Shown: positions 1 to 64,000 of the stretch, piece after piece
Position numbering within the stretch: position 1 is the stretch's first letter
How the letters are laid out: each line of letters starts with the position of its first letter
DNA from: Owenia fusiformis
Lineage: Eukaryota > Annelida > Polychaeta > Sabellida > Oweniidae
Assembly (NCBI GenBank): GCA_903813345.2
Contig: CAIIXF020000002.1
Span: 25,248,455 to 25,312,454, forward strand
Reading direction: 5' to 3'
DNA length: 64,000 bases
Program-made: the position numbers and the translations under genes
Notes under the pieces: generated by a model
What the model saw: only the letters and a program-made list of their open reading frames with translations
Databases searched by the model: none
Told to the model about the DNA's origin: nothing

Positions 1-195
1 TCGAACACATTATTTCTACACAGTGTAATCCAACACTGCGCAAAACATCTCATATTGAACACATTATTTCTACACAGTATAATCTAACACTGCGCAAAAT
101 ATCTCATGTCCAACACATTATTTCTACACAGTATAATCCCACACTGCACAAAATATCTTATATCTAAGCAATTAGTTCCACATTGTATTCATCCT
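1..195. repeat. 54-bp tandem repeat, about 3.5 units, cut by the window edge
   Basis: ACACATTATTTCTACACAGT recurs at positions 5, 59 and 113, exactly 54 bp apart, with AACACTGCGCAAAA in each unit. A fourth unit is degenerate. The array probably extends left of the window. Confidence 0.85.
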
Positions 196-2210
196 ACACT
201 GTGCAAATATCTAATTAAATATAATCGTTGGATTACTTTTATTATAATCTTGGACTATCCTTTTTGTGCAGTTATTTACCAATTCATAGTAGAAATTAGT
301 AAACGTCATTAACTCAGTATTTAAGCTTTCAAGTTCCAAAACATTTACGACTATTATCATCCTATAATTCACCTGAATATTCCCCGATGAATAATATTCT
401 TATTTGCATCGGATTAGTTCTCCACTGCTCAAATTATATAATATGTACTAGTTCATAACTTGTTTTGCCTTTTTTCAACCCTTGACGTATGCAATCATGT
501 TCCCCATGTACTATGGAGTGGTTCTATTTTGTATATATCCATAGTACTGTCAACTTGGTTTGATTCAATATCATGTACAAATACAATGTTGTTCTTCTGA
601 TATGACAATTCCTGTTACATGATATAGTAATCAGTCAAGCGAGGGGTCATGGGTTCGATCCTCACTGGGGTGGACTGACTTTTTCACATCAGCCCTGAGC
701 ACAGGATTTCATTCTGTGTTTTCATTAACTAATATTTCTAAGAAATATCCATTCTATGAAATCATTCTAATACATTATCATGGAGACGTGTTCTCAGGAT
801 GAGAAAGATATGCAACTGATACAGAGATACATTCATTGCCGCTTGTGTATGATACAAAATAGAGCACATATATTCATTGGATGTAGAATATAAATCGTAT
901 GCAAGAATCATGCACTTTTAAACGCAATTCCAAACTGCTTATCAATGAAATAGATTTTGCGAAGTGCTTTGATCTTTAGCTTCTTTAATATGATTAATGC
1001 ATGTACAAGATGTTTATCCAATTATCCAATTAGATGTATTATTATGTTGCATAGATGACCTCACTTTAAAGTCTCACACAATTAAAATCTCCTCTCTAGA
1101 ATATATTTTATTTTTCTGAAAATAGGGGAAAATCTGTGTCGTTTGAAAGGGGTTCTATTTCTGAAAAATCTGCATTTCTATTAAAAATCGGGGACTCGCA
1201 ATATCTCCCGATTTAAATCGAGACTTGACAGGTTGGGTAACGCCACTTTATTACAATATGGTATTGGGAAAGGTTTTTCTAAAATTTTCCAAATGGGTAA
1301 TCCGTTGATACGTGGTTAATTTACACACATGATCACAAAATGTTACACACTGGTTTTATCTTTTGATAATTGTATGTTTTCTGCACGGTCAATGTAACTG
1401 TTTATTTGAGACGTTACGCTTAAAACAAAAGTTAAAATAGTGGCTAACAAGATAGTATTACTTACATGGCACAAATCATGCATATATGTTTTAACCAACA
1501 ACAATATTTATCATACAATATACCAACAAATACAAATTTTATACAATGTCGTGGTTGTAAGGCCTGCTTTCGCCACATAACTTAGACTTATAATGTAGAT
1601 AGTATAATAAGTATAATGCTTTATGAGTTAAGCATATTCTATCATATCGTCGTAAAATGACTTTGCATGTCATGTCACATCATGCCAACCTGTTATAAGT
1701 ATGTGCTCAACTGAAACATCATAATGTCCCAGACAGTTTTGATAAGAAAATGAATATGACCAAGAGCATTTATTCTTAGAGGTTTTGTCTTACCATTTCA
1801 CTGGGAAAATAACCCGACCAAGAAAAACATATGATGCACAAATAATGCAAAGCTTATTTCAAATGTAAACTCTTGAAAATTGTAAATACTTTGCAAAGTG
1901 TTTTATAAATCATACTTATAGCCCCTGCTTCCGATGTCTCAAAATATTCTAAAACACTTGTCAATATTTTTTAAACCTAAAATGTACTGTATGTGTCGCA
2001 ATTTTAACTGTTCACACTATAATTTTACAAATGCTTCATGATCAGGTACTCATATGTGATTTGACATCACATCCATCCGGAACGCTATCAATATACCATG
2101 ATCACTATAACCAAGATGTGATATGTTGACATACACTCATATAATGTATTATGCTTTTACACTACAACTTCATAACTAGACAGTGATTCGTCCCCTATTT
2201 CTATGTTTTT
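196..2210. other. Downstream flank of TRPC, no gene seen
   Basis: AT-rich sequence without a convincing exon on either strand, apart from the short tRNA-like SINE scrap at 625-720. Confidence 0.6.
625..720 (+). mobile_element. Probable tRNA-derived SINE fragment
   Basis: CATGGGTTCGATCCTCACTG contains a good RNA polymerase III B-box (GGTTCGATCC). It follows AGTAATCAGTCAAGCGAGG, which can be read as the anticodon-arm side of a tRNA-like head. There is no foldable complete tRNA, so a decayed SINE is likelier than a tRNA gene. Confidence 0.45.
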
Positions 2211-2218
2211 CATTCAGA

Positions 2219-2317
2219 TTTATTGTTTTTCTATTTGATTGTAAGAGATTTGATAATCGAATAAAAGTATACGGTGTGTTTCATGCTTTGAAGAGTTTTC
2301 ATTGACGACTTTTTATT
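2219..2317 (-). terminator. Candidate poly(A) signals for the long TRPC transcript
   Basis: AATAAA hexamers on the minus strand at 2317-2312 and 2224-2219, 270-370 nt after the stop codon. Such hexamers are common in AT-rich DNA, so this is only a likely site. Confidence 0.4.
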
Positions 2318-2590
2318 TTGAAATGTTGTCTAATTCGGAATAAATACTTTTATCTACTATAATGATCTAATATACGTATGTCGATATTGATAGTATTATT
2401 GTTTATCCATATCTTATCGTAGTTAGTCAGGACAATGTTTGTGAAATCTTTATGACCTTTGATAAATGTTTAATTCATAATTTGATATATTATATATAGA
2501 ATGTCCGTCTATATATTAAATAGAATATACGGGATCGGTATACGGTTATACAATCTCATGTGATATACATATGTTGGATTCGACAGCTTA

Positions 2591-3207
2591 CTACTTATTT
2601 GACTCAGAGGAGAGGAATGATACACGCTTGGCAACCACACCTTTCTCAGATGCTTGGTTGTCCAACTTACTGGGATCAAGAGCGATTTCTGGGCTTTCTA
2701 CATCAGTGGCACCATTGCCGCTATCATTCTCAGTGCTCTTTGTTGTGTCAATCTCATTCTTATCATTAAGCTCTGATTTATTAACGTCTTCGACATTAGT
2801 TTCTTTTTCTTCAGGGACAGTGTCATAAATTGATGTACGACTTCCGCCATTGCCATTGAACCTAGTGTCACTGTTACTATCAGACATTTCAGACTGTATT
2901 TCGAACGATTCCCCAAGACCCTCATCTTTACGTTGTAGTGATTGGTCCGAACTATCTCGTTCAGGTTCCTTTTTATCCTTGTCGATTTCTTTCTCTGAAT
3001 CCATTTCGCTATTGCCTGATGTATTGGAATCCATCGAATTTTGAGAGAGTCTACTTTGCAGTTCTTCCTTCTTGTTGATGTCTGCGTTTCCATTTTCTTT
3101 TTTCCCAAAACGTTTGTTGAAAGCATCTCCTTCGGGGATAGGTTCCATTTGGAGGTTTTTCTTCATCCGGTCAATCGACATCTGACTTCTTTTACGTCTG
3201 AGTCGAC
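2591..3207 (-). CDS. TRPC: TRPC last exon: long acidic, serine-rich C-terminal tail
   Basis: Residues 810-1014. The acceptor is TTTTCAG at 3209-3208, and the phase fits the donor at 7699. It starts [12 protein letters not shown], a basic stretch, then continues with about 190 residues rich in Glu, Asp, Ser, Asn and Lys, with no hydrophobic core, so it is predicted to be disordered. It ends [13 protein letters not shown] before TAG at 2593-2591. The basic RRKRS and KRVS stretches are possible kinase sites. The tail is not conserved in the family at sequence level and does not end in the PDZ ligand (TTRL) of vertebrate TRPC4/5. The exon assignment rests on length, splice site, phase and position. 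Confidence 0.85.
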
Positions 3208-6200
3208 CTGAAAAGCAAATGGACGCACATGGGTGGCTAAGCTGTACTGTGTCTGCAAGCTGGTGAATGTGTGAATGAATCGAAAGTTAGTGCCATTTAG
3301 TACAGATTAGAGCATGCGTAAAGTTTATAGGAAAATTTGGAGTTAAAGCCACTATAGCCATATTATGCTGTAAGTGAACTTAAGTATTCATCACAATATT
3401 GTTATTTATTTGAGCAAGGTGGAATGATATTAGTGTTAGTTGTGTAATCAAGAAAACATAATAGGCCCTTTTAATAAATCCCGTCGCCATTTGGTACATC
3501 AAAGAAGATATATTATATTGCTGATATTGATGATGTCATAGGGAGTTTTTTCAATATAAGCAATAAGTAAATGTAACCTACATTCACCTACATTCGTTGC
3601 CTTTTCGATGTACCAAAATGAGGTAGGGCGCCCATTGTATGCCAAATAACGTGCAAAATCATTAGCTTCATTCTGCTTATGACTAAGCTTGTTCGGAAAA
3701 CATTCGATTGTAGTTTCATATGCTTTATATGTAACAAAGATATGGTGTTCATTCACAACTATGAACACATGTTTAATAGGAGTAGGTCAACGTGTTGCAA
3801 TTTTGAAACCGTATATAAGATGCCCATGCTATTCAAAATCAAAATCAAAATTATTCAACTTCAAAATCAAATGCACATAGGTACTTGGACATAGCAAACT
3901 AAAATAAGCTGCCGTATGTCAGGCGTTTTATTCAGATTTCGTGAGCCTTTTCACAACACTATAGGGTTTTGATGAAACACAGTTTCTTTAAGGTTTCATG
4001 TCAACAGAGTTATGTTTTGACCTTTCCGTCAGTTTGACTAGTTCCACATATCATTATGACCCCAACCATGATGAAATTGTTTTTCAGCCCTGTGAAAATG
4101 TAACAATAAGTTGTACTTTTGGAAAGGTCACCAAACAGAATGTTTTGAATTTTTCAGAATATATATATATTGTTTCAAATGATAGGCGCTTGAAAATTTG
4201 AATTCAATCCTAGAAAAAAAACTGATTTAAAAAGTGATCTTTTTTCCTTTTTAAGATTGCCATCTTTGTGACAATCTTTCATATTTTCAAGCTTCATTTC
4301 ATTTAAACCAATACATTTTGGAAAATTAAGAATATTCTCCTCAGTTTTCTTTCCGAAAGTACAACTTTTAACTATTTTCAGTCACAACTTCAGCGAGCTG
4401 AGAAAAGCTATTTCACCATGTTTAGGGTCATTCTGACCATGTCAATTGTGATCCTGGTCATGCAAATGATATATGGAAATAGTAAAAATGACTTAAGATC
4501 AAAACAAGACTCAGTAATCACAGTTAAAGCCAGTGGACTGTTAGACCTCCTGTTAATAACTTTGAGACCTTGAATAAAAAGAGAAATATCAGTAATTACT
4601 GTCTTAGATACTTACACAACATTTGACCTAATCCTGCCAAACATATATTAATGAATTCAATTCATAATTGTAATATCATACGGTATATATACCCATATAA
4701 ACTAATAATATAAATAATATAGGACAGGGAGCATGAATCAAGAATTTAAAAACAATCAAATGATGTATTATTCTGTACATGTATAATGTTAATTCAACAG
4801 AGTATTAGCATTGAAACTAGGAAAGTAATTTGCTATTCATTTGACTTGTATGCATTGCTATATTATAGGCATACCCATGCAAATTCATGTAGAATTTAAG
4901 GTATAGTGGATGCTATTACGACATTCTTAATATTTTTGTACGTCATGCTTTATCAGTAGCTGCTGCACTTTAGCTTAGTCTACATATCACTGTGTAAGTT
5001 AATGTATCGATTTGTGCAATTAATTGTTTGATGGTAGTATGAACTACAAGATGGACTATCAAAATGTGTTGTTCATTAAACACATTGATTTGTACAAGCT
5101 TGCCATTTTGGAAGATTTTATGAAACATGATCAGTCTTATTTCACAGTATGATATCATTTCTGCTCCCCATGTGCTGGCACACTAATGCTGCCTTTTTGT
5201 TTTTCGACCCTGCCGGAAGTCATTGGAGTTCACAAACAAGCTTATTTTAGGACAGTGGACTGCTTCTTATCTACTAAGACAAGAGTACAACGACCAGTTT
5301 TATTCATTCAACATCTACTAAAAAAACAGAACCACGGAACCATCGGTTTACCCATTCAGTATTGACAAAAGCATCAGTATATAACGATTGGTTTTATCCG
5401 TTCAGTATCTACTAAAAAACAGAACCACGGAACCATCGGTTTACCCATTCAGTATTGACAAAAGCATCAGTATATAGCGATTGGTTTTATCCGTTCAGTA
5501 TCTACTAAACTGATATAAGGATATGACGATCGCTTATTTGCTTCAGTTTCATGATCGGTTTTATAGGTTCACTTCACTAAAACAATTGAGTCAAGCCAAC
5601 AAGTTACGAATATGTTGTTGGGTTCTAATACACATTAGAAGGGATATATCGAATAAGGGTATAAGAACACTACAGAATTTTGCCAGTTGTAAAGTCGATT
5701 GAATATAATGCTTTCATGAATAAAGGAAAAGTTTGAAAAGTTTGAAAGTTTGAAGTAAAATGGGGAATTGATCTTTACAAAAAATCAATATAGTTTTAAT
5801 TTTGAGTTCCTTGACGTTTAAGTACTGGGTATGTAAAGCATTGCACATCAATGAACATTTGTTGACCATTGTTGTTATTAGAGTATGTTATAATCTTGTC
5901 TTAGGCGAAGCATCGAAGCAGTGTGATGGCGTGATCGTAAGTACTGCAGTATGTGCAAAGCTTCAACTAGTGAGAGTGCAGTAATGCTTCAGCCCTGGGT
6001 ACACTATATTTGTGCTTGGAAATGCCGAAAGAAACCAATATGACAAATCACATGCAAACATATGTCCCTTTTAAATCAATGACAACCTTACTTCACATTT
6101 TTTGGCTGTTATAATAAAAGTGTTCCCAGGACCGCGCGCCACGGATAAAGCACAACATATAGTAAGAATATATGCACAAAAAGTATAGAAAACAAAGAGG

Positions 6201-9200
6201 GAAACACCCATATGTTTTCTTATATACAATATGCATCACATTTGATTTTTATAAACAACACTTTCAAATTCTACTTAATGACAATAATAAAATATTTTTC
6301 TGAATATGTTCATAATACAAAACAACGAGTCTACTAATTGTAGATCTAAATATTAACCCTACAATAAACTACGGTTATATAAAACTGATAAACAAGACAT
6401 ATGACATACGTAACAGTTTATCGAACTTTGAACATTAAAGTTCGAAACTTGCAATTTATGATTCACCGAATACCCCCTTTTCCCGACAATTAAATCTACG
6501 AATTTTGTTTCAAACAGAGAAATGATGGCAAACACGCAAGAGGATGTGATACCGTGATGTCAGAGTGTTATTATTCTATATCCCATGGAATATATTTAAG
6601 TAACATGGGTCAATTAAATAAGATAAAATAAAATAAGGTATTCATAGTATTTTCATTATCCTATTAAAAGTCTCAATGGAAGACTGTGTGTTTAAGATAA
6701 TATAGTACTGGAAAAAGTACAATGCCAGGGAAGACGCAAACACATACTTGCTGAAGGGGTATTTGTTTGCCGTACACATAATCATGTAATTCTAATAAAA
6801 GTACTCGTTGGGAACATTTTACATCATCTTACTTAAACTTCTTTTAAGTCAAAACTTTATTAACATATTGTCTTATTGACACACACGTGCAAAAATAATT
6901 TTGATTTGAAGCGTGTACTTGTCTGGACAAACAAATGGCCCCATTGATGTGAAGTGAATTTATATTAATTTTCTCACAAACACAATGCAATATTGTATCT
7001 GAAACCATAACACAATGAAAAAAATGATAAAATGCCAAAATTCAGGCGTTCTTTCGTTGTACATGCATTTATAACAAATTTTCATTCCCTCTCGGATTAC
7101 AACAAAACTACTGATACTACATATCAAAAGCTACAACAAAGCCAACTATGCTGAAGTGGACAGTAACAGACACATAAATGGTTTCCAGCAAGCCCAATAG
7201 AAAGCTGCATTGTGCTTACCGGCTGAAGAGACACACAAAGACAGTTCTGGGCGTGTTTAGACGGGCCTGGGTTGTGCAAGTCTGTGCACGTTGAGTCAAA
7301 ACTGGACATGTTTGGGCAAAATCGGGTTTTGTAATATATGGGTGTGTCTGTAGCAACTGTTGCTTAGCAATAATGGTTGCCTTATGTAGCCATATGTATA
7401 GCAACGCTACCTATGTTTATGCTCACGCCTAGTAACTAGTTTGGTTAGCTAGGTTATACCTGTAGAGGTGGTCAACACATCAGTGGCCAGCACGTGGGTG
7501 TAGTAGCTCTATAAATAGTCTAATGAAACAAGGCATAATAAGCTTGCATAGTAGGATGGCCTACTGTCCATAGCAGTCTAAAAAGTTTCAAACGAGGCAC
7601 TGGTTTGCACTGTTGCATAAATACCACAGAAGTGTCATCAAAAAATAAATTTTCTAGATTTCTTGTGACCAGATCGGCCTTTATGACCAAAGTGCTTACT
7701 GCCTTTGCCAGGTTGGTTCTTGGAATATGTTGGTGTCTTCATGCCATTGTTGCGCAGAATTTCAAGAAGTTCGTATCTAAACGCTGATATATCTTGTTTA
7801 ATCTCATTAAGGTCATCTTCAGTGACGCCTTCTGTCTGCATTCCCCTTTGTTGTTGCATGATGTAACGTTTGATTAAGTCTCGCATCACAATCTGAAATT
7901 GGATATTCTCTTAAAAATTGGGGTTTAATGAGAAATGTTGCAGTCATTCTGAAATCGAATATGTATGGTGCCCAAATGACAACAGTTTTTGGAAAATGAA
8001 GTTAACTCAAGTCTTGACTTTTCAAAAAGAAACATGCTTCACAAATGATTTTTTCATTTATTTTACTCCTTATGGAAATAAAATGTGTTACCACACAACT
8101 GTATGGATAACGTGTACTACAAATCTGACTGAGCATTTTAGTTGATTCTTAATGATTTCATTCAAAGTAGCTAGGATGTACATGTTTTTATACTAAATCA
8201 TATTTGCTACTTATAATTTGAACTTATATTGATACGAAGGCTTACAGAAGTTGCATCCACGATATGTAGGTCTAATATTGCGGGCCATCTTATAATGTAT
8301 TTTATATATATTGCCATATATAGTCACTGGTCTACAACGCACTATTCAGAACAGAATTTGAAGATTTCAAAAATTATAACATAAAATCCTCACTGATAAT
8401 AAAAACATGCTAAAATATCTTGGCCTATTAAAACTAAACTAACCTGTATAAAAAGAGAAATGGGTACTCTATTAGAGTAAATTTAAGTTAAGAGTGACCC
8501 AAAATATCCCTTTAATTTTGAAACGACCTTATAGAGATACTAGAGAGTGTTTCAATAGAACATAATAACGAGATCAAGATAAATCATGTTTGGGTTGGAT
8601 GGATGCTCTCATGTTATTAAGTTATGCCAAAATTAGAGGGGTCTGGGTTACTCTTTATATACAATACTACTATGTAGTATTGGACAAGACTTAACGTACC
8701 TGATAACGTTTTTCATTTTCAGAGACATTCCTTACAATTTTCTGCAACAAGGTTAAAAAACAAAATAAAAACCTAGCCTACTAAGATAAAATAAAGAAAC
8801 CCCACACTGATTCTATGCAAGGGTGTGTGGTTTGCGGTGCAAACTTAAAACAAGCCTCTAAAACTACCAAGTTTACCTGGTACTTTTGTTCTCGTTCGTT
8901 GACTTTTTTCACTACCCTCTGTAACAATACAATAATACAATAATACAACATGACATACCAATGTCTATCCAAGAACTCAACATAAAGGTATATATATACG
9001 ACATGAGCAAAGTTGCACAATATACAAGCTAGGACTCGAAACCCTGGAAATGGAAACAACAAAAAGACATATAAAGGTCAATTAATCCTACACCGAAGGA
9101 GAAGTAACCACCGTTTCTGAATTGAAGAATAGAAATATTATTGGATCAAATATGCTAAATTAGCTGAGGCAATCGATCAAGATTTGATTGCTTTCAATTT

Positions 9201-12200
9201 AATGAATTAACCGCTGAATTCAAAATGACACAGATGTGCGACAGTAACATTATTATTTTAAATTTGTATAAAATCACAGTCTTCATTTATATTCTATTCT
9301 TCTATTCTAGCATATTCGAATTACAATACATGATCTCAAAGACTGACATTGATACCCAAGTCCACGGCTATTTTACATTATATTCTTGGTTGAACTATTA
9401 TAAATATTATCGTATATTAGGCTCCTAGGTTTCTCTTTTACTTCATTGTATAATTTATATACACATAACAATACTCATGCATGTTGATATATATATTACA
9501 CCAAACCTTTAACCAAAATCAGACATGTTATCACATAAATTATTAATCAAAATTGAAACGAAGACATGATCTTAAAAAGTGAGATGCACGTATTTTCATT
9601 TGATTTGACAATGATAACATGTCTCAGTAAAATACAAAACTGTAGTAACACTGATTACAAAGCATCAAACTATCCCCATCATTATTCATAATTGTTGATA
9701 TTTGTTTATTGCTTTTTCAAGCATATAAATGAGATAAGGCAGTAAATTTATGTGTAGAGAGGGTTATATAGATGGATCTAAATAGCTAATATGAAGATTA
9801 TATACATTTATCAACTATTTCTCAAACAACCATAATATATTGAACTCTAGTTTTAATTGTTTTCAATTGTTTATATGTCGATATGTGTAAAGTATTTTTC
9901 TTGGTTAATATTCATATATTAATATTGCTAAACGAAACTAGGTATGCCTACCCGTATGCTCTGCCATTTGTTGCGCTTCTGTTTTTTGGTGCACTGGCAC
10001 ATACGTGTTTTGAACCACACGAGAATGTACCATATTGTTTTTGGAGTCGGGATGATGTTGAATGGTGGTGGCACAGTACCTCCTTCTTCAAAGTAACTCA
10101 TCCATAACTTTGATCTGGCGAATTTCCACTCTGTATCCGCTTGGTCCTGTATTGAAAATCATAAAACGATGTGTTTGATTTATTACCATAACCATACCAT
10201 AACATCACAAAAATAAATTTAACTAGATATCAATACAACTGACATTATCTCAGAAGTACGGTTGAATTCGACAAATACATGTTAAATAAATGACAATTGG
10301 CTCGATGCTTGATTAACAAGTACATGCTGTTTAGTAAACTGGTTTTCATGCGCTTGGATGACAACCTGGATGAGAACATATTATCCTTATATATTTTTGA
10401 GGTTTAGAAGATGGGGATTATCCGGTGGCCTATGGGTCAATATAATACATATGTATATTTACTGGAGGGCCAGAAGTCCCAGGGTGATATGATTTATATT
10501 GACCAAGGAATAATCCTAATTTCCTGGACCGACTTTAAGATAATATGCTAATCCTACACTATTTATTCTTTGAACAGTAATTTATAGTTAACATATCCGG
10601 GCGTCTGAAAATTCTAGCATGATGTTTTGATTTTCACGAAACCTTATTATTAAAATTTGTTTTGTCCAAAATTCAACATTCGATTTCCCTCTCCCGCTCA
10701 GTCGGGACGTAAAGCTTGTTCTACCAGCTGTTGAAAATACAGTTTACAAACCTGCCGTTAATACCTCAGCCACTTCAAAGTATGGGTTGACTACTGCTAT
10801 TTAATGACTGAAGCACAAAACTGTTACTATGCTTGCATATTTTAACATTGAACTTCAATCAGTGAAGGCATTTCTGTCAACGAACATTCAGTAGAGTAGC
10901 ATATTTGCAGTATTACCATTGCATAAGCTGACCAATATACTGTACGTCATATAATCAAGGAATTCAAGTTATTAGTATACCCAGTAACCATATATCTAGG
11001 GTTCAGATATAATATATAGTATAATCTAGTTTAATCAGTACATACATTTACAAACTATAGCCATGTGAAAGGTATTGCTTTCTTTCTAACTTATTTCGCT
11101 ACACTACCGCACCTTTCACAGACGTATTTGAACAAACGAATACCAAATATTGCATCTAAAATAGATGAGTAAACTGCAAGAGGGTTGCATAAGCGTGCAA
11201 TAAAACTGATTAATGCCTTGGTCACATTTGATCCGATTCATCGGCCGGCACCCGGCCGATTGAGTATTCTCTTCAAAACTGGATACTCAATCGGCCGGGC
11301 GTCGGGAGCAAATGTGACCCAGGCATTACATGACTAAAAACGTAGACATATATTTAGTACAATCCTCCAAGATTATGAAAAGTAGACCTATCTCCAGTTA
11401 TAGAAACATGCACTTTACACAAAATGGTGTTTGTGCCGATGTCCTGCACATGGGCATTTACATGTGTGTGTGTGTGTGTGTTTATATGTAATGTCATACA
11501 AGCTGTGTCTAAATAGTGAGCCATATACACTGTTATGCATTCAGTAAGCATGTATATGAAGCTGTTTATACACATGTCTGAATACAGTAATGGTACTGGG
11601 CAAAGCGGCAACTGACTGTGCAACCAATTGACGTACAATTAGGCTAATCCTAGTGTGTTTTATGATCAAATACAAAGACATGGTCATATATTTTAGACAT
11701 TCATGTAAGTTGAAGGGAAATCTAAATCAAAAATCATTTTGATATATTTGATATAGATACCATATACCGTATCATCATCACGACTCTTTAATTAAAATGT
11801 ATAACCATATTACTATACTATACTATACTATAGTTATACATTCTTACAGTATTATCTGAAAATTAAATTTCAGTATTTACTATATTTTTTCAGTTATCGC
11901 TCTACATTTCTTGACATTATGTATATCGTTTTACAATAAAACTAGTTTTTAAAACATATGACCATGGTGCCTGACTAAATACCAGTTTGTGAAGCAATTG
12001 AGACTAAAAGAAGGCGGCTAAGGTGAAGGTCCGACAGATCCAAACAATCTGATTGTTAAGCAGAATCAAACAACCACCATCATACGTACCACTATAGAGT
12101 GGTAGCTATTGGACATCATTGCGATTAGCATGTTGAGTAAAACCACTATGGCAATTGCACTGTAAACTCCAAACATTAACTTCCCTAGCAGTTGGGTGAA

Positions 12201-15200
12201 TTCGTGCTTTTCTTGCAGTGCAAAATGTTCCAAGTCAACCAAACCGTATATGGCCCAATACAATGTCTGTATAATTTGAAATAGGCTGAAAGTAAACAAA
12301 TAAAAATAAGCGAATTAATGCGTGACGATATATATGTGACCTACCGTTATATGGTTGTAGGAATTTGACATCATCGATATCAGCATACTTAGAAGAACAA
12401 CGATAGCAATGGCGCTATAAACGCCAAACATCAGCTTCCCCAACAGTTCAGTGAATACATGTTCTTCCTGTAGCTCGAAATGCTCAAGGTCTATAAGCCC
12501 GTATATTGCCCAATAAAGTGTCTGCATAATTTCAAATAAGCTGGAAAGAAACACGTAAAGCGTCAAACACAATGCAATAACAGGTGCAGGTACTAACTTT
12601 GCTATGAAAAGTGGTACGACAAGTGTCACAAACAGTGGTTTTGGATGCAAGATGGACGCACATATTGAGGGTGTTACAGAAAGTGGGTGGCAAGAAATAT
12701 TCTTTTAAACTTGTACATAAAAGTTGCACAGCAACGCAACTACAATTGATAGTTCCAAGAGAGAAATGTTTAAACCGATGTTTTACAGAACTCCGGCTTT
12801 TATATTTAAAGACAATAATTGAAGCCCATTACAGAAAAATTAGATAATGTTAAATAGAAAATGGCGCAGCATTTTAACTTCTTCTGGTAATCCCCAGAAT
12901 ACAATGTTTACTCTTACATTTTTCAGAACTATGGCTTTTTCAATGTATGGCAATTGAATCCATTAAAATCAGATTCAATAATTGACGTGTTTGCAGGAGA
13001 ATTTGATTTTAAATGCTTTTACAATCGATTTGATTAACTCTGCTTTCTGACTAAAATCAAAACTGTATTATTGTTTCATGAAAGTGATATCATTTATGTT
13101 TCCTGAATAAATTCATTAGGGAGTTAGTGTGTGTTGTATGTTAGTATAAGAAGTGATATGATATATGATATAACGATCGTAGCCAAGTATGTTTTTAGTA
13201 TTTCGTCTGTAAAATGCCTTAACATGACATAACATCCTATTCCAAGATCGGCTTTACAAAGTAGAATATTGATTAGTGATAATAGTAAAGACTAGATTGT
13301 AACTATTTTCAAACACCAGAGGTAAAGCAGATACGAGATTTGTTTGAAATAAGATGTGCATCTTGTAACAAGTAAAATATTTCCAAGAACATGTAAAATG
13401 TAGGCTATAAAAGGGTGATTTATGATACCGAAGCCACAGTACCGGATTGAAAGACGCTTTTTTCACAGCAGTCCAGCGCCAAAATGAGGAACAATTGGTG
13501 GTCATGTTCTCCACGTTTGTCAAGATAATTCAAAAAAATATATTTATACGTTAAAATAATGTCCATATAATGTAAAAGAGATTACTCTGTATTCGTAGAT
13601 ATATGTTGAATCGTTGACCAGTTGTATTTTAGTTGTAACAGTAGCAGCATTTTGATTTTCACTTTCAAAGCTGCCAAGGTAAATTGACTGTATACATTTG
13701 AATATGAAAACGGGAGTAATCTCTTCGTGACAGATTATCTTTAAATATCTGGAATTTTCGGTTTTCCCTATAAACGGGTCGGTTGCAATCCAGTGGCTAG
13801 TGCTTCGAAATCATAAATCACCGTGATATGACAATGTACGTGTTACATTCAATACACCCTTTTGCCCCACTGGCTGAAACAGAAAAAGATTCCGCGCAGG
13901 AAACCCATTTTGGATATTCAAGGCCCATTTTTGATAATCTGGCCTAAAAGACCCAGAAGGCCAAGTTATTCCCAAAAAAAACTAATAATTGAGGCCCTAC
14001 AAAATGCTTCGACCCAAATATTTATCCCCATAGTTTCATTACATTTGGTAGTGTACATTGTGCCAAACTTACCCAAATTTTCCTATATTTAAACTCTCTG
14101 TATTTTACTAACCAACCGCTACTCTCAAATCCAATAGAGGTTGTCATTTTTGAATCTAGATATGTGCTGGGTATCTGGGGCAAGTGCATGAGATATATAT
14201 TACGCATGCGGGATAAGCAAAGAGCGTTGATATTTTACATTAGCACGGGCATATATACCTAATATACATTTAATATGTTTACACACATATTATTAAAATT
14301 ACTTCATAAAAATGTAGATCAAATTTTAGAATATGTACAAGTAAAAGTATTAGGTATTTCTAATGGGTATTTTGAGACATATCTCATCAAGGTAATAAAT
14401 CCATTCAAAGATAATAAAGTTATTTAATACTTACTCTAATAAAGCTTTATACTTTTGATCAATACACATTTGCTTTTGTATATTTTCTGGTTGCTGACAT
14501 TCGTCTTGTCTAGTGACGCTATAATACCAGTAAAGTTGGTTGATCCCACATGCAAATGCAAATAACACCAGAGTAAATACGAATGCAAACTTCAATATGT
14601 CGACCACCATTCGTCCAAGCGATATTTGCAATGGCCCAAGATGTGGGTTAACTGTGAAAATGTATATGAGTTTAAGTGAACTGAATATATTTGCTGTGGC
14701 AAATAGTCCCTCTGCTATTAGGTTTGGATCATAGGCATCCCATTCCTTGCGAGGTAGATTAGCTGTTTCTAGACCAATTGCTTTCTCTTGTTCTACCTGG
14801 AATATGAAAAGTATGGGATTAAGATTAAAAGTGTAAATAAATTGTTAGCTGTCTCAGTATATGATGCTTTTCTTATAAAGCAACTCCGGGAAGCCACATA
14901 CTTGAGTTGTTGTCCATGGTATTAAAATCATTTATTTTCCCAAGTTGAATAAACGATATATTATATAATAAAGGTATAAAGGCACTTTGTAAAAGTTGAG
15001 AAATATTTCAATATTCACATGTTATACTGGATAATACAAGGGCCGATCAAAAAGTTTCTTACCGTTGGCTCTAGATTTTATAATAAGAGGAGTTGGATGC
15101 TCAAACTTTTACATAAGACAGGGTAGTAAGTTTGCTTGAGACTGTCTGAGTTTCATTTAAATTGGTTCATTGGTAGTGACACAGAGTCAATACGTATTTT

Positions 15201-18200
15201 CAATGATTGAATTAGGTGGAGCAGCGTTTTTTTGTAAAAAATTGTGCTAAGCTGCAGTTTTGGAAATTTCTAACACTAAGTAGTGTCATCTGTCAACAGA
15301 CTGTAGTTTAATCATGTTTAATTAGTTTTTCTGCTAATATTCATTCTCATTCAAAATATTCAACCCCAGTTGCCATGCACAATTCCTATATCTGTCCACT
15401 CGATCCAAAAACACATGTTTAAGGCCTTTCGTATGAGAGGTTTGAAAGAATGTCGGTAAATTTCCAGAACCACAACTCAGCAGATATTTTATATATAACG
15501 CTGCTCCACCTAACTTTGTCATTGAAAATATGAATTGATTTTGTGTCACTACCAATAAACCAATTTATATGAAACTCGTACAGTTTCAAGCAAACTGACT
15601 ATCCTGTCTCAAGTTAAAGTTTGAGCTTCCAACTCCTCTTATTATAAAATTGAGAGCCAACGGTAAGAAACTTTTTGATCGGCCCTTGTATTAAGATATT
15701 TGCAGTTATCACTGAGCACTATAAAACGCACAAATACAGATTGAACATTTACTATGTTTGTATCAGAAGTCTAGACCCTATATTTGTCCTGAAACTTGAC
15801 ACGTTAATGCAGAAACATGAAGTTGTCTTTGAATTTTTCCAAATGTATTTGTTTTGTATTTGATTCATTGCAACCTTAAGCGAGAATGCTTTTATCAGTT
15901 ATGTTTGAATGTTTAACCTAATTTTGTTTATAGATTTATTTGAAACTGAAGCATCCATTGGTAGGCTATTAAAAATAATTGTATATATTATGACTTTTAT
16001 TATGAAAAAATGTACAATGATGTATCATAATATTTCCTTTTTACATCAGTGTGGTAAGTTTTATGACAAGATTTTCATTTTTCTAGATTAAGATACAAAC
16101 AGTCATAACCTTTAAGAACGACCTACGTTGTATATATGCTAACGTATTGGATCGATAATGTGACAACAACAAATTAATACCATGTGTAATATATACATAT
16201 AAAAACAACGTCCACGTGTGAGATGCATTATGAATTTTCCTATGAAACACATCCTAAATAATTCAGTGTAACGGGTTTATTACTACAGATTGGGGCAATA
16301 AATCTGATCAAACAGTCGTGACTAAGGGGTTCTATCATGAACTGCAATTCAACTACTGCAAAATCACAAGATTCTGATCAATGCTATGAACTCGCAAGAT
16401 GTTCCCTAAATATAAAAAGCGTTGGTGGTTGTTTCAAAACGTGTTGTAAAGCCTAATTTGCTAACATATAGGTTGAACTTAATTGGAAAACAATGTACAA
16501 CAATTGATGATCATAGTTTTTGTATTTGTTATGCCTTAACGTATCTGAGTATACCATTATTTTGAAACTAAGTTCATCCCATTTTTTTGTCAAAATGGTA
16601 TTATGTTAAGCAAATGCTGTCTACTAGTCAAATAGAATACACACGGGTACGTCCCACCAATTTATATGAGAAACGTTGAAATATGCTGCTAACTCTTGAG
16701 CGCGTTCTTGTTGCACCTATAAATTCAAATTTCTTTCAAAGTCTAATCCAACTTATATTATTCAATTTTAATAGCATATGTCCATATAGTTATTCATTAT
16801 AACCCATGCATGTGTGTAAAATTGATATAATATGTCGTACAGGAAAATTAATCTTATCGATCAAAAAATAAAAATGAAGTGTCAAAATGTTTGAACTGGT
16901 ATTGTACAAATTGGGTATGACAAAGACGCCAAAATAAGTCACTTGTATGTTTGGACACTAGGTCTATAAATACTATTAATACACTATCCACTATTGTATC
17001 GCAATGAATAGATTACATTGAAACTTGCTAAGCAATAAATCTCATTAAAAATAGATGGCACAATTTGATGAAAATCATCGCTCATAATTCTTACTAAGAA
17101 AGTTACACGAATATTAATACAATACTTACATTCACGATCAAACATTTTATAAACAGAGTATTGGATGAATTCACAGAATATGTAATACCTTAGTATTGAA
17201 CATTAAACATATACATAAATATAAATAAGCTTCCTATTGATTAGTAAATCTAACATCGTTAGTCAATATTTTGCATTAAGATTGATTACTTCATTTTTTT
17301 TAAATGTATAATCTATTCTAAAATGTACCTTGATATATGCAACAGCTCTCAATGCTATAGTTGCGAGATAGAGAGAGTTTGTAATGAAATCCAGTATGTT
17401 CCACATATCATGGATATATGCCCTGGCCCCCTCGTCCCACAGTTGCTTGACCTCGGCCCATATCAGTCCTAAAATGTAACATATTCACTGTTATTACTTT
17501 GAAATAATTTGTAATATAATCATAATATATATTATCTGTTCAATCTGATAATATGTACCTATACATTTTTTTTGGGGGGGGGGGGCTAGTGACTAGTGAG
17601 ACTAGTTTTGGGAGACATACTCATTTTTTCAGTATTGTACTGAATAAAGGCACTGAATTCCCTAAGATGGTTGACTGAGACACATTGGCATGTTTGAATT
17701 GAATATTATGTAATGCGCTATATATTCACATAAGTTGTTCTAGAACACATATTAATCATGAACATTCACAGGCACTTTGGACTGTCAGAATATTCTGTTT
17801 AATATAGAAAGTCAAATGAATTAAAGAATAATTTCCGTTTTGAATGAAGGCTGAAGTATTTATACTAATTAATTTTCAAAGAGTTATTCTGGTTGAAAAA
17901 TATTGACTCGAAATCCTATTCAATATGAAAGAGTGTATTAACCAGAAATAAAATTGCAATGTATCCTTTGATGTTAATTAAACATAGGGAATAAGTGGAT
18001 AATTGGGTATATATCACCGCTAATAGCTCCAATAGTATTATATCTCTGTTTAATAGGCATCTCAAGTGATCGTCAATACACTATGGATTGCCTATTCAAT
18101 ACAAAGTCCACAATTATGTTGAACAGCAATTCTGCGTTTTCTTATTAGCGCAAATCTTCATAATATGAATACTTTCCCCTTCTGTTCATTTTATTTACAG

Positions 18201-21200
18201 GTACATGGTTTGCCGATGAACACTTACCCTTTCTGCTTATTTTATTTACAGGTATGTGTGGCTGGGCTATAAATTCTTAGCTTTTCTGTTCATTTAGTTC
18301 ATAAGTCTATAATTTGGCTTCATAAGAATGGTTAATGTACAATCAGAACTTACATGTCTTAAACACTAATATAGCCTTGTATGTGTCTATAAAACCCCAC
18401 AAATAACCATGTTTATAATTCAAATAATTATGTCGGTCAAATCATGATGTTGACACCGGAAGTAGAAAAATGTGTATTTAGAAGCTTCTCCGACCTATAC
18501 TCAGCTCTAATATATAGTAATAAGACTCTTCTCGGTTATAAGGGTGTGGCTTTACCTGCTACATAGGCCATTATGATCCATTCGATAACAGTAGGTGGAG
18601 CACCCCTTATTTCACTTTTCATGCGATCCGTATCCATCATTAGAGTAAGACTCGCAATTCTCTGGGACGCTAATATCAAAAATCCTGAAAGAATACAAGG
18701 TATTATATCAATACAAATATTCCAAAATCTGAATTATTCAGTTACATTCAATTTGAAGTATATGGTTAATAAGAATATTCAAATCAAACTTGGGAGGTTC
18801 GGGTACACGGAAAATGTGGCATGGTTTACTGGATTTGTCAATCTTTTATTTCTATGGTGAGAAATGGCAACATGTTTTGCGGGATACAACTGGTAATTGA
18901 TTCTCATTTTAGAATGGTCGGGAAATTACTATGGATATAATATTTCAAACCTCTCAGTAGACTTAAAATATGAATTCAAAAGTTTCTTTTGTCAATGACA
19001 TAATATGGTCGATTCACTCTAAAACATAGCGAAATAATTTTATAGGCCACTGCTTTTATCCCTGAAACAATAAACCAATAGGATGCGTAACCTAACCTCT
19101 CTTTCATTTATTTAATTAGAAATCCTACCTAGGAAAGACATGTAGGATGCACTATGACAAATAAACTTGATGAAGGGTCTTCGTATAAGTCGCCCAAAAC
19201 ACCCCTTGGGTGCCATGATGTAGAGCAATGATAAGAATGGGAAATTAAACGCAACGACCATCGTGCAGATTAATTTGAATGCAGTCGGACGTCTCCTGAA
19301 TCCTGGTAATCCTTCATACCACAGAGATGCCAAAAGCTGCTGGCAATTAGGATGCGATACAAACTGCAATAAAAGGTTGAAATTACATTTCATTAAAGTG
19401 AGATACATTCTCAAACCTGCGTTGAGATCTATATTATTTTGTTTCATCACTATGACGGTGTTTGGAACATCGAGTTTGGTGTTACTCTCATTGATTTCTG
19501 ATATGTTTATTACATACAAGGTCTCGGGAGATAACGCTGTGTCACATACCTTTTTTTGTTTAAATTTGATAGCAAGTTTAAGTCGTGACAAGGCCATGTG
19601 GTCACTATCTGCATTAGCAGGGCCATCTGTATCGTGGTTGAGAATAATTTTCAGCTCTGCTGATCCACGTGTTTGATCCAGAAGAGCTACTGCAAATTCT
19701 TGGCATTTCTTAGAGAGCGTTTCGTAATCATCTTTAAACTCATTTTCAAAACGGCTCAACCGTTTCAACTCCCAACTCAACTCAAACGTGGTCAGTATCG
19801 GGTCCTTGCTAGAAAGTGCGACTAGAGAAGGGCTGGCTAAGGCACGATAAGCGTTGATCCTAGACCGGGAATGGTTGAGGCTGTCTTCTTCGGAGCTTTT
19901 CTTACAATCTTTACAACTGCACCTGACATCATGTGGTTTCGGTATCACCTCCCCACGGTCCAAGAGTATCTTAATGATTTCATAGTTATCCCTGTGTGCA
20001 GCCAAAATTATTGGAGTTATATCTGGCGTAAATGAACTGGATGGAGTACCACCAAGAAAGCCCTAGTGAAATAGAATATAACATCATCTAGATAAGTGAG
20101 AACAAAATGCAAACAACGATAGCTTTTGCATAGAAAAGATATACAGATATGTAAAAGTAGCTAGTTTAAAACGAAACATGAAAATATCTAAAAATGTCAG
20201 TTATTTGGTTACAAAGACAAAGGCCTGGGTTGTAATTGTAAAACTGTTAAACAATGAAACGTTAAACAACTTTTAATTAATAAAAGAGTGTTCAAATTTT
20301 ATTATTGAAAGGTGTCTGACAAGGTGTTTCATGAGGGAATTTAACTAAGTTCCTTCCTCGACATTTCGTACAGATTGCCTCGGTTAAATAAAAATAATCT
20401 ATTCTTCAGAAAACTTTGGTGAAATTGTATGTAAATATTTCAAGAGAACAATGGTTGACCGCAATAATGCAGGAACAATTTTACTCGAAGTAATAAATGA
20501 ACGTTTGATTAGCTTGTATTACGGATGTTATACTTAATTCGTGATCATGAAGAACAACTTGATTAATGTCATCAAAATGATTAATGTGTTTGAAATTGAC
20601 ATGCATATAACCCTTATTCTATTTTACAAGCATACATCACTGCAAAGGAGCTCGATAGGAGTTTATTTGAATTGTTAGTCCTGTAAAGTAAGTGCCATGG
20701 CAACGAATTAAAGGGATGATGTAGATTCATGAGAAAATACATATCCAACGATAATAACAAGGCAACAGCAAAAGAATGTAGGAAATAGCATTGAGTATCG
20801 TATTGTACACAGTCCATCAATATATATGTGCAATATTGTTATTAGGACACTAACAATTTCTTTAGATGTTTGTGAACATAATTGCCTTATTTTTCATCAA
20901 AATAGTTCATTCAAGCATTGCAAAGGTGCACTGAAGAATATCCATTCATAAATTTCAAGCAGTTGTGTTCTGAGATGCAAAGATGATTCAAAATCTAGAA
21001 TTCGTCATGTTGAATAATATTGTTATTATAATCTGGTGTTATCAAGATCTTGTCATGTCTCGCATGTTGATTTCGGGCATGTAACAGTACATGCAAATAG
21101 TACAAAAACATATAGTTCCATATAGATATACTAATGCATCAAGAGAATTTTAATACAACACTACTAGACTGCAGATAGGATCAAAGTTGTAAAATTGTTA

Positions 21201-24200
21201 CTTGTGTTAACAATGGTCATGTGATCAGGTATCTACATATATTTCACGAACATGTACATGACATTTATCACTCTTGCGAAACCGGTAACATTAGTTAAGA
21301 GCACTGATTAATAATAAGACCATGTGATAGCAAGCCTAAAAGTAGAAACTTCAATCTAATGTTCTCAGTAAATCACAGTACTACCCTGTGCTCAAATGGA
21401 TATTCAATGTATTACCAGTTTAGCAGAAGTGATGAATATACCCACCTCGCTATCAATCAATGGTTGTGGTGTTGGGATGGGAACGACCTATCATACAATA
21501 AAATGTTACGACGTGTATATAAATGTATTTATAGATGCATTTATTTATGAATATCCTTATACACTGTCATCATACAAACAATCATAAAATGGCACACACA
21601 ATACTTAATCTACAAGGGGTCTACTCTGGGTAACACATATTAACTAATCTGACATAGATGCAGTATTCTATCAGTTGGTTAATTCGAGTCTGATGCGTAA
21701 TAGCATGGATCATATATATATTTACACCTGTTAGATATTATTTCCTGCCTAAGCATTAATGACTGAGTAGAAAACGTATTACTTATGATATGTATTTCAA
21801 GTGTTTCTAAAATAACATAATATACATTTTTACGTAGGTGTTTGATTGATCATGATATCTCGGGTAAAACTATGATTTACGCAGTCCACGCTAGTATTTC
21901 TTATATGAAAGCAATATCTCATATTCAAGCAATGTGAGCACTGATTCACTCCCCATTAGCGTGATACATTAGCTAATCAAAATTATTTATCATTATGAAT
22001 AGATTTTCAGTGTTGAAATAAAAAATGTCCCGTCACATTAGCTTCACATTACAATTAAACTTATTTTTGGGTTGTCTTCAAATTTTTATATTTCATACAT
22101 GTCGTGTCAGATAATTGCTATTTACAAGAAGGTAATTTCATTGACTTGAGAAAAACCTATTAAATATATCTTAACAATGTGAATGAAAAAAATGAAGTAA
22201 CAATTTGTAACAAGTTGCTTTTGTCTTGCCAATAGGATGAATTAATTTTGTATCCATACGATGTTAACAAGTACTTTAATATGTGCCGTTATATATTAGT
22301 GTCTGTAAAATGATTCACACTGACAGAAAGTTTATATTCTTTGTTACGATATAAATCTTTCATATTTTTGGTATACTACGTGACAATAATGAGCAGGCAT
22401 ATAGACACTACATAATTATTAAGATGCTTGAATTTTGCACTCAATATATGTAATAAGAAACATTTTCACCTATATAAAAATACAAAGTCTGAGTTCAGAG
22501 CATAATCATATATGAAGATGCAAGTTTCAAAATCCTAAGATTATTATACATACAGTGTGTCCAAAAACAGGACCAAAAAGTTGATTAACTAGGTCAATCT
22601 CACATATTCTGCCCTGATATATCCATATCAAACGATTGATGATAATCTGCCTATTTTGTCAAAAAGTACAGTACCTTACAAAACATGCCCCAATCGCCCC
22701 CCCCCCTCACTCTTCATATTCAATTGTACATAAAATTGTGCATGGAATTTCAAGGCAGAATACGTCAAATTGACAGATTTAATCAATCTTTTCTTCGGTC
22801 CTGTTTTAGACACCCTGTGCATTTGTAAAACACACAACAAAAAGGCGAACAAAAAACGCCTCAGATCAAATCAATCCAGTCAAAATACTTGCCTCGTCGT
22901 CTTCGCTGATTACCTGAAGACAACAGATAAAGCACATAAGGTGATGTCTGCTACAAATGCACATAATCATTCCATATACAAGTAGAATAACAGTTGACAG
23001 TCAGAAGTAAGCGATACTGTTCAGAATGTGGGGTGTACACGTGGCCTTGTACGCAGGTACGCACATAATCATTCCATATACAAGTAGTATAACAGTTGAC
23101 AGTCAGAAGTAAGCGATACTGTTCAGAATGTGAGGTGTACACGTGGCCTTGTACGCAGGTACGCACATAATCATTCCATATACAAGTAGTATAACAGTTG
23201 ACAGTCAGAAGTAAGCGATACTGTTCAGAATGTGGGGTGTACACGTGGCCTTGTACGCAGGTACAGAATACTACTTAGAATGAAGTTTAGCAGAATATGC
23301 ACTACAATGCATGGTTTAAGTGAACATAGTTCAGGATTTTACAAATGGATGAGATAAAGCAGTGCATACCAAACATTGTAATGCGAAATATACTGCAATA
23401 TATAGTTTAATACATCATTAGTGCATATCAAGGTATAGTTGCTAATACAAAGAATAGCATAAATATGAAAGAGTATATGCATAGTATATCAATGAATAGT
23501 ATACCCCCATTTTGCATTTTATTTCACGTATTTCCACGTATTGAATGGAACAGTATCATAAAAGAGTTCGTGAGCGTTATGGTAATGCTGGATATGGTTT
23601 CGAATACTATTCATGCATAGTAATATAATAATATAAAAAGAACAATCGATGCAGTTCATGGAACATATTTAGTCATCACACTGTATATAGAACATCGTAT
23701 CAATAAATAAGTAATATAGTAAAAAGCATACTGTAAGTATAATATATATAAAGCAAAATGATAAGCATGTACCATATACAATACAATGCAGTGGCGTATT
23801 AGATAAATAGGTCGCCTTTCATTACTACATAATCATATAAATAAAATGAATAGGAGGAAGCGAAAAACAGAAGTAAACATTAAGGTATTCACGATCCAAT
23901 TTTCCTTTCAATAGAAGCAAGTTATATATTACAATACTAGAGTAAAGCTAAAGCATTTTCTATAGGCCTTATAATCAGCATCATCAATTACTTTGCGTAT
24001 AAAACATTCAATATTACAATACATAGATATAAACACAAACAACAATCGATATTGACATAGGTGTACAAGCTAGGTAATGGACGAAAACATAAAAATGCTT
24101 TATCGATAAAATTAACCAGAAACCCAATACTAAAATAAAGAAATAAAAGATTACTCGAAAAAACATAATATAAATTTCAATCATCTTAGGATGTCTCGAT

Positions 24201-26477
24201 GTTGTTTTTTTCATTTTTGATTGTATCTTTATATCTTTTGGACTGTACATTCTGTCAACCAGCTTATTTCTCTTTTGCAACCAATGTACTCATTGCATAC
24301 TGTTCCATAAAGCACAGGATGTTAAAAATCAAAAGGCCCAAGGGACTGAGCTCCATCAACATCAAGTCTATTGATACCGGCATTTTGACAACTCATTATA
24401 GAGCTGGAACTCATGTAGGAATAACTCGGATCGGAAATAATTAACACTGGGATAGCTCAAGATTAGGGCATTTTGTATTAACTCATTGTGGAATAATTTG
24501 TACTTGGGGCAGTTGATCAGAAAACGTATTCTAGTAAGTTCATAGGGAATTATCGATAAAACATGCTACTATATTTTATATAAATGTATACATGTGCAAT
24601 TTAAGTTTAGATTATTCATATTCAGTAAGCTCTAATTTTAGTAACTCATATTCCGGGAACTGACATAATTGTGATGCATATGACAACTATACCCAATACA
24701 GGGACAGCTCATGTATACATGATGCATACACATGTATGCAGTCTTTAACGAACAAATCCCTCGATGAGCATTTAGTTGAATATCAGCTGTCGAAGATGCA
24801 AAGGAATGAAAGTTCAATCCACAGGTGATTTATTCTCTTATCGACTTTTTCCCTGGTTATTAATTCTTTCCGGAAAAAGATCAATATCCAAGTTCTATTG
24901 GTTTGCCTTTTGCAGTGCTGCGTATTCAATTAAACATGGAATATATCATCCTAGTTGATGATTCGCATATAATGATTATAAGTTCATTGAACAATTACGT
25001 ATTCAGTTAATATAATGATTAAGGTTCAAAGTTGTCCTTGTGGGATTAATAATGAATGTTATTATCTACGGCTTTTTCACTTTGTTATAGTTGAGCTCTA
25101 ATATGAATCAAGATATACGTAGTTATATACTAATGGTGTAACAAAGTAAGACTGTGCTAATCTTATGTTTTTGTGAATAACAAGTTATGGATTTAGAAAT
25201 GTAGTATTAGTATTAAAAATGCCAGTTAGAACTGAACACGGTGGCCAACATATAAGGAAACCAAATAAACACTTTACCTAGTATATATGTATACATAACA
25301 TCAAATAAAAACCCCATCGTTGTGGAAATCCCTATAAGATTTTAAACTTCAAAAAGTGCACAAAGCCCATATCATCAGCCGATAGCGAATAAAAGCGTTC
25401 TAGAACTTTATAGTGCGTTACCTAATTAAGTTTTGACAATTTTATAGTTATGAGGTTGAGATAGTTAATGGACAGCTTTTGAAAAAGTTTGCGCAACTGG
25501 CACTGACAGAATTAAAAATAATCTGGTATTAAAGGATAAAAGTGTTGGTAAATTTGACTGTATATAAAAAGACATGTGATTTCCTTTTGTTATTAACGAT
25601 GTAGTTGCGAATTCCCATAATTGTAATTAACCGAAATACCTCACTTATACAAATTATACTTAAGTCGATTATCGGTTTCACGATGTCTTTGTCACGAATT
25701 TGTTCATGATACTGCGTTATTAGTGTAGCTTATTTGCAATATCTGCTGTGTGTATAGAGCATCAACTATTTTTCCTGTTGCATGTTATCCAGCTGTGTAA
25801 TTAAATACATCACCTTTGAAAGGTAATAGAAACGACTACTCTAGTTGCCACTATTAACGTATGCATCAACAATGCAATTCATTTTATATTTGAGACTACC
25901 TCACGTTATCGGTATCAGATTCTAATATATCATGAGAAATAGGAGTTGTACAATGGGGAAATTAAATTGAATAACATGGTGACAACAAGGCGGACGTATA
26001 CCTTAATTCAAATTAGTCATAAATTCATAATTTCTATAATGTAAGCTTAGTTACCGATAAATCTTTTTTTCTGTGGGTTTGATGGCTGAGTATGAGCTCC
26101 ACAGCTTCAACGTTTTCCTCATTTATCGCATGTAAAAGTGCATCACCTAGTTCAACATTGTACTGCAACAACAGCTCGATCATTTCAATGTTCTCATTTT
26201 CAATGGCGATCAGAATTCCCGTACGACCAAGCGGGTCAACACAGTTTATATTAAGATTAAAATAAATCTGAGCTTCGTCGAGATAATTTTTAACGGTTGC
26301 CATATCACCACGTTCTATTGCAAGAAGGTACTGTTTCTCTTCATTATTTAGGTCTATTTCCTTGCGCACAACGCCCATGCCCAGCGTCTCGCCATCTGAG
26401 ACGTCTATCCCGAGTTCATCCATTAGGACCTGGGGATTCAACTGGGCCTGTTTGTATTTCCGGTACACCTTATCCAT
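2591..26477 (-). CDS. TRPC: TRPC-family cation channel gene, whole coding span (11 core exons plus alternatives)
   Basis: Encodes a six-transmembrane, receptor-operated, calcium-permeable cation channel subunit of the plasma membrane; TRPC subunits act as tetramers downstream of phospholipase C. Exons joined on the minus strand: 26477-26055, 20062-19550, 19363-19129, 18684-18556, 17468-17329, 14796-14435, then 12540-12345 or 12285-12090, 10146-9952, 8918-8877 and/or 8741-8700, 7892-7700, 3207-2591. With one pore exon and one microexon the total is 3045 nt, or 1014 residues plus stop, close to the 970-odd residues of vertebrate TRPC4/5. Layout: ankyrin repeats about 45-175, TRP_2 segment about 176-240, pre-S1 elbow 340-363, S1 about 375-396, S2 420-440, S3 455-478, S4 508-527, S5 541-565, pore 602-622, S6 639-660, TRP box EWKFAR 672-677, PPPFN near 692. 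All junctions are GT..AG and phase-compatible. Family assignment is firm. Orthology to one vertebrate subtype is not settled, since features of both TRPC4/5 and fly TRPL/TRP-gamma are present. Confidence 0.95.
4039..4484. mobile_element. Inverted-repeat element (about 446 bp) in the last TRPC intron
   Basis: The left arm (AGTTCCACATATCATTATGA, later GATGAAATTGTTTTTCAGCC) is a diverged inverse of the right arm (GGTCATGCAAATGATATATG and the upstream GCTGAGAAAAGCTATTTCAC). The right arm recurs near 58784-58940, so the unit is dispersed. No coding capacity. Confidence 0.6.
5300..5512. repeat. 93-bp tandem duplication, two units
   Basis: AACAGAACCACGGAACCATC begins at 5325 and again at 5418. The two units, through GATTGGTTTTATCCGTTCAG, differ by only a few bases, so the duplication is young. 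Confidence 0.85.
6856..6861 (-). terminator. Candidate poly(A) signal for the short TRPC isoform
   Basis: A minus-strand AATAAA about 780 nt after the alternative stop at 7638. It would allow the short C-terminal form to end within the 4.5-kb last intron. Chance occurrence is quite possible. Confidence 0.25.
7638..7892 (-). CDS. TRPC: TRPC exon 10: conserved C-terminal segment, with alternative short end
   Basis: The acceptor is TTTCAG at 7894-7893. It encodes [15 protein letters not shown], then [17 protein letters not shown] and RYELLEIL, the conserved C-terminal block of TRPL/TRPC4/5 proteins. In the long form the exon ends at 7700 with donor GGCA|GTAAGC, phase 1, and joins 3207 to give Ser810. 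If that donor is ignored, translation continues 20 residues ([11 protein letters not shown]... ending RKFIF) to a double TGA at 7640-7635, making an 829-residue protein with a strongly basic end. Both ends are readable from the sequence; which is used in vivo is not known. Confidence 0.9.
   Translation of the reverse strand: MVMRDLIKRYIMQQQRGMQTEGVTEDDLNEIKQDISAFRYELLEILRNNGMKTPTYSKNQPGKGSKHFGHKGRSGHKKSRKFIF
8700..8741 (-). CDS. TRPC: TRPC microexon, version B (42 nt)
   Basis: Encodes [14 protein letters not shown], 14 residues, phase 0 at both ends. The acceptor is TTGCAG at 8743-8742, after a pyrimidine-rich tract, and the donor CAG|GTACGT at 8699-8698. It aligns without gaps to version A: hydrophobic residues at the same places, matching charges, and an identical YQ end. 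Use of A, B or both keeps the frame. Using both would lengthen the helical segment by 14 residues. The donor and acceptor are at least as good as those of version A. Confidence 0.83.
8877..8918 (-). CDS. TRPC: TRPC microexon, version A (42 nt)
   Basis: Encodes [14 protein letters not shown], residues 732-745, phase 0 at both ends. The acceptor is GTTACAG at 8920-8919 and the donor CAG|GTAAAC at 8876-8875. The KYQ end followed by [10 protein letters not shown] from the next exon matches the family pattern HYQEVIRNLVKRY. It is a charged, probably helical segment of the cytoplasmic C-terminus. A second 42-nt exon of the same design lies 135 nt downstream. Confidence 0.85.
8919..9951 (-). other. 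TRPC intron before the microexons
   Basis: About 1 kb of AT-rich sequence between the TRP-box exon and microexon A. I see no further microexon copy in it, though a 42-nt exon is easy to miss. Confidence 0.6.
9952..10146 (-). CDS. TRPC: TRPC exon 8: TRP box and proline-rich motif
   Basis: Residues 667-731, 195 nt, phase 0 at both ends. The acceptor is AATACAG at 10148-10147 and the donor CGG|GTAGGC at 9951-9950. It encodes [20 protein letters not shown], containing the TRP box EWKFAR just inside S6, then [16 protein letters not shown], the conserved proline motif. A basic, cysteine-containing stretch ([12 protein letters not shown]) follows. The donor is a modest match to consensus, but it is followed soon by a stop in frame. 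Confidence 0.92.
10147..12089 (-). other. TRPC intron between pore exon B and the TRP-box exon
   Basis: 1.9 kb. It contains the 119-bp palindromic element (11211-11329), a short TG repeat near 11464-11480 and an ACTAT repeat near 11815-11832. No third pore exon was found. Confidence 0.6.
11211..11329. mobile_element. Small palindromic element (119 bp) in a TRPC intron
   Basis: A near-perfect hairpin. TAATGCCTTGGTCACATTTG at the left matches, in inverse, CAAATGTGACCCAGGCATTA at the right, and CGGCCGATTGAGTAT pairs with ATACTCAATCGGCCG inside. Its ends resemble those of the 170-200-bp MITE family found at 30.7, 36.1, 50.5 and 51.6-52.1 kb, so it is probably a short relative. Confidence 0.75.
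12090..12285 (-). CDS. TRPC: TRPC pore/S6 exon, version B (downstream copy)
   Basis: 196 nt, residues 601-666, with the same phases as version A. The acceptor is ACTTTCAG at 12287-12286 and the donor GTG|GTACGT at 12089-12088. It encodes [16 protein letters not shown] (pore helix and filter, Asp618 kept), the linker [11 protein letters not shown], and the canonical S6 [13 protein letters not shown]. It differs from version A at 12 of 65 whole codons: 604, 606, 617, 623, 627, 629, 632, 652, 656, 663, 664 and 666. Only 59 nt separate it from version A, which favours use of one or the other per transcript. This version has the more conventional S6 and is probably the ancestral-type pore. Confidence 0.93.
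12286..12344 (-). promoter_or_regulatory. 59-nt spacer intron between the two pore exons
   Basis: It starts GTAGGT and ends TTTACTTTCAG. A plausible branch site, GCATTAAT, lies about 25-30 nt from the 5' splice site and is followed by a T-rich tract. At this length the 5' splice site and branch point crowd each other, a known way to prevent neighbouring alternative exons from being joined. Some invertebrates do splice introns of 55-60 nt, so steric exclusion is likely but not certain. Confidence 0.6.
12345..12540 (-). CDS. TRPC: TRPC pore/S6 exon, version A (upstream copy)
   Basis: 196 nt, residues 601-666. The acceptor is CTTTCCAG at 12542-12541 and the donor ACG|GTAGGT at 12344-12343. It encodes the pore helix (QTLYWAIYG), the filter region GLIDLEHF with Asp618, the pore-S6 linker [11 protein letters not shown], and S6. 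S6 here reads [13 protein letters not shown] instead of the near-universal LLNMLIAMM. It shares length, both phases and most of its protein with version B, yet many synonymous sites differ, so it is an old, selected duplicate and not an assembly artefact. The linker carries four acidic residues against two, plus a lysine, in version B. Confidence 0.93.
12541..14434 (-). other. TRPC intron upstream of pore exon A
   Basis: 1.9 kb of unique-looking AT-rich sequence between the S5 exon and pore exon A. I saw no additional copy of the YWAIYG pore-helix coding motif on either strand. Confidence 0.6.
14435..14796 (-). CDS. TRPC: TRPC exon 6: S3-S4 linker, S4, S5
   Basis: Residues 481-600 plus two bases of codon 601. 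The acceptor is ATTCCAG at 14798-14797 and the donor GA|GTAAGT at 14434-14433. It contains [22 protein letters not shown] (S4 region), then the invariant TRPC run [14 protein letters not shown] and S5 through [12 protein letters not shown]. The pore turret ([16 protein letters not shown]) follows and contains two cysteines that may pair, as in TRPC4/5. Either pore exon restores codon 601 as aspartate (GA+C). Confidence 0.95.
15035..15690. mobile_element. Mariner-like non-autonomous element with about 200-bp inverted ends
   Basis: The left end TACAAGGGCCGATCAAAAAG and the right end CTTTTTGATCGGCCCTTGTA are exact inverses. The inverted similarity continues inward for roughly 200 bp on each side (for example TTATAATAAGAGGAGTTGGA and GGTGGAGCAGCGTT, with their complements at the other end). 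The flanking dinucleotide is TA on both sides, as for Tc1/mariner insertions. About 650 bp in total. The centre has a 73-codon minus-strand frame (15555-15334) that may be a decayed piece of transposase, but it lacks any catalytic region. It sits in a TRPC intron, between the 66-nt cassette and the S4-S5 exon. Confidence 0.8.
16651..16716 (-). CDS. TRPC: Candidate TRPC cassette exon (66 nt) in the S3-S4 extracellular linker
   Basis: An open 22-codon segment flanked by an acceptor TTATAG (16718-16717) and a possible donor GAC|GTACCC (16650-16649), phase 0 at both ends. It would add 22 residues, starting [11 protein letters not shown] and ending INWWD, to the extracellular linker between S3 and S4. 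Its start resembles the start of the next constitutive exon ([12 protein letters not shown]), and both have a tryptophan-aspartate near the same distance. This suggests an old partial exon duplication. The donor is weak and conservation cannot be judged here, so it could be a chance open segment. Confidence 0.5.
17329..17468 (-). CDS. TRPC: TRPC exon 5: S2 end and S3
   Basis: Residues 434-480. The acceptor TTTTAG lies at 17470-17469 and the donor AAG|GTACAT at 17328-17327. It encodes [14 protein letters not shown], then [11 protein letters not shown] and [17 protein letters not shown], which match the S2-S3 linker and S3 of TRPC channels almost position for position. It ends in phase 0, so either the optional 66-nt exon or the next constitutive exon can follow in frame. 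Confidence 0.93.
17469..18555 (-). other. TRPC intron between the S2 exons
   Basis: 1.1 kb. It includes a T/G homopolymer stretch at about 17571-17586 and two near-identical 25-bp segments (ATTTTATTTACAGGTA) around 18185-18255, which resemble splice acceptors but have no open frame after them. Confidence 0.6.
18556..18684 (-). CDS. TRPC: TRPC exon 4: end of S1, S1-S2 loop, start of S2
   Basis: Residues 391-433. The acceptor TTTCAG lies at 18686-18685 and the donor GCAG|GTAAAG at 18555-18554; both junctions are phase 1. It encodes FLILASQR (S1 end), an extracellular loop, and [16 protein letters not shown], matching the conserved PPPTVVEW entry to S2 in TRPC4/5. The extracellular loop is slightly longer than in TRPC5. 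Confidence 0.9.
19129..19363 (-). CDS. TRPC: TRPC exon 3: pre-S1 elbow and start of S1
   Basis: Residues 313-390 plus the first base of 391. It opens [18 protein letters not shown], the standard TRPC sequence before the membrane region, followed by a hydrophobic elbow ([20 protein letters not shown]), the IAP-type turn MAPKG, and [16 protein letters not shown] at the start of S1. The donor AG|GTAGGA lies at 19128-19127, phase 1. Confidence 0.92.
19364..19549 (-). other. In-frame, stop-free 186-nt intron inside the TRPC N-terminal domain
   Basis: The intron begins GTATGT and ends after a pyrimidine-rich stretch at TTGCAG. It splits the family-conserved run KQKK / [11 protein letters not shown], which is continuous in other TRPCs, so splicing it out restores the family sequence. 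Its length is 62 codons and it has no stop. Retention would insert 62 unconserved residues (starting VCDTALSPE) just before the linker to the pre-S1 region without breaking the frame. The intron reading is well supported; that retention is used in the cell is inference only. Confidence 0.85.
19550..20062 (-). CDS. TRPC: TRPC exon 2: last ankyrin repeat and TRP_2 segment
   Basis: Residues 142-312, phase 0 at both ends. The acceptor is CACTAG at 20064-20063. The first residues, GFLGG..., lead into [13 protein letters not shown], which is highly conserved in TRPC proteins. The zinc-coordinating [11 protein letters not shown] stretch, the [19 protein letters not shown]_2 signature and the [15 protein letters not shown] region follow. 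The exon ends KFKQKK at an AAG|GTATGT donor (19549-19548). Translation stays open past this donor because the following 186-nt intron contains no stop. Confidence 0.92.
20063..26054 (-). other. First coding-region intron of TRPC (6.0 kb)
   Basis: Long AT-rich intron after the start-codon exon. It contains the 102-bp tandem repeat (22951-23263) and otherwise no recognisable exon or element. Long first introns often hold enhancers, but nothing specific can be pointed to here. Confidence 0.6.
22951..23263. repeat. 102-bp tandem repeat, three units
   Basis: CACATAATCATTCCATATAC starts at 22960, 23062 and 23164, exactly 102 bp apart, and the units are nearly identical. Because 102 is a multiple of three, a minus-strand frame stays open through all three, but the peptide resembles nothing known and the open frame is a by-product of the repeat. 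Confidence 0.9.
26055..26477 (-). CDS. TRPC: TRPC exon 1: start codon and N-terminal ankyrin repeats
   Basis: Residues 1-141. The ATG at 26477 is preceded in frame by a TGA, so it is the natural start. From about residue 45 the exon shows TRPC-typical ankyrin text, including [30 protein letters not shown] and GDALLHAI. The exon ends in phase 0 at a GTAACT donor (26054-26053). A CTTTCAG acceptor at 26511-26510 lies just upstream of the ATG. This suggests that 26509-26478 is 5' UTR of the same exon and that at least one untranslated exon lies further upstream on this strand. The ankyrin domain is cytoplasmic and contributes to tetramer assembly in the family. Confidence 0.93.
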
Positions 26478-26509
26478 GATGTCGGTGTGGGCGGTGGTTC
26501 AGTGACCCC

Positions 26510-28229
26510 CTGAAAGAAGATCAAGACACACAGTGATAAGTATAGCATTTTATCAAAAGATTAAGATGGCCGCCAAATAATCTACCAAGCATGCCCGAAA
26601 CCTAATCAGATTTTGTCACTCGTCTCTCTTAAATCTGTAAAATAGGGCTGAACAGGTAAAATGTTTTTCAGGAATCTGCTGAAAAGATAAAGTAAAGGAA
26701 ATGCGATAAAATAGATGGCACAATGATGCTCCGTACAATAGCAAACAAATAATATGAATCAAATAATTTAAGTAAAAATGGCTATTATTATGTGACTAGG
26801 CTTAAATTGGATTCCTCATCCTAGGTTAAACACTGTCCCGGATATTGAGTAAATACTTTCTTCAAACAAGCATTTCTTAAACTTTCTGAAGTACTGTTAT
26901 GCACATGGGGATATTTTTTGTATCTAATCTTACTTCATTTCAAGTATCACATCATTTACTTTTACTTTCATTTATTAAATTGAATTTCATTTCATTTGTC
27001 TAGCACATTATCATCTAACAATGAATTTTTGAACAAGGGGTTTAAAAACAATTGAACATCTTGCCACGATAGGACTTTGCAATCAAAAATATTGTTCTAC
27101 AAGGAATATACAAGTAGTATAAGATCGTTATAAAAAATGTCATGACGCAAAAACCTTTTACATACTATAAGTAAATCACGCAGCAGGCCATAATAATTTT
27201 AACCACCATGTACATCAAACATGACACATCTAATTTTGGACATCATCAAGTGAGACTATTTTACAACTCAAGGGAGACTGATTTTCAATACAAAATGGGC
27301 ATAGAGCCATATCGATCTGATACTTCGAACGAATCATGTAACATTAATATAGCTTTCAAGTGACAGGCAATTCCTCAGCCTAAGGACTTTGCAATGGGGA
27401 TCCCATTTGTACCAATCCCCAATCAGCGATAATGTATTGTCTTAATATACGGTTTATATCTGTCTCTGCTTGGAGATGGGTGCAAAATAAATCACTGATT
27501 TAGGCCTACGATATTCCCTCTGGGCCAATTATATAACCGCGTTGTGTCTTAGCAAATTACCAAATCGCTAATCGGCCATTGTACATTAACAAATGCGAAA
27601 ATAACCCATCCACAATACATCCATTTGGGAATTTTTAGTACCCTTAACTTGCTTCATTTAATGGAACTATAATTGGATAGTAATAGTGTTCCAGTGTATA
27701 TGCCATGTTACTGTCTTATACAATTAGATGATACTTTGCATTTAGACATATTTTGCGCAGTGTTTTTTATCGGATTTATCCCAATGTAATAGGGATGCCA
27801 TAAGTGACAGTTGTCTGATTGATCAGTACTATTGTCGTGTCTTCCCCCGACAACATAATGCCTTTATCTGTCACGGGGAACCTGATTTGGTTCAAATGTG
27901 CACAATTGTATGAACATTATTGAACCACAAAGTGATATAATCAACTTCATCAGGCACAGTAACATTTTGCATACACCACCGAGTCAATTGAGTTCATGAA
28001 GAATAAGATTGGATGAATGTCTCATATTAGTATCTATGGCCAGTCTTAATTTGATTGTCAGTAGAAGAGCGTGCATGGCTTTCAGATCATTCACTAGATT
28101 GATGGAATTAATGGCGCTTCTTTCTTATTGATTGCTTTACGGGCATTCACAGGGCGTACAATAATTACTGATGTTACTTTTTTGTTGGTTTATTTCTGAT
28201 TCGTTTTTTTCATTAAGTGATGTACAGGT
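26510..28229. other. Upstream flank or first untranslated intron of TRPC
   Basis: The acceptor at 26511-26510 implies that transcription begins further upstream on the minus strand. No promoter element or exon can be pointed to with confidence. Confidence 0.5.
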
Positions 28230-28239
28230 AAAATGTTAC

Positions 28240-28622
28240 AAGACCACAAAGCGCGTGCATGGTCTGACCAATAATCAAACAAGAATTACAGCATTTTTAT
28301 CAATAGAATTGCGTGGATTGCCTGATTACAATCAAACAAAAAGGGTACAGCATTTTTATCAACAGATATGCGATCACGATCAAACAAAAATTGCAGCATT
28401 TTTATTATAGAAATGCGTGCATGGCCTGAATAACAATCAAACAAAAACTGTAGCATTTTTATTATAGAAAATGCGCGCATGGCCTGAGTAACAATGAAAC
28501 AAAAAATGTAAGAGCAGTTTTATCAATGCGTCCATGACCTGAACAACAATGAAACAAAAAATTACAGCATTTTTTCAATAGAAATGCGTGCATGGCCTGA
28601 ATAACAATCAAACAAAAAATGA
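28240..28622. repeat. Degenerate minisatellite, about seven units of 46-60 bp
   Basis: Units share GCATTTTTAT, AATGCGTGCATGGCCTGA and AACAATCAAACAAAAA. GCATTTTT-type starts lie at 28291, 28350, 28396, 28453, 28513 and 28567. Unit length varies, indicating age. Confidence 0.85.
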
Positions 28623-30718
28623 CCTCAACATGACCTCAAAATATGTTTTATTATACTGACCGTTGTGAAGATTACCTTCCTTTAGTGTTTGAAATCCTGA
28701 TTAATTCACTCTTATAGAACATTTAGAGAAACGTCGAAACGTATTATTATATTATGTCGAGCGTTCTACAAATCGGACGTGCACTTGGTCATGCTTGTGT
28801 TTTATCTTACGTAAATTTATATTACTTGACTCGCTTTATTGATTATTTACCTTCCATTGGATTGGTTGAAATCAAATGGTATGCATTGACAGAATATTTG
28901 TACGATGACCCGCACGCGGCAAAACATCCATATTGGATCGCCCCTGATCTGTGCCTACATGTTCTATAATGATTTATTATGGACGTCGTCAAGGACTTGG
29001 TTTTATATTAGTGTATATATTGAATTTCAATTTTTGAGCAATAGTTTGGCTGATCGATAAATTGGGAATCCATTTTCGAATTATGCTAGTCCTGAAGCCC
29101 AGAGGTCAGTAGTCAAAAAAGCTCTATTTAAAGGAGCGGAATAAAATCTCAGAAAAGTGAATTCCATTTGGATCGTCAAGTCACAGATCAATAATTGTGG
29201 TGAATACGCTAATATTATATACATTTATGTTATTGACAGCATGTCTTCTGTCCGAATTGTATTCCTCATTTTAGACTGCCCTCAAACCAAAGGGAATTTC
29301 GATCAAACTTATGATTAGGAAAGGCAGGAAAGTATGTCTTCAATATCAGGGTTTGAATCGAGGTCAAGGACAAATGCACGTACATTTTGGAACACGGTGC
29401 AGATCTATGCAGTGCATACGCCGCCCCTAATGGGCCAATTTTAAAACGTTTCTGCAAAATTGATATCGAACCAACTGCTATTACAACATCCTGCATTGAT
29501 TTTGTAGAAATGACATGTTTGACGGATCAATCTATTCCCCCTGGGGCTCATTTCCAATAAGTTTATAAGTCAAGATTTCGGAGATTGACATATGCTTAGT
29601 ACTGTTCCCGTTTGGGGAGTCTTGTCATCAAAATTGGAAATTAACATAATATGTATTTTTGCATAATGGTAAGCAATTGTTCCATTTGCGCTGCTAAAGG
29701 GCGGGGTAGATCATGATTTTACATTTGAGAATGTAAATGTTTTGTAAAATATTCATGTGAAAGACAAAATATTTCTGTTTCGATTGACTCGCCTTGACAT
29801 GAATTTGAGTATTAAAAGTCGTGTAGAACTTTTCTTGGTGAACTTTCTTACTATTTTATTTCTTAAATGAAAAGCTACGTAAAGTTGTTGTTGTTGTTGT
29901 AAAATGTTTACGTAATAGTATTACTTTTGCAAAATTGAAATGTCGTGTCGAACTTTTTATCATTTACTTTTTCACCATTCCCCTCGCACTTGGGAAACGA
30001 AAAGCCACGTAAATTGTTGTAAGTCTTGTAATTACTATTGCAAATAGCAATTGCAGATTTGAATAGTAATGTTAAATTTTTTTCGTAATCTTTTATATTT
30101 CCTATTGCATTCGCTTAATAAAATTTGCTATTGAACTTCAAAAACGAAAGATGAACGGAAAAGAGGATTCTCGGATTTCTTTAACTGACATACCGTAAGT
30201 GAATTAGCTCAGCTTCAGCGTATAATAACATCAAAGCCTCAAGGAAACAGTTAAGATATCGTTTCTCAAACTGGTCTACTGATGATCCTAAAGATTAAAC
30301 AGACTGTACGAATTAAGCGTTGGAATTATTGCCTTTTGAATTAGCCTTCTCGTTATTTTACGCCATTACGACGTACGATTTGATGTATTTGACACATATT
30401 TTGTCGGTTATCATTCAATGAGTACATGTACATAACATCCCTTAACGATAATATTTCTGAGATATGATATCATAAAAGATGTAAACTTTCCTTTTGCCAG
30501 TGGCTTGGAACAAAGTTAATCGATGTCGTTTCCGATTATTCGAGACATGTTACATAAACCCTAAAATGAATCGGCATTTAACAATGCATGAAAATGCCTA
30601 TGATAAAAACACATTTCCCCTTTAAATGTTGACTTATATATAGATACACTTGAGGGTTCTGTAATAGTACATTTAGTTCAGTAATACAGCAGGTTCAAAT
30701 CCAACCTCAGTTGTCAAA
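28623..30718. other. Intergenic stretch, no gene seen
   Basis: AT-rich sequence with a short GTT/TTG repeat near 29884-29900 and no convincing open frame. Confidence 0.55.
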
Positions 30719-30926
30719 ATGACACATTTAATTTGCTCTACGACTGGCATATGATGACAGCGGCCGTAGCTTCACAAAATCGATGTAGAAAATCTACATC
30801 GTACTGCTTATCCCTATATTTTGTGCTGCATATTTCTCTCGATTTTGGGACGCTACGGTCGCCGTACGGTCGCCGTACGGTCGCCGTACAGTCGCCGTGG
30901 ATCAAATGTGACTGAAGCATTACGTA
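30719..30926. mobile_element. MITE family 1, copy at 30.7 kb
   Basis: About 200 bp with inverted ends. The right end reads GATCAAATGTGACTGAAGCA and the left end carries ACACATTTAATTTGCTCTAC. Inside the ends are GC-rich arms, with CGGTCGCCGTA repeated three times near the right end. The core contains CTACATCGTACTGCTTATCC and TTTCTCTCGATTTTGGGA, shared with the other three copies. No coding capacity. Confidence 0.8.
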
Positions 30927-30997
30927 TTCTTGATTTCTTTAACATACTGGTTTTCTTTGAAAAGGATTTTATAATTGTCCTAAATATTTGATTTGAT

Positions 30998-31189
30998 TTG
31001 ATAATTGTCCTAAATATCACATCCTCCTTAGCTGGTGTCCAAAAGCCATACCTCCCTCTTCCCCCTGGTAAAGAGAAAGAAGATATTCTGGAATTTGGAG
31101 CCCTGTGTCCGGATGATGAAAAATCAAGTAAAGAAATGTATGTGAAACAAGTACAGGGAAATGGAAAGATAACAATAATATGCAAATAA
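30998..31189 (+). CDS. Unrecognised open frame, possible orphan exon
   Basis: 63 codons, not recognised. The composition is protein-like, with KPYLPLPPGKEKEDILEFG and a lysine/glutamate-rich end. A CCTCCTTAG acceptor-like site at 31030-31031 lies inside it, so a real exon could run from 31032 onwards. It adjoins a MITE, has no partner exon I can find, and its length is within chance. Very uncertain. Confidence 0.2.
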   Translation: MIIVLNITSSLAGVQKPYLPLPPGKEKEDILEFGALCPDDEKSSKEMYVKQVQGNGKITIICK

Positions 31190-32676
31190 ACCATCATAAG
31201 AATGTTACTAACAGTCATAAGGAAAAGCAAATCCCCCAATCAGTTTCGAAAAAGTTCAAAGAATTATACTGAACAATTCCCCGAATGAAGAAATTTGAAA
31301 AATTTCGATTTCAGAGCTATTTGAAATTGATAAATCATTAATAGATTGAAATTGCCTTAACTAGGAGCTTGTCGACACCATTGTAAATAATTCCAGTCGA
31401 TTAATAGAGCTCTTTCGGAGGTGTATAGCTCGTGGAAATCTGAAGTCAATAAAAAGACGCATGGAGGCACTGTTATCAAATCTCGCCAAGCAGCTTGTAA
31501 GTCACAATAAGCTAAACAATGCGCAACTGTTTCCCAGAGATAAGTTTCTTAGAAAACTAAACATATTTTGATATAATACAAAAATGTTCGTGGTATCATC
31601 CTTCTTCAAAGGACTTCATTTATGCTCAAATTCATACTTGTAAAATACCCTTGCAGCAAGGATGTCGTGGTATATGAATTTGTGTTCCTCGAAAGAGTTC
31701 TAATTGCATGATTGAAGGAGTAAGAGCCAGATTCAGCACCAATATTAGGGATACATATGAAACTCGCTTCTTTCTCTGACATGTTTTTATTCATTCCAAA
31801 CTAATTGGCCATTGGCCTTATCATTCTTAATTTGCATTATACGAATTTTAGGAGCTTAAGTTCAAATTGTACACTTATAAATATGTGGATCTTTGTATGC
31901 CTTTGATATATAAATACAATACCTAAACATTCTTGTTATTGATATGAGGTTTGCGCTCTTCAAATGTAGTTAGTTGGCCCTGAATAGTTCCGCTCAATAT
32001 GGGATTCTTGCAAACCACTTAACGTCGCATTGTATATGCTTGATTTATTGATCCCAATGAAGCGTAACCGAAGATCATAGAAAGAATTGTATTCCCTCCG
32101 TCTCATGGCATTCCAGCTCTTGGGAATTCCCTTTGTAGCCTGTCTACAAATAGGCCCAATATATTAATAACTATCGGGGCTATGGATGTCGTCACTCACA
32201 ATACAATTTCCCCTTCATCGTTCAGGCGTATACCTAATAACACGATTTTAGAAGTCTTGGGAATTCGATCCCGGGATTTATTTGATGATCAGAAAAAAAT
32301 GTGTGTTCTGACCAAAATGAGACGGGTCACTAATCACGGTATAAGGACAAGATACTCCCATCGCTAGTGCTTTATAACGATGCAGAACTCATTTTTAATA
32401 TCTTATCAGAGTTCTCTGATTTACATCTGTAAGGTATGCAAAGAGTACTAGAATTTACAGTATTGGAAATCTTTTTCATTTTTGTTTGTTTTCGGCAACA
32501 TATTTTCCTGAAGTTGGATCGTATATAATTCGCCAACTATGAGGTGCATGTTATTTCTTCACAACTTATTTTTTAACCCAGCTGTATCGTTGCATCAAAG
32601 AAAATAATCTACTCCGTTTATCCCTGATAATCGAATTGTCAAATATTGTGTCATTATTAGATCTCTTCAGTTGAAT
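31190..32676. other. Intergenic stretch, no gene seen
   Basis: AT-rich, without recognisable genes or repeats. Confidence 0.5.
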
Positions 32677-32840
32677 CGAAAATATCTATTAACTTAAAAA
32701 TGATATTATTTTCCCAACTTGGTACAACATCGAAAATATCTATTAACTTAAAAATGATATTATTTTCCCAACTTGGTACAACATCGAAAATATCGATTAA
32801 CTTAAAAATGATATTAATTTTCCCAACTTGGTACAACATG
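32677..32840. repeat. 54-bp tandem repeat, three units
   Basis: CGAAAATATCTATTAACTTA starts at 32677, 32731 and 32785, exactly 54 bp apart, with CCCAACTTGGTACAACAT in each unit. Units are almost identical. The open minus-strand frame through it is a consequence of the period. Confidence 0.9.
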
Positions 32841-34635
32841 CATTTATCAAGATAAGGACCGGAGTACTTGGATAAACCACTTAATAAATACTTATTAAGG
32901 CGGTAATATTTGTTAAATATGATCATGATAAGCACGTATAGTAAATGGATATCACGCGATATAAATGCATTGACTAATTATTAATATATATAGCAATCTT
33001 TATATTACATTCTTAACCTTTGGAAATTGAGAATATCACACCATTTAGGTTCTGATCGAACTGATAAAGAGGGGTCATATTCTAAAGTGTAGCATCTACA
33101 AAATTGATTAAAACTATACGAAACTAACAACAAAATACAAAAATATTAAATAACTACAACGTGACAAAATATATAATATATAAGTAGTCATAAATTAGTT
33201 TTAAATAAATGACAAAACGTTCACATATCAGGTTTAGTTCGTAGATATCTTAATATTATTCAATAGATGTGTAAAACTCTTCTTTTTCTTAGTTCATGTA
33301 AAAATTATCTCGTTTTTTACATTTTTACATAGCTCTACTTTTTATGAAGCCGTCAATTTCATTAAACTAATTTGCATTCGTTCGACTTCCCTGTACAACT
33401 TGACCATAACTTTTCTCGAGCAATATTAGTTTATTATAACTAAGACTTTCTTTTCATCAGTTAGATACTTGCTATATTGCTATACTTGAGCAAAACCATC
33501 AATACGGAAATATTCAGAATGCGCTAATGAGGCTAACTCTGATAAAGTCCTGATGGTTAATTGTAATTATCAGGGCGAGGTAACCGGAGAGGGATGAAGG
33601 TAATGATAAAGGTGCGAAGATGCGAACAACAGCTGGCATAATGGGTGATAACGCATATCGCACATTCTGCCCTGAATCAGTATCGACGAGCCGCACTAAC
33701 CTTCAACTATTCCAGACGATAATATATTTTGATTCCGATAATGAAGAATATTAATAAATCATTCCAAATGTTGCTTCAGATGTGTTTTCGCTAGAGTTTG
33801 AATGTGCTTAATCTACATCAAAGAATGATCTCCCATTTGTGTATTTATGATGTTGTGTAACTGTAGGTCTCTTGCAAAGGGCAGCAAGAGGAACGACAGC
33901 TGCCATAACCAAAGATAACACTCACCATACCTTAACTAAGTAGCAAAACATCATACCTGTTGCTGTTACATAATCATTCCAATTGGATAACGTGTGAAAA
34001 CGTGATTGTTTTCGAATTTTCCTTCGATTTCAATAAATCGAAAATGCACAACTTTTATAGATCCTCGGAAATCGTCAGACATACGTTTTTAACCCCCTGG
34101 CTTATATCGCACGCATGGACAATTGAGGTAGTTGGATTTTCGAACATTCGGTAACCATGATGTTTATTTCAAATAATCCACTAATGTAATAACTCACCTG
34201 CATGTTGTTAGGTTGCAGCGATATAATTTTTTTCAGAAAATTGATTTTGAATTATTAATGATTTTAAATGAAAAGTGTTAAGTTCATACGAACGGATACA
34301 GCTGACGGTGGTTTTATTGAATCTAGATAACATGTGATTACCTAGTAAATATAAAACACATATGTGAATTGTTATACGTACTTTTTACTCTGATGATTTT
34401 ATTCATGTAAATTGCATATAAATCTCTATGGGTTGATCAAAATTCAGAAAAAATTGTTTCGAAACAAACTCGGTCTATAATGTATACAGTGTATATTGGC
34501 CCCGAATTTGAAATCACTAAATACTAAGAAATGTTTAAGTAAGTGAATTTGATGATATAAATATCTCAAGAAATTTGCTATAATAAAAATCATTAAATTA
34601 TTTAATTCTTATCAAGCAGAGAAGCACTTTGGTCC
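32841..34635. other. Intergenic stretch, no gene seen
   Basis: AT-rich sequence with no recognisable coding or repeated feature. Confidence 0.5.
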
Positions 34636-35286
34636 AGAGGATCCTCTTCCCAGGCTTTTCCTGTTTGTATTACAACAATGAAAAATACGTTGTCTGCATT
34701 AGGGTTAACTGTGAGTAAGTAAGTATTATAACTGTTTCTCTTTGCTGATTAAATGTTTTTGTTTAGGGCCGATAGGTGACACGGTGATACAATCGGAATA
34801 GAATGATCATTCAGCCCGGCTCGTTCAACCACCTATCGGACTATTATCTGTTTTTGAAGGAAATATGCTGTCTTTACCCCTCTCTGTCTTCGCTGGATTC
34901 ACAAGTAAACATTCTTTGAGAAATTTGGATTTTATCAAAAATTGATACCTTGAGAACATAGAAAAAAGTGAAAGTAAAACTTTATGTTGAACTGTCTTTC
35001 AACAGAACAAGTTACCAATTAAAAGCTATTAACGAACAGAAATCCCACAGACTTCGATCGGATTTTTATCTAATTAGTCTAGGCACAGTCTTCCATGATT
35101 AATATCTTTCTATTTATCAAAATGTTCGCCTTGGACTTAATTACGAAACTGATACGAGAAAGTTGCCAAAAAGTTGCATGGTATGGGGAAACCTGTTTTA
35201 TTCTTAACTATCGTATCGGATCATGCTGGGTAGTACTGTGATACAGAGGATCTTCTTCCTGGGCTTTTCCTGTTTGTATTACAATT
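34636..35286. repeat. Direct repeat pair of about 43 bp, 0.6 kb apart
   Basis: GCTTTTCCTGTTTGTATTAC, preceded by CAGAGGATC, occurs near 34636-34676 and again near 35245-35285 in the same orientation. Between them, at 34768-34840, lies a small hairpin with CCGATAGGTG and CACCTATCGG arms. This may be an old insertion, but no family can be named. Confidence 0.5.
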
Positions 35287-35326
35287 GTTCTTTCTTGCCA
35301 TTTAATCATTTAAGACCTCAGCCGAG

Positions 35327-35802
35327 CGTACGCTCCCCTCCATAAGTTTTGCAACTGAGTCACCTTCACCTGTGACCTTCACCTTTGGGTCACATATCAA
35401 AACCTGCTAAATAAACTCAACGATCATAAAAATCATAAAAATTGTCATTAAGTCCGAGCTATTGTAAATAATTAAAAGGAACACAATTAAAGGCAGAATC
35501 AGATCTATGGAGGTGACAAATTACAACATGTACAATTGACCTACCGCTTACAATCCCAAATACAACATCTCCCAAAAGAATCACTTTATGTAATAAATTG
35601 GTGAAGTTATAATGGATTCAAAGTTCAAAAATGGGTGAAATATGTTGGAATGACCAGAAACCAGAAATATATAAAATTGAAACAATTTTTGTTCGGCTGC
35701 TCCCTAGATCTGATTCTCTCTTTAAGAAACAAACATTGTCAGGCTTCGATATGTTATCCAATGGAAACATCCGATTGCGAAACTTATGAAGGGGAGTGTA
35801 CT
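35327..35802. mobile_element. Inverted-repeat element with CTCCCCTCCATAAGT ends, copy 1
   Basis: The left end GCTCCCCTCCATAAGTTTTG and the right end AACTTATGAAGGGGAGTGTA are inverse. About 475 bp, non-coding. Related ends recur at 49835-50052 and near 55766. Confidence 0.65.
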
Positions 35803-36103
35803 ATACATAAGTGTCGACATTGAAGTGTTATGTTGTTATTTAATGGTGGGGTACTGGTTACTGTCTCGATTTTTATTATGTCTTGTATGATTCATAATAA
35901 ATCTTATTATATCAACCGGCGGGCCTGGAGTAAGGGAATTGCAATAAATGAATTTGGCTAGAAGTGTAGGATTCACGATCGCCTAACACGATTTGTTGAT
36001 GCAATTTAATGCTGATGGTATACCCTTTACAATAGGAGCCGAACTTTGTCTACACTCTTAAGATAATTCTCTGATCTTGCCAATACCAAATCTGCTCAGA
36101 TAA

Positions 36104-36276
36104 AACCTCAATCACATTTGCTCTACGGCGGCCGTAGATTAAAAAGATCTATTAGGAAAAACCGATATCTGCATTGTACTGCTTGTCCCAATATGTTATG
36201 CCGTATATTTCTCTCGGTTTTGGGAAGCTACGACCGCCGTAGGGTTGCCGTAGATCAAATGTGACTGAGACATTAC
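36104..36276. mobile_element. MITE family 1, copy at 36.1 kb
   Basis: The left end is ATCACATTTGCTCTACGGCG and the right end GTAGATCAAATGTGACTGAG. The core TTTCTCTCGGTTTTGGGAAG matches the 30.7-kb copy in the same orientation. Confidence 0.8.
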
Positions 36277-36339
36277 TGATATTAGATCACGATACCACTC
36301 TTTCAGCTTCCAGGTAGCGAACCTTAACATTAATTTTAC

Positions 36340-36815
36340 ATTCCAAATCCCACAATTTCATTACCGTTACATTTGAGGGCGTTGAGATATCAAATGCTCA
36401 AACTCATGGTCAAGAGACACGTTATAGATTCAATCTTAGAGCTAATCAATTTAAATCTACATTTGGACAAAGGAGCATTAAATACATAGGACAAATAACA
36501 TGGAATGAATTACCTGAAACTTTTAAACATCTGAATTCTAGAAATAAATTTAAGTCAGATTTGAAAAAGTATTATCTGGACAAGTATTAAATTAAGCTGT
36601 ATAACATTTAGCTATATGTGCTTTTATATATGTATATTTCTTTCTCTTCTATCACTTTTCTTCTAACTTTCTATCTTAAAAAACAGTTTTATATCTTGTC
36701 ATCTTGATTAATACAATTATGTAATATAATCATATGTAACTATATACACCCGTATGGGTGTCAGTTGCCTGTACATTTAAAATCGATTTAATTGACAAAT
36801 AAACAACTATGCAAA
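36340..36815 (+). mobile_element. 3' end of a LINE retrotransposon (reverse transcriptase C-terminus and 3' UTR)
   Basis: An open frame of about 75 codons ends at TAA 36588-36590. It contains FGQRSIKYIGQITWNELPE and KFKSDLKKYYLDKY, the pattern (RS..Y.G...WN.LP, then FK..LK..L) that closes the ORF2 of CR1/Jockey-type LINEs. Upstream the frame is lost, so this is a 5'-truncated dead copy. The AT-rich sequence down to about 36815 is probably its 3' UTR. Confidence 0.7.
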
Positions 36816-39800
36816 CTAGATCGCGGCAGTATCAAAACTGAATGTTGTAGTTAGAGTGTGCTGCTGCTAGCTGATGGAGATATTCAGGGTAAAGATTTGT
36901 TGATGCAATTCAATAATGGTAGCACAGGATACCATTTCATTTTTAAGTTGGTATTTTGACTGAGACCAGGTACCTCCTTATCTTTGTTTTAAGTTTTTTT
37001 ATGAACTATCACTCTGTTGATAGGCCTATTTATCTGGCGAAACTAATTATAAAAGTAAGGTGAAAACAATCTGATAAATGGAGGCTTGCTTGAGCTACCT
37101 TGCAGTATCCACACATAACACGTCGCAGATAGCAAATAAATCTCTATAAAGACGCGTTACCTTTTCTGAAATCCAGTCCAAGACCATCGAGGCAAATTAT
37201 TGGTCTTTCTGCATAATTGACAAGGTCGCTGACTCTTTTTATGCAATCCAATTAGATTTTTGACGGTCTACCAAGTTTCTCAATGTCCCTTAATGACGGG
37301 GAACTGGACAATTAGTTTCTCGTTTATAAATTCACGACTGACGCAAATTTTAAGTATATCCTCCAGTAAGACCAATATCGTATTGGACAGAATCATTTGA
37401 GCTCATTCATCTAGCTCAATCGGGTTAAAATCTTGATTATTTGGCTTGCTTTCTACCTGTTCATTTAAAGCAGATAATCAAGCTAAAAACTTTTCATTCT
37501 TGTACACATCTAAAAACCAAAGGCTCCTTTAACCTGGAAATTTTCCCGAATTTCATTTATTTCAAAAATTAATATATTGACATCCAAATTCAGAGCGTTA
37601 TTTCAGTATAACTATCCAATCTGTCGAGACTGTTTGAACTTTAAAGGCGCGTTTCCGAATCAAGACATTGGGAATGGTCAAAATCGAAATTCCATTTTAT
37701 CTCAATAGCAATTATCAGATTGAAATAAATAGCAGAGAACAACTATGGCGTATTCGTTGCATTCATCACATTATTATGTACAATGCGCTTAATATAGATA
37801 CGCACTTAAAATAAGTTTTGGGAAACAACAATTTCAATATTCAATCAAAAGATCATGACTTTGAACAATCAGTTCAGTTTTTGTTTTTGTTTTCTGGAGA
37901 GAGGAACTTATCGTATTTAATCCAAACTTTGTTCACAATGATCACAAATTGATTACCGTATGGGTCTACCTTAAGCTTAATATTTCAAATTGGGGTAGTT
38001 TGAAAAGTAGCCTGGGAAAAGTGAATTAAAACGCCTCGGTAAATGCGTACTTAAAGGTCTTGGTACTTAAGTGTACATTGACCTTTACTTACGTAAACCT
38101 CTATGACCAGCATGTTTATAGACATACGAACACACACAGTTTCAACAAGTTTCGTGTTCTATGTTTCTCGGATCAAATATTGTTCAGGGGGTCTATTTGA
38201 CGGTTTAACCAGATGTAGAACATGGTGTTATGAAAACAAACATTCCTTAAATCCTCATCCAGGTAAAACTAAGATTGCTTGGTGATTTCATTCCTGCTAT
38301 TTACCTTGGCGATTTGATGAAGAAATACTTTGAGATACAAAGATATAAAGTTCATTTAAATTGATATTTTAAGCTCGTTTATTTATATTCTCAGATGAAT
38401 CGCCAACGCCATCATTACCATTATGGCACGGGGGTGGCCCTATTGTCCAGGGGACAGGTTAATCCATTTAAATGTCTACCAACTGACAGAGAACCAATAG
38501 TGAAAATATATTTCCCAACACAACGTTTCGAGAATAATATATTGAAAATGTAAGCTTAGAGACAATAAATCAAAAATACAAAAAAGGTATAACATCAGTT
38601 TGAACGTATAAAATTTATACACTATACGTAATTGATGTTTTGAATTAGATACAAAGACTATATCACTCAATAAATATCTATATCACTCCATAAACGTCAT
38701 CTGAACCTACCTTTTTTCAAAAATGAAACGTTTAAACATAATCCATCTCCAAAAAACGTCCATCAATCGCATAGAAACAACTGGTATGCATTCTGGAGGT
38801 CAGCATATTACATTTTAAATTGCAATTATTAACAAATACCCTCATCATAATATTCGCATAGTTTTGATTTACAAAGTTTATTAAAAACAAGATGGGGGTA
38901 CGATAATCGATCATAGTAGTTTCAAAACAGGTCTGTTGTCAATACCGTAAATTTTAAAAACGTTATATACGTTTCATGTTTAATAGGCGTGCTGAGTCGG
39001 GAAATTTAAAATCGGAAAAAGTTGGTGTTGGTCATTCGGCAAATTAAGTGCTTAGATTAATGCCATTTATACAGTAATTAGGCATGTAAGCTCGAAAACG
39101 GAGTAGTCTACATCATTACTGTATTAGTATTACTATGATTTTGGTGCTGAATTCAGCCTCGGCCCTGTCACTTGTATTTTAATTTTAAAGAAACCATAAA
39201 AGCTAAATGTTTATGTTTTACTACAGTAAGAAGGTATATATTTTAAATGCTTGTGCAAATTATTACATTCGAAGATTGGGCTACAAATTATATTTAACAA
39301 CGTAATGAGATATGGTTGTGTGCACCCAACATCCGCTTCATTGATTGTTTTAATGTCTTTATCATTTTTTATCACCAGCAACTAGTTTTTGTTAAGTTTT
39401 ACTGCTCCATGTTTTACCGTTTTTCTATCTTTATGTTTCTTGTGATTTATGTAAGAGCTTCTAAATAATACAAACGTATGCATTCCGCTACCCCTATAGT
39501 CTACCTTTATGAGTCTGAATCGACGCGCCAATATTTGTCTAATCGAACAGATGTAACGCTACGCACAGATATCGTATCCATTCGTGAATAAAACTTATAT
39601 CATTCATAGATCATGTACATATCCTCTATTTTAACAAATCTGAACAAGGCAAATGTGAAAACGTATTCTTCACAATATTATACAATAATCATATCGTGAA
39701 TAATCGCTTATGAAACTATAATTATGTCATCGAGATTAGATAAACAGAAAGTGCAAGCGCACTACTCGTTTCAAATAAAACGTTAAGATTCTCAATGCGG

Positions 39801-41509
39801 AGAGAAGATCGAAGAACAAACAGAACCCATGGAACACCTAATGGTAATTGGAAGAGACTTAACACATGTTTATACACTTAGATGTGAGGTATATCCAACA
39901 ATGTAAATACTAACTGGTGTTCCACTCTTTTAGATAAAACACCTTAATTCCACGCCATGTCAGATTCTTCAGTAAAACTATTTTGCATGTCGAAACTTCT
40001 TTTCTGTTTAATTCAGGCTCCAATTATGTGGTGATATATTTAATTCCGCACGTTAGTATCTCATCAATATATGGCTGCGAATATGTGGCTAGGAATAAGA
40101 AAATTGGCATCTCACAAGAGAAAGGGGATTACTCTTCAGATGTCGCTGTTGAAAGGAAAGAAGAGAGAAAAATCTAAATTCAAAGTTGGATGGTTGTTGA
40201 TCGAAGATTTATCAGTGCAATTACTAGTGAAAATGCACACTTTATATTTTGAATTATACATCTTAAATTCGATTCGATAGATGACGTAAAAGTGGTCAAA
40301 TCTTTTTATTTCCACTGTAAATCACTGTTGATCCCCTCGAAATGAAGATGGTGGTTTATATTTCAATAATCGGTCTGAACTTACAATTGCAAGGTTTCAT
40401 CTATTTTGTTTTCTCATTTATAGATTTGTTTAAAGGCTCAATCCGAGCCATTTAAAAAGCATGTATCGATTAGGTAGAACTTGACTTATATTTTTATGAA
40501 AACTAATAAATCATCAATGATATGTGGGTGACTGAACAATTGTGAGCATCGCTAGCTCGTGGCTATTCCAGGCGTCCTCTCGTTTTGTCATTGATCCTGT
40601 TAGATGTCAAACGAAATACGAGGGGTGTACAATTTAATTGTATGAAGATGTACGCCTTTTGGTGTAAATCAATTTTAAGAAAGAAACAGATAACTGTTAA
40701 GGTAAAATCGAGGTGTGAAAGGAAGATGTTCTCAAAATCTGGTTGAAACATGGAGATCCAGCTATTTCGGAATGTTTTTCTGTCAGTGGGTGAGAAAAAG
40801 CTACATGATTGTTACGAATCGAAGTGCTAGTTCTATTATACTCCTATCATCAACAATGTCGATGCAACGAGGATGTTTGCTTCTGTGATATCGTTTCTAT
40901 GAATAACAGATGCGTGTTATTACGTCCATGTCAACACCTGCTCTGAAAAGAAGTAACATGCCAATCAACAATACCTTCCGGGTGCGACTTATGATAAGTT
41001 TGATGATAAATCCGATTGATTTGTTTCCATAAAAGTATTGACCGACAAGATTGAGTTCGTCTCTTATTTTGCCGGTAACCTCTATTTGCTTCCCAGTGTA
41101 ATTTATCATTTAAAACAGTACTGCTACATTCCTTGAAATAAGATGTTAAAACAGTGGTATAACCAACAACTTTCATATAGTTCATAAAATGTGTTCAAAA
41201 AATAAATTAGTGATGAATTCGATTTTTACGGGCTACACTTTGATCGTACCCGATCGTACATATATAAGTACATTAGTCATTGGTAACCTTTTGAGGACGT
41301 CGACCATCGGCATAATATAGTTTATAGATATTGTTTCATACATCAAAGTAATAGTTATAGACAGCAAACACAATCGCAAAAAGACATACGACCTAGACAT
41401 ATAAAGCCCTTGGAAAACTTTGTATCAAGCAACGTTAGGTATCATCTAGGCACTGCTTCATGTAGCTAGACAGCGAGGCATGTTATAGTCATTGTGACTC
41501 GTGTAGTAT
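36816..41509. other. Intergenic stretch, no gene seen
   Basis: 4.7 kb of AT-rich sequence. Open frames are of chance length and show no known domain. No clear tandem array or element was noticed. Confidence 0.5.
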
Positions 41510-41845
41510 TTACCAAACGCGCGAACGCAAAACATTCAACATTGGTAACTGCTTAAATTAAACTAAAGTTTAGTCATTTTATTACTGGTGTAGAAGTAAC
41601 TGAACGCCCATACGCAATACATTCAACATTGGTAAATACTCAAATTGAACTTATGTTTACTCGTGTAGTAGTACCCGAACGTGCGTACGCCATTCACTCA
41701 ACATATAGGTAAATGCTTAAATTTAACCTTATGTTTAGTCATTATTTAACCCGTGTAGTAGTACCCGAATGCGCGTACGCAAAACATTCAACATTGGTGA
41801 ATGCTTAAATTAAACTTATGTTCAGTCATTGTGTTTTACTCACGT
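41510..41845. repeat. Degenerate tandem repeat, four units of 70-94 bp
   Basis: Units share GCGTACGCAAAACATTCAAC, TTGGTAAATGCTTAAATTAA and GTGTAGTAGTACCCGAA. The CATTCA anchors lie at 41532, 41621, 41691 and 41785. Confidence 0.8.
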
Positions 41846-42201
41846 CTGACATTTTCGCTGACGATACAGTAAATCCAAAGATGGAAGTTGTATTTTAAAG
41901 AGTAAAGAAACAGATGCAATTTTTATCCTTAGCTACTCGCATTTATCAGATTGTTCATTAGTCAACGTGTCAGCAAGGCGAAGTGGTTGAATCGGGTTTT
42001 AGAAGATGACATCTGGTAATAAAGAAGTATTCAATCACTGACAATAGGTATTTAATAGCACGTCAATTGCTACATATTGGTATCCTGGATAATACTGGTA
42101 TACTATAGTACTAGATATGTCTTATGTATGTTTCCCCAAAGAAGGGCAAAACAGATCAACCAGTACATTCAATGAATTTTACTAAAGATCATTTTGACGT
42201 T

Positions 42202-42329
42202 ACACTGGGGTTCGTTTTTCGTACGATCGTAACTTACGATTCCGAGAAAACCATTTGTCTCTGTTTTGATGAACAATGACTTGCGACCAAATCGTAAGTT
42301 ACGATGGTTTCAAAAACGGACCCCTGTGT
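42202..42329. mobile_element. Small inverted-repeat element (128 bp)
   Basis: The left end ACACTGGGGTTCGTTTTTCG and the right end AAAAACGGACCCCTGTGT are inverse, and CGTAACTTACGATT pairs with AATCGTAAGTTACG inside. It forms a long hairpin with a short loop, typical of a MITE. Confidence 0.75.
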
Positions 42330-42339
42330 CGTTTAAAGG

Positions 42340-42690
42340 TTACTTGACCAGTCATCATGTTGATGTTACTCGAGGTCATATGATCCTTCAATTATTTAGG
42401 TGTTACTAATTTGTTAAGATGTTACATATTTCGATATTATTATTGCAGGGTTACCTATGATCATTTGATGTTACAAGAGATAATTTCCTGTCTGAGTCTG
42501 ATAACTCAAAGTTACGTCTGATCATTTGCTGTTGGGTGTGGTAAATTGATGTATTATCATTTGATGTTACGATCGATCAATAAGTGTTACATGTGATGTT
42601 ACGTGTGATTATTTGGTATTACATGTAACCATATTGTGGTACAAGTGATCAGTTGGTATTACATATGATCATATCGATGTCACAAATATA
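42340..42690. repeat. Diffuse degenerate short repeat based on TGATCATTTGGTGTTAC
   Basis: About ten imperfect occurrences of a 20-30-bp theme (GATCATTTGATGTTAC, GTGATTATTTGGTATTAC, GATCAGTTGGTATTAC and similar), all in one orientation. An old eroded minisatellite. Confidence 0.6.
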
Positions 42691-44945
42691 GAATACCAAC
42701 AATATATCCCTACAACACGCGTAAAGTTGACACGTCGAAAAGTCCAAGAAAGCACTTTGTTGAGAAGGTTGACTGAACTCCTGATTAATTGTTGTCTATT
42801 GTCTATTGACATCATCGTATGCCATCATGCCACTAGTTATAAGGGTTTTATTTCAATTATATCTGAGAAAAATAACAAATGCATATGATCCTTTACAAAC
42901 TTCATCTCTCTGGCTTTCTGAATCGATTCCTTAATGGTAATTGAAAATGAAAAATATGCATATGCAAATATGAAGTATAAGTAATCAATTGAGTGTTTGC
43001 ACAGATTGCCGCTGCCGCCATAATATACAGGATTGGATATGATTATTTTAAGTCGTATGGATCTGAATAAAGAATAAATAGCCTTGGCTGGGGAAAATCC
43101 GAAGCTATAAAAACAATTGCTTGTTTTTATCTGTTTTTCGATACTGTTACATACCAGATACTTTATTGAAGTTAAAGCATCCGTTTATCTAAACAGTTCG
43201 CATACATGTTGCTTTATTCAAAAAGCCAGACAACGTGTTCGGTGGTAACCGCATCGTAGTATGTAGTCATCGTTTTACTGTTATATAGTCGTTAGTCGAA
43301 CTTTGTTGTAGACGTTGTTCGGCGGTCGCCGTTCGGCGGTCGGCTTCTGTAACAAATGGCATGTTAATGCCTCGTGAAATCTTCCCATGGTGTTGCATTT
43401 GTGTTTTTGCATATGGGTTAATGTATAATAGCCGAACTAATGTTGGCTATTGGTACGTAGTACTAATTACATTTTGTGTATTTTGTTTGAACTTACATCA
43501 TTTTTGTGTATTTCTTTGGTGGTCTTTCAACGCAGATATGTTCATTCCTTCAGAAAAAACATTATATATTTTTCATAAATTTCCGTAATGGTACGTACAC
43601 TGCATTAAAAACAGAACCGATGAACATATACGATTTTACAGACCCCGGAAATTTTTCGAAAGAAACAATTTGCAAAGTATATCGATAAATAAAGTTAGAC
43701 TGAATCAGACACTTAAGTAATGTTATTAGCGTAAGAACGTCTATTCATTTTCCCAGTTTATTAATTTCGCGAAGATGGTAAACTGGCGATTTCGAGAATC
43801 TGTTGATGAATGCGAAATGTTTTCGTTGTGTCAAAAAAGACAATATAGTAATATCCCAGATGCGGGCGAGTAGAAATAATCTTGATTTACGTCATTAAAA
43901 ATTCACAATTCCGTCAAACTGATGTCATATTTGGAATCTACATGTAAAATTACATTTAGAAATGTGGTTTAAAAGAGTTTATCAACTATGAAAATTTAAT
44001 TTTCTTTGGAAATGTGACTTCTAGGTCGGGGGGATTCCCCATAGACCCCATGTTGTAAAACCACAAAAAGTGAAATATCTTGTGTTGGCAGATAATATTT
44101 TCTTTTACAGGACATATTTTAATTTGTATAACTATCAGATACATACGTGTAATATGAAAAGTGAACCACTAAAACTGATGCATATTCAAGTTTAAGGGAA
44201 TTTTGTAATACCCTGCCATGTTAATTCCCCCGAATCAGCCACCTGGTGGCGAAACTGGTAACTACCTACTCGCATTTGAGTAATTGGGGTATGCCTCTCG
44301 ATCCCACATTCCCAAGAGAAAATAGATCCATTGGATTATTGATAAAAACGTGAAGATGACAGAATATTAAAGATGCCTGTCAGGGTCTGATGTATCGAAC
44401 TTGATCCTTGCTTTTGATTTTGTTACCAGGGAATACACAAACATGGTTTTCCATGTAGGTTAAATTGAACAATCCGAGGCATTCTCCTCTAGTTCAGCGC
44501 ATTTGTGATCTGGGTAATTTACTGCATATTTCGCAGTTTTGACGGCATTCTCTGAGCAGTTTCGTTCAGTGTAAAAGAATGAGTTCTGATCTCACTGAAC
44601 GAAATAATTGGAAATTTCTTGAACTGCACATAAGTGTATTCACAAGACAGTTAGAGAGATCCATTCTTTTACAGACTATTAAGTCTTTAATCTCGACCTG
44701 CCAATCACGATTGACCATAATTATTACTCGTAGGCATCATCTCTTTATAGTTCAAATGATACGCATGTTGTAGAAGAGGACAATAGAAATTACGTTCGAG
44801 CTTGAAAAAAACTTGGAAATCAAGCAATTCAAAAGGGCTCCTTAGCAGGTGTAGGCGTATGGTATCTCAAATTTCTTTAATATATTGCACCAACGTTTCC
44901 CTATGGCTATTAATCCATAAGTAATCAAGTATATTACCGGGGGAG
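42691..44945. other. Intergenic stretch, no gene seen
   Basis: AT-rich. Near 43315-43370 there is a GC-rich GTTCGGCGGTC repeat followed by CAAATGGCATGTTAATGCCT, possibly a very decayed relative of MITE family 1. Confidence 0.45.
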
Positions 44946-45605
44946 TTTGATACGGGATACTTCACGCGTACGGAGCGTGTATTCTCCACTGTGATATTTC
45001 TCAAGGCCCTTTAGAAGAAGGAACATACTTTGAAAATATATTGAAACGGGATATTTCACGAGTACGGAGCGTGTATTCTCCATTTTGATATTTCCCAAGG
45101 TCCTCTAGAAGAAGGAACATACTTTGAAAATATATTGAAACGGGATATTTCACGAGTACTGAGCGTGTATTCTCCATTATGATATTTCCCAAGGTCCTCT
45201 AGAAGAAGGAACATACTTTGAAAATATATTGAAACGGGATATTTCAAGAGTACGGAGCGTGTATTCTCCATTGTGATATTTCCCAAGGTCCTCTAGAAGA
45301 AGGAACATACTTTGAAAATATATTGAAACGGGATATTTTACGAGTACGGAGTGTGTATTCTCCACTGTGATATTTCTCAAGACCCTTTAGAAGAAGGAAC
45401 ATCTTTGTAAATATATTGAAACGGAATATTTCACGAGTACTGAGCGTGTATTCTCCATTGTGATATTTCCCAAGGTCCTCTAGAAGAAGGAACATACTTT
45501 GAAAATATATTGAAACGGGATATTTCACGAGTACGGAGCGTGTATTCTCCACTGTGATATTTCTCAAGGCCCTCTGGAAGAAGGAACATTCTTTGAACAT
45601 ATATT
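44946..45605. repeat. 94-bp tandem repeat, seven units
   Basis: The anchor ACGGGATATTTCACGAGTAC recurs at 44953, 45047, 45141, 45235, 45329, 45422 and 45516, a period of 94 with one 93. Each unit contains GTGTATTCTCCA and AGAAGAAGGAACAT. Few differences between units, so the array is recent or kept homogeneous. Overlapping minus-strand frames exist in all three registers because most units lack stops; they are not genes. Confidence 0.93.
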
Positions 45606-47299
45606 TTCACAAAAATAATCAAAAATCGGATGCCTCTAATTTAGTTTATACCCCCTTTGTACCACAACATATCTTTTGTATCATCATCGAGGTTCAGAAG
45701 ATTTTAAACTTCTTTCTTTCAAACAGGAAGTGCAGAATAATATATAAGTAGTACAACACACGTTACTTGTGTGATATAACTCTAAGACGATAAATAGTGT
45801 TATATGTGGAATAACAGACAAACGAAAATCGCAAAACACATATATAGTAGCCCAGTAGTGTAAATAATTTTTTTGTATGTCAAAATTTTACTCTAGTTTT
45901 CAAATATGTAATTAGTTTTTGATAATTCTGAAAATTGAAAAAGTTATTAAAGAAGAAGTGACCATTGAACAATTCTGTCCAGGCTACTATGTACTCACTT
46001 TAACAAGCGAAATATAGCTAAAGATCTAACCTCGTAACTTAAGCCTTAATTGATCCTGGTTAAAACAAGATGGTGGACATGTTTATCAAATCCATGTGTA
46101 AACTACGTGACATTTTTCTCAAGCAGGCTTCCGCCGTCATTGTATATCACTCAATACACATTATTACCCATCCACTATATTTATCAAAACAAAATTAGGT
46201 ATGTTTCCAATTCAAAACGTCCTTCCACGCTATATGAAGGTTATTCCCTAATTGCTTTAAGTAAATGGATTTAGACATGACGATTCTATCAAATAAACAT
46301 ATCGAGGAAAGTCTGATGCATATTTTATAACATCCGTTCGTAACTTCACACTTTGTCCGAGAGTTACTGATTTTTTGCAAGTAAACCGTATTAGTTACCG
46401 GGGTCTTAGTTACGATCGTACAAAACATGAGACGCCACAAGTCCAAATTCCCATCTATATATGGTGTAAGAGGATGATGATAAAGAAAATTAGTTTGCGC
46501 CATCAAACACGAATTTTATGGAATCGCTAATCACAATGAATGGATATATATCCTCAATTGCAATAACACAATAACGTCGTTAATATTTGATAAATGTGGG
46601 TGCATACTTTTACTTCAGATCTGTAGTATCAATTCCAAGTGTTTACACCTTCACAAAAGATGTATACATTCACACGTTGAATTCACACTGACGATGGTAA
46701 ATTAAATCCTTTTGTTCCGTGTGTTTATTAAACCTGCCTTGCCCATTTGATATGCTTGCAACGCCCCAATACTTGAAAATACATTTGATTAATACAAGTA
46801 TATACATTTATTACTTGGAATAAGAACAATCAAATGTAATATAATGCGCTGCACTAGCTACGTATTGGAATGTTTCCTTTATTGTTCTGTCTTCCTCTAT
46901 ACATGGTAATCAATTCCCATCAGAAGACGGACATATTTTGTTTCACCTATTCCCAAGTTGATCAACGTCATCGCCAATTACAGCATCAATCGTCTCAACA
47001 ATACCGATACGCTTTTCCTTAAGTATATATTGGTATTACTTATTGTACTATATTGTGATAGCCAGTTTTAATGACGTGCAATTTAGAGGAATATGGGGCA
47101 CGTAACTCAACTGTATCGATTACATTTTTGCGCCAAAATTATATTCTCAAAATGCATTTTCCGATCACTCATATCTTTTTTTAGATGAAAGCGAAAGTGA
47201 ACCCCACTTCAATGTATTTAACCCATTTTGACTTTAATTTGGTTTGCCTATTTTGATATGCTAGAATTGGATCACCTTTTTTCTTTTATAGCTACACGT
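45606..47299. other. Intergenic stretch, no gene seen
   Basis: AT-rich sequence without a recognised feature. Confidence 0.5.
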
Positions 47300-47410
47300 A
47301 CGTTTTCGTTCATTGCACGATCTTATCACCGGGTATAATGAGCAAACTTGATTCGACTTGGTAATGTCACTTCGTTCATTACACGATATTATCCTCGGGT
47401 ACTATGGACA
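47300..47410. repeat. Diverged tandem duplication of about 66 bp
   Basis: TTCGTTCATTGCACGATCTT near 47305 is repeated as TTCGTTCATTACACGATATT near 47371, with CGGGTA and ACTTGAT following in both. Confidence 0.6.
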
Positions 47411-47645
47411 TACTTGATACTACTCGGGAAAAAAACATAGTCATAAGCTGGCAAAGTGCATAATTTGCTTTCATTTGACTCGCTTTAGACATGAAGACAC
47501 CACATGCCTGGACATGTACAGGTAGATAAAAATCTGGGCTCAATGATTCATTGAAATTTTCCAGACTTGGCCTTGGAAGAACGATGCTCATGTCGTCTGG
47601 GTCAACCTCGATCGATTGATTAGAGTGATTCATTATATACATCAA
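47379..47645 (-). CDS. Unrecognised open frame with protein-like composition
   Basis: 88 codons on the minus strand, with DPDDMSIVLPRPSLENF and FYLPVHVQACGVFMSKA. Not recognised. The mixed polar and hydrophobic composition is less AT-driven than most frames here, but its end overlaps a tandem duplication and no splice partner is visible. Could be a chance frame. Confidence 0.2.
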   Translation of the reverse strand: MMYIMNHSNQSIEVDPDDMSIVLPRPSLENFNESLSPDFYLPVHVQACGVFMSKASQMKANYALCQLMTMFFSRVVSSMSIVPEDNIV

Positions 47646-49834
47646 GAATTATCCAAATGTTAAAGAATCAATTCGCAAATGAACAGAAAATCTATGTTTT
47701 CTATAGAAACATCGAATTATCATTCGATCTATTGTCAGATGCAAACATGACGTAACATAGTTACGCATTTCCCGACACATGTTACGCAATATTTTTGTTA
47801 ACATATTGACCCAACTTGAATTCTAGCACCACGATGTTACTTCGAAGTCCAAGCTCTGGAATTTATAAACAGGGTTAATCTAACACCAAGCTTAAAAGAT
47901 TCACTTGCCGTTTTTGCCATGAGGTCGAGCTCCAAACGAAGGTTTATATAAGAAGTCGTTTAAAATATTGATTCGATATGTTAGACTTTATGAAAAGCTA
48001 CTACTAGGCTACTATATAAATATTGATCAAAATCAGATTCGCCTAGCTAATCCGAACTTGGAAAAATGTTGATATTCCACCGTGACGTTATCATTGATAT
48101 CACAGCGTACATATCTAGAGGCGTCTGTAAAGTGTATTTTTGAAACTGCTTCTAAAGAACTTGCTATTTGATTCATGACGTTGATTGAAGACGAAATCAG
48201 TACCCCGGGCGCTAATCAGATCCAATGAAAATTTCTATTTCCTAAATTGAAGACCATGTTTCTAGTGAGGCATGAGCTATGGGAAAATCATCGTTTCAGC
48301 ATGTTTATGTGTTTTTAATTTGAGAGTCACAGAAGCACCCGTCTGTGTAGCTCGAAAAAGATTTCCACTTCGCAGTTAGAACATAATGTGTATCTCATGC
48401 GGAAATTCAAAGCAATTATATTATACATTCATCTATCGCATACATATTTTACCCATACATAAAGGGGTAACTTGTTCAAATCTGGTACTGCGTTCTGCTT
48501 GAACAACCATCGAAGAGTTCGGGTTTACTCGGATGTAATATTTCTATGATGGAATTTAATAAGTTAATTCCTAATCCGATTACGGCCAGCTTACTTATAT
48601 GTCTGGATGTTAACGTAATTCTTACAAAAAATGTTACATTAACATGTTCAGACAGTTCCCAGAAACCATGTAAAGTTGAATTCCAAGGCCAGACCACGCG
48701 GTACTTAAATATTCTATTAAATACATTTTTATTGTAATACAGTTTATACAAAGTATTATACAAAGATGTAAAAAAAATCATTATATTATTTTGGGGTTGC
48801 ACTTTTGATTTACTGAATTAGCTAGTTGGGCCGGCAGGTAGGTACCAGTTGCATCACCAGGTGGTTAACTCAAACCACTTTGACCACTTTGGTATTTATA
48901 CCCAGAGTCTAGGTATAAATTACACTGCGCGCAGAGTCAAGTTATAAACTGAAGACGAAGCTCTCTTTTGAAAAACAAAGTCGAACGAATACAAAGGGTA
49001 CCATTTATAATGCGCCCAGTCAAAAAAATCACAATGTATCTTTTTAATATAAAAAGGGATATCTCCTTTCCTTTGGATATCTCCTTTCCTTTGGCGGACA
49101 ACGATCAGTTGGATTCCTATATGGTCATGTAAGCCTTATGTGGATCGAGCACATGAGTACCACGTGATCGAATATGAAGTCTGAACTTTGGGAGATCTCC
49201 CCCCCCCCCCTGGTCCTGTTCTATCATGGAAATCAACTACAAGGTAACCGCATTCTTTGTGTATCAGCCAGGTCAAAATAGAGAAAGGTCTGTGAGCCAA
49301 ATCCCACGGGGACCGCTGAGTATCTTACGATAAAGAAGACTTCATCACCTGAACTGATAAAGGCTTACCGATAATATATACGGGTTACCTCGACTGATGA
49401 TTTAAACTTAAAGTACATTGGGCAACATTTGAAAACACAACAACGAGTGAAAGTCCACAGACGTGAGCTGAGAGAAATAATTGATTGGTCTAAAGGGATT
49501 GTTGACCCTCATCGATGCGGTATTTTCTGGTCGAGATTGAGTATTAGATATTCTATAAATAAAGAGAGGGGAAACATTTGAATCAAGTCACACTTATCTA
49601 TACACAATAAACCGAATTTAAAAATTACAACAATGTCGCTAAGAGAAAGAATACGTGATATATACTTTAAACTATGAAAATATCGTATCGACCGTCATTT
49701 GCAGTCTAACATCATTGCATTGATACCAATATTTATATTATGTTAAAATATCAAATATGCTTGAAACAGATCTAATGCGTACGTTTATTCGCCCGATTTG
49801 TTTGAGTAATACAAGGGCCATTGGCTTTCTGATG
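47646..49834. other. Intergenic stretch, no gene seen
   Basis: Includes an 18-bp perfect duplication (GATATCTCCTTTCCTTTG, 49058-49093) and a C homopolymer near 49199-49210. A 108-codon minus-strand frame at 48802-48476 has no recognisable domain. Confidence 0.45.
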
Positions 49835-50052
49835 GTACACTCCCCTCCATTAGTACGAGTTAGACAACCGGAAGTACCATTTTGGATCACTTATTAAACC
49901 TGTTTAAAGTTTGACGATCTAAAAAGATTCATCGAAGTCATTTCGCGAACAATTGTAATTAAGGAACTTAATCAAGATCCAAACATTAATGTGATTTGAT
50001 AATGCTATCCAATGACAATTTCCAGTTTCCACACTTATGGAGGGGAGCGTAG
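49835..50052. mobile_element. Inverted-repeat element with CTCCCCTCC ends, copy 2
   Basis: The left end is GTACACTCCCCTCCATTAGT and the right end CACTTATGGAGGGGAGCGTA, about 218 bp. Shares its ends with the 35327-35802 element. Non-coding. Confidence 0.65.
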
Positions 50053-50521
50053 ATCTCATGTTTTCATTTCTATACCATAGATTGCTACGAGCTATGATTG
50101 AGTAGTTCTAAATAAAACTTGACATTTACAAAATAATCGAAATATTTAGCATGATTAACGCCACATTGAGTCAGCTTTATAATCAACACTCACAGAACTT
50201 TAACCTGTTTTATATTTGCATTTGTTGATGCAGCAGTTTTTCATGATCATTTAGTCAATTGCAAATGGTTTACGAATGAATTGTCTCTCGTGGGGTTAGT
50301 TAAACCTGAAGACATTTAACTTGGATTGTGTTTTCACACCTTTTTGGTTTCAATTTTCAATCGTGTCGGGTTAAGTGAGCATCCTTAGATTTAACTTAGG
50401 TTCGTAAAGACGAGTATGGCAGACGGTAGTTTATAACTAGACTCTACGCGCACGGTAGTTATCGCACGTGTCGATTTTTAAGCTTGTATATTTCAGCTTC
50501 ATATTGAGTTAGAAACTCATG

Positions 50522-50690
50522 CCCAAGTCACATTTGATCTACGGCAACCGTACGGCGCCCAAAGCTTCCCAAAATCGAGAGAAATATGCAGCACAAAATA
50601 AAGGGATAAGCAATTTTATACATTTTCTATCTTGATTTTGTAAGACTACGGCCACCGTACGGTCGAAGTCCGGCAAATGTGACTCTTTAT
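50522..50690. mobile_element. MITE family 1, copy at 50.5 kb (opposite orientation)
   Basis: The left end is AGTCACATTTGATCTACGGC and the right end GGCAAATGTGACT. The core AAAATCGAGAGAAATATGCA is the inverse of the core in the 30.7-kb copy. Confidence 0.8.
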
Positions 50691-51604
50691 CCGGTATTGA
50701 ATGAGTAACTTCAGAGAGGTATTTGAAACTAACTAAAAGTTATAATTACATGTTGATGCCGCACACTTTTAAATTCTACACTTTAATGACATTTTAAACG
50801 CAATGGAATGTCTGTTTCTATCCTTCCTTATCATTCTTTCCCTCTGATTAATCTATCTATTTATCCAATAATAGATTATTCAACGAGCCATCATCCAAAC
50901 TATCCTATACACTGCCTTGACTTAGATTATAAAACATAGTACTATAATATGTCTAACGTTAGCAATTCATATACCGTTTGTACCGTACTTTTGTCTGACC
51001 GAAAGCTAACATGACAGCACCGCGTGCCTTTGTGAAATGGCCTTTTGACGTACGGACTTATTCTCCAGGGGATTTTATACGAAGTGTTACCGACAAATAT
51101 AGAAATCAATAGGAAAGTAATTTAGCACATTTGTTCCGACTAAGTATTCGCAAAGACCTGATCGGATCTTGAATTAGATGCTACTCTAGTGGAATCGTAC
51201 TTTGATATCACTTTAACCGGTGGTTCGTCTTTTATTAGTGCGGAAAAAGCAAGCAGACAACTATTAAAAACTACCGCACTATTTTAGTAGAAAGCAATTG
51301 CAAAATGTGCTAAATGAGTAAATTGTACTAAATCAATGGATGTCTACATTTATCATAGACAATATATGTACACAAATGACGTCATCCCGTCTCGGTCTAA
51401 ATGACTATATCACTGATTCAATACGTCTAACATATATCAATTAACACCGTCCTATTTCTTTAATAAAATGTATCTGTATCATTGACTCCATTTATCAAAC
51501 ATATTTAATAAAAATGACATACTTATTTACGTTTGTCTCCATTTATTAGTATTTATTACAATGGTCGATACTCTAATGCACATTTTAAATTGAACAACTA
51601 AAAA

Positions 51605-51927
51605 CCTCAGTCCAAGGGGGATTTGGCTCCCAGGATCGAACATCGATATTTTCCGACAATGAAAAAGTCGAAGTGTCGTTATTTTCTGAAATATTTACCG
51701 ATCATAAATTAAAAATAAACAGTTCAGAAGATTCATACCGATATCTCGATCATTTCTTGTGAGTTTGGGAATTTTTCGTCAAGAAATAAGACCAAAATTC
51801 ACGATTCAAATGTTGAAGTGAACAAAATGGCGGCCGTTTGAATTCAAATTTTGTATCACGACATCTCCATATATGGCACAGAATATCGATGTTGCACTCT
51901 GGGAGTCAATCCTCTTTGACCTCAGTC
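51605..51927. mobile_element. hAT-like non-autonomous element, copy 1 (nested)
   Basis: About 307 bp, with inverted ends CAAGGGGGATTTGGCTCCCA and TCTGGGAGTCAATCCTCTTTG. It is flanked by the direct repeat CCTCAGTC (51605-51612 and 51920-51927), a target duplication of 8-9 bp as made by hAT transposases. The interior is non-coding and is shared, inverted, with copy 2 at 62.3 kb. Confidence 0.8.
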
Positions 51928-52093
51928 GTTATGCTTTACGGTGGGCGTACGGCGACCGTAGTTTCACAAAATCAATATTGAAAGTCTACATCGTACGGCT
52001 TATCCCTATATGTTATGCTTCAAGTTTCTCTGATTTTTGGAAGCTACGGCCGCTGTACGGTTGCCGTAGATCAAATATGACTGAGGCATTACA
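51920..52093. mobile_element. MITE family 1, copy at 52.0 kb, interrupted at its left end
   Basis: The core CTACATCGTACGGCTTATCC and the right end GATCAAATATGACTGAGGCA match the family. Its left tip CCTCAGTC is duplicated on both sides of the hAT-like element at 51613-51919, showing that the latter inserted into this MITE. Confidence 0.78.
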
Positions 52094-52603
52094 ATGTATA
52101 GCAATTATTCATTTCAGGAAAGTATTTTGAATTCAGAGAATCGCACAACTTATTTAGATGCAGAACATAGGTTTACAGCAGACATAAATAACCCGTTCGT
52201 TCAGCACAATTGCCAAACGAATATGATTTTACGGGTGGTAACAAGCTTTTTATCATTAAATGCTTGGCGGGCGCGTAATTAATAAATAGTGTATGCGTCG
52301 TTACTTGATGGAAAACGACACACCCGGGAAATAACGTTCTTCCATCAAATGACTGTTCGAGTTAGCAACTGCACTCCACAGAGTCGTCCATTATATTAGC
52401 CTATAGACGTATCATGCGGAATCCAATACAAGTACGAAAATAATGTAATAACTCTAAATATGTGCTTGTCATTTTTCTGAGAATGTAATATAATAGTATA
52501 TTCAGGGTTCAATTTTCCTGTTTTTGTAAGGATTTTAATCCTTTCTGCTGAGTATCACGTGACAAGAGTGATTTACCTTAAATGACACATTTACCATAAT
52601 TAG

Positions 52604-52990
52604 TGAAACTAGTTATGATAGAATGAGCTGCCATGAGGTGACTTGAAAAACGAATGTCATCATGGGATAAGTTGTCAAATGATGAACTGCCTCATGATAG
52701 GAAACAAGTTATAATGGAATAAGTCGCCATTGTCATCGTCATTGAGTTGCATTGAAATGATAAGAGTTATCATCAAAATAAATTGTCATGGGGTGAGATG
52801 ACCAAAAATGACGGGATGAGCTGTCATGGGGTGAGGTGAGTTGATAAGAAAATGTTTATAATGGGATGAGTTGTCATGGGACGAGTTGCTTTGAAATAGA
52901 AATAGTTAGCATGGGATCACTTATCATGGAATGGGTTGCACTGAAATAAGGATATAGTTATCATGGAATTAATTGTCATTGTTCGATCGA
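52604..52990. repeat. Degenerate ancestor-like array related to the 54.4-kb minisatellite
   Basis: Irregular repeats of GGGATGAGTTGTCATGGGGTGAGTTG with variable spacers ending in GAAATA or GATAAG. The same words form the regular 50-bp units at 54.42-55.35 kb. Confidence 0.7.
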
Positions 52991-54423
52991 TGTATTGACA
53001 ATCCTTCACATAAGGTGAGATAATATCTGTGAATGACATCTGTACTTCTTGATCTTGCTGTTTCGAAATCTCTTACCTGGATACTAGGCTTCAGGCACTC
53101 ATTACGTAATGTTTCTTATAATACATTCAATTATCATTCCAATCGGAATCATAGAAATTGCAGTTTCAATTCAACAAGGCTTTCAGCATTGATATTTATC
53201 CTAGATAAACCCTTTAATTATGTCTCGGCTCGTGTTAAGCATTGGCTATAGGTAATTATTATACCATCCCATAAGGGTAACGTTGGTCACAGTTGCTTAA
53301 TTATAGCTTTCTCGTTTAATACTCGACTAACTATCAAATTAACAGGTATTTCAATAAAATTTGGAATGCTGCTATATGCCTGTTCCTTTAAATAAAAAAA
53401 TTGCCAATGGTATAAAATTTCTTGACCACTAACGTTTAACCAATACTGTATTGTAAAATGTACGTTTACCATGTAACTGCATTGTAATGGTTTTTTGCAA
53501 TTGCTTTAACATGTTTTTTCTTCTCTGAAATAAAGAAAATTGAATAAAAAAAGTTTCTCTTACTACATTCTTCATGTTCAGGTCAACTTAGCTTCCCGAA
53601 GATGATTTTATACTTCAGGGTTATACTATATACCTGTATTTTCTTCTCGAGGGAATAGAAGCAGACATGGCTTTAGAAATCGTTGGAAATCTTACACAAC
53701 AACCAATAGATCCCTTGCAAGTAAAATCCTCACTGGTATCAAGTTGACCAAAAGCTTCCTGCTCAACCCCCCCCCCCCCTCCTTGATGACCTTATCTATC
53801 ATTTTCTTTTCTACCATCGTCTACCTTGTTTTGAAAAAAACATCTGAATATTCATTCAAATAGGTTCGGTTTCACAGACAATTGTACTGTAAGAGCCTTT
53901 AAGGACTGATAGCGATTATCTTACTTGCTTCGATTGAATTCTTACGTTAGGAGAGCCGTAGCGATTAGCCCAAGCTATTCAGCAAATCCATGAACGATGT
54001 CGATACGCATTATAGTAATAAAAGTCAAACAAGGCGTTGTTTGCATCGACTCCAGGAAGCAGAAGTCAATAATTGAAGAACAAAGCGAGTTATTACACTT
54101 TTTATCCTCGATTTGTTCTTCTGAATAAAATCGTAAACTAGGTTTAATAAAACCGAGAGTAAGTCGACTGAGAATGGTATGGGTATAGTATTTTCAAAAT
54201 AAATTGTCTTTGTATGGGTAAGCTTCAGATAGAGATAAAGTGTTGATATTGTGAGAAAAAAGAAAGCGTACGACTGATTTTAAGGGAGCGACCCAAACAT
54301 CTCAAAATAATCCAATGTAAAAGTAACGGTATCCAGCGCCCTTCTATTTTCCCATTCAGATGTCATTATCACGACACAAACTCATTTACATATATTGCAT
54401 ACAATGCATTTTAAATAACGAGA
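52991..54423. other. Intergenic stretch between the two related arrays, no gene seen
   Basis: Contains a C homopolymer at about 53767-53780 and otherwise AT-rich sequence. Confidence 0.5.
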
Positions 54424-55350
54424 AAATACTTTGGGTGAGTTGGCTCGAGATGAAATACTAGTTATCATGGGATTAGATGTCATGTGGTGAGTTGGCTCTA
54501 AATGAAACTATATATTCTTGGATAAGTTATGGGTTGGGTTGGCTCGAGGTGATCTATTTATTCTGGGATAGGTTGTCATGGAGTGGATTGACTCGAAACA
54601 TATGTATTCTTGGATAAGTTGTCATGGGGTGGGTTAGCGCGAGAAAAAAACTATTCATTCTCGGATAAGTTGTCATGGGGTGGGTTAGCTCGAGATGAAA
54701 CTATTTATTTTAGAATAAGTTGTCATGGAGTGGGTTAGCTCGAGAAAAAACTATTTATTCTCGGATAAGTTGTCATGGGGTGGGTTAGCTCGAGATGAAA
54801 CTATTTATTTTCGGAAAAGTTGTCATGGGGTGGGTTAGCTCGAGATGAAACTATTTATTCTCGGATAAGTTGTCATGGGGTGGGTTGGCTCGAGATAAAA
54901 CTATTTATTCTCGGATAAGTGTCATGGGGTGGGTTGGCTCGAGATGAAACTATTTATTCTGGGATAAGTTGTCATGGGGTGGGTTAGCTCGAGATGAAAC
55001 TATTTATTCTGGGATAAGTTGTCATGGGGTGGGTTAGCTCGAGATGAAACTAGTTATCATGGGATAAGTGTCATGGGATGAGTTGGCTCGAGATGAAACT
55101 ATTTATTCTCGGATAAGTTGTCATGGGGTGTGTTGGCTCGAGATGAAACTATTTATTCTGGGATAAGTTGTCATGGGGTGGGTTAGCTCGAGATGAAACT
55201 ATTTATTCTCGGATAAGTGTCATGGGATGAGTTGGCTCGAGATGAAACTAGTTATCATAGCATTAGTTTTCATGGGCTGAGTTGCTTTGCGAAGAAAAAT
55301 AAAATATTTCTCATGGAATGGGTTAAACTTGGGGTTCGTTGTCATGGGGT
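54424..55350. repeat. 50-bp minisatellite, about 18 units
   Basis: Units contain GCTCGAGATGAAACTATTTA, TTCTCGGATAAGTTGTC and ATGGGGTGGGTTAG. Most units are 50 bp. Some are shorter because AAGTTGTC has become AAGTGTC, and a few carry AACTAGTTATCATGGG variants in the middle. The centre of the array is most uniform and the edges most diverged. Confidence 0.92.
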
Positions 55351-55699
55351 GAGTTGAAATAAAAATGATGATAAAAAGGTGATCTTACAATAAGATGTGT
55401 AGAAATAGATGACTTCGGATATGTTGTTTGCAAGAAATGTGTAATATTCTTCGATGAAATTAGTATGCTGGAATTTATTCTACAAGGAATGAACCAGTCT
55501 TGCAATAAGTTTTGATTATAAAAAATCTTCTCAAGACTACTTTGGTTGCATTAAAATAGTTTGTCTTTGAATGAGTTGATTTCAAATGGGCAAGTGTATG
55601 TATTTTGATATATTGATTTGGAATGAATACCGTTTTTAAAACATACATTTTCTTATGGATAAGTCGTTTATCATAATATGGAGTGGGTGTCCTATGACA

Positions 55700-55768
55700 T
55701 TCTAAAACTGACCAAAGCAATATACTAAAATACTTCCGGTTTCCAAATTTATGAAGGGGAGTGTATAC
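55700..55768. mobile_element. Single end of the CTCCCCTCC element family
   Basis: TCCAAATTTATGAAGGGGAG followed by TGTATACCAG matches the right ends at 35802 and 50052 (including the preceding TTCCGGTTTCC-type sequence). No left end was found, so it is a fragment. Confidence 0.5.
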
Positions 55769-57177
55769 CAGATCGTTCAATAAGTTCACGGAAAATGCTC
55801 TTATTTCAAAGGTTAAGTGTTAATTTCTAATATATTTCCTGACATGATCTAACTTCGAAAACATGTACAGACACAAAGATCGGAGTTCTCTAGAGGCGTT
55901 GGGATGATATTTCCATCTGTCAATTTCCATAAAGTAGGCATGGTCTAAATTATAGACAATTTCGTATAACAAGAGTCAGTAGGCTGCTTATTGCATTAAA
56001 CCCGCGCAATAAAACAAAACTTTTAGGTCAGGTTTTCCAAGAAACGTACAATTTGTAATGGGAATGATGTTAAGTAGAATGCATTCGTAAATAGACGTTA
56101 AGTATGCAGTTTATATTCTAAACTGACATATAGACCCTAATTTGAGCTTTAAAAGCATTGTGGGAGTTTATAAATTTACGATTGTCAGCATATGCATATA
56201 TGCAAGGTATCTGAATCAAAGCTAATGCTCCCTTTGGCCGTGAACATAAAGCCCCTATAGGTTAGCATTTGCAATGTTTAGCTGAATATTTATGTCATAA
56301 TAAAGGTTGTGATCGAACAGTTCATTTTTCTGAAATGAAATATACCTAAATTAAAACATGGCACCGAATTAATGTGTAAGAAAGTGCAAAAATTCAAATT
56401 TAAAAAGGAAGGTCTTTGAAATAACCAGAAAGACATCGCTTAACGCATACTTAAATTTGTAAGGGTCTTCGAGGCATATTGATGATATTGGCGTTTCTGA
56501 TAGCTTTCATCAGTATTTTAGATTAAAAGCAGACGTTTTGATGTAATTCGAAAGCCCAATATAAACAATGGATAATTTGGGCAATTTATCCAAATTGATC
56601 TCGCTATTTACTAGAAGATATGATCTATATCAAGTTGTACGTTGAGCCCGCCACGATGACCTGCAATGTTTGATTTAACTAAAAGTCTATATCAATGGAT
56701 TAGAAATGAGCATAGACTTTAGACTATGCCATCCAAGCAGAGCAGGGGAGAGGAAGAGGACTACGATCGAAAAATCAATTTGAGGAATCTTATTTTCAGT
56801 TCGGAAATCCCAAAATCTTCCCGAGGAATAGGCACTCCCACAACGGAAATGCCTCGAGATAAGAAATGTTAGTGGATTTGTTTGCGTTAGCTTCCATGAA
56901 TCCGCAATGGTGGGAAAAGGAGGTGTTTGACATTGTTTCTTTCTGCTGTTCTTTATACAATTGTACTGTATTGGTCCTTTATTTTCCTCATGATCAGTTT
57001 TGCTTTGTTTATTTTCCTCGCTGTACACTGCTACTCGCGTCTGTCTGCTCTGTTTCTCTTTTGACACATGTATTCACACATTGACGAATGACAGTGCTGT
57101 CTCACAGTGCCGAACCCATTCACAAAAACATTACTGTAACAATGTCATTGTTTCTGGTAATAACATATAAATTAAGT
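55769..57177. other. Intergenic stretch, no gene seen
   Basis: AT-rich. A 126-codon minus-strand frame (57067-56687) has no recognisable domain and no family resemblance. Confidence 0.45.
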
Positions 57178-57465
57178 TAAAAAAATTCCCTGATAAAATT
57201 TCAAATAGGAAAAAAAGAAATGAGTTCTTTGAAAAATTGGAAATAGAGAGTCTGACTTTAAGTGACATTTTTAAAAGTAAAAGATACACTAAGATGTTTG
57301 GTCAGTATTTAATTGACATAATGCAGATCAGGAAAGACTTTATTTTAAACAATAACTAGTTATTTTAAAATGTTCAAATGTGTCTCATAAGCCCAGATAG
57401 GGCTGGTTGTATGATATGATACAAGTGACACTTTAATAAAATAAATAAATAAATAAATAATACTA
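57178..57465 (+). mobile_element. 3' end of a second LINE with (AAAT)n tail
   Basis: An open frame of about 60 codons ending at TAG 57357-57359 contains YTKMFGQYLIDIMQIRKDF, a pattern like the last residues of LINE ORFs (FG.Y.I.....R...). It is followed by about 60 nt of 3' UTR and a run of AAAT units (57437-57460), the usual tail of CR1/L2-type elements. 5'-truncated and not functional. Confidence 0.55.
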
Positions 57466-57674
57466 GATTTGGTAATCAGAGTTGCAAACTATGACCAACC
57501 GAGTTGTTCTTAACCCGAACAACAAGGGCGATATTTTCTAATTAAATGACGCTAACCTGTTGTCTGTAATGCATTTATACACCCGTATGCATGTCAATAT
57601 ACATTCAGTATGATCCACACGCTTGGGTGATAAACAGTACGACAGCTGTATTTGATATGCGGGCTGCGTCTCAC

Positions 57675-58535
57675 TTTTCAGCTTGTCTACAGGTTTCCAG
57701 CCAAACCATTTGAGGGATTCATCTGAAATTTTCAGGGATGTTTCTACATATCAAAGTCAAGAACTGATTAGTTTTGGGGCATTCTGGGTAAATTTTAAGG
57801 TGGCCATTTTGGATTTTCCGTCCTAAAATCTTCACTTTCAAGACTTGTCTACAGGTTTTCAGCCAAACCATTTGAGGGATTCATCTGAAATTTTCAGGGA
57901 TGTTTCTACATATCAACGTCAAGAACTGAATAGTTTTTGGGCATTCTGGGTAAATTTTAAGGTGGCCATTTTGGATTTTCCGTCCTAAAATCTTTACTTT
58001 CAAGACTTGTCTACAGGTTTCCAGTCAAACCTTTTGAGGGATTCATCTGAAATTTTCAGGGATGTTTCTACAAATAAATGTCAAGAACTGATTCGTTTTC
58101 GGGCATTCTGGATAAATTTTAAGGTGGCCAGTTTGGATTTTCTGTCCTAAAATCTTCACATTCAAGACTTGTCTACAGATTTTCAGCCAAACCATTTGAG
58201 GGATTCATCTGAAATTTTCAGAGATGTTTCTACATATCAACGTCAAGAACTGATTGGTTTTTCGGCATTCTGGGTAAATTTTAAGGTGGCCATTTTGGAT
58301 TTTCCGTCCTAAAATCTTCACTTTCAAGACTTGTCTACAGATTTTCAGCCAAACCATTTGAGGGATTCATCTGAAATTTTCAGGGATGTTTCTACATATC
58401 AACGTCAAGAACTGATTAGTTTTTGGGCATTCTGGGTAAATGTTAAGGCTGCCATTTTAGATTTTCCGTCCTAAAATCTTGTCTATCGAGGCTTGTCTAC
58501 AGGTTTCCAGCCAAACCGTTCAAATTTTTACATAT
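57675..58535. repeat. 162-bp satellite, five units plus a partial
   Basis: CTTGTCTACAG recurs at 57682, 57844, 58006, 58168, 58330 and 58492, exactly 162 bp each time. Units contain CCATTTGAGGGATTCATCTG, CTACATATCAACGTCAAGAA and GGTGGCCATTTTGGATTTTC, with only a few substitutions and no length change. The rigid length contrasts with the other arrays here. Confidence 0.93.
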
Positions 58536-58783
58536 GTTACACAGTGATAAGTTCTAGAGCTGATTAACTTTTCTGCGGCCATCTTGCTTTCCTGGTCAAC
58601 AAGACCACAATGCTGTGTTTTAGGTACGATATTGTTCACGTCTGTGCCTTGTTTTCTTTTTCTACGAATGGTATCACATTTTCAAAGATTGTATTATTTA
58701 AAGCAATAAATTGAGCACATTTTCAGAAAAATTCAAAAGATTCTGTTCAGTGACCTTTCCTAAGCTCCTACTTATAGCTATTT

Positions 58784-58940
58784 TCCAGTCACATTTTTAG
58801 AGGGCTGAAAAAGTTATTTCATCAAGTTTATGATCATTCTGTTCATGTACATTGTGATCCTGGTCCTGTAAATGATATGTGGAACTATTTGAATTGACTG
58901 GAGGTCAAAACAGAACTCTGTTATCTTTGTTCAAAAAATG
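58784..58940. repeat. Second copy of the repeat arm found at 4380-4530
   Basis: Shares GGGCTGAAAAAGTTATTTCA, CATTGTGATCCTGGTC and AAATGATATGTGGAA with the right arm of the 4039-4484 element, in the same orientation, with scattered substitutions. A matching left arm was not found, so this may be a truncated copy. Confidence 0.6.
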
Positions 58941-61248
58941 TCTAAAAATGACACATTTTTGTCACTTCCTGTCTTGTCATTTCCTGTTAAGTACCACTGC
59001 ACCTTAAACATACACAAAAGTATTTTTGTAAAAGTTTGATTGCGAATTTGAATAACTTTTTTGTAAAATTTGATTGCAAATTTGAATAATAACTTTTTAT
59101 TGAAGTCAACACAAAGATGAGGAATACTTAATTGTTAATTATCTTCAAAATATAAGACAAAATACATGTTAGCGTGTCAGTAAATAGTCGCATGTATTTG
59201 TCTGTAAAAGGTTATCACGAAATATCTTTTTCGATACCTCCAAGAAATATATTGTAGTCCCTCGAGGAATTGAGATAATGAGTTACGAGAGAAGAAGTCA
59301 CGATTTTTACTAATTATCAATAGTATACTGATATCAATCGTAGCATTGCCGAGTTGATTTGGCCGGAATGTGATACGATTTAAGATTGTTTACTTATAAA
59401 CAGACGATGGACTTATTATACATGTACGATCTTAATAATACAGCGATTCGAATAAATCTGAAAACTCGTTTTCAAGACATCTATCAACAAAACATACAAC
59501 AATTATAATTACTTATGGCAAAAACTTGAAAAACTTGAAGAGAAGACCCAAATTACAAAATGAAGCATTGCTAAAGCCGTCGTCAAATCATAACCCATTT
59601 GACCTGCTTTTATTGTAATCAGACAGAGTTAATTAATAATGATCATATTATGAACAACGCTGTATGTCAACATGCCTCCATATGATTTCAGTTATCACCA
59701 TTGGCAGAGATATATATTTCTGGAATATCAATAAGTTTTCCTGTTTTACTAAGCACGGAATTTCAAGATTATGAGAAAATTAGCATGAAAATGAGAATTG
59801 CGTGCAATAAATACTCACGCCATTTCCATACTTCCTCCTTGCGTCTATGGTTTCGTAGTTCAAGGTTAGAGTATAAGACTCAAAACATAGAAGTTCGAGG
59901 TTCTATCCCATATATAGCGTATACTTTAATCTCTTTTTAGTTATCCTACAAACAATTTTTACTCCATCTTAACAGGTGCTTAGTCCATTACACTGGTGGC
60001 AGCGGTGGGATTTAAAATTCAAGTTATGTACCACACGGGCGATTATTGTAGATACTTTAAACTACATGATTGCCCATTTGAAGACACGGTCGGTTTTACA
60101 GGGTGCTTCGTCCCTAATATCCTCGGATCCTGGTAGCATCGGGGGCCGGGGCGTGGCACAGGTTAGAAAAGCTTTAGTAAGGTCCTAGCTATTTCTTGGA
60201 TACAAGCCGTTTTATAAATCGCAGTATCATCTGTAACTTTTAAGTGTATCGTGTCTACATGGATATTAAAAATCGACCTGGGTACCAATTGATCCTTTTA
60301 TTTACATTTATCCCGGATAAATAACCTCCATGATTATGATAATATTTGCAAAATAATCTACAAATCCATTGTTTCAAATCTCGAATATGAACTTTCGATT
60401 TCGTTGCGTCATTACAGTACACAATGACACCATTGTACCTAATTAACCTGAAAGATAGTGAAATAATCAATATGGTTTTATTTATTTACTTTTCATGTTC
60501 ATTATATCGTGAACTTGATGCTTAAAGGTTGAATTAATATTACAGTAGTGTTAGTTACCAGTACAATTATAACGCCTGCTCTCTGATTATCTTTCCGTTG
60601 TTAGTTTTAATTGTTATTTGTAAATTGCATTAGTAAAATGAAGAATTAATGTTAATCGTGATATTCCAGTATTCAGACTTATTCTTGCCCTAATTTTAAA
60701 TCGTTGAATAAGCAACCAATCGTAACGCTTTTTGCAGAAGTTGTCGTTGGGATTGTAAGCGGGGTCATGCTGATCTGCTTTAAATGTACGTTTCCAAATT
60801 CAAAAATAAAATTGTATTTTTGACAGCCTAAATGACACATATTCTTTTAACATGGCCATACATGACCAACAACTTTAATCAAGTGAATTTTAAATTCGAT
60901 AGGTGGACACACTCTTCTCAAATATTCAAGACGATTATTTGCATGTTGTCCATGCTCTGTCGTAATTCTGCGTCTTCATATTTTGATTGGAACTAGCACG
61001 ATCAAAAACAATCAATTCTCGTTTAAAGACCAAAGACGACCTTTTGTAAAGGGTAATTTACATTTGCTTTCGGGATGTTCACATGACATTGTCCTTTTTA
61101 TTGCCTTTACCACTTGATATTCAGATATTGAGGTTTAATCAGCGACAGTATCCGTTAGTTACTGCTATAGACTGCTGTATTAACTAGCTTAGTAGAGTAC
61201 TAATCCATTTGTTCATTAGGATATCAATGCATAAATATTAGATCTAGC
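58941..61248. other. Intergenic stretch, no gene seen apart from a tRNA-like scrap
   Basis: AT-rich, with a small duplication near 59035-59090 (TTTGATTGCAAATTTGAATA). No exon recognised. Confidence 0.45.
59849..59912 (+). mobile_element. tRNA-like sequence, probably a SINE head or tRNA pseudogene
   Basis: TAGTTCAAGGTTAGAGTA resembles an A-box region and GAGGTTCTATCCCA a B-box, at roughly tRNA spacing, with GACTCAAAAC where the anticodon loop would be. Acceptor and T-stem pairing are poor, so it is not an intact tRNA gene. Confidence 0.35.
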
Positions 61249-61441
61249 TTGAATTCGCGAATGTACTTTTCGGCTGTCGGCTACCGGATTAATCTTCTAA
61301 TTTATGACCAACTCATTTAAATATATTTTATTGGCAACTCATTTAAACATGGATAGTACTTGCCAATATTCCATACATTATCAAATAAGTTGGTCATAAA
61401 ATAGTAGGTTAATCCGGTAGCCGACAGCCTTGCATTCGCAA
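61249..61441. mobile_element. Inverted-repeat MITE (about 190 bp)
   Basis: The left arm, including GGCTGTCGGCTACCGGATTA and TTTATGACCAACTCATTT, is repeated in inverse at the right as AAGTTGGTCATAAAATAGTA and TTAATCCGGTAGCCGACAGC. The arms are about 65 bp. Confidence 0.75.
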
Positions 61442-61494
61442 AACAACTTTCATAATAAACAGATTGGAATGGAGTAATGACAGGTACTATTCAT

Positions 61495-61568
61495 ATTTAA
61501 ATGAATTGTCCATAAAAAGTAGGTTAATCCGGTAGCCGGCAGCCGAATGTTGCATTCACGAATGCAAT
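61495..61568. mobile_element. Solo arm of the MITE at 61249-61441
   Basis: GTAGGTTAATCCGGTAGCCG followed by GCAGCCGAATGTTGCATTCA repeats the right arm of the neighbouring MITE about 60 bp further on, in the same orientation. Confidence 0.65.
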
Positions 61569-62251
61569 CTTAGTAATATGTGAAAATGGTTAACTGAATG
61601 CTATTTTTGGGTTTGGGCAATTATGGCACTTTCTACTTCAATAAATGTAAGTCGTTGATTAGCTGCCGTGCAAATATTCAAATTGCCATATAAGAGGAGG
61701 ATCTCCTGAGCCAGACTTACAACAGCTTTGGACAGTATTTTATATGATCAGACTTTTTTGGCCTCGTACCCATTGGATCGCAAGCTTACATCAAAGGAAG
61801 GGATTCAATTATCCCTGTCCGAACTACTTTATTTTACGTATCCCAAAAATTATTACACTTAGGCTACTAAGACCAGGACCTAGTATTTACTTTGATAAGT
61901 AAACTACTAGCAGGATGAATATCTCTTTTAAAGAAACTAAATCAAAGTACAATATCGAAAGGGCACCTCTTTATATTTCTGACGTGTTTAATTGCAGTAT
62001 CACATTCGATTAGAAATGTGTTTAGCTTATTATGTGTTGTCGGAGTAGTATAACACATGCCGACAGTTGCCGATCGATGAATGCAATCATTTTTATACGC
62101 CAATTTACAAGTCTAGTTTCATAGTACCGAGAAACATGCAAACCTAAAGTTATACAAATTACAAATCTCGTCTATACACTTGTTCATTTTATTCTGCTGA
62201 TAAAAATAAAGCCTTGGTTTACGACAAGGCCGAATCACAACCGCAATGTAG

Positions 62252-62571
62252 ATGGGTTCCAAGGAGGATTGGCTCCCAGACTGCAACATCGATATTCTGT
62301 CCCATATATAGGCATGTCGTGCTACAAAATTTGAATTCCAACAGCCGCCATTTTGTTCACTTCAACATTTGAATCGTGAATTTTGGTCTTATTTCCTAAC
62401 GAAAAATTCCAAAACTCACAGGAAATGATCGAGATATTGGTTCGAATCTTTTGAACTGTTTATTTTGAATTTATAATCGGTTATAATTTCAGAAAATAAC
62501 GACATCTCGGCGTTTTCATTGTTGGAAAATATCGACTTCGATTCTGGGAGCCAATCCTCCTTGATGGGTTC
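62252..62571. mobile_element. hAT-like non-autonomous element, copy 2
   Basis: About 304 bp with ends CAAGGAGGATTGGCTCCCAG and CTGGGAGCCAATCCTCCTTG, perfect inverses of each other. It is flanked by ATGGGTTC at 62252-62259 and 62564-62571. Inside, AATTCCAACAGCCGCCATTT and AACATTTGAATCGTGAATTT are the inverse of sequences in copy 1. No open frame. Confidence 0.85.
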
Positions 62572-62849
62572 ATTAGGTTTTCCGAATCGTGGATATATCA
62601 CTCCGCTTTATTCTAGTCACGTGATGATTCAGCCAAGAGTGCCATAAATCTACAGAGAATCGCAAATAAATGACCTCGTCAGAAAATAGGGCGAAGTATA
62701 TATTTGACAAACGATCTTACCGTCCGGTGCTCATATTGAACATTACTGCGGCCTTTCGATGTTTTTATATGTTCTTTCTAACTGTTGTCACCGTTCGATT
62801 TGATAACTTTATTCCCAAAGTTCTTCGTTTGATTTTCCCCTGCCCGTCC

Positions 62850-62922
62850 TTCATATTTTGCGATTCAAACGATGACATAGGGTGATATATTTTGCGATTC
62901 AAACGATGACATAGGGTGATAT
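62850..62922. repeat. 34-bp tandem duplication
   Basis: ATTTTGCGATTCAAACGATG starts at 62855 and again at 62889, each followed by ACATAGGGTGATAT. The two units are identical, so this is a very recent event. Confidence 0.85.
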
Positions 62923-64000
62923 ATCATTAACGGGATAGACACAGTAAAACATTGTTAAAGCAATTCAGTGAAAACGTTAATTTAGATTAAGTACGTAGAT
63001 TTGTATGGATTTATGTTTTTCTAGCAGGCTGTGGTATTTCTGGATCTGAGCAAGTGGCGGAATTATACAACCTAAGATTCCAGGAACGAGATTTAATTCA
63101 TTTTGATCATTCACAACTCTGCAGTTAGCATATTTTCCTGGTTTGAATCTCCAGATCGACAGCATGTTTGAGGTCTTATGATTTATCATGGTTTTCCTCA
63201 CATCGTCAATAAATTGAATAAAATCCATAAATTGATCCATCTTATTTCATCGATATGTATGTAGGCTATATTACGGGATTACTTAATTTGTAAAGTATGT
63301 TCGGTATCAATTTTCAAGGTACCTGTATGTCACAACGATATGAGTCACGATTCAAAGCACTCGTGGAATTCATAGTTCAAGAGAGAAGATACCCCATGGT
63401 TCAAAGTTGGCCCTAAATTGCCTTAAAATGAAATCAAAAACGCTTCAGCTCACCTCCTTCGTATCACTGAAGACGTAGTTTATCTAACAATATCTAAATA
63501 TCACACACATTGACGTAACGATTTTATCAATATAAGCACATTACTTATAGCTTTGATCTTGTGAAATCGGGAGACATAATATTGTTTAAAGTTATTTGAA
63601 AAAGAAAAACATAAATTGCTGGATAATGGTTATGTATTAAAATATTCAACAAGCAATATGGGTTGCTGTATAAATGTATTATTATGTAAATATCATGGTT
63701 ATTGATTTGTGGGGAAGCCAGATGTTTGGAGTAAAGCACGATAAATCTTGAATCTTGTTTAAATACGCGAGAATTTACAAAGTTAACAGCCATTCTGAAT
63801 AAGCAATGAGACACAAAACGAAATTTCATCAGATTATAGGCCAATTAAAAATATTGTTTTTTCAAAATAATTTATACCCCGAAACTTAATAAATACAGCG
63901 ATTTCTTTAAAAGATGCGAAGTAAAGCATATTCAAAATGCCAAATGTGTCCGGAGTACTACGTAGGCTTTTTAATCATTATTCAAAATAGTGCCAAATGT
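62923..64000. other. Right end of the window, no gene seen
   Basis: AT-rich. An 87-codon minus-strand frame (63240-62977) has a protein-like stretch (SIWRFKPGKYANCRVV) but no family match and no supporting splice sites. Confidence 0.4.

Follow-up and report, generated by a model that had tools for sequence, protein, structure and literature searches.

Probably mutually exclusive pore exons in a TRPC gene of Owenia fusiformis, and a second pore-exon pair in a paralogue

We predict with considerable confidence that a TRPC channel gene of Owenia fusiformis carries two mutually exclusive exons for the pore and S6, referred to here as A and B. The gene lies on the reverse strand of a 64,000-nucleotide stretch of contig CAIIXF020000002.1 (the window, whose numbering is used unless another is named). 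A pore-exon pair is not unique to the window gene, as we newly find that a second TRPC gene of the same genome, gene X, also carries two frame-compatible pore exons. The first-pass annotation of the window proposed an exclusive pore switch through which mixed tetramers could grade conduction. Exclusive use remains the best reading of the frames and the spacer between the exons, but simple grading of conduction is less likely, given that the core filter is identical in the two copies.

Exon A (12345-12540) and exon B (12090-12285), both on the reverse strand, each encode 65 residues that run from the pore helix through the filter and outer mouth to the end of S6. Re-measurement reproduced the features that had been reported for them: both are 196 nt long, enter in phase 2 and leave in phase 0, begin with C plus a Leu codon and are closed by a GT donor, and they share 53 of 65 residues and are separated by a spacer of 59 nt with GT...AG ends (12286-12344). 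A pyrimidine-rich AG precedes each copy. The exons on either side, on the same strand, are presumed constitutive: an S4-S5 exon upstream (14435-14844, where the 5' limit is that of the open frame) and a TRP-box exon downstream (9953-10146, with its acceptor at 10146 and an approximate 3' end). The donor at 14435 supplies two bases of an Asp codon whose third base is the first of either copy, giving Asp-Leu, and both copies stop at a codon boundary from which the TRP box continues at 10146, so that the upstream donor and the downstream acceptor are compatible with either copy. When the joined frames were translated, A alone or B alone gave open frames of equal length reading into the TRP-box exon, while inclusion of both exons, or of neither, led to an early stop; the predicted break of frame in the A-B join is thus borne out. 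Retention of the spacer also introduces a stop, with the frame of A ending at 12315. A and B are therefore tandem homologous exons of equal length and phase, as expected of a mutually exclusive pair. We propose that the donor at 14435 would be spliced to one of the two copies, which in turn would be joined to 10146, and that any mRNA with both exons or with neither would carry a premature stop. No third pore copy in the window was returned by a whole-genome search (E ≤ 1), and relaxing the threshold to E ≤ 10 in a search of the window brought up further matches that were weak and unconvincing.

The window gene encodes ankyrin repeats, a TRP_2 domain, an ion-transport core and the TRP box EWKFAR, the combination that defines a TRPC channel. 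Further upstream on the reverse strand lie a probable S2-S3 exon, preceding S4 (17320-17481, limits from its match to gene X), an open frame with the TRP_2 domain (Pfam PF08344; frame limits 19112-20062, not exon limits) and an N-terminal ankyrin-repeat frame (frame limits 26034-26498). From their order and strand, we infer that these exons belong to one gene. Among solved structures, those of TRP-gamma, TRPC5 and TRPC4 come closest; A and B fit them about equally (best 65.1 bits for A and 64.6 for B), and the gene is a TRPC4/5/TRP-gamma-like channel. Against Pfam Ion_trans, B scores 27.1 bits, above the cut-off of 25, and A 22.8 bits, just below it. Between the TRP_2 and ankyrin frames, positions 22951-23274 hold an open frame of a repeated unit starting GHVYT(P/S), perhaps a minisatellite within an intron of the gene.

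The two copies appear to have been under coding constraint through much of their separate history. They are identical at 143 of 196 nucleotides, so that 53 bases but only 12 residues differ. Among the codons of the 53 shared residues, 27 differ and 26 are the same, and 11 of 16 comparable fourfold sites differ. Estimates of dN are 0.14-0.16, while dS is 1.68 by LWL85 and undefined by NG86, with silent sites near saturation. When 53 random changes were introduced, a stop arose in 84% of trials from A and 86% from B (20,000 trials each), and an identity of 53/65 was reached in 0 of the 40,000 neutral simulations, in which at most 40 (from A) or 41 (from B) residues remained identical. Divergence that is largely silent, coupled with the simulations, makes both copies look old and constrained; the earlier suggestion that the silent differences reflect long selection on both copies is backed by the codon counts, the simulations and the intact frames. 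Apart from the splice signals, the intron flanks of A and B are dissimilar; on this ground, and because 53 of the 196 bases differ, both a recent duplication and an assembly artefact were rejected. No orthologue of the window gene was found in contig searches of other species with exon B alone as query, and the age of the pair is accordingly read from the divergence of the two copies only.

The spacer is likely to hinder the joining of A to B sterically, judging from a donor-to-branch-point threshold of about 50 nt described in other organisms (PMC7969005, PMC5740500) and from branch points that are motif guesses. Candidate branch points (yTnAy) in the spacer place the adenine at 30, 38, 44 and 52 nt from the donor, and the last of these lies merely 7 nt from the acceptor. 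The probable branch point of B would thus lie within a very short distance of the donor of A, which would disfavour A-B joining. None of 58 intron lengths estimated in the genome from match ends is as short as the 59-nt spacer (median 319.5 nt, smallest 126 nt), although some of the underlying pairs share one open frame, including the 126-nt case (C1:57373615), and may not be introns. This background came from 80 of 92 myosin rows (65 of 210 candidates having been scored in the myosin search) and 58 of 60 CCT rows. Pairs were kept if less than 10 kb apart with profile ends ranging from 15 overlapping to 12 missing positions (n = 58), and 12 tandem myosin copies on C9 and two CCT rows (C8:24993385 and C11:135225) were left out. 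Introns of about 60 nt are spliced in some animals. The idea that a short spacer blocks joining is therefore strengthened by the intron background but falls short of proof. The frame argument holds by itself, independent of any steric block. A Dscam-like competing RNA structure received no support within 12080-12560, the pair and its immediate flanks, which fold no better than shuffled sequences (z = -0.21). The motifs TGCATG, GCATG, CTAAC, TTAGG and TCATC do not occur in 12940-11691.

The myosin copies on C9 are an observation in their own right. At least 12 tandem matches to positions 18-84 of the myosin motor profile lie on one strand at C9:37986009-37994334, two of them with an internal stop, and by sequence the array looks like a large set of alternative exons. 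Clusters of mutually exclusive exons have been reported in muscle myosin genes (PMC3912159).

Gene X came out of the whole-genome search, which yielded 13 matches with E ≤ 1; two of these fall within one TRPC gene on C2 (30.69-30.71 Mb), at a distance of 1.7 kb from each other. Its exons XA (C2:30702466-30702658, 193 nt) and XB (C2:30704186-30704384, 199 nt) have the phases of A and B and lie between a single S4-S5 exon (last base 30700384) and a single TRP-box exon (30705962). XA alone or XB alone keeps the frame open, whereas both or none put it out of frame; joint inclusion and joint skipping are thus non-productive in both genes. XA and XB share 30 of 64 residues and differ in their filters (FGL versus FSI). 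They are separated by 1,527 nt, which makes a steric block implausible in gene X. Incompatibility of U2 and U12 splice sites was set aside as an explanation for exclusivity on the terminal dinucleotides, all four pore exons having GT donors and AG acceptors. No further convincing pore copy was present in the 20 kb read around gene X, and the other TRPC-type pore exons that were read, on C3, C6, C2 near 16.95 Mb (two) and C1 near 6.29 Mb, each occur once in the genome search.

Outside the genome, searches with exon B as query gave 107 pattern matches in genome contigs, one of which was a relative, and 5 pattern matches but no relative in viral contigs. The relative, L013 (JANQKJ010000211.1), is filed as a gammaproteobacterial MAG but encodes an animal-type TRPC that resembles gene X more closely than it does the window gene; we take the contig to be animal because its TRPC gene has introns. 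A decayed partial pore copy lies at 2346-2426, with Asp in place of the S6 asparagine, and 3372-3416 hold a second fragment of the TRP box. In pore-exon trees, A and B group apart from all other sequences with a support of 98, although the alignment is short and gene conversion could mimic this grouping. The duplication of A and B therefore looks independent of that in gene X, and a shared origin of the two pairs is unsupported. In a tree of 15 sequences, XA, XB and L013 group with a support of 30, and XB and L013 with 68. The branch of A is longer than that of B, at 0.16 versus 0.09 in this tree and 0.19 versus 0.05 in another. The 15 sequences are a selected set comprising 10 of the 13 genome matches, four sequences from structures and L013, with the decayed copy of L013 not among them. 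The structure table names the molecules, and the species labels h, zf and Dm on the structure sequences are ones we presume to be right.

The residues that distinguish A from B fall above all in S6, and otherwise in the pore helix and outer mouth. In a structure alignment, position n of the pore exon corresponds to TRPC5 residue n+567. Given as A/B with the TRPC5 residue in parentheses, the differences are E/Q at position 3 (E570), M/I at 5 (L572), I/V at 16 (L583), E/A at 22 (N589), E/K at 26 (R593), V/E at 28 (E595), E/Q at 31 (E598), S/N at 51 (N618), S/A at 55 (A622), N/H at 62 (Q629), H/S at 63 (L630) and T/V at 65. By eye, A is the closer copy to TRP-gamma at positions 3, 16 and 22, and also to TRPC4 at the first two of these. 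The core filter WAIYGL is common to both copies, followed by I or V and then D. Within residues 15-31, A has 6 acids and no Lys or Arg, compared to 4 acids and 1 Lys in B, making the outer mouth of A more acidic. B has the canonical S6 motif LNMLIAMM. Among the 15 sequences, Asn occupies the N618 position and Ala the A622 position in 14 each, with Ser at both in A only. On this alignment A appears to be the odd copy at the gate, and B canonical there.

Several of these positions have assigned roles in TRPC5. L583 has been assigned to the L2 lipid site, E543 and E595 to the binding of protons and lanthanides, and I621, N625 and Q629 to the lower gate, while the asparagine N618, at the conserved pi-bulge of S6, is reported to change orientation in gating simulations (PMC11362415). 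E598 has been linked to a putative englerin-A site (PMC7017149). The structure alignment places Ser at the E543 position of the window gene, and the E595 position is variable (Glu in 4 of 15 sequences), which means that the cation site known from TRPC5 is already modified rather than simply present or absent. With a shared core filter and differences in the pore helix, mouth and S6, exon choice is likelier to act as a gating or modulation switch than as a simple grading of conduction. Inclusion of B would give a canonical S6, and inclusion of A the same core filter with a more acidic outer mouth and Ser at the N618 and A622 positions. Channels built from A, from B or from a mixture should differ in gating and in modulation by protons, lanthanides or Ca, and A channels may perhaps differ in whether opening occurs at all.

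One version of the exclusive-cassette reading, which we consider unlikely but worth weighing, is that A subunits are made and are dominant-negative or gating-locked in mixed tetramers. The S6 asparagine and alanine are altered in A alone, and the matching asparagine, mobile in the TRPC5 simulations (PMC11362415), is reported as essential in TRPV1, where its replacement by Ala abolished function (PMC3707783). However, A has Ser rather than Ala at this position, and its further changes could compensate. Less probable still, at perhaps a slim chance, is that B alone enters the channel protein and A is an old duplicate losing function that is rarely or never spliced. The faster evolution of A, its Ion_trans score under the cut-off and its loss of two S6 residues also fit a weakening copy, the TRPV1 result points the same way, and L013, a relative of gene X, provides an example of a pore copy that has decayed. 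Yet A has no stop or shift, retains its pyrimidine-rich acceptor and GT donor, and keeps its residue identity with B across a large silent distance; it is whole and dissimilar to the partial fragment in L013. It is very improbable that the pair serves as a productivity switch in which some cells splice A to B and nonsense-mediated decay of the frameshifted product leaves less channel, since, although a stop follows shortly after A in such a join and joining reads are documented for part of human out-of-frame exon pairs, a spacer well under every intron estimated in the genome should make joining inefficient, and a decay switch offers no reason for A to persist as a coding sequence of its own.

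Swapping of pore or S6 exons is already known from NALCN and Cav3, which appear to be the nearest parallels to mutually exclusive use of A and B. NALCN exons 15a/15b and 31a/31b are described as tandem mutually exclusive exons with conserved junctions that span pore helices and filter, with 15a/15b also including the start of S6; their authors treat the two events as separate, in different domains (PMC3557258). As reported there, however, NALCN has four domains per chain and the swap alters the filter from E to K, whereas the window gene encodes a TRPC subunit, tetrameric by family, in which the outer mouth and S6 gate change and the core filter does not. An alternative selectivity filter of the NALCN type is thus not found in A and B, which share WAIYGL. 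Exons 12a/12b of Lymnaea Cav3 are likewise pore-adjacent and change permeation, but are placed in the loop from S5 to the pore helix of one domain, rather than from pore helix to S6 (PMC9694082). Splicing in the TRPC family has been described outside the pore, with skipping of Trpc3 exon 9 in the CIRB region (PMC10834251), a 9-nt variant of Pieris TRP-gamma in the TRP domain (PMC7143563) and exons 2/3 of Bactrocera TRPL, which are called mutually exclusive but encode 18-21 N-terminal residues (PMC6137742). Alternative pore exons in a TRPC gene were not found in the literature searched by title and abstract opening, in which few subscription papers were covered. The spacer has a parallel in OGDH exons 4a/4b, where a short intervening intron is reported to place branch points below the steric distance; OGDH is an enzyme, however, and in birds and mammals its intron measures 118-131 nt and has mapped distant branch points (PMC7969005), compared to a 59-nt spacer and motif-based branch points in the window gene.

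If both exons are used, one gene probably yields two channels with different pores. That a paralogue carries another such pair suggests a preference for the phase-2/phase-0 pore exon as the place where changes of this kind arise. We offer more tentatively, and regard as somewhat doubtful, the combined proposal that TRPC pore/S6 exons duplicated independently in the two paralogues and that the window module without the S6 asparagine tunes or silences mixed tetramers according to the splice ratio. The S6 asparagine at the pi-bulge is described as central in some TRP gating models (PMC11362415). If the exclusive-cassette reading is true, a gene able to supply its channel with or without this asparagine through exon choice would amount to a natural experiment on gating and mixed tetramers, and the window module would provide a naturally occurring TRP subunit whose gate differs at a position where the asparagine otherwise looks obligatory in TRP channels. 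TRPC would then join the channels known to swap pore exons.
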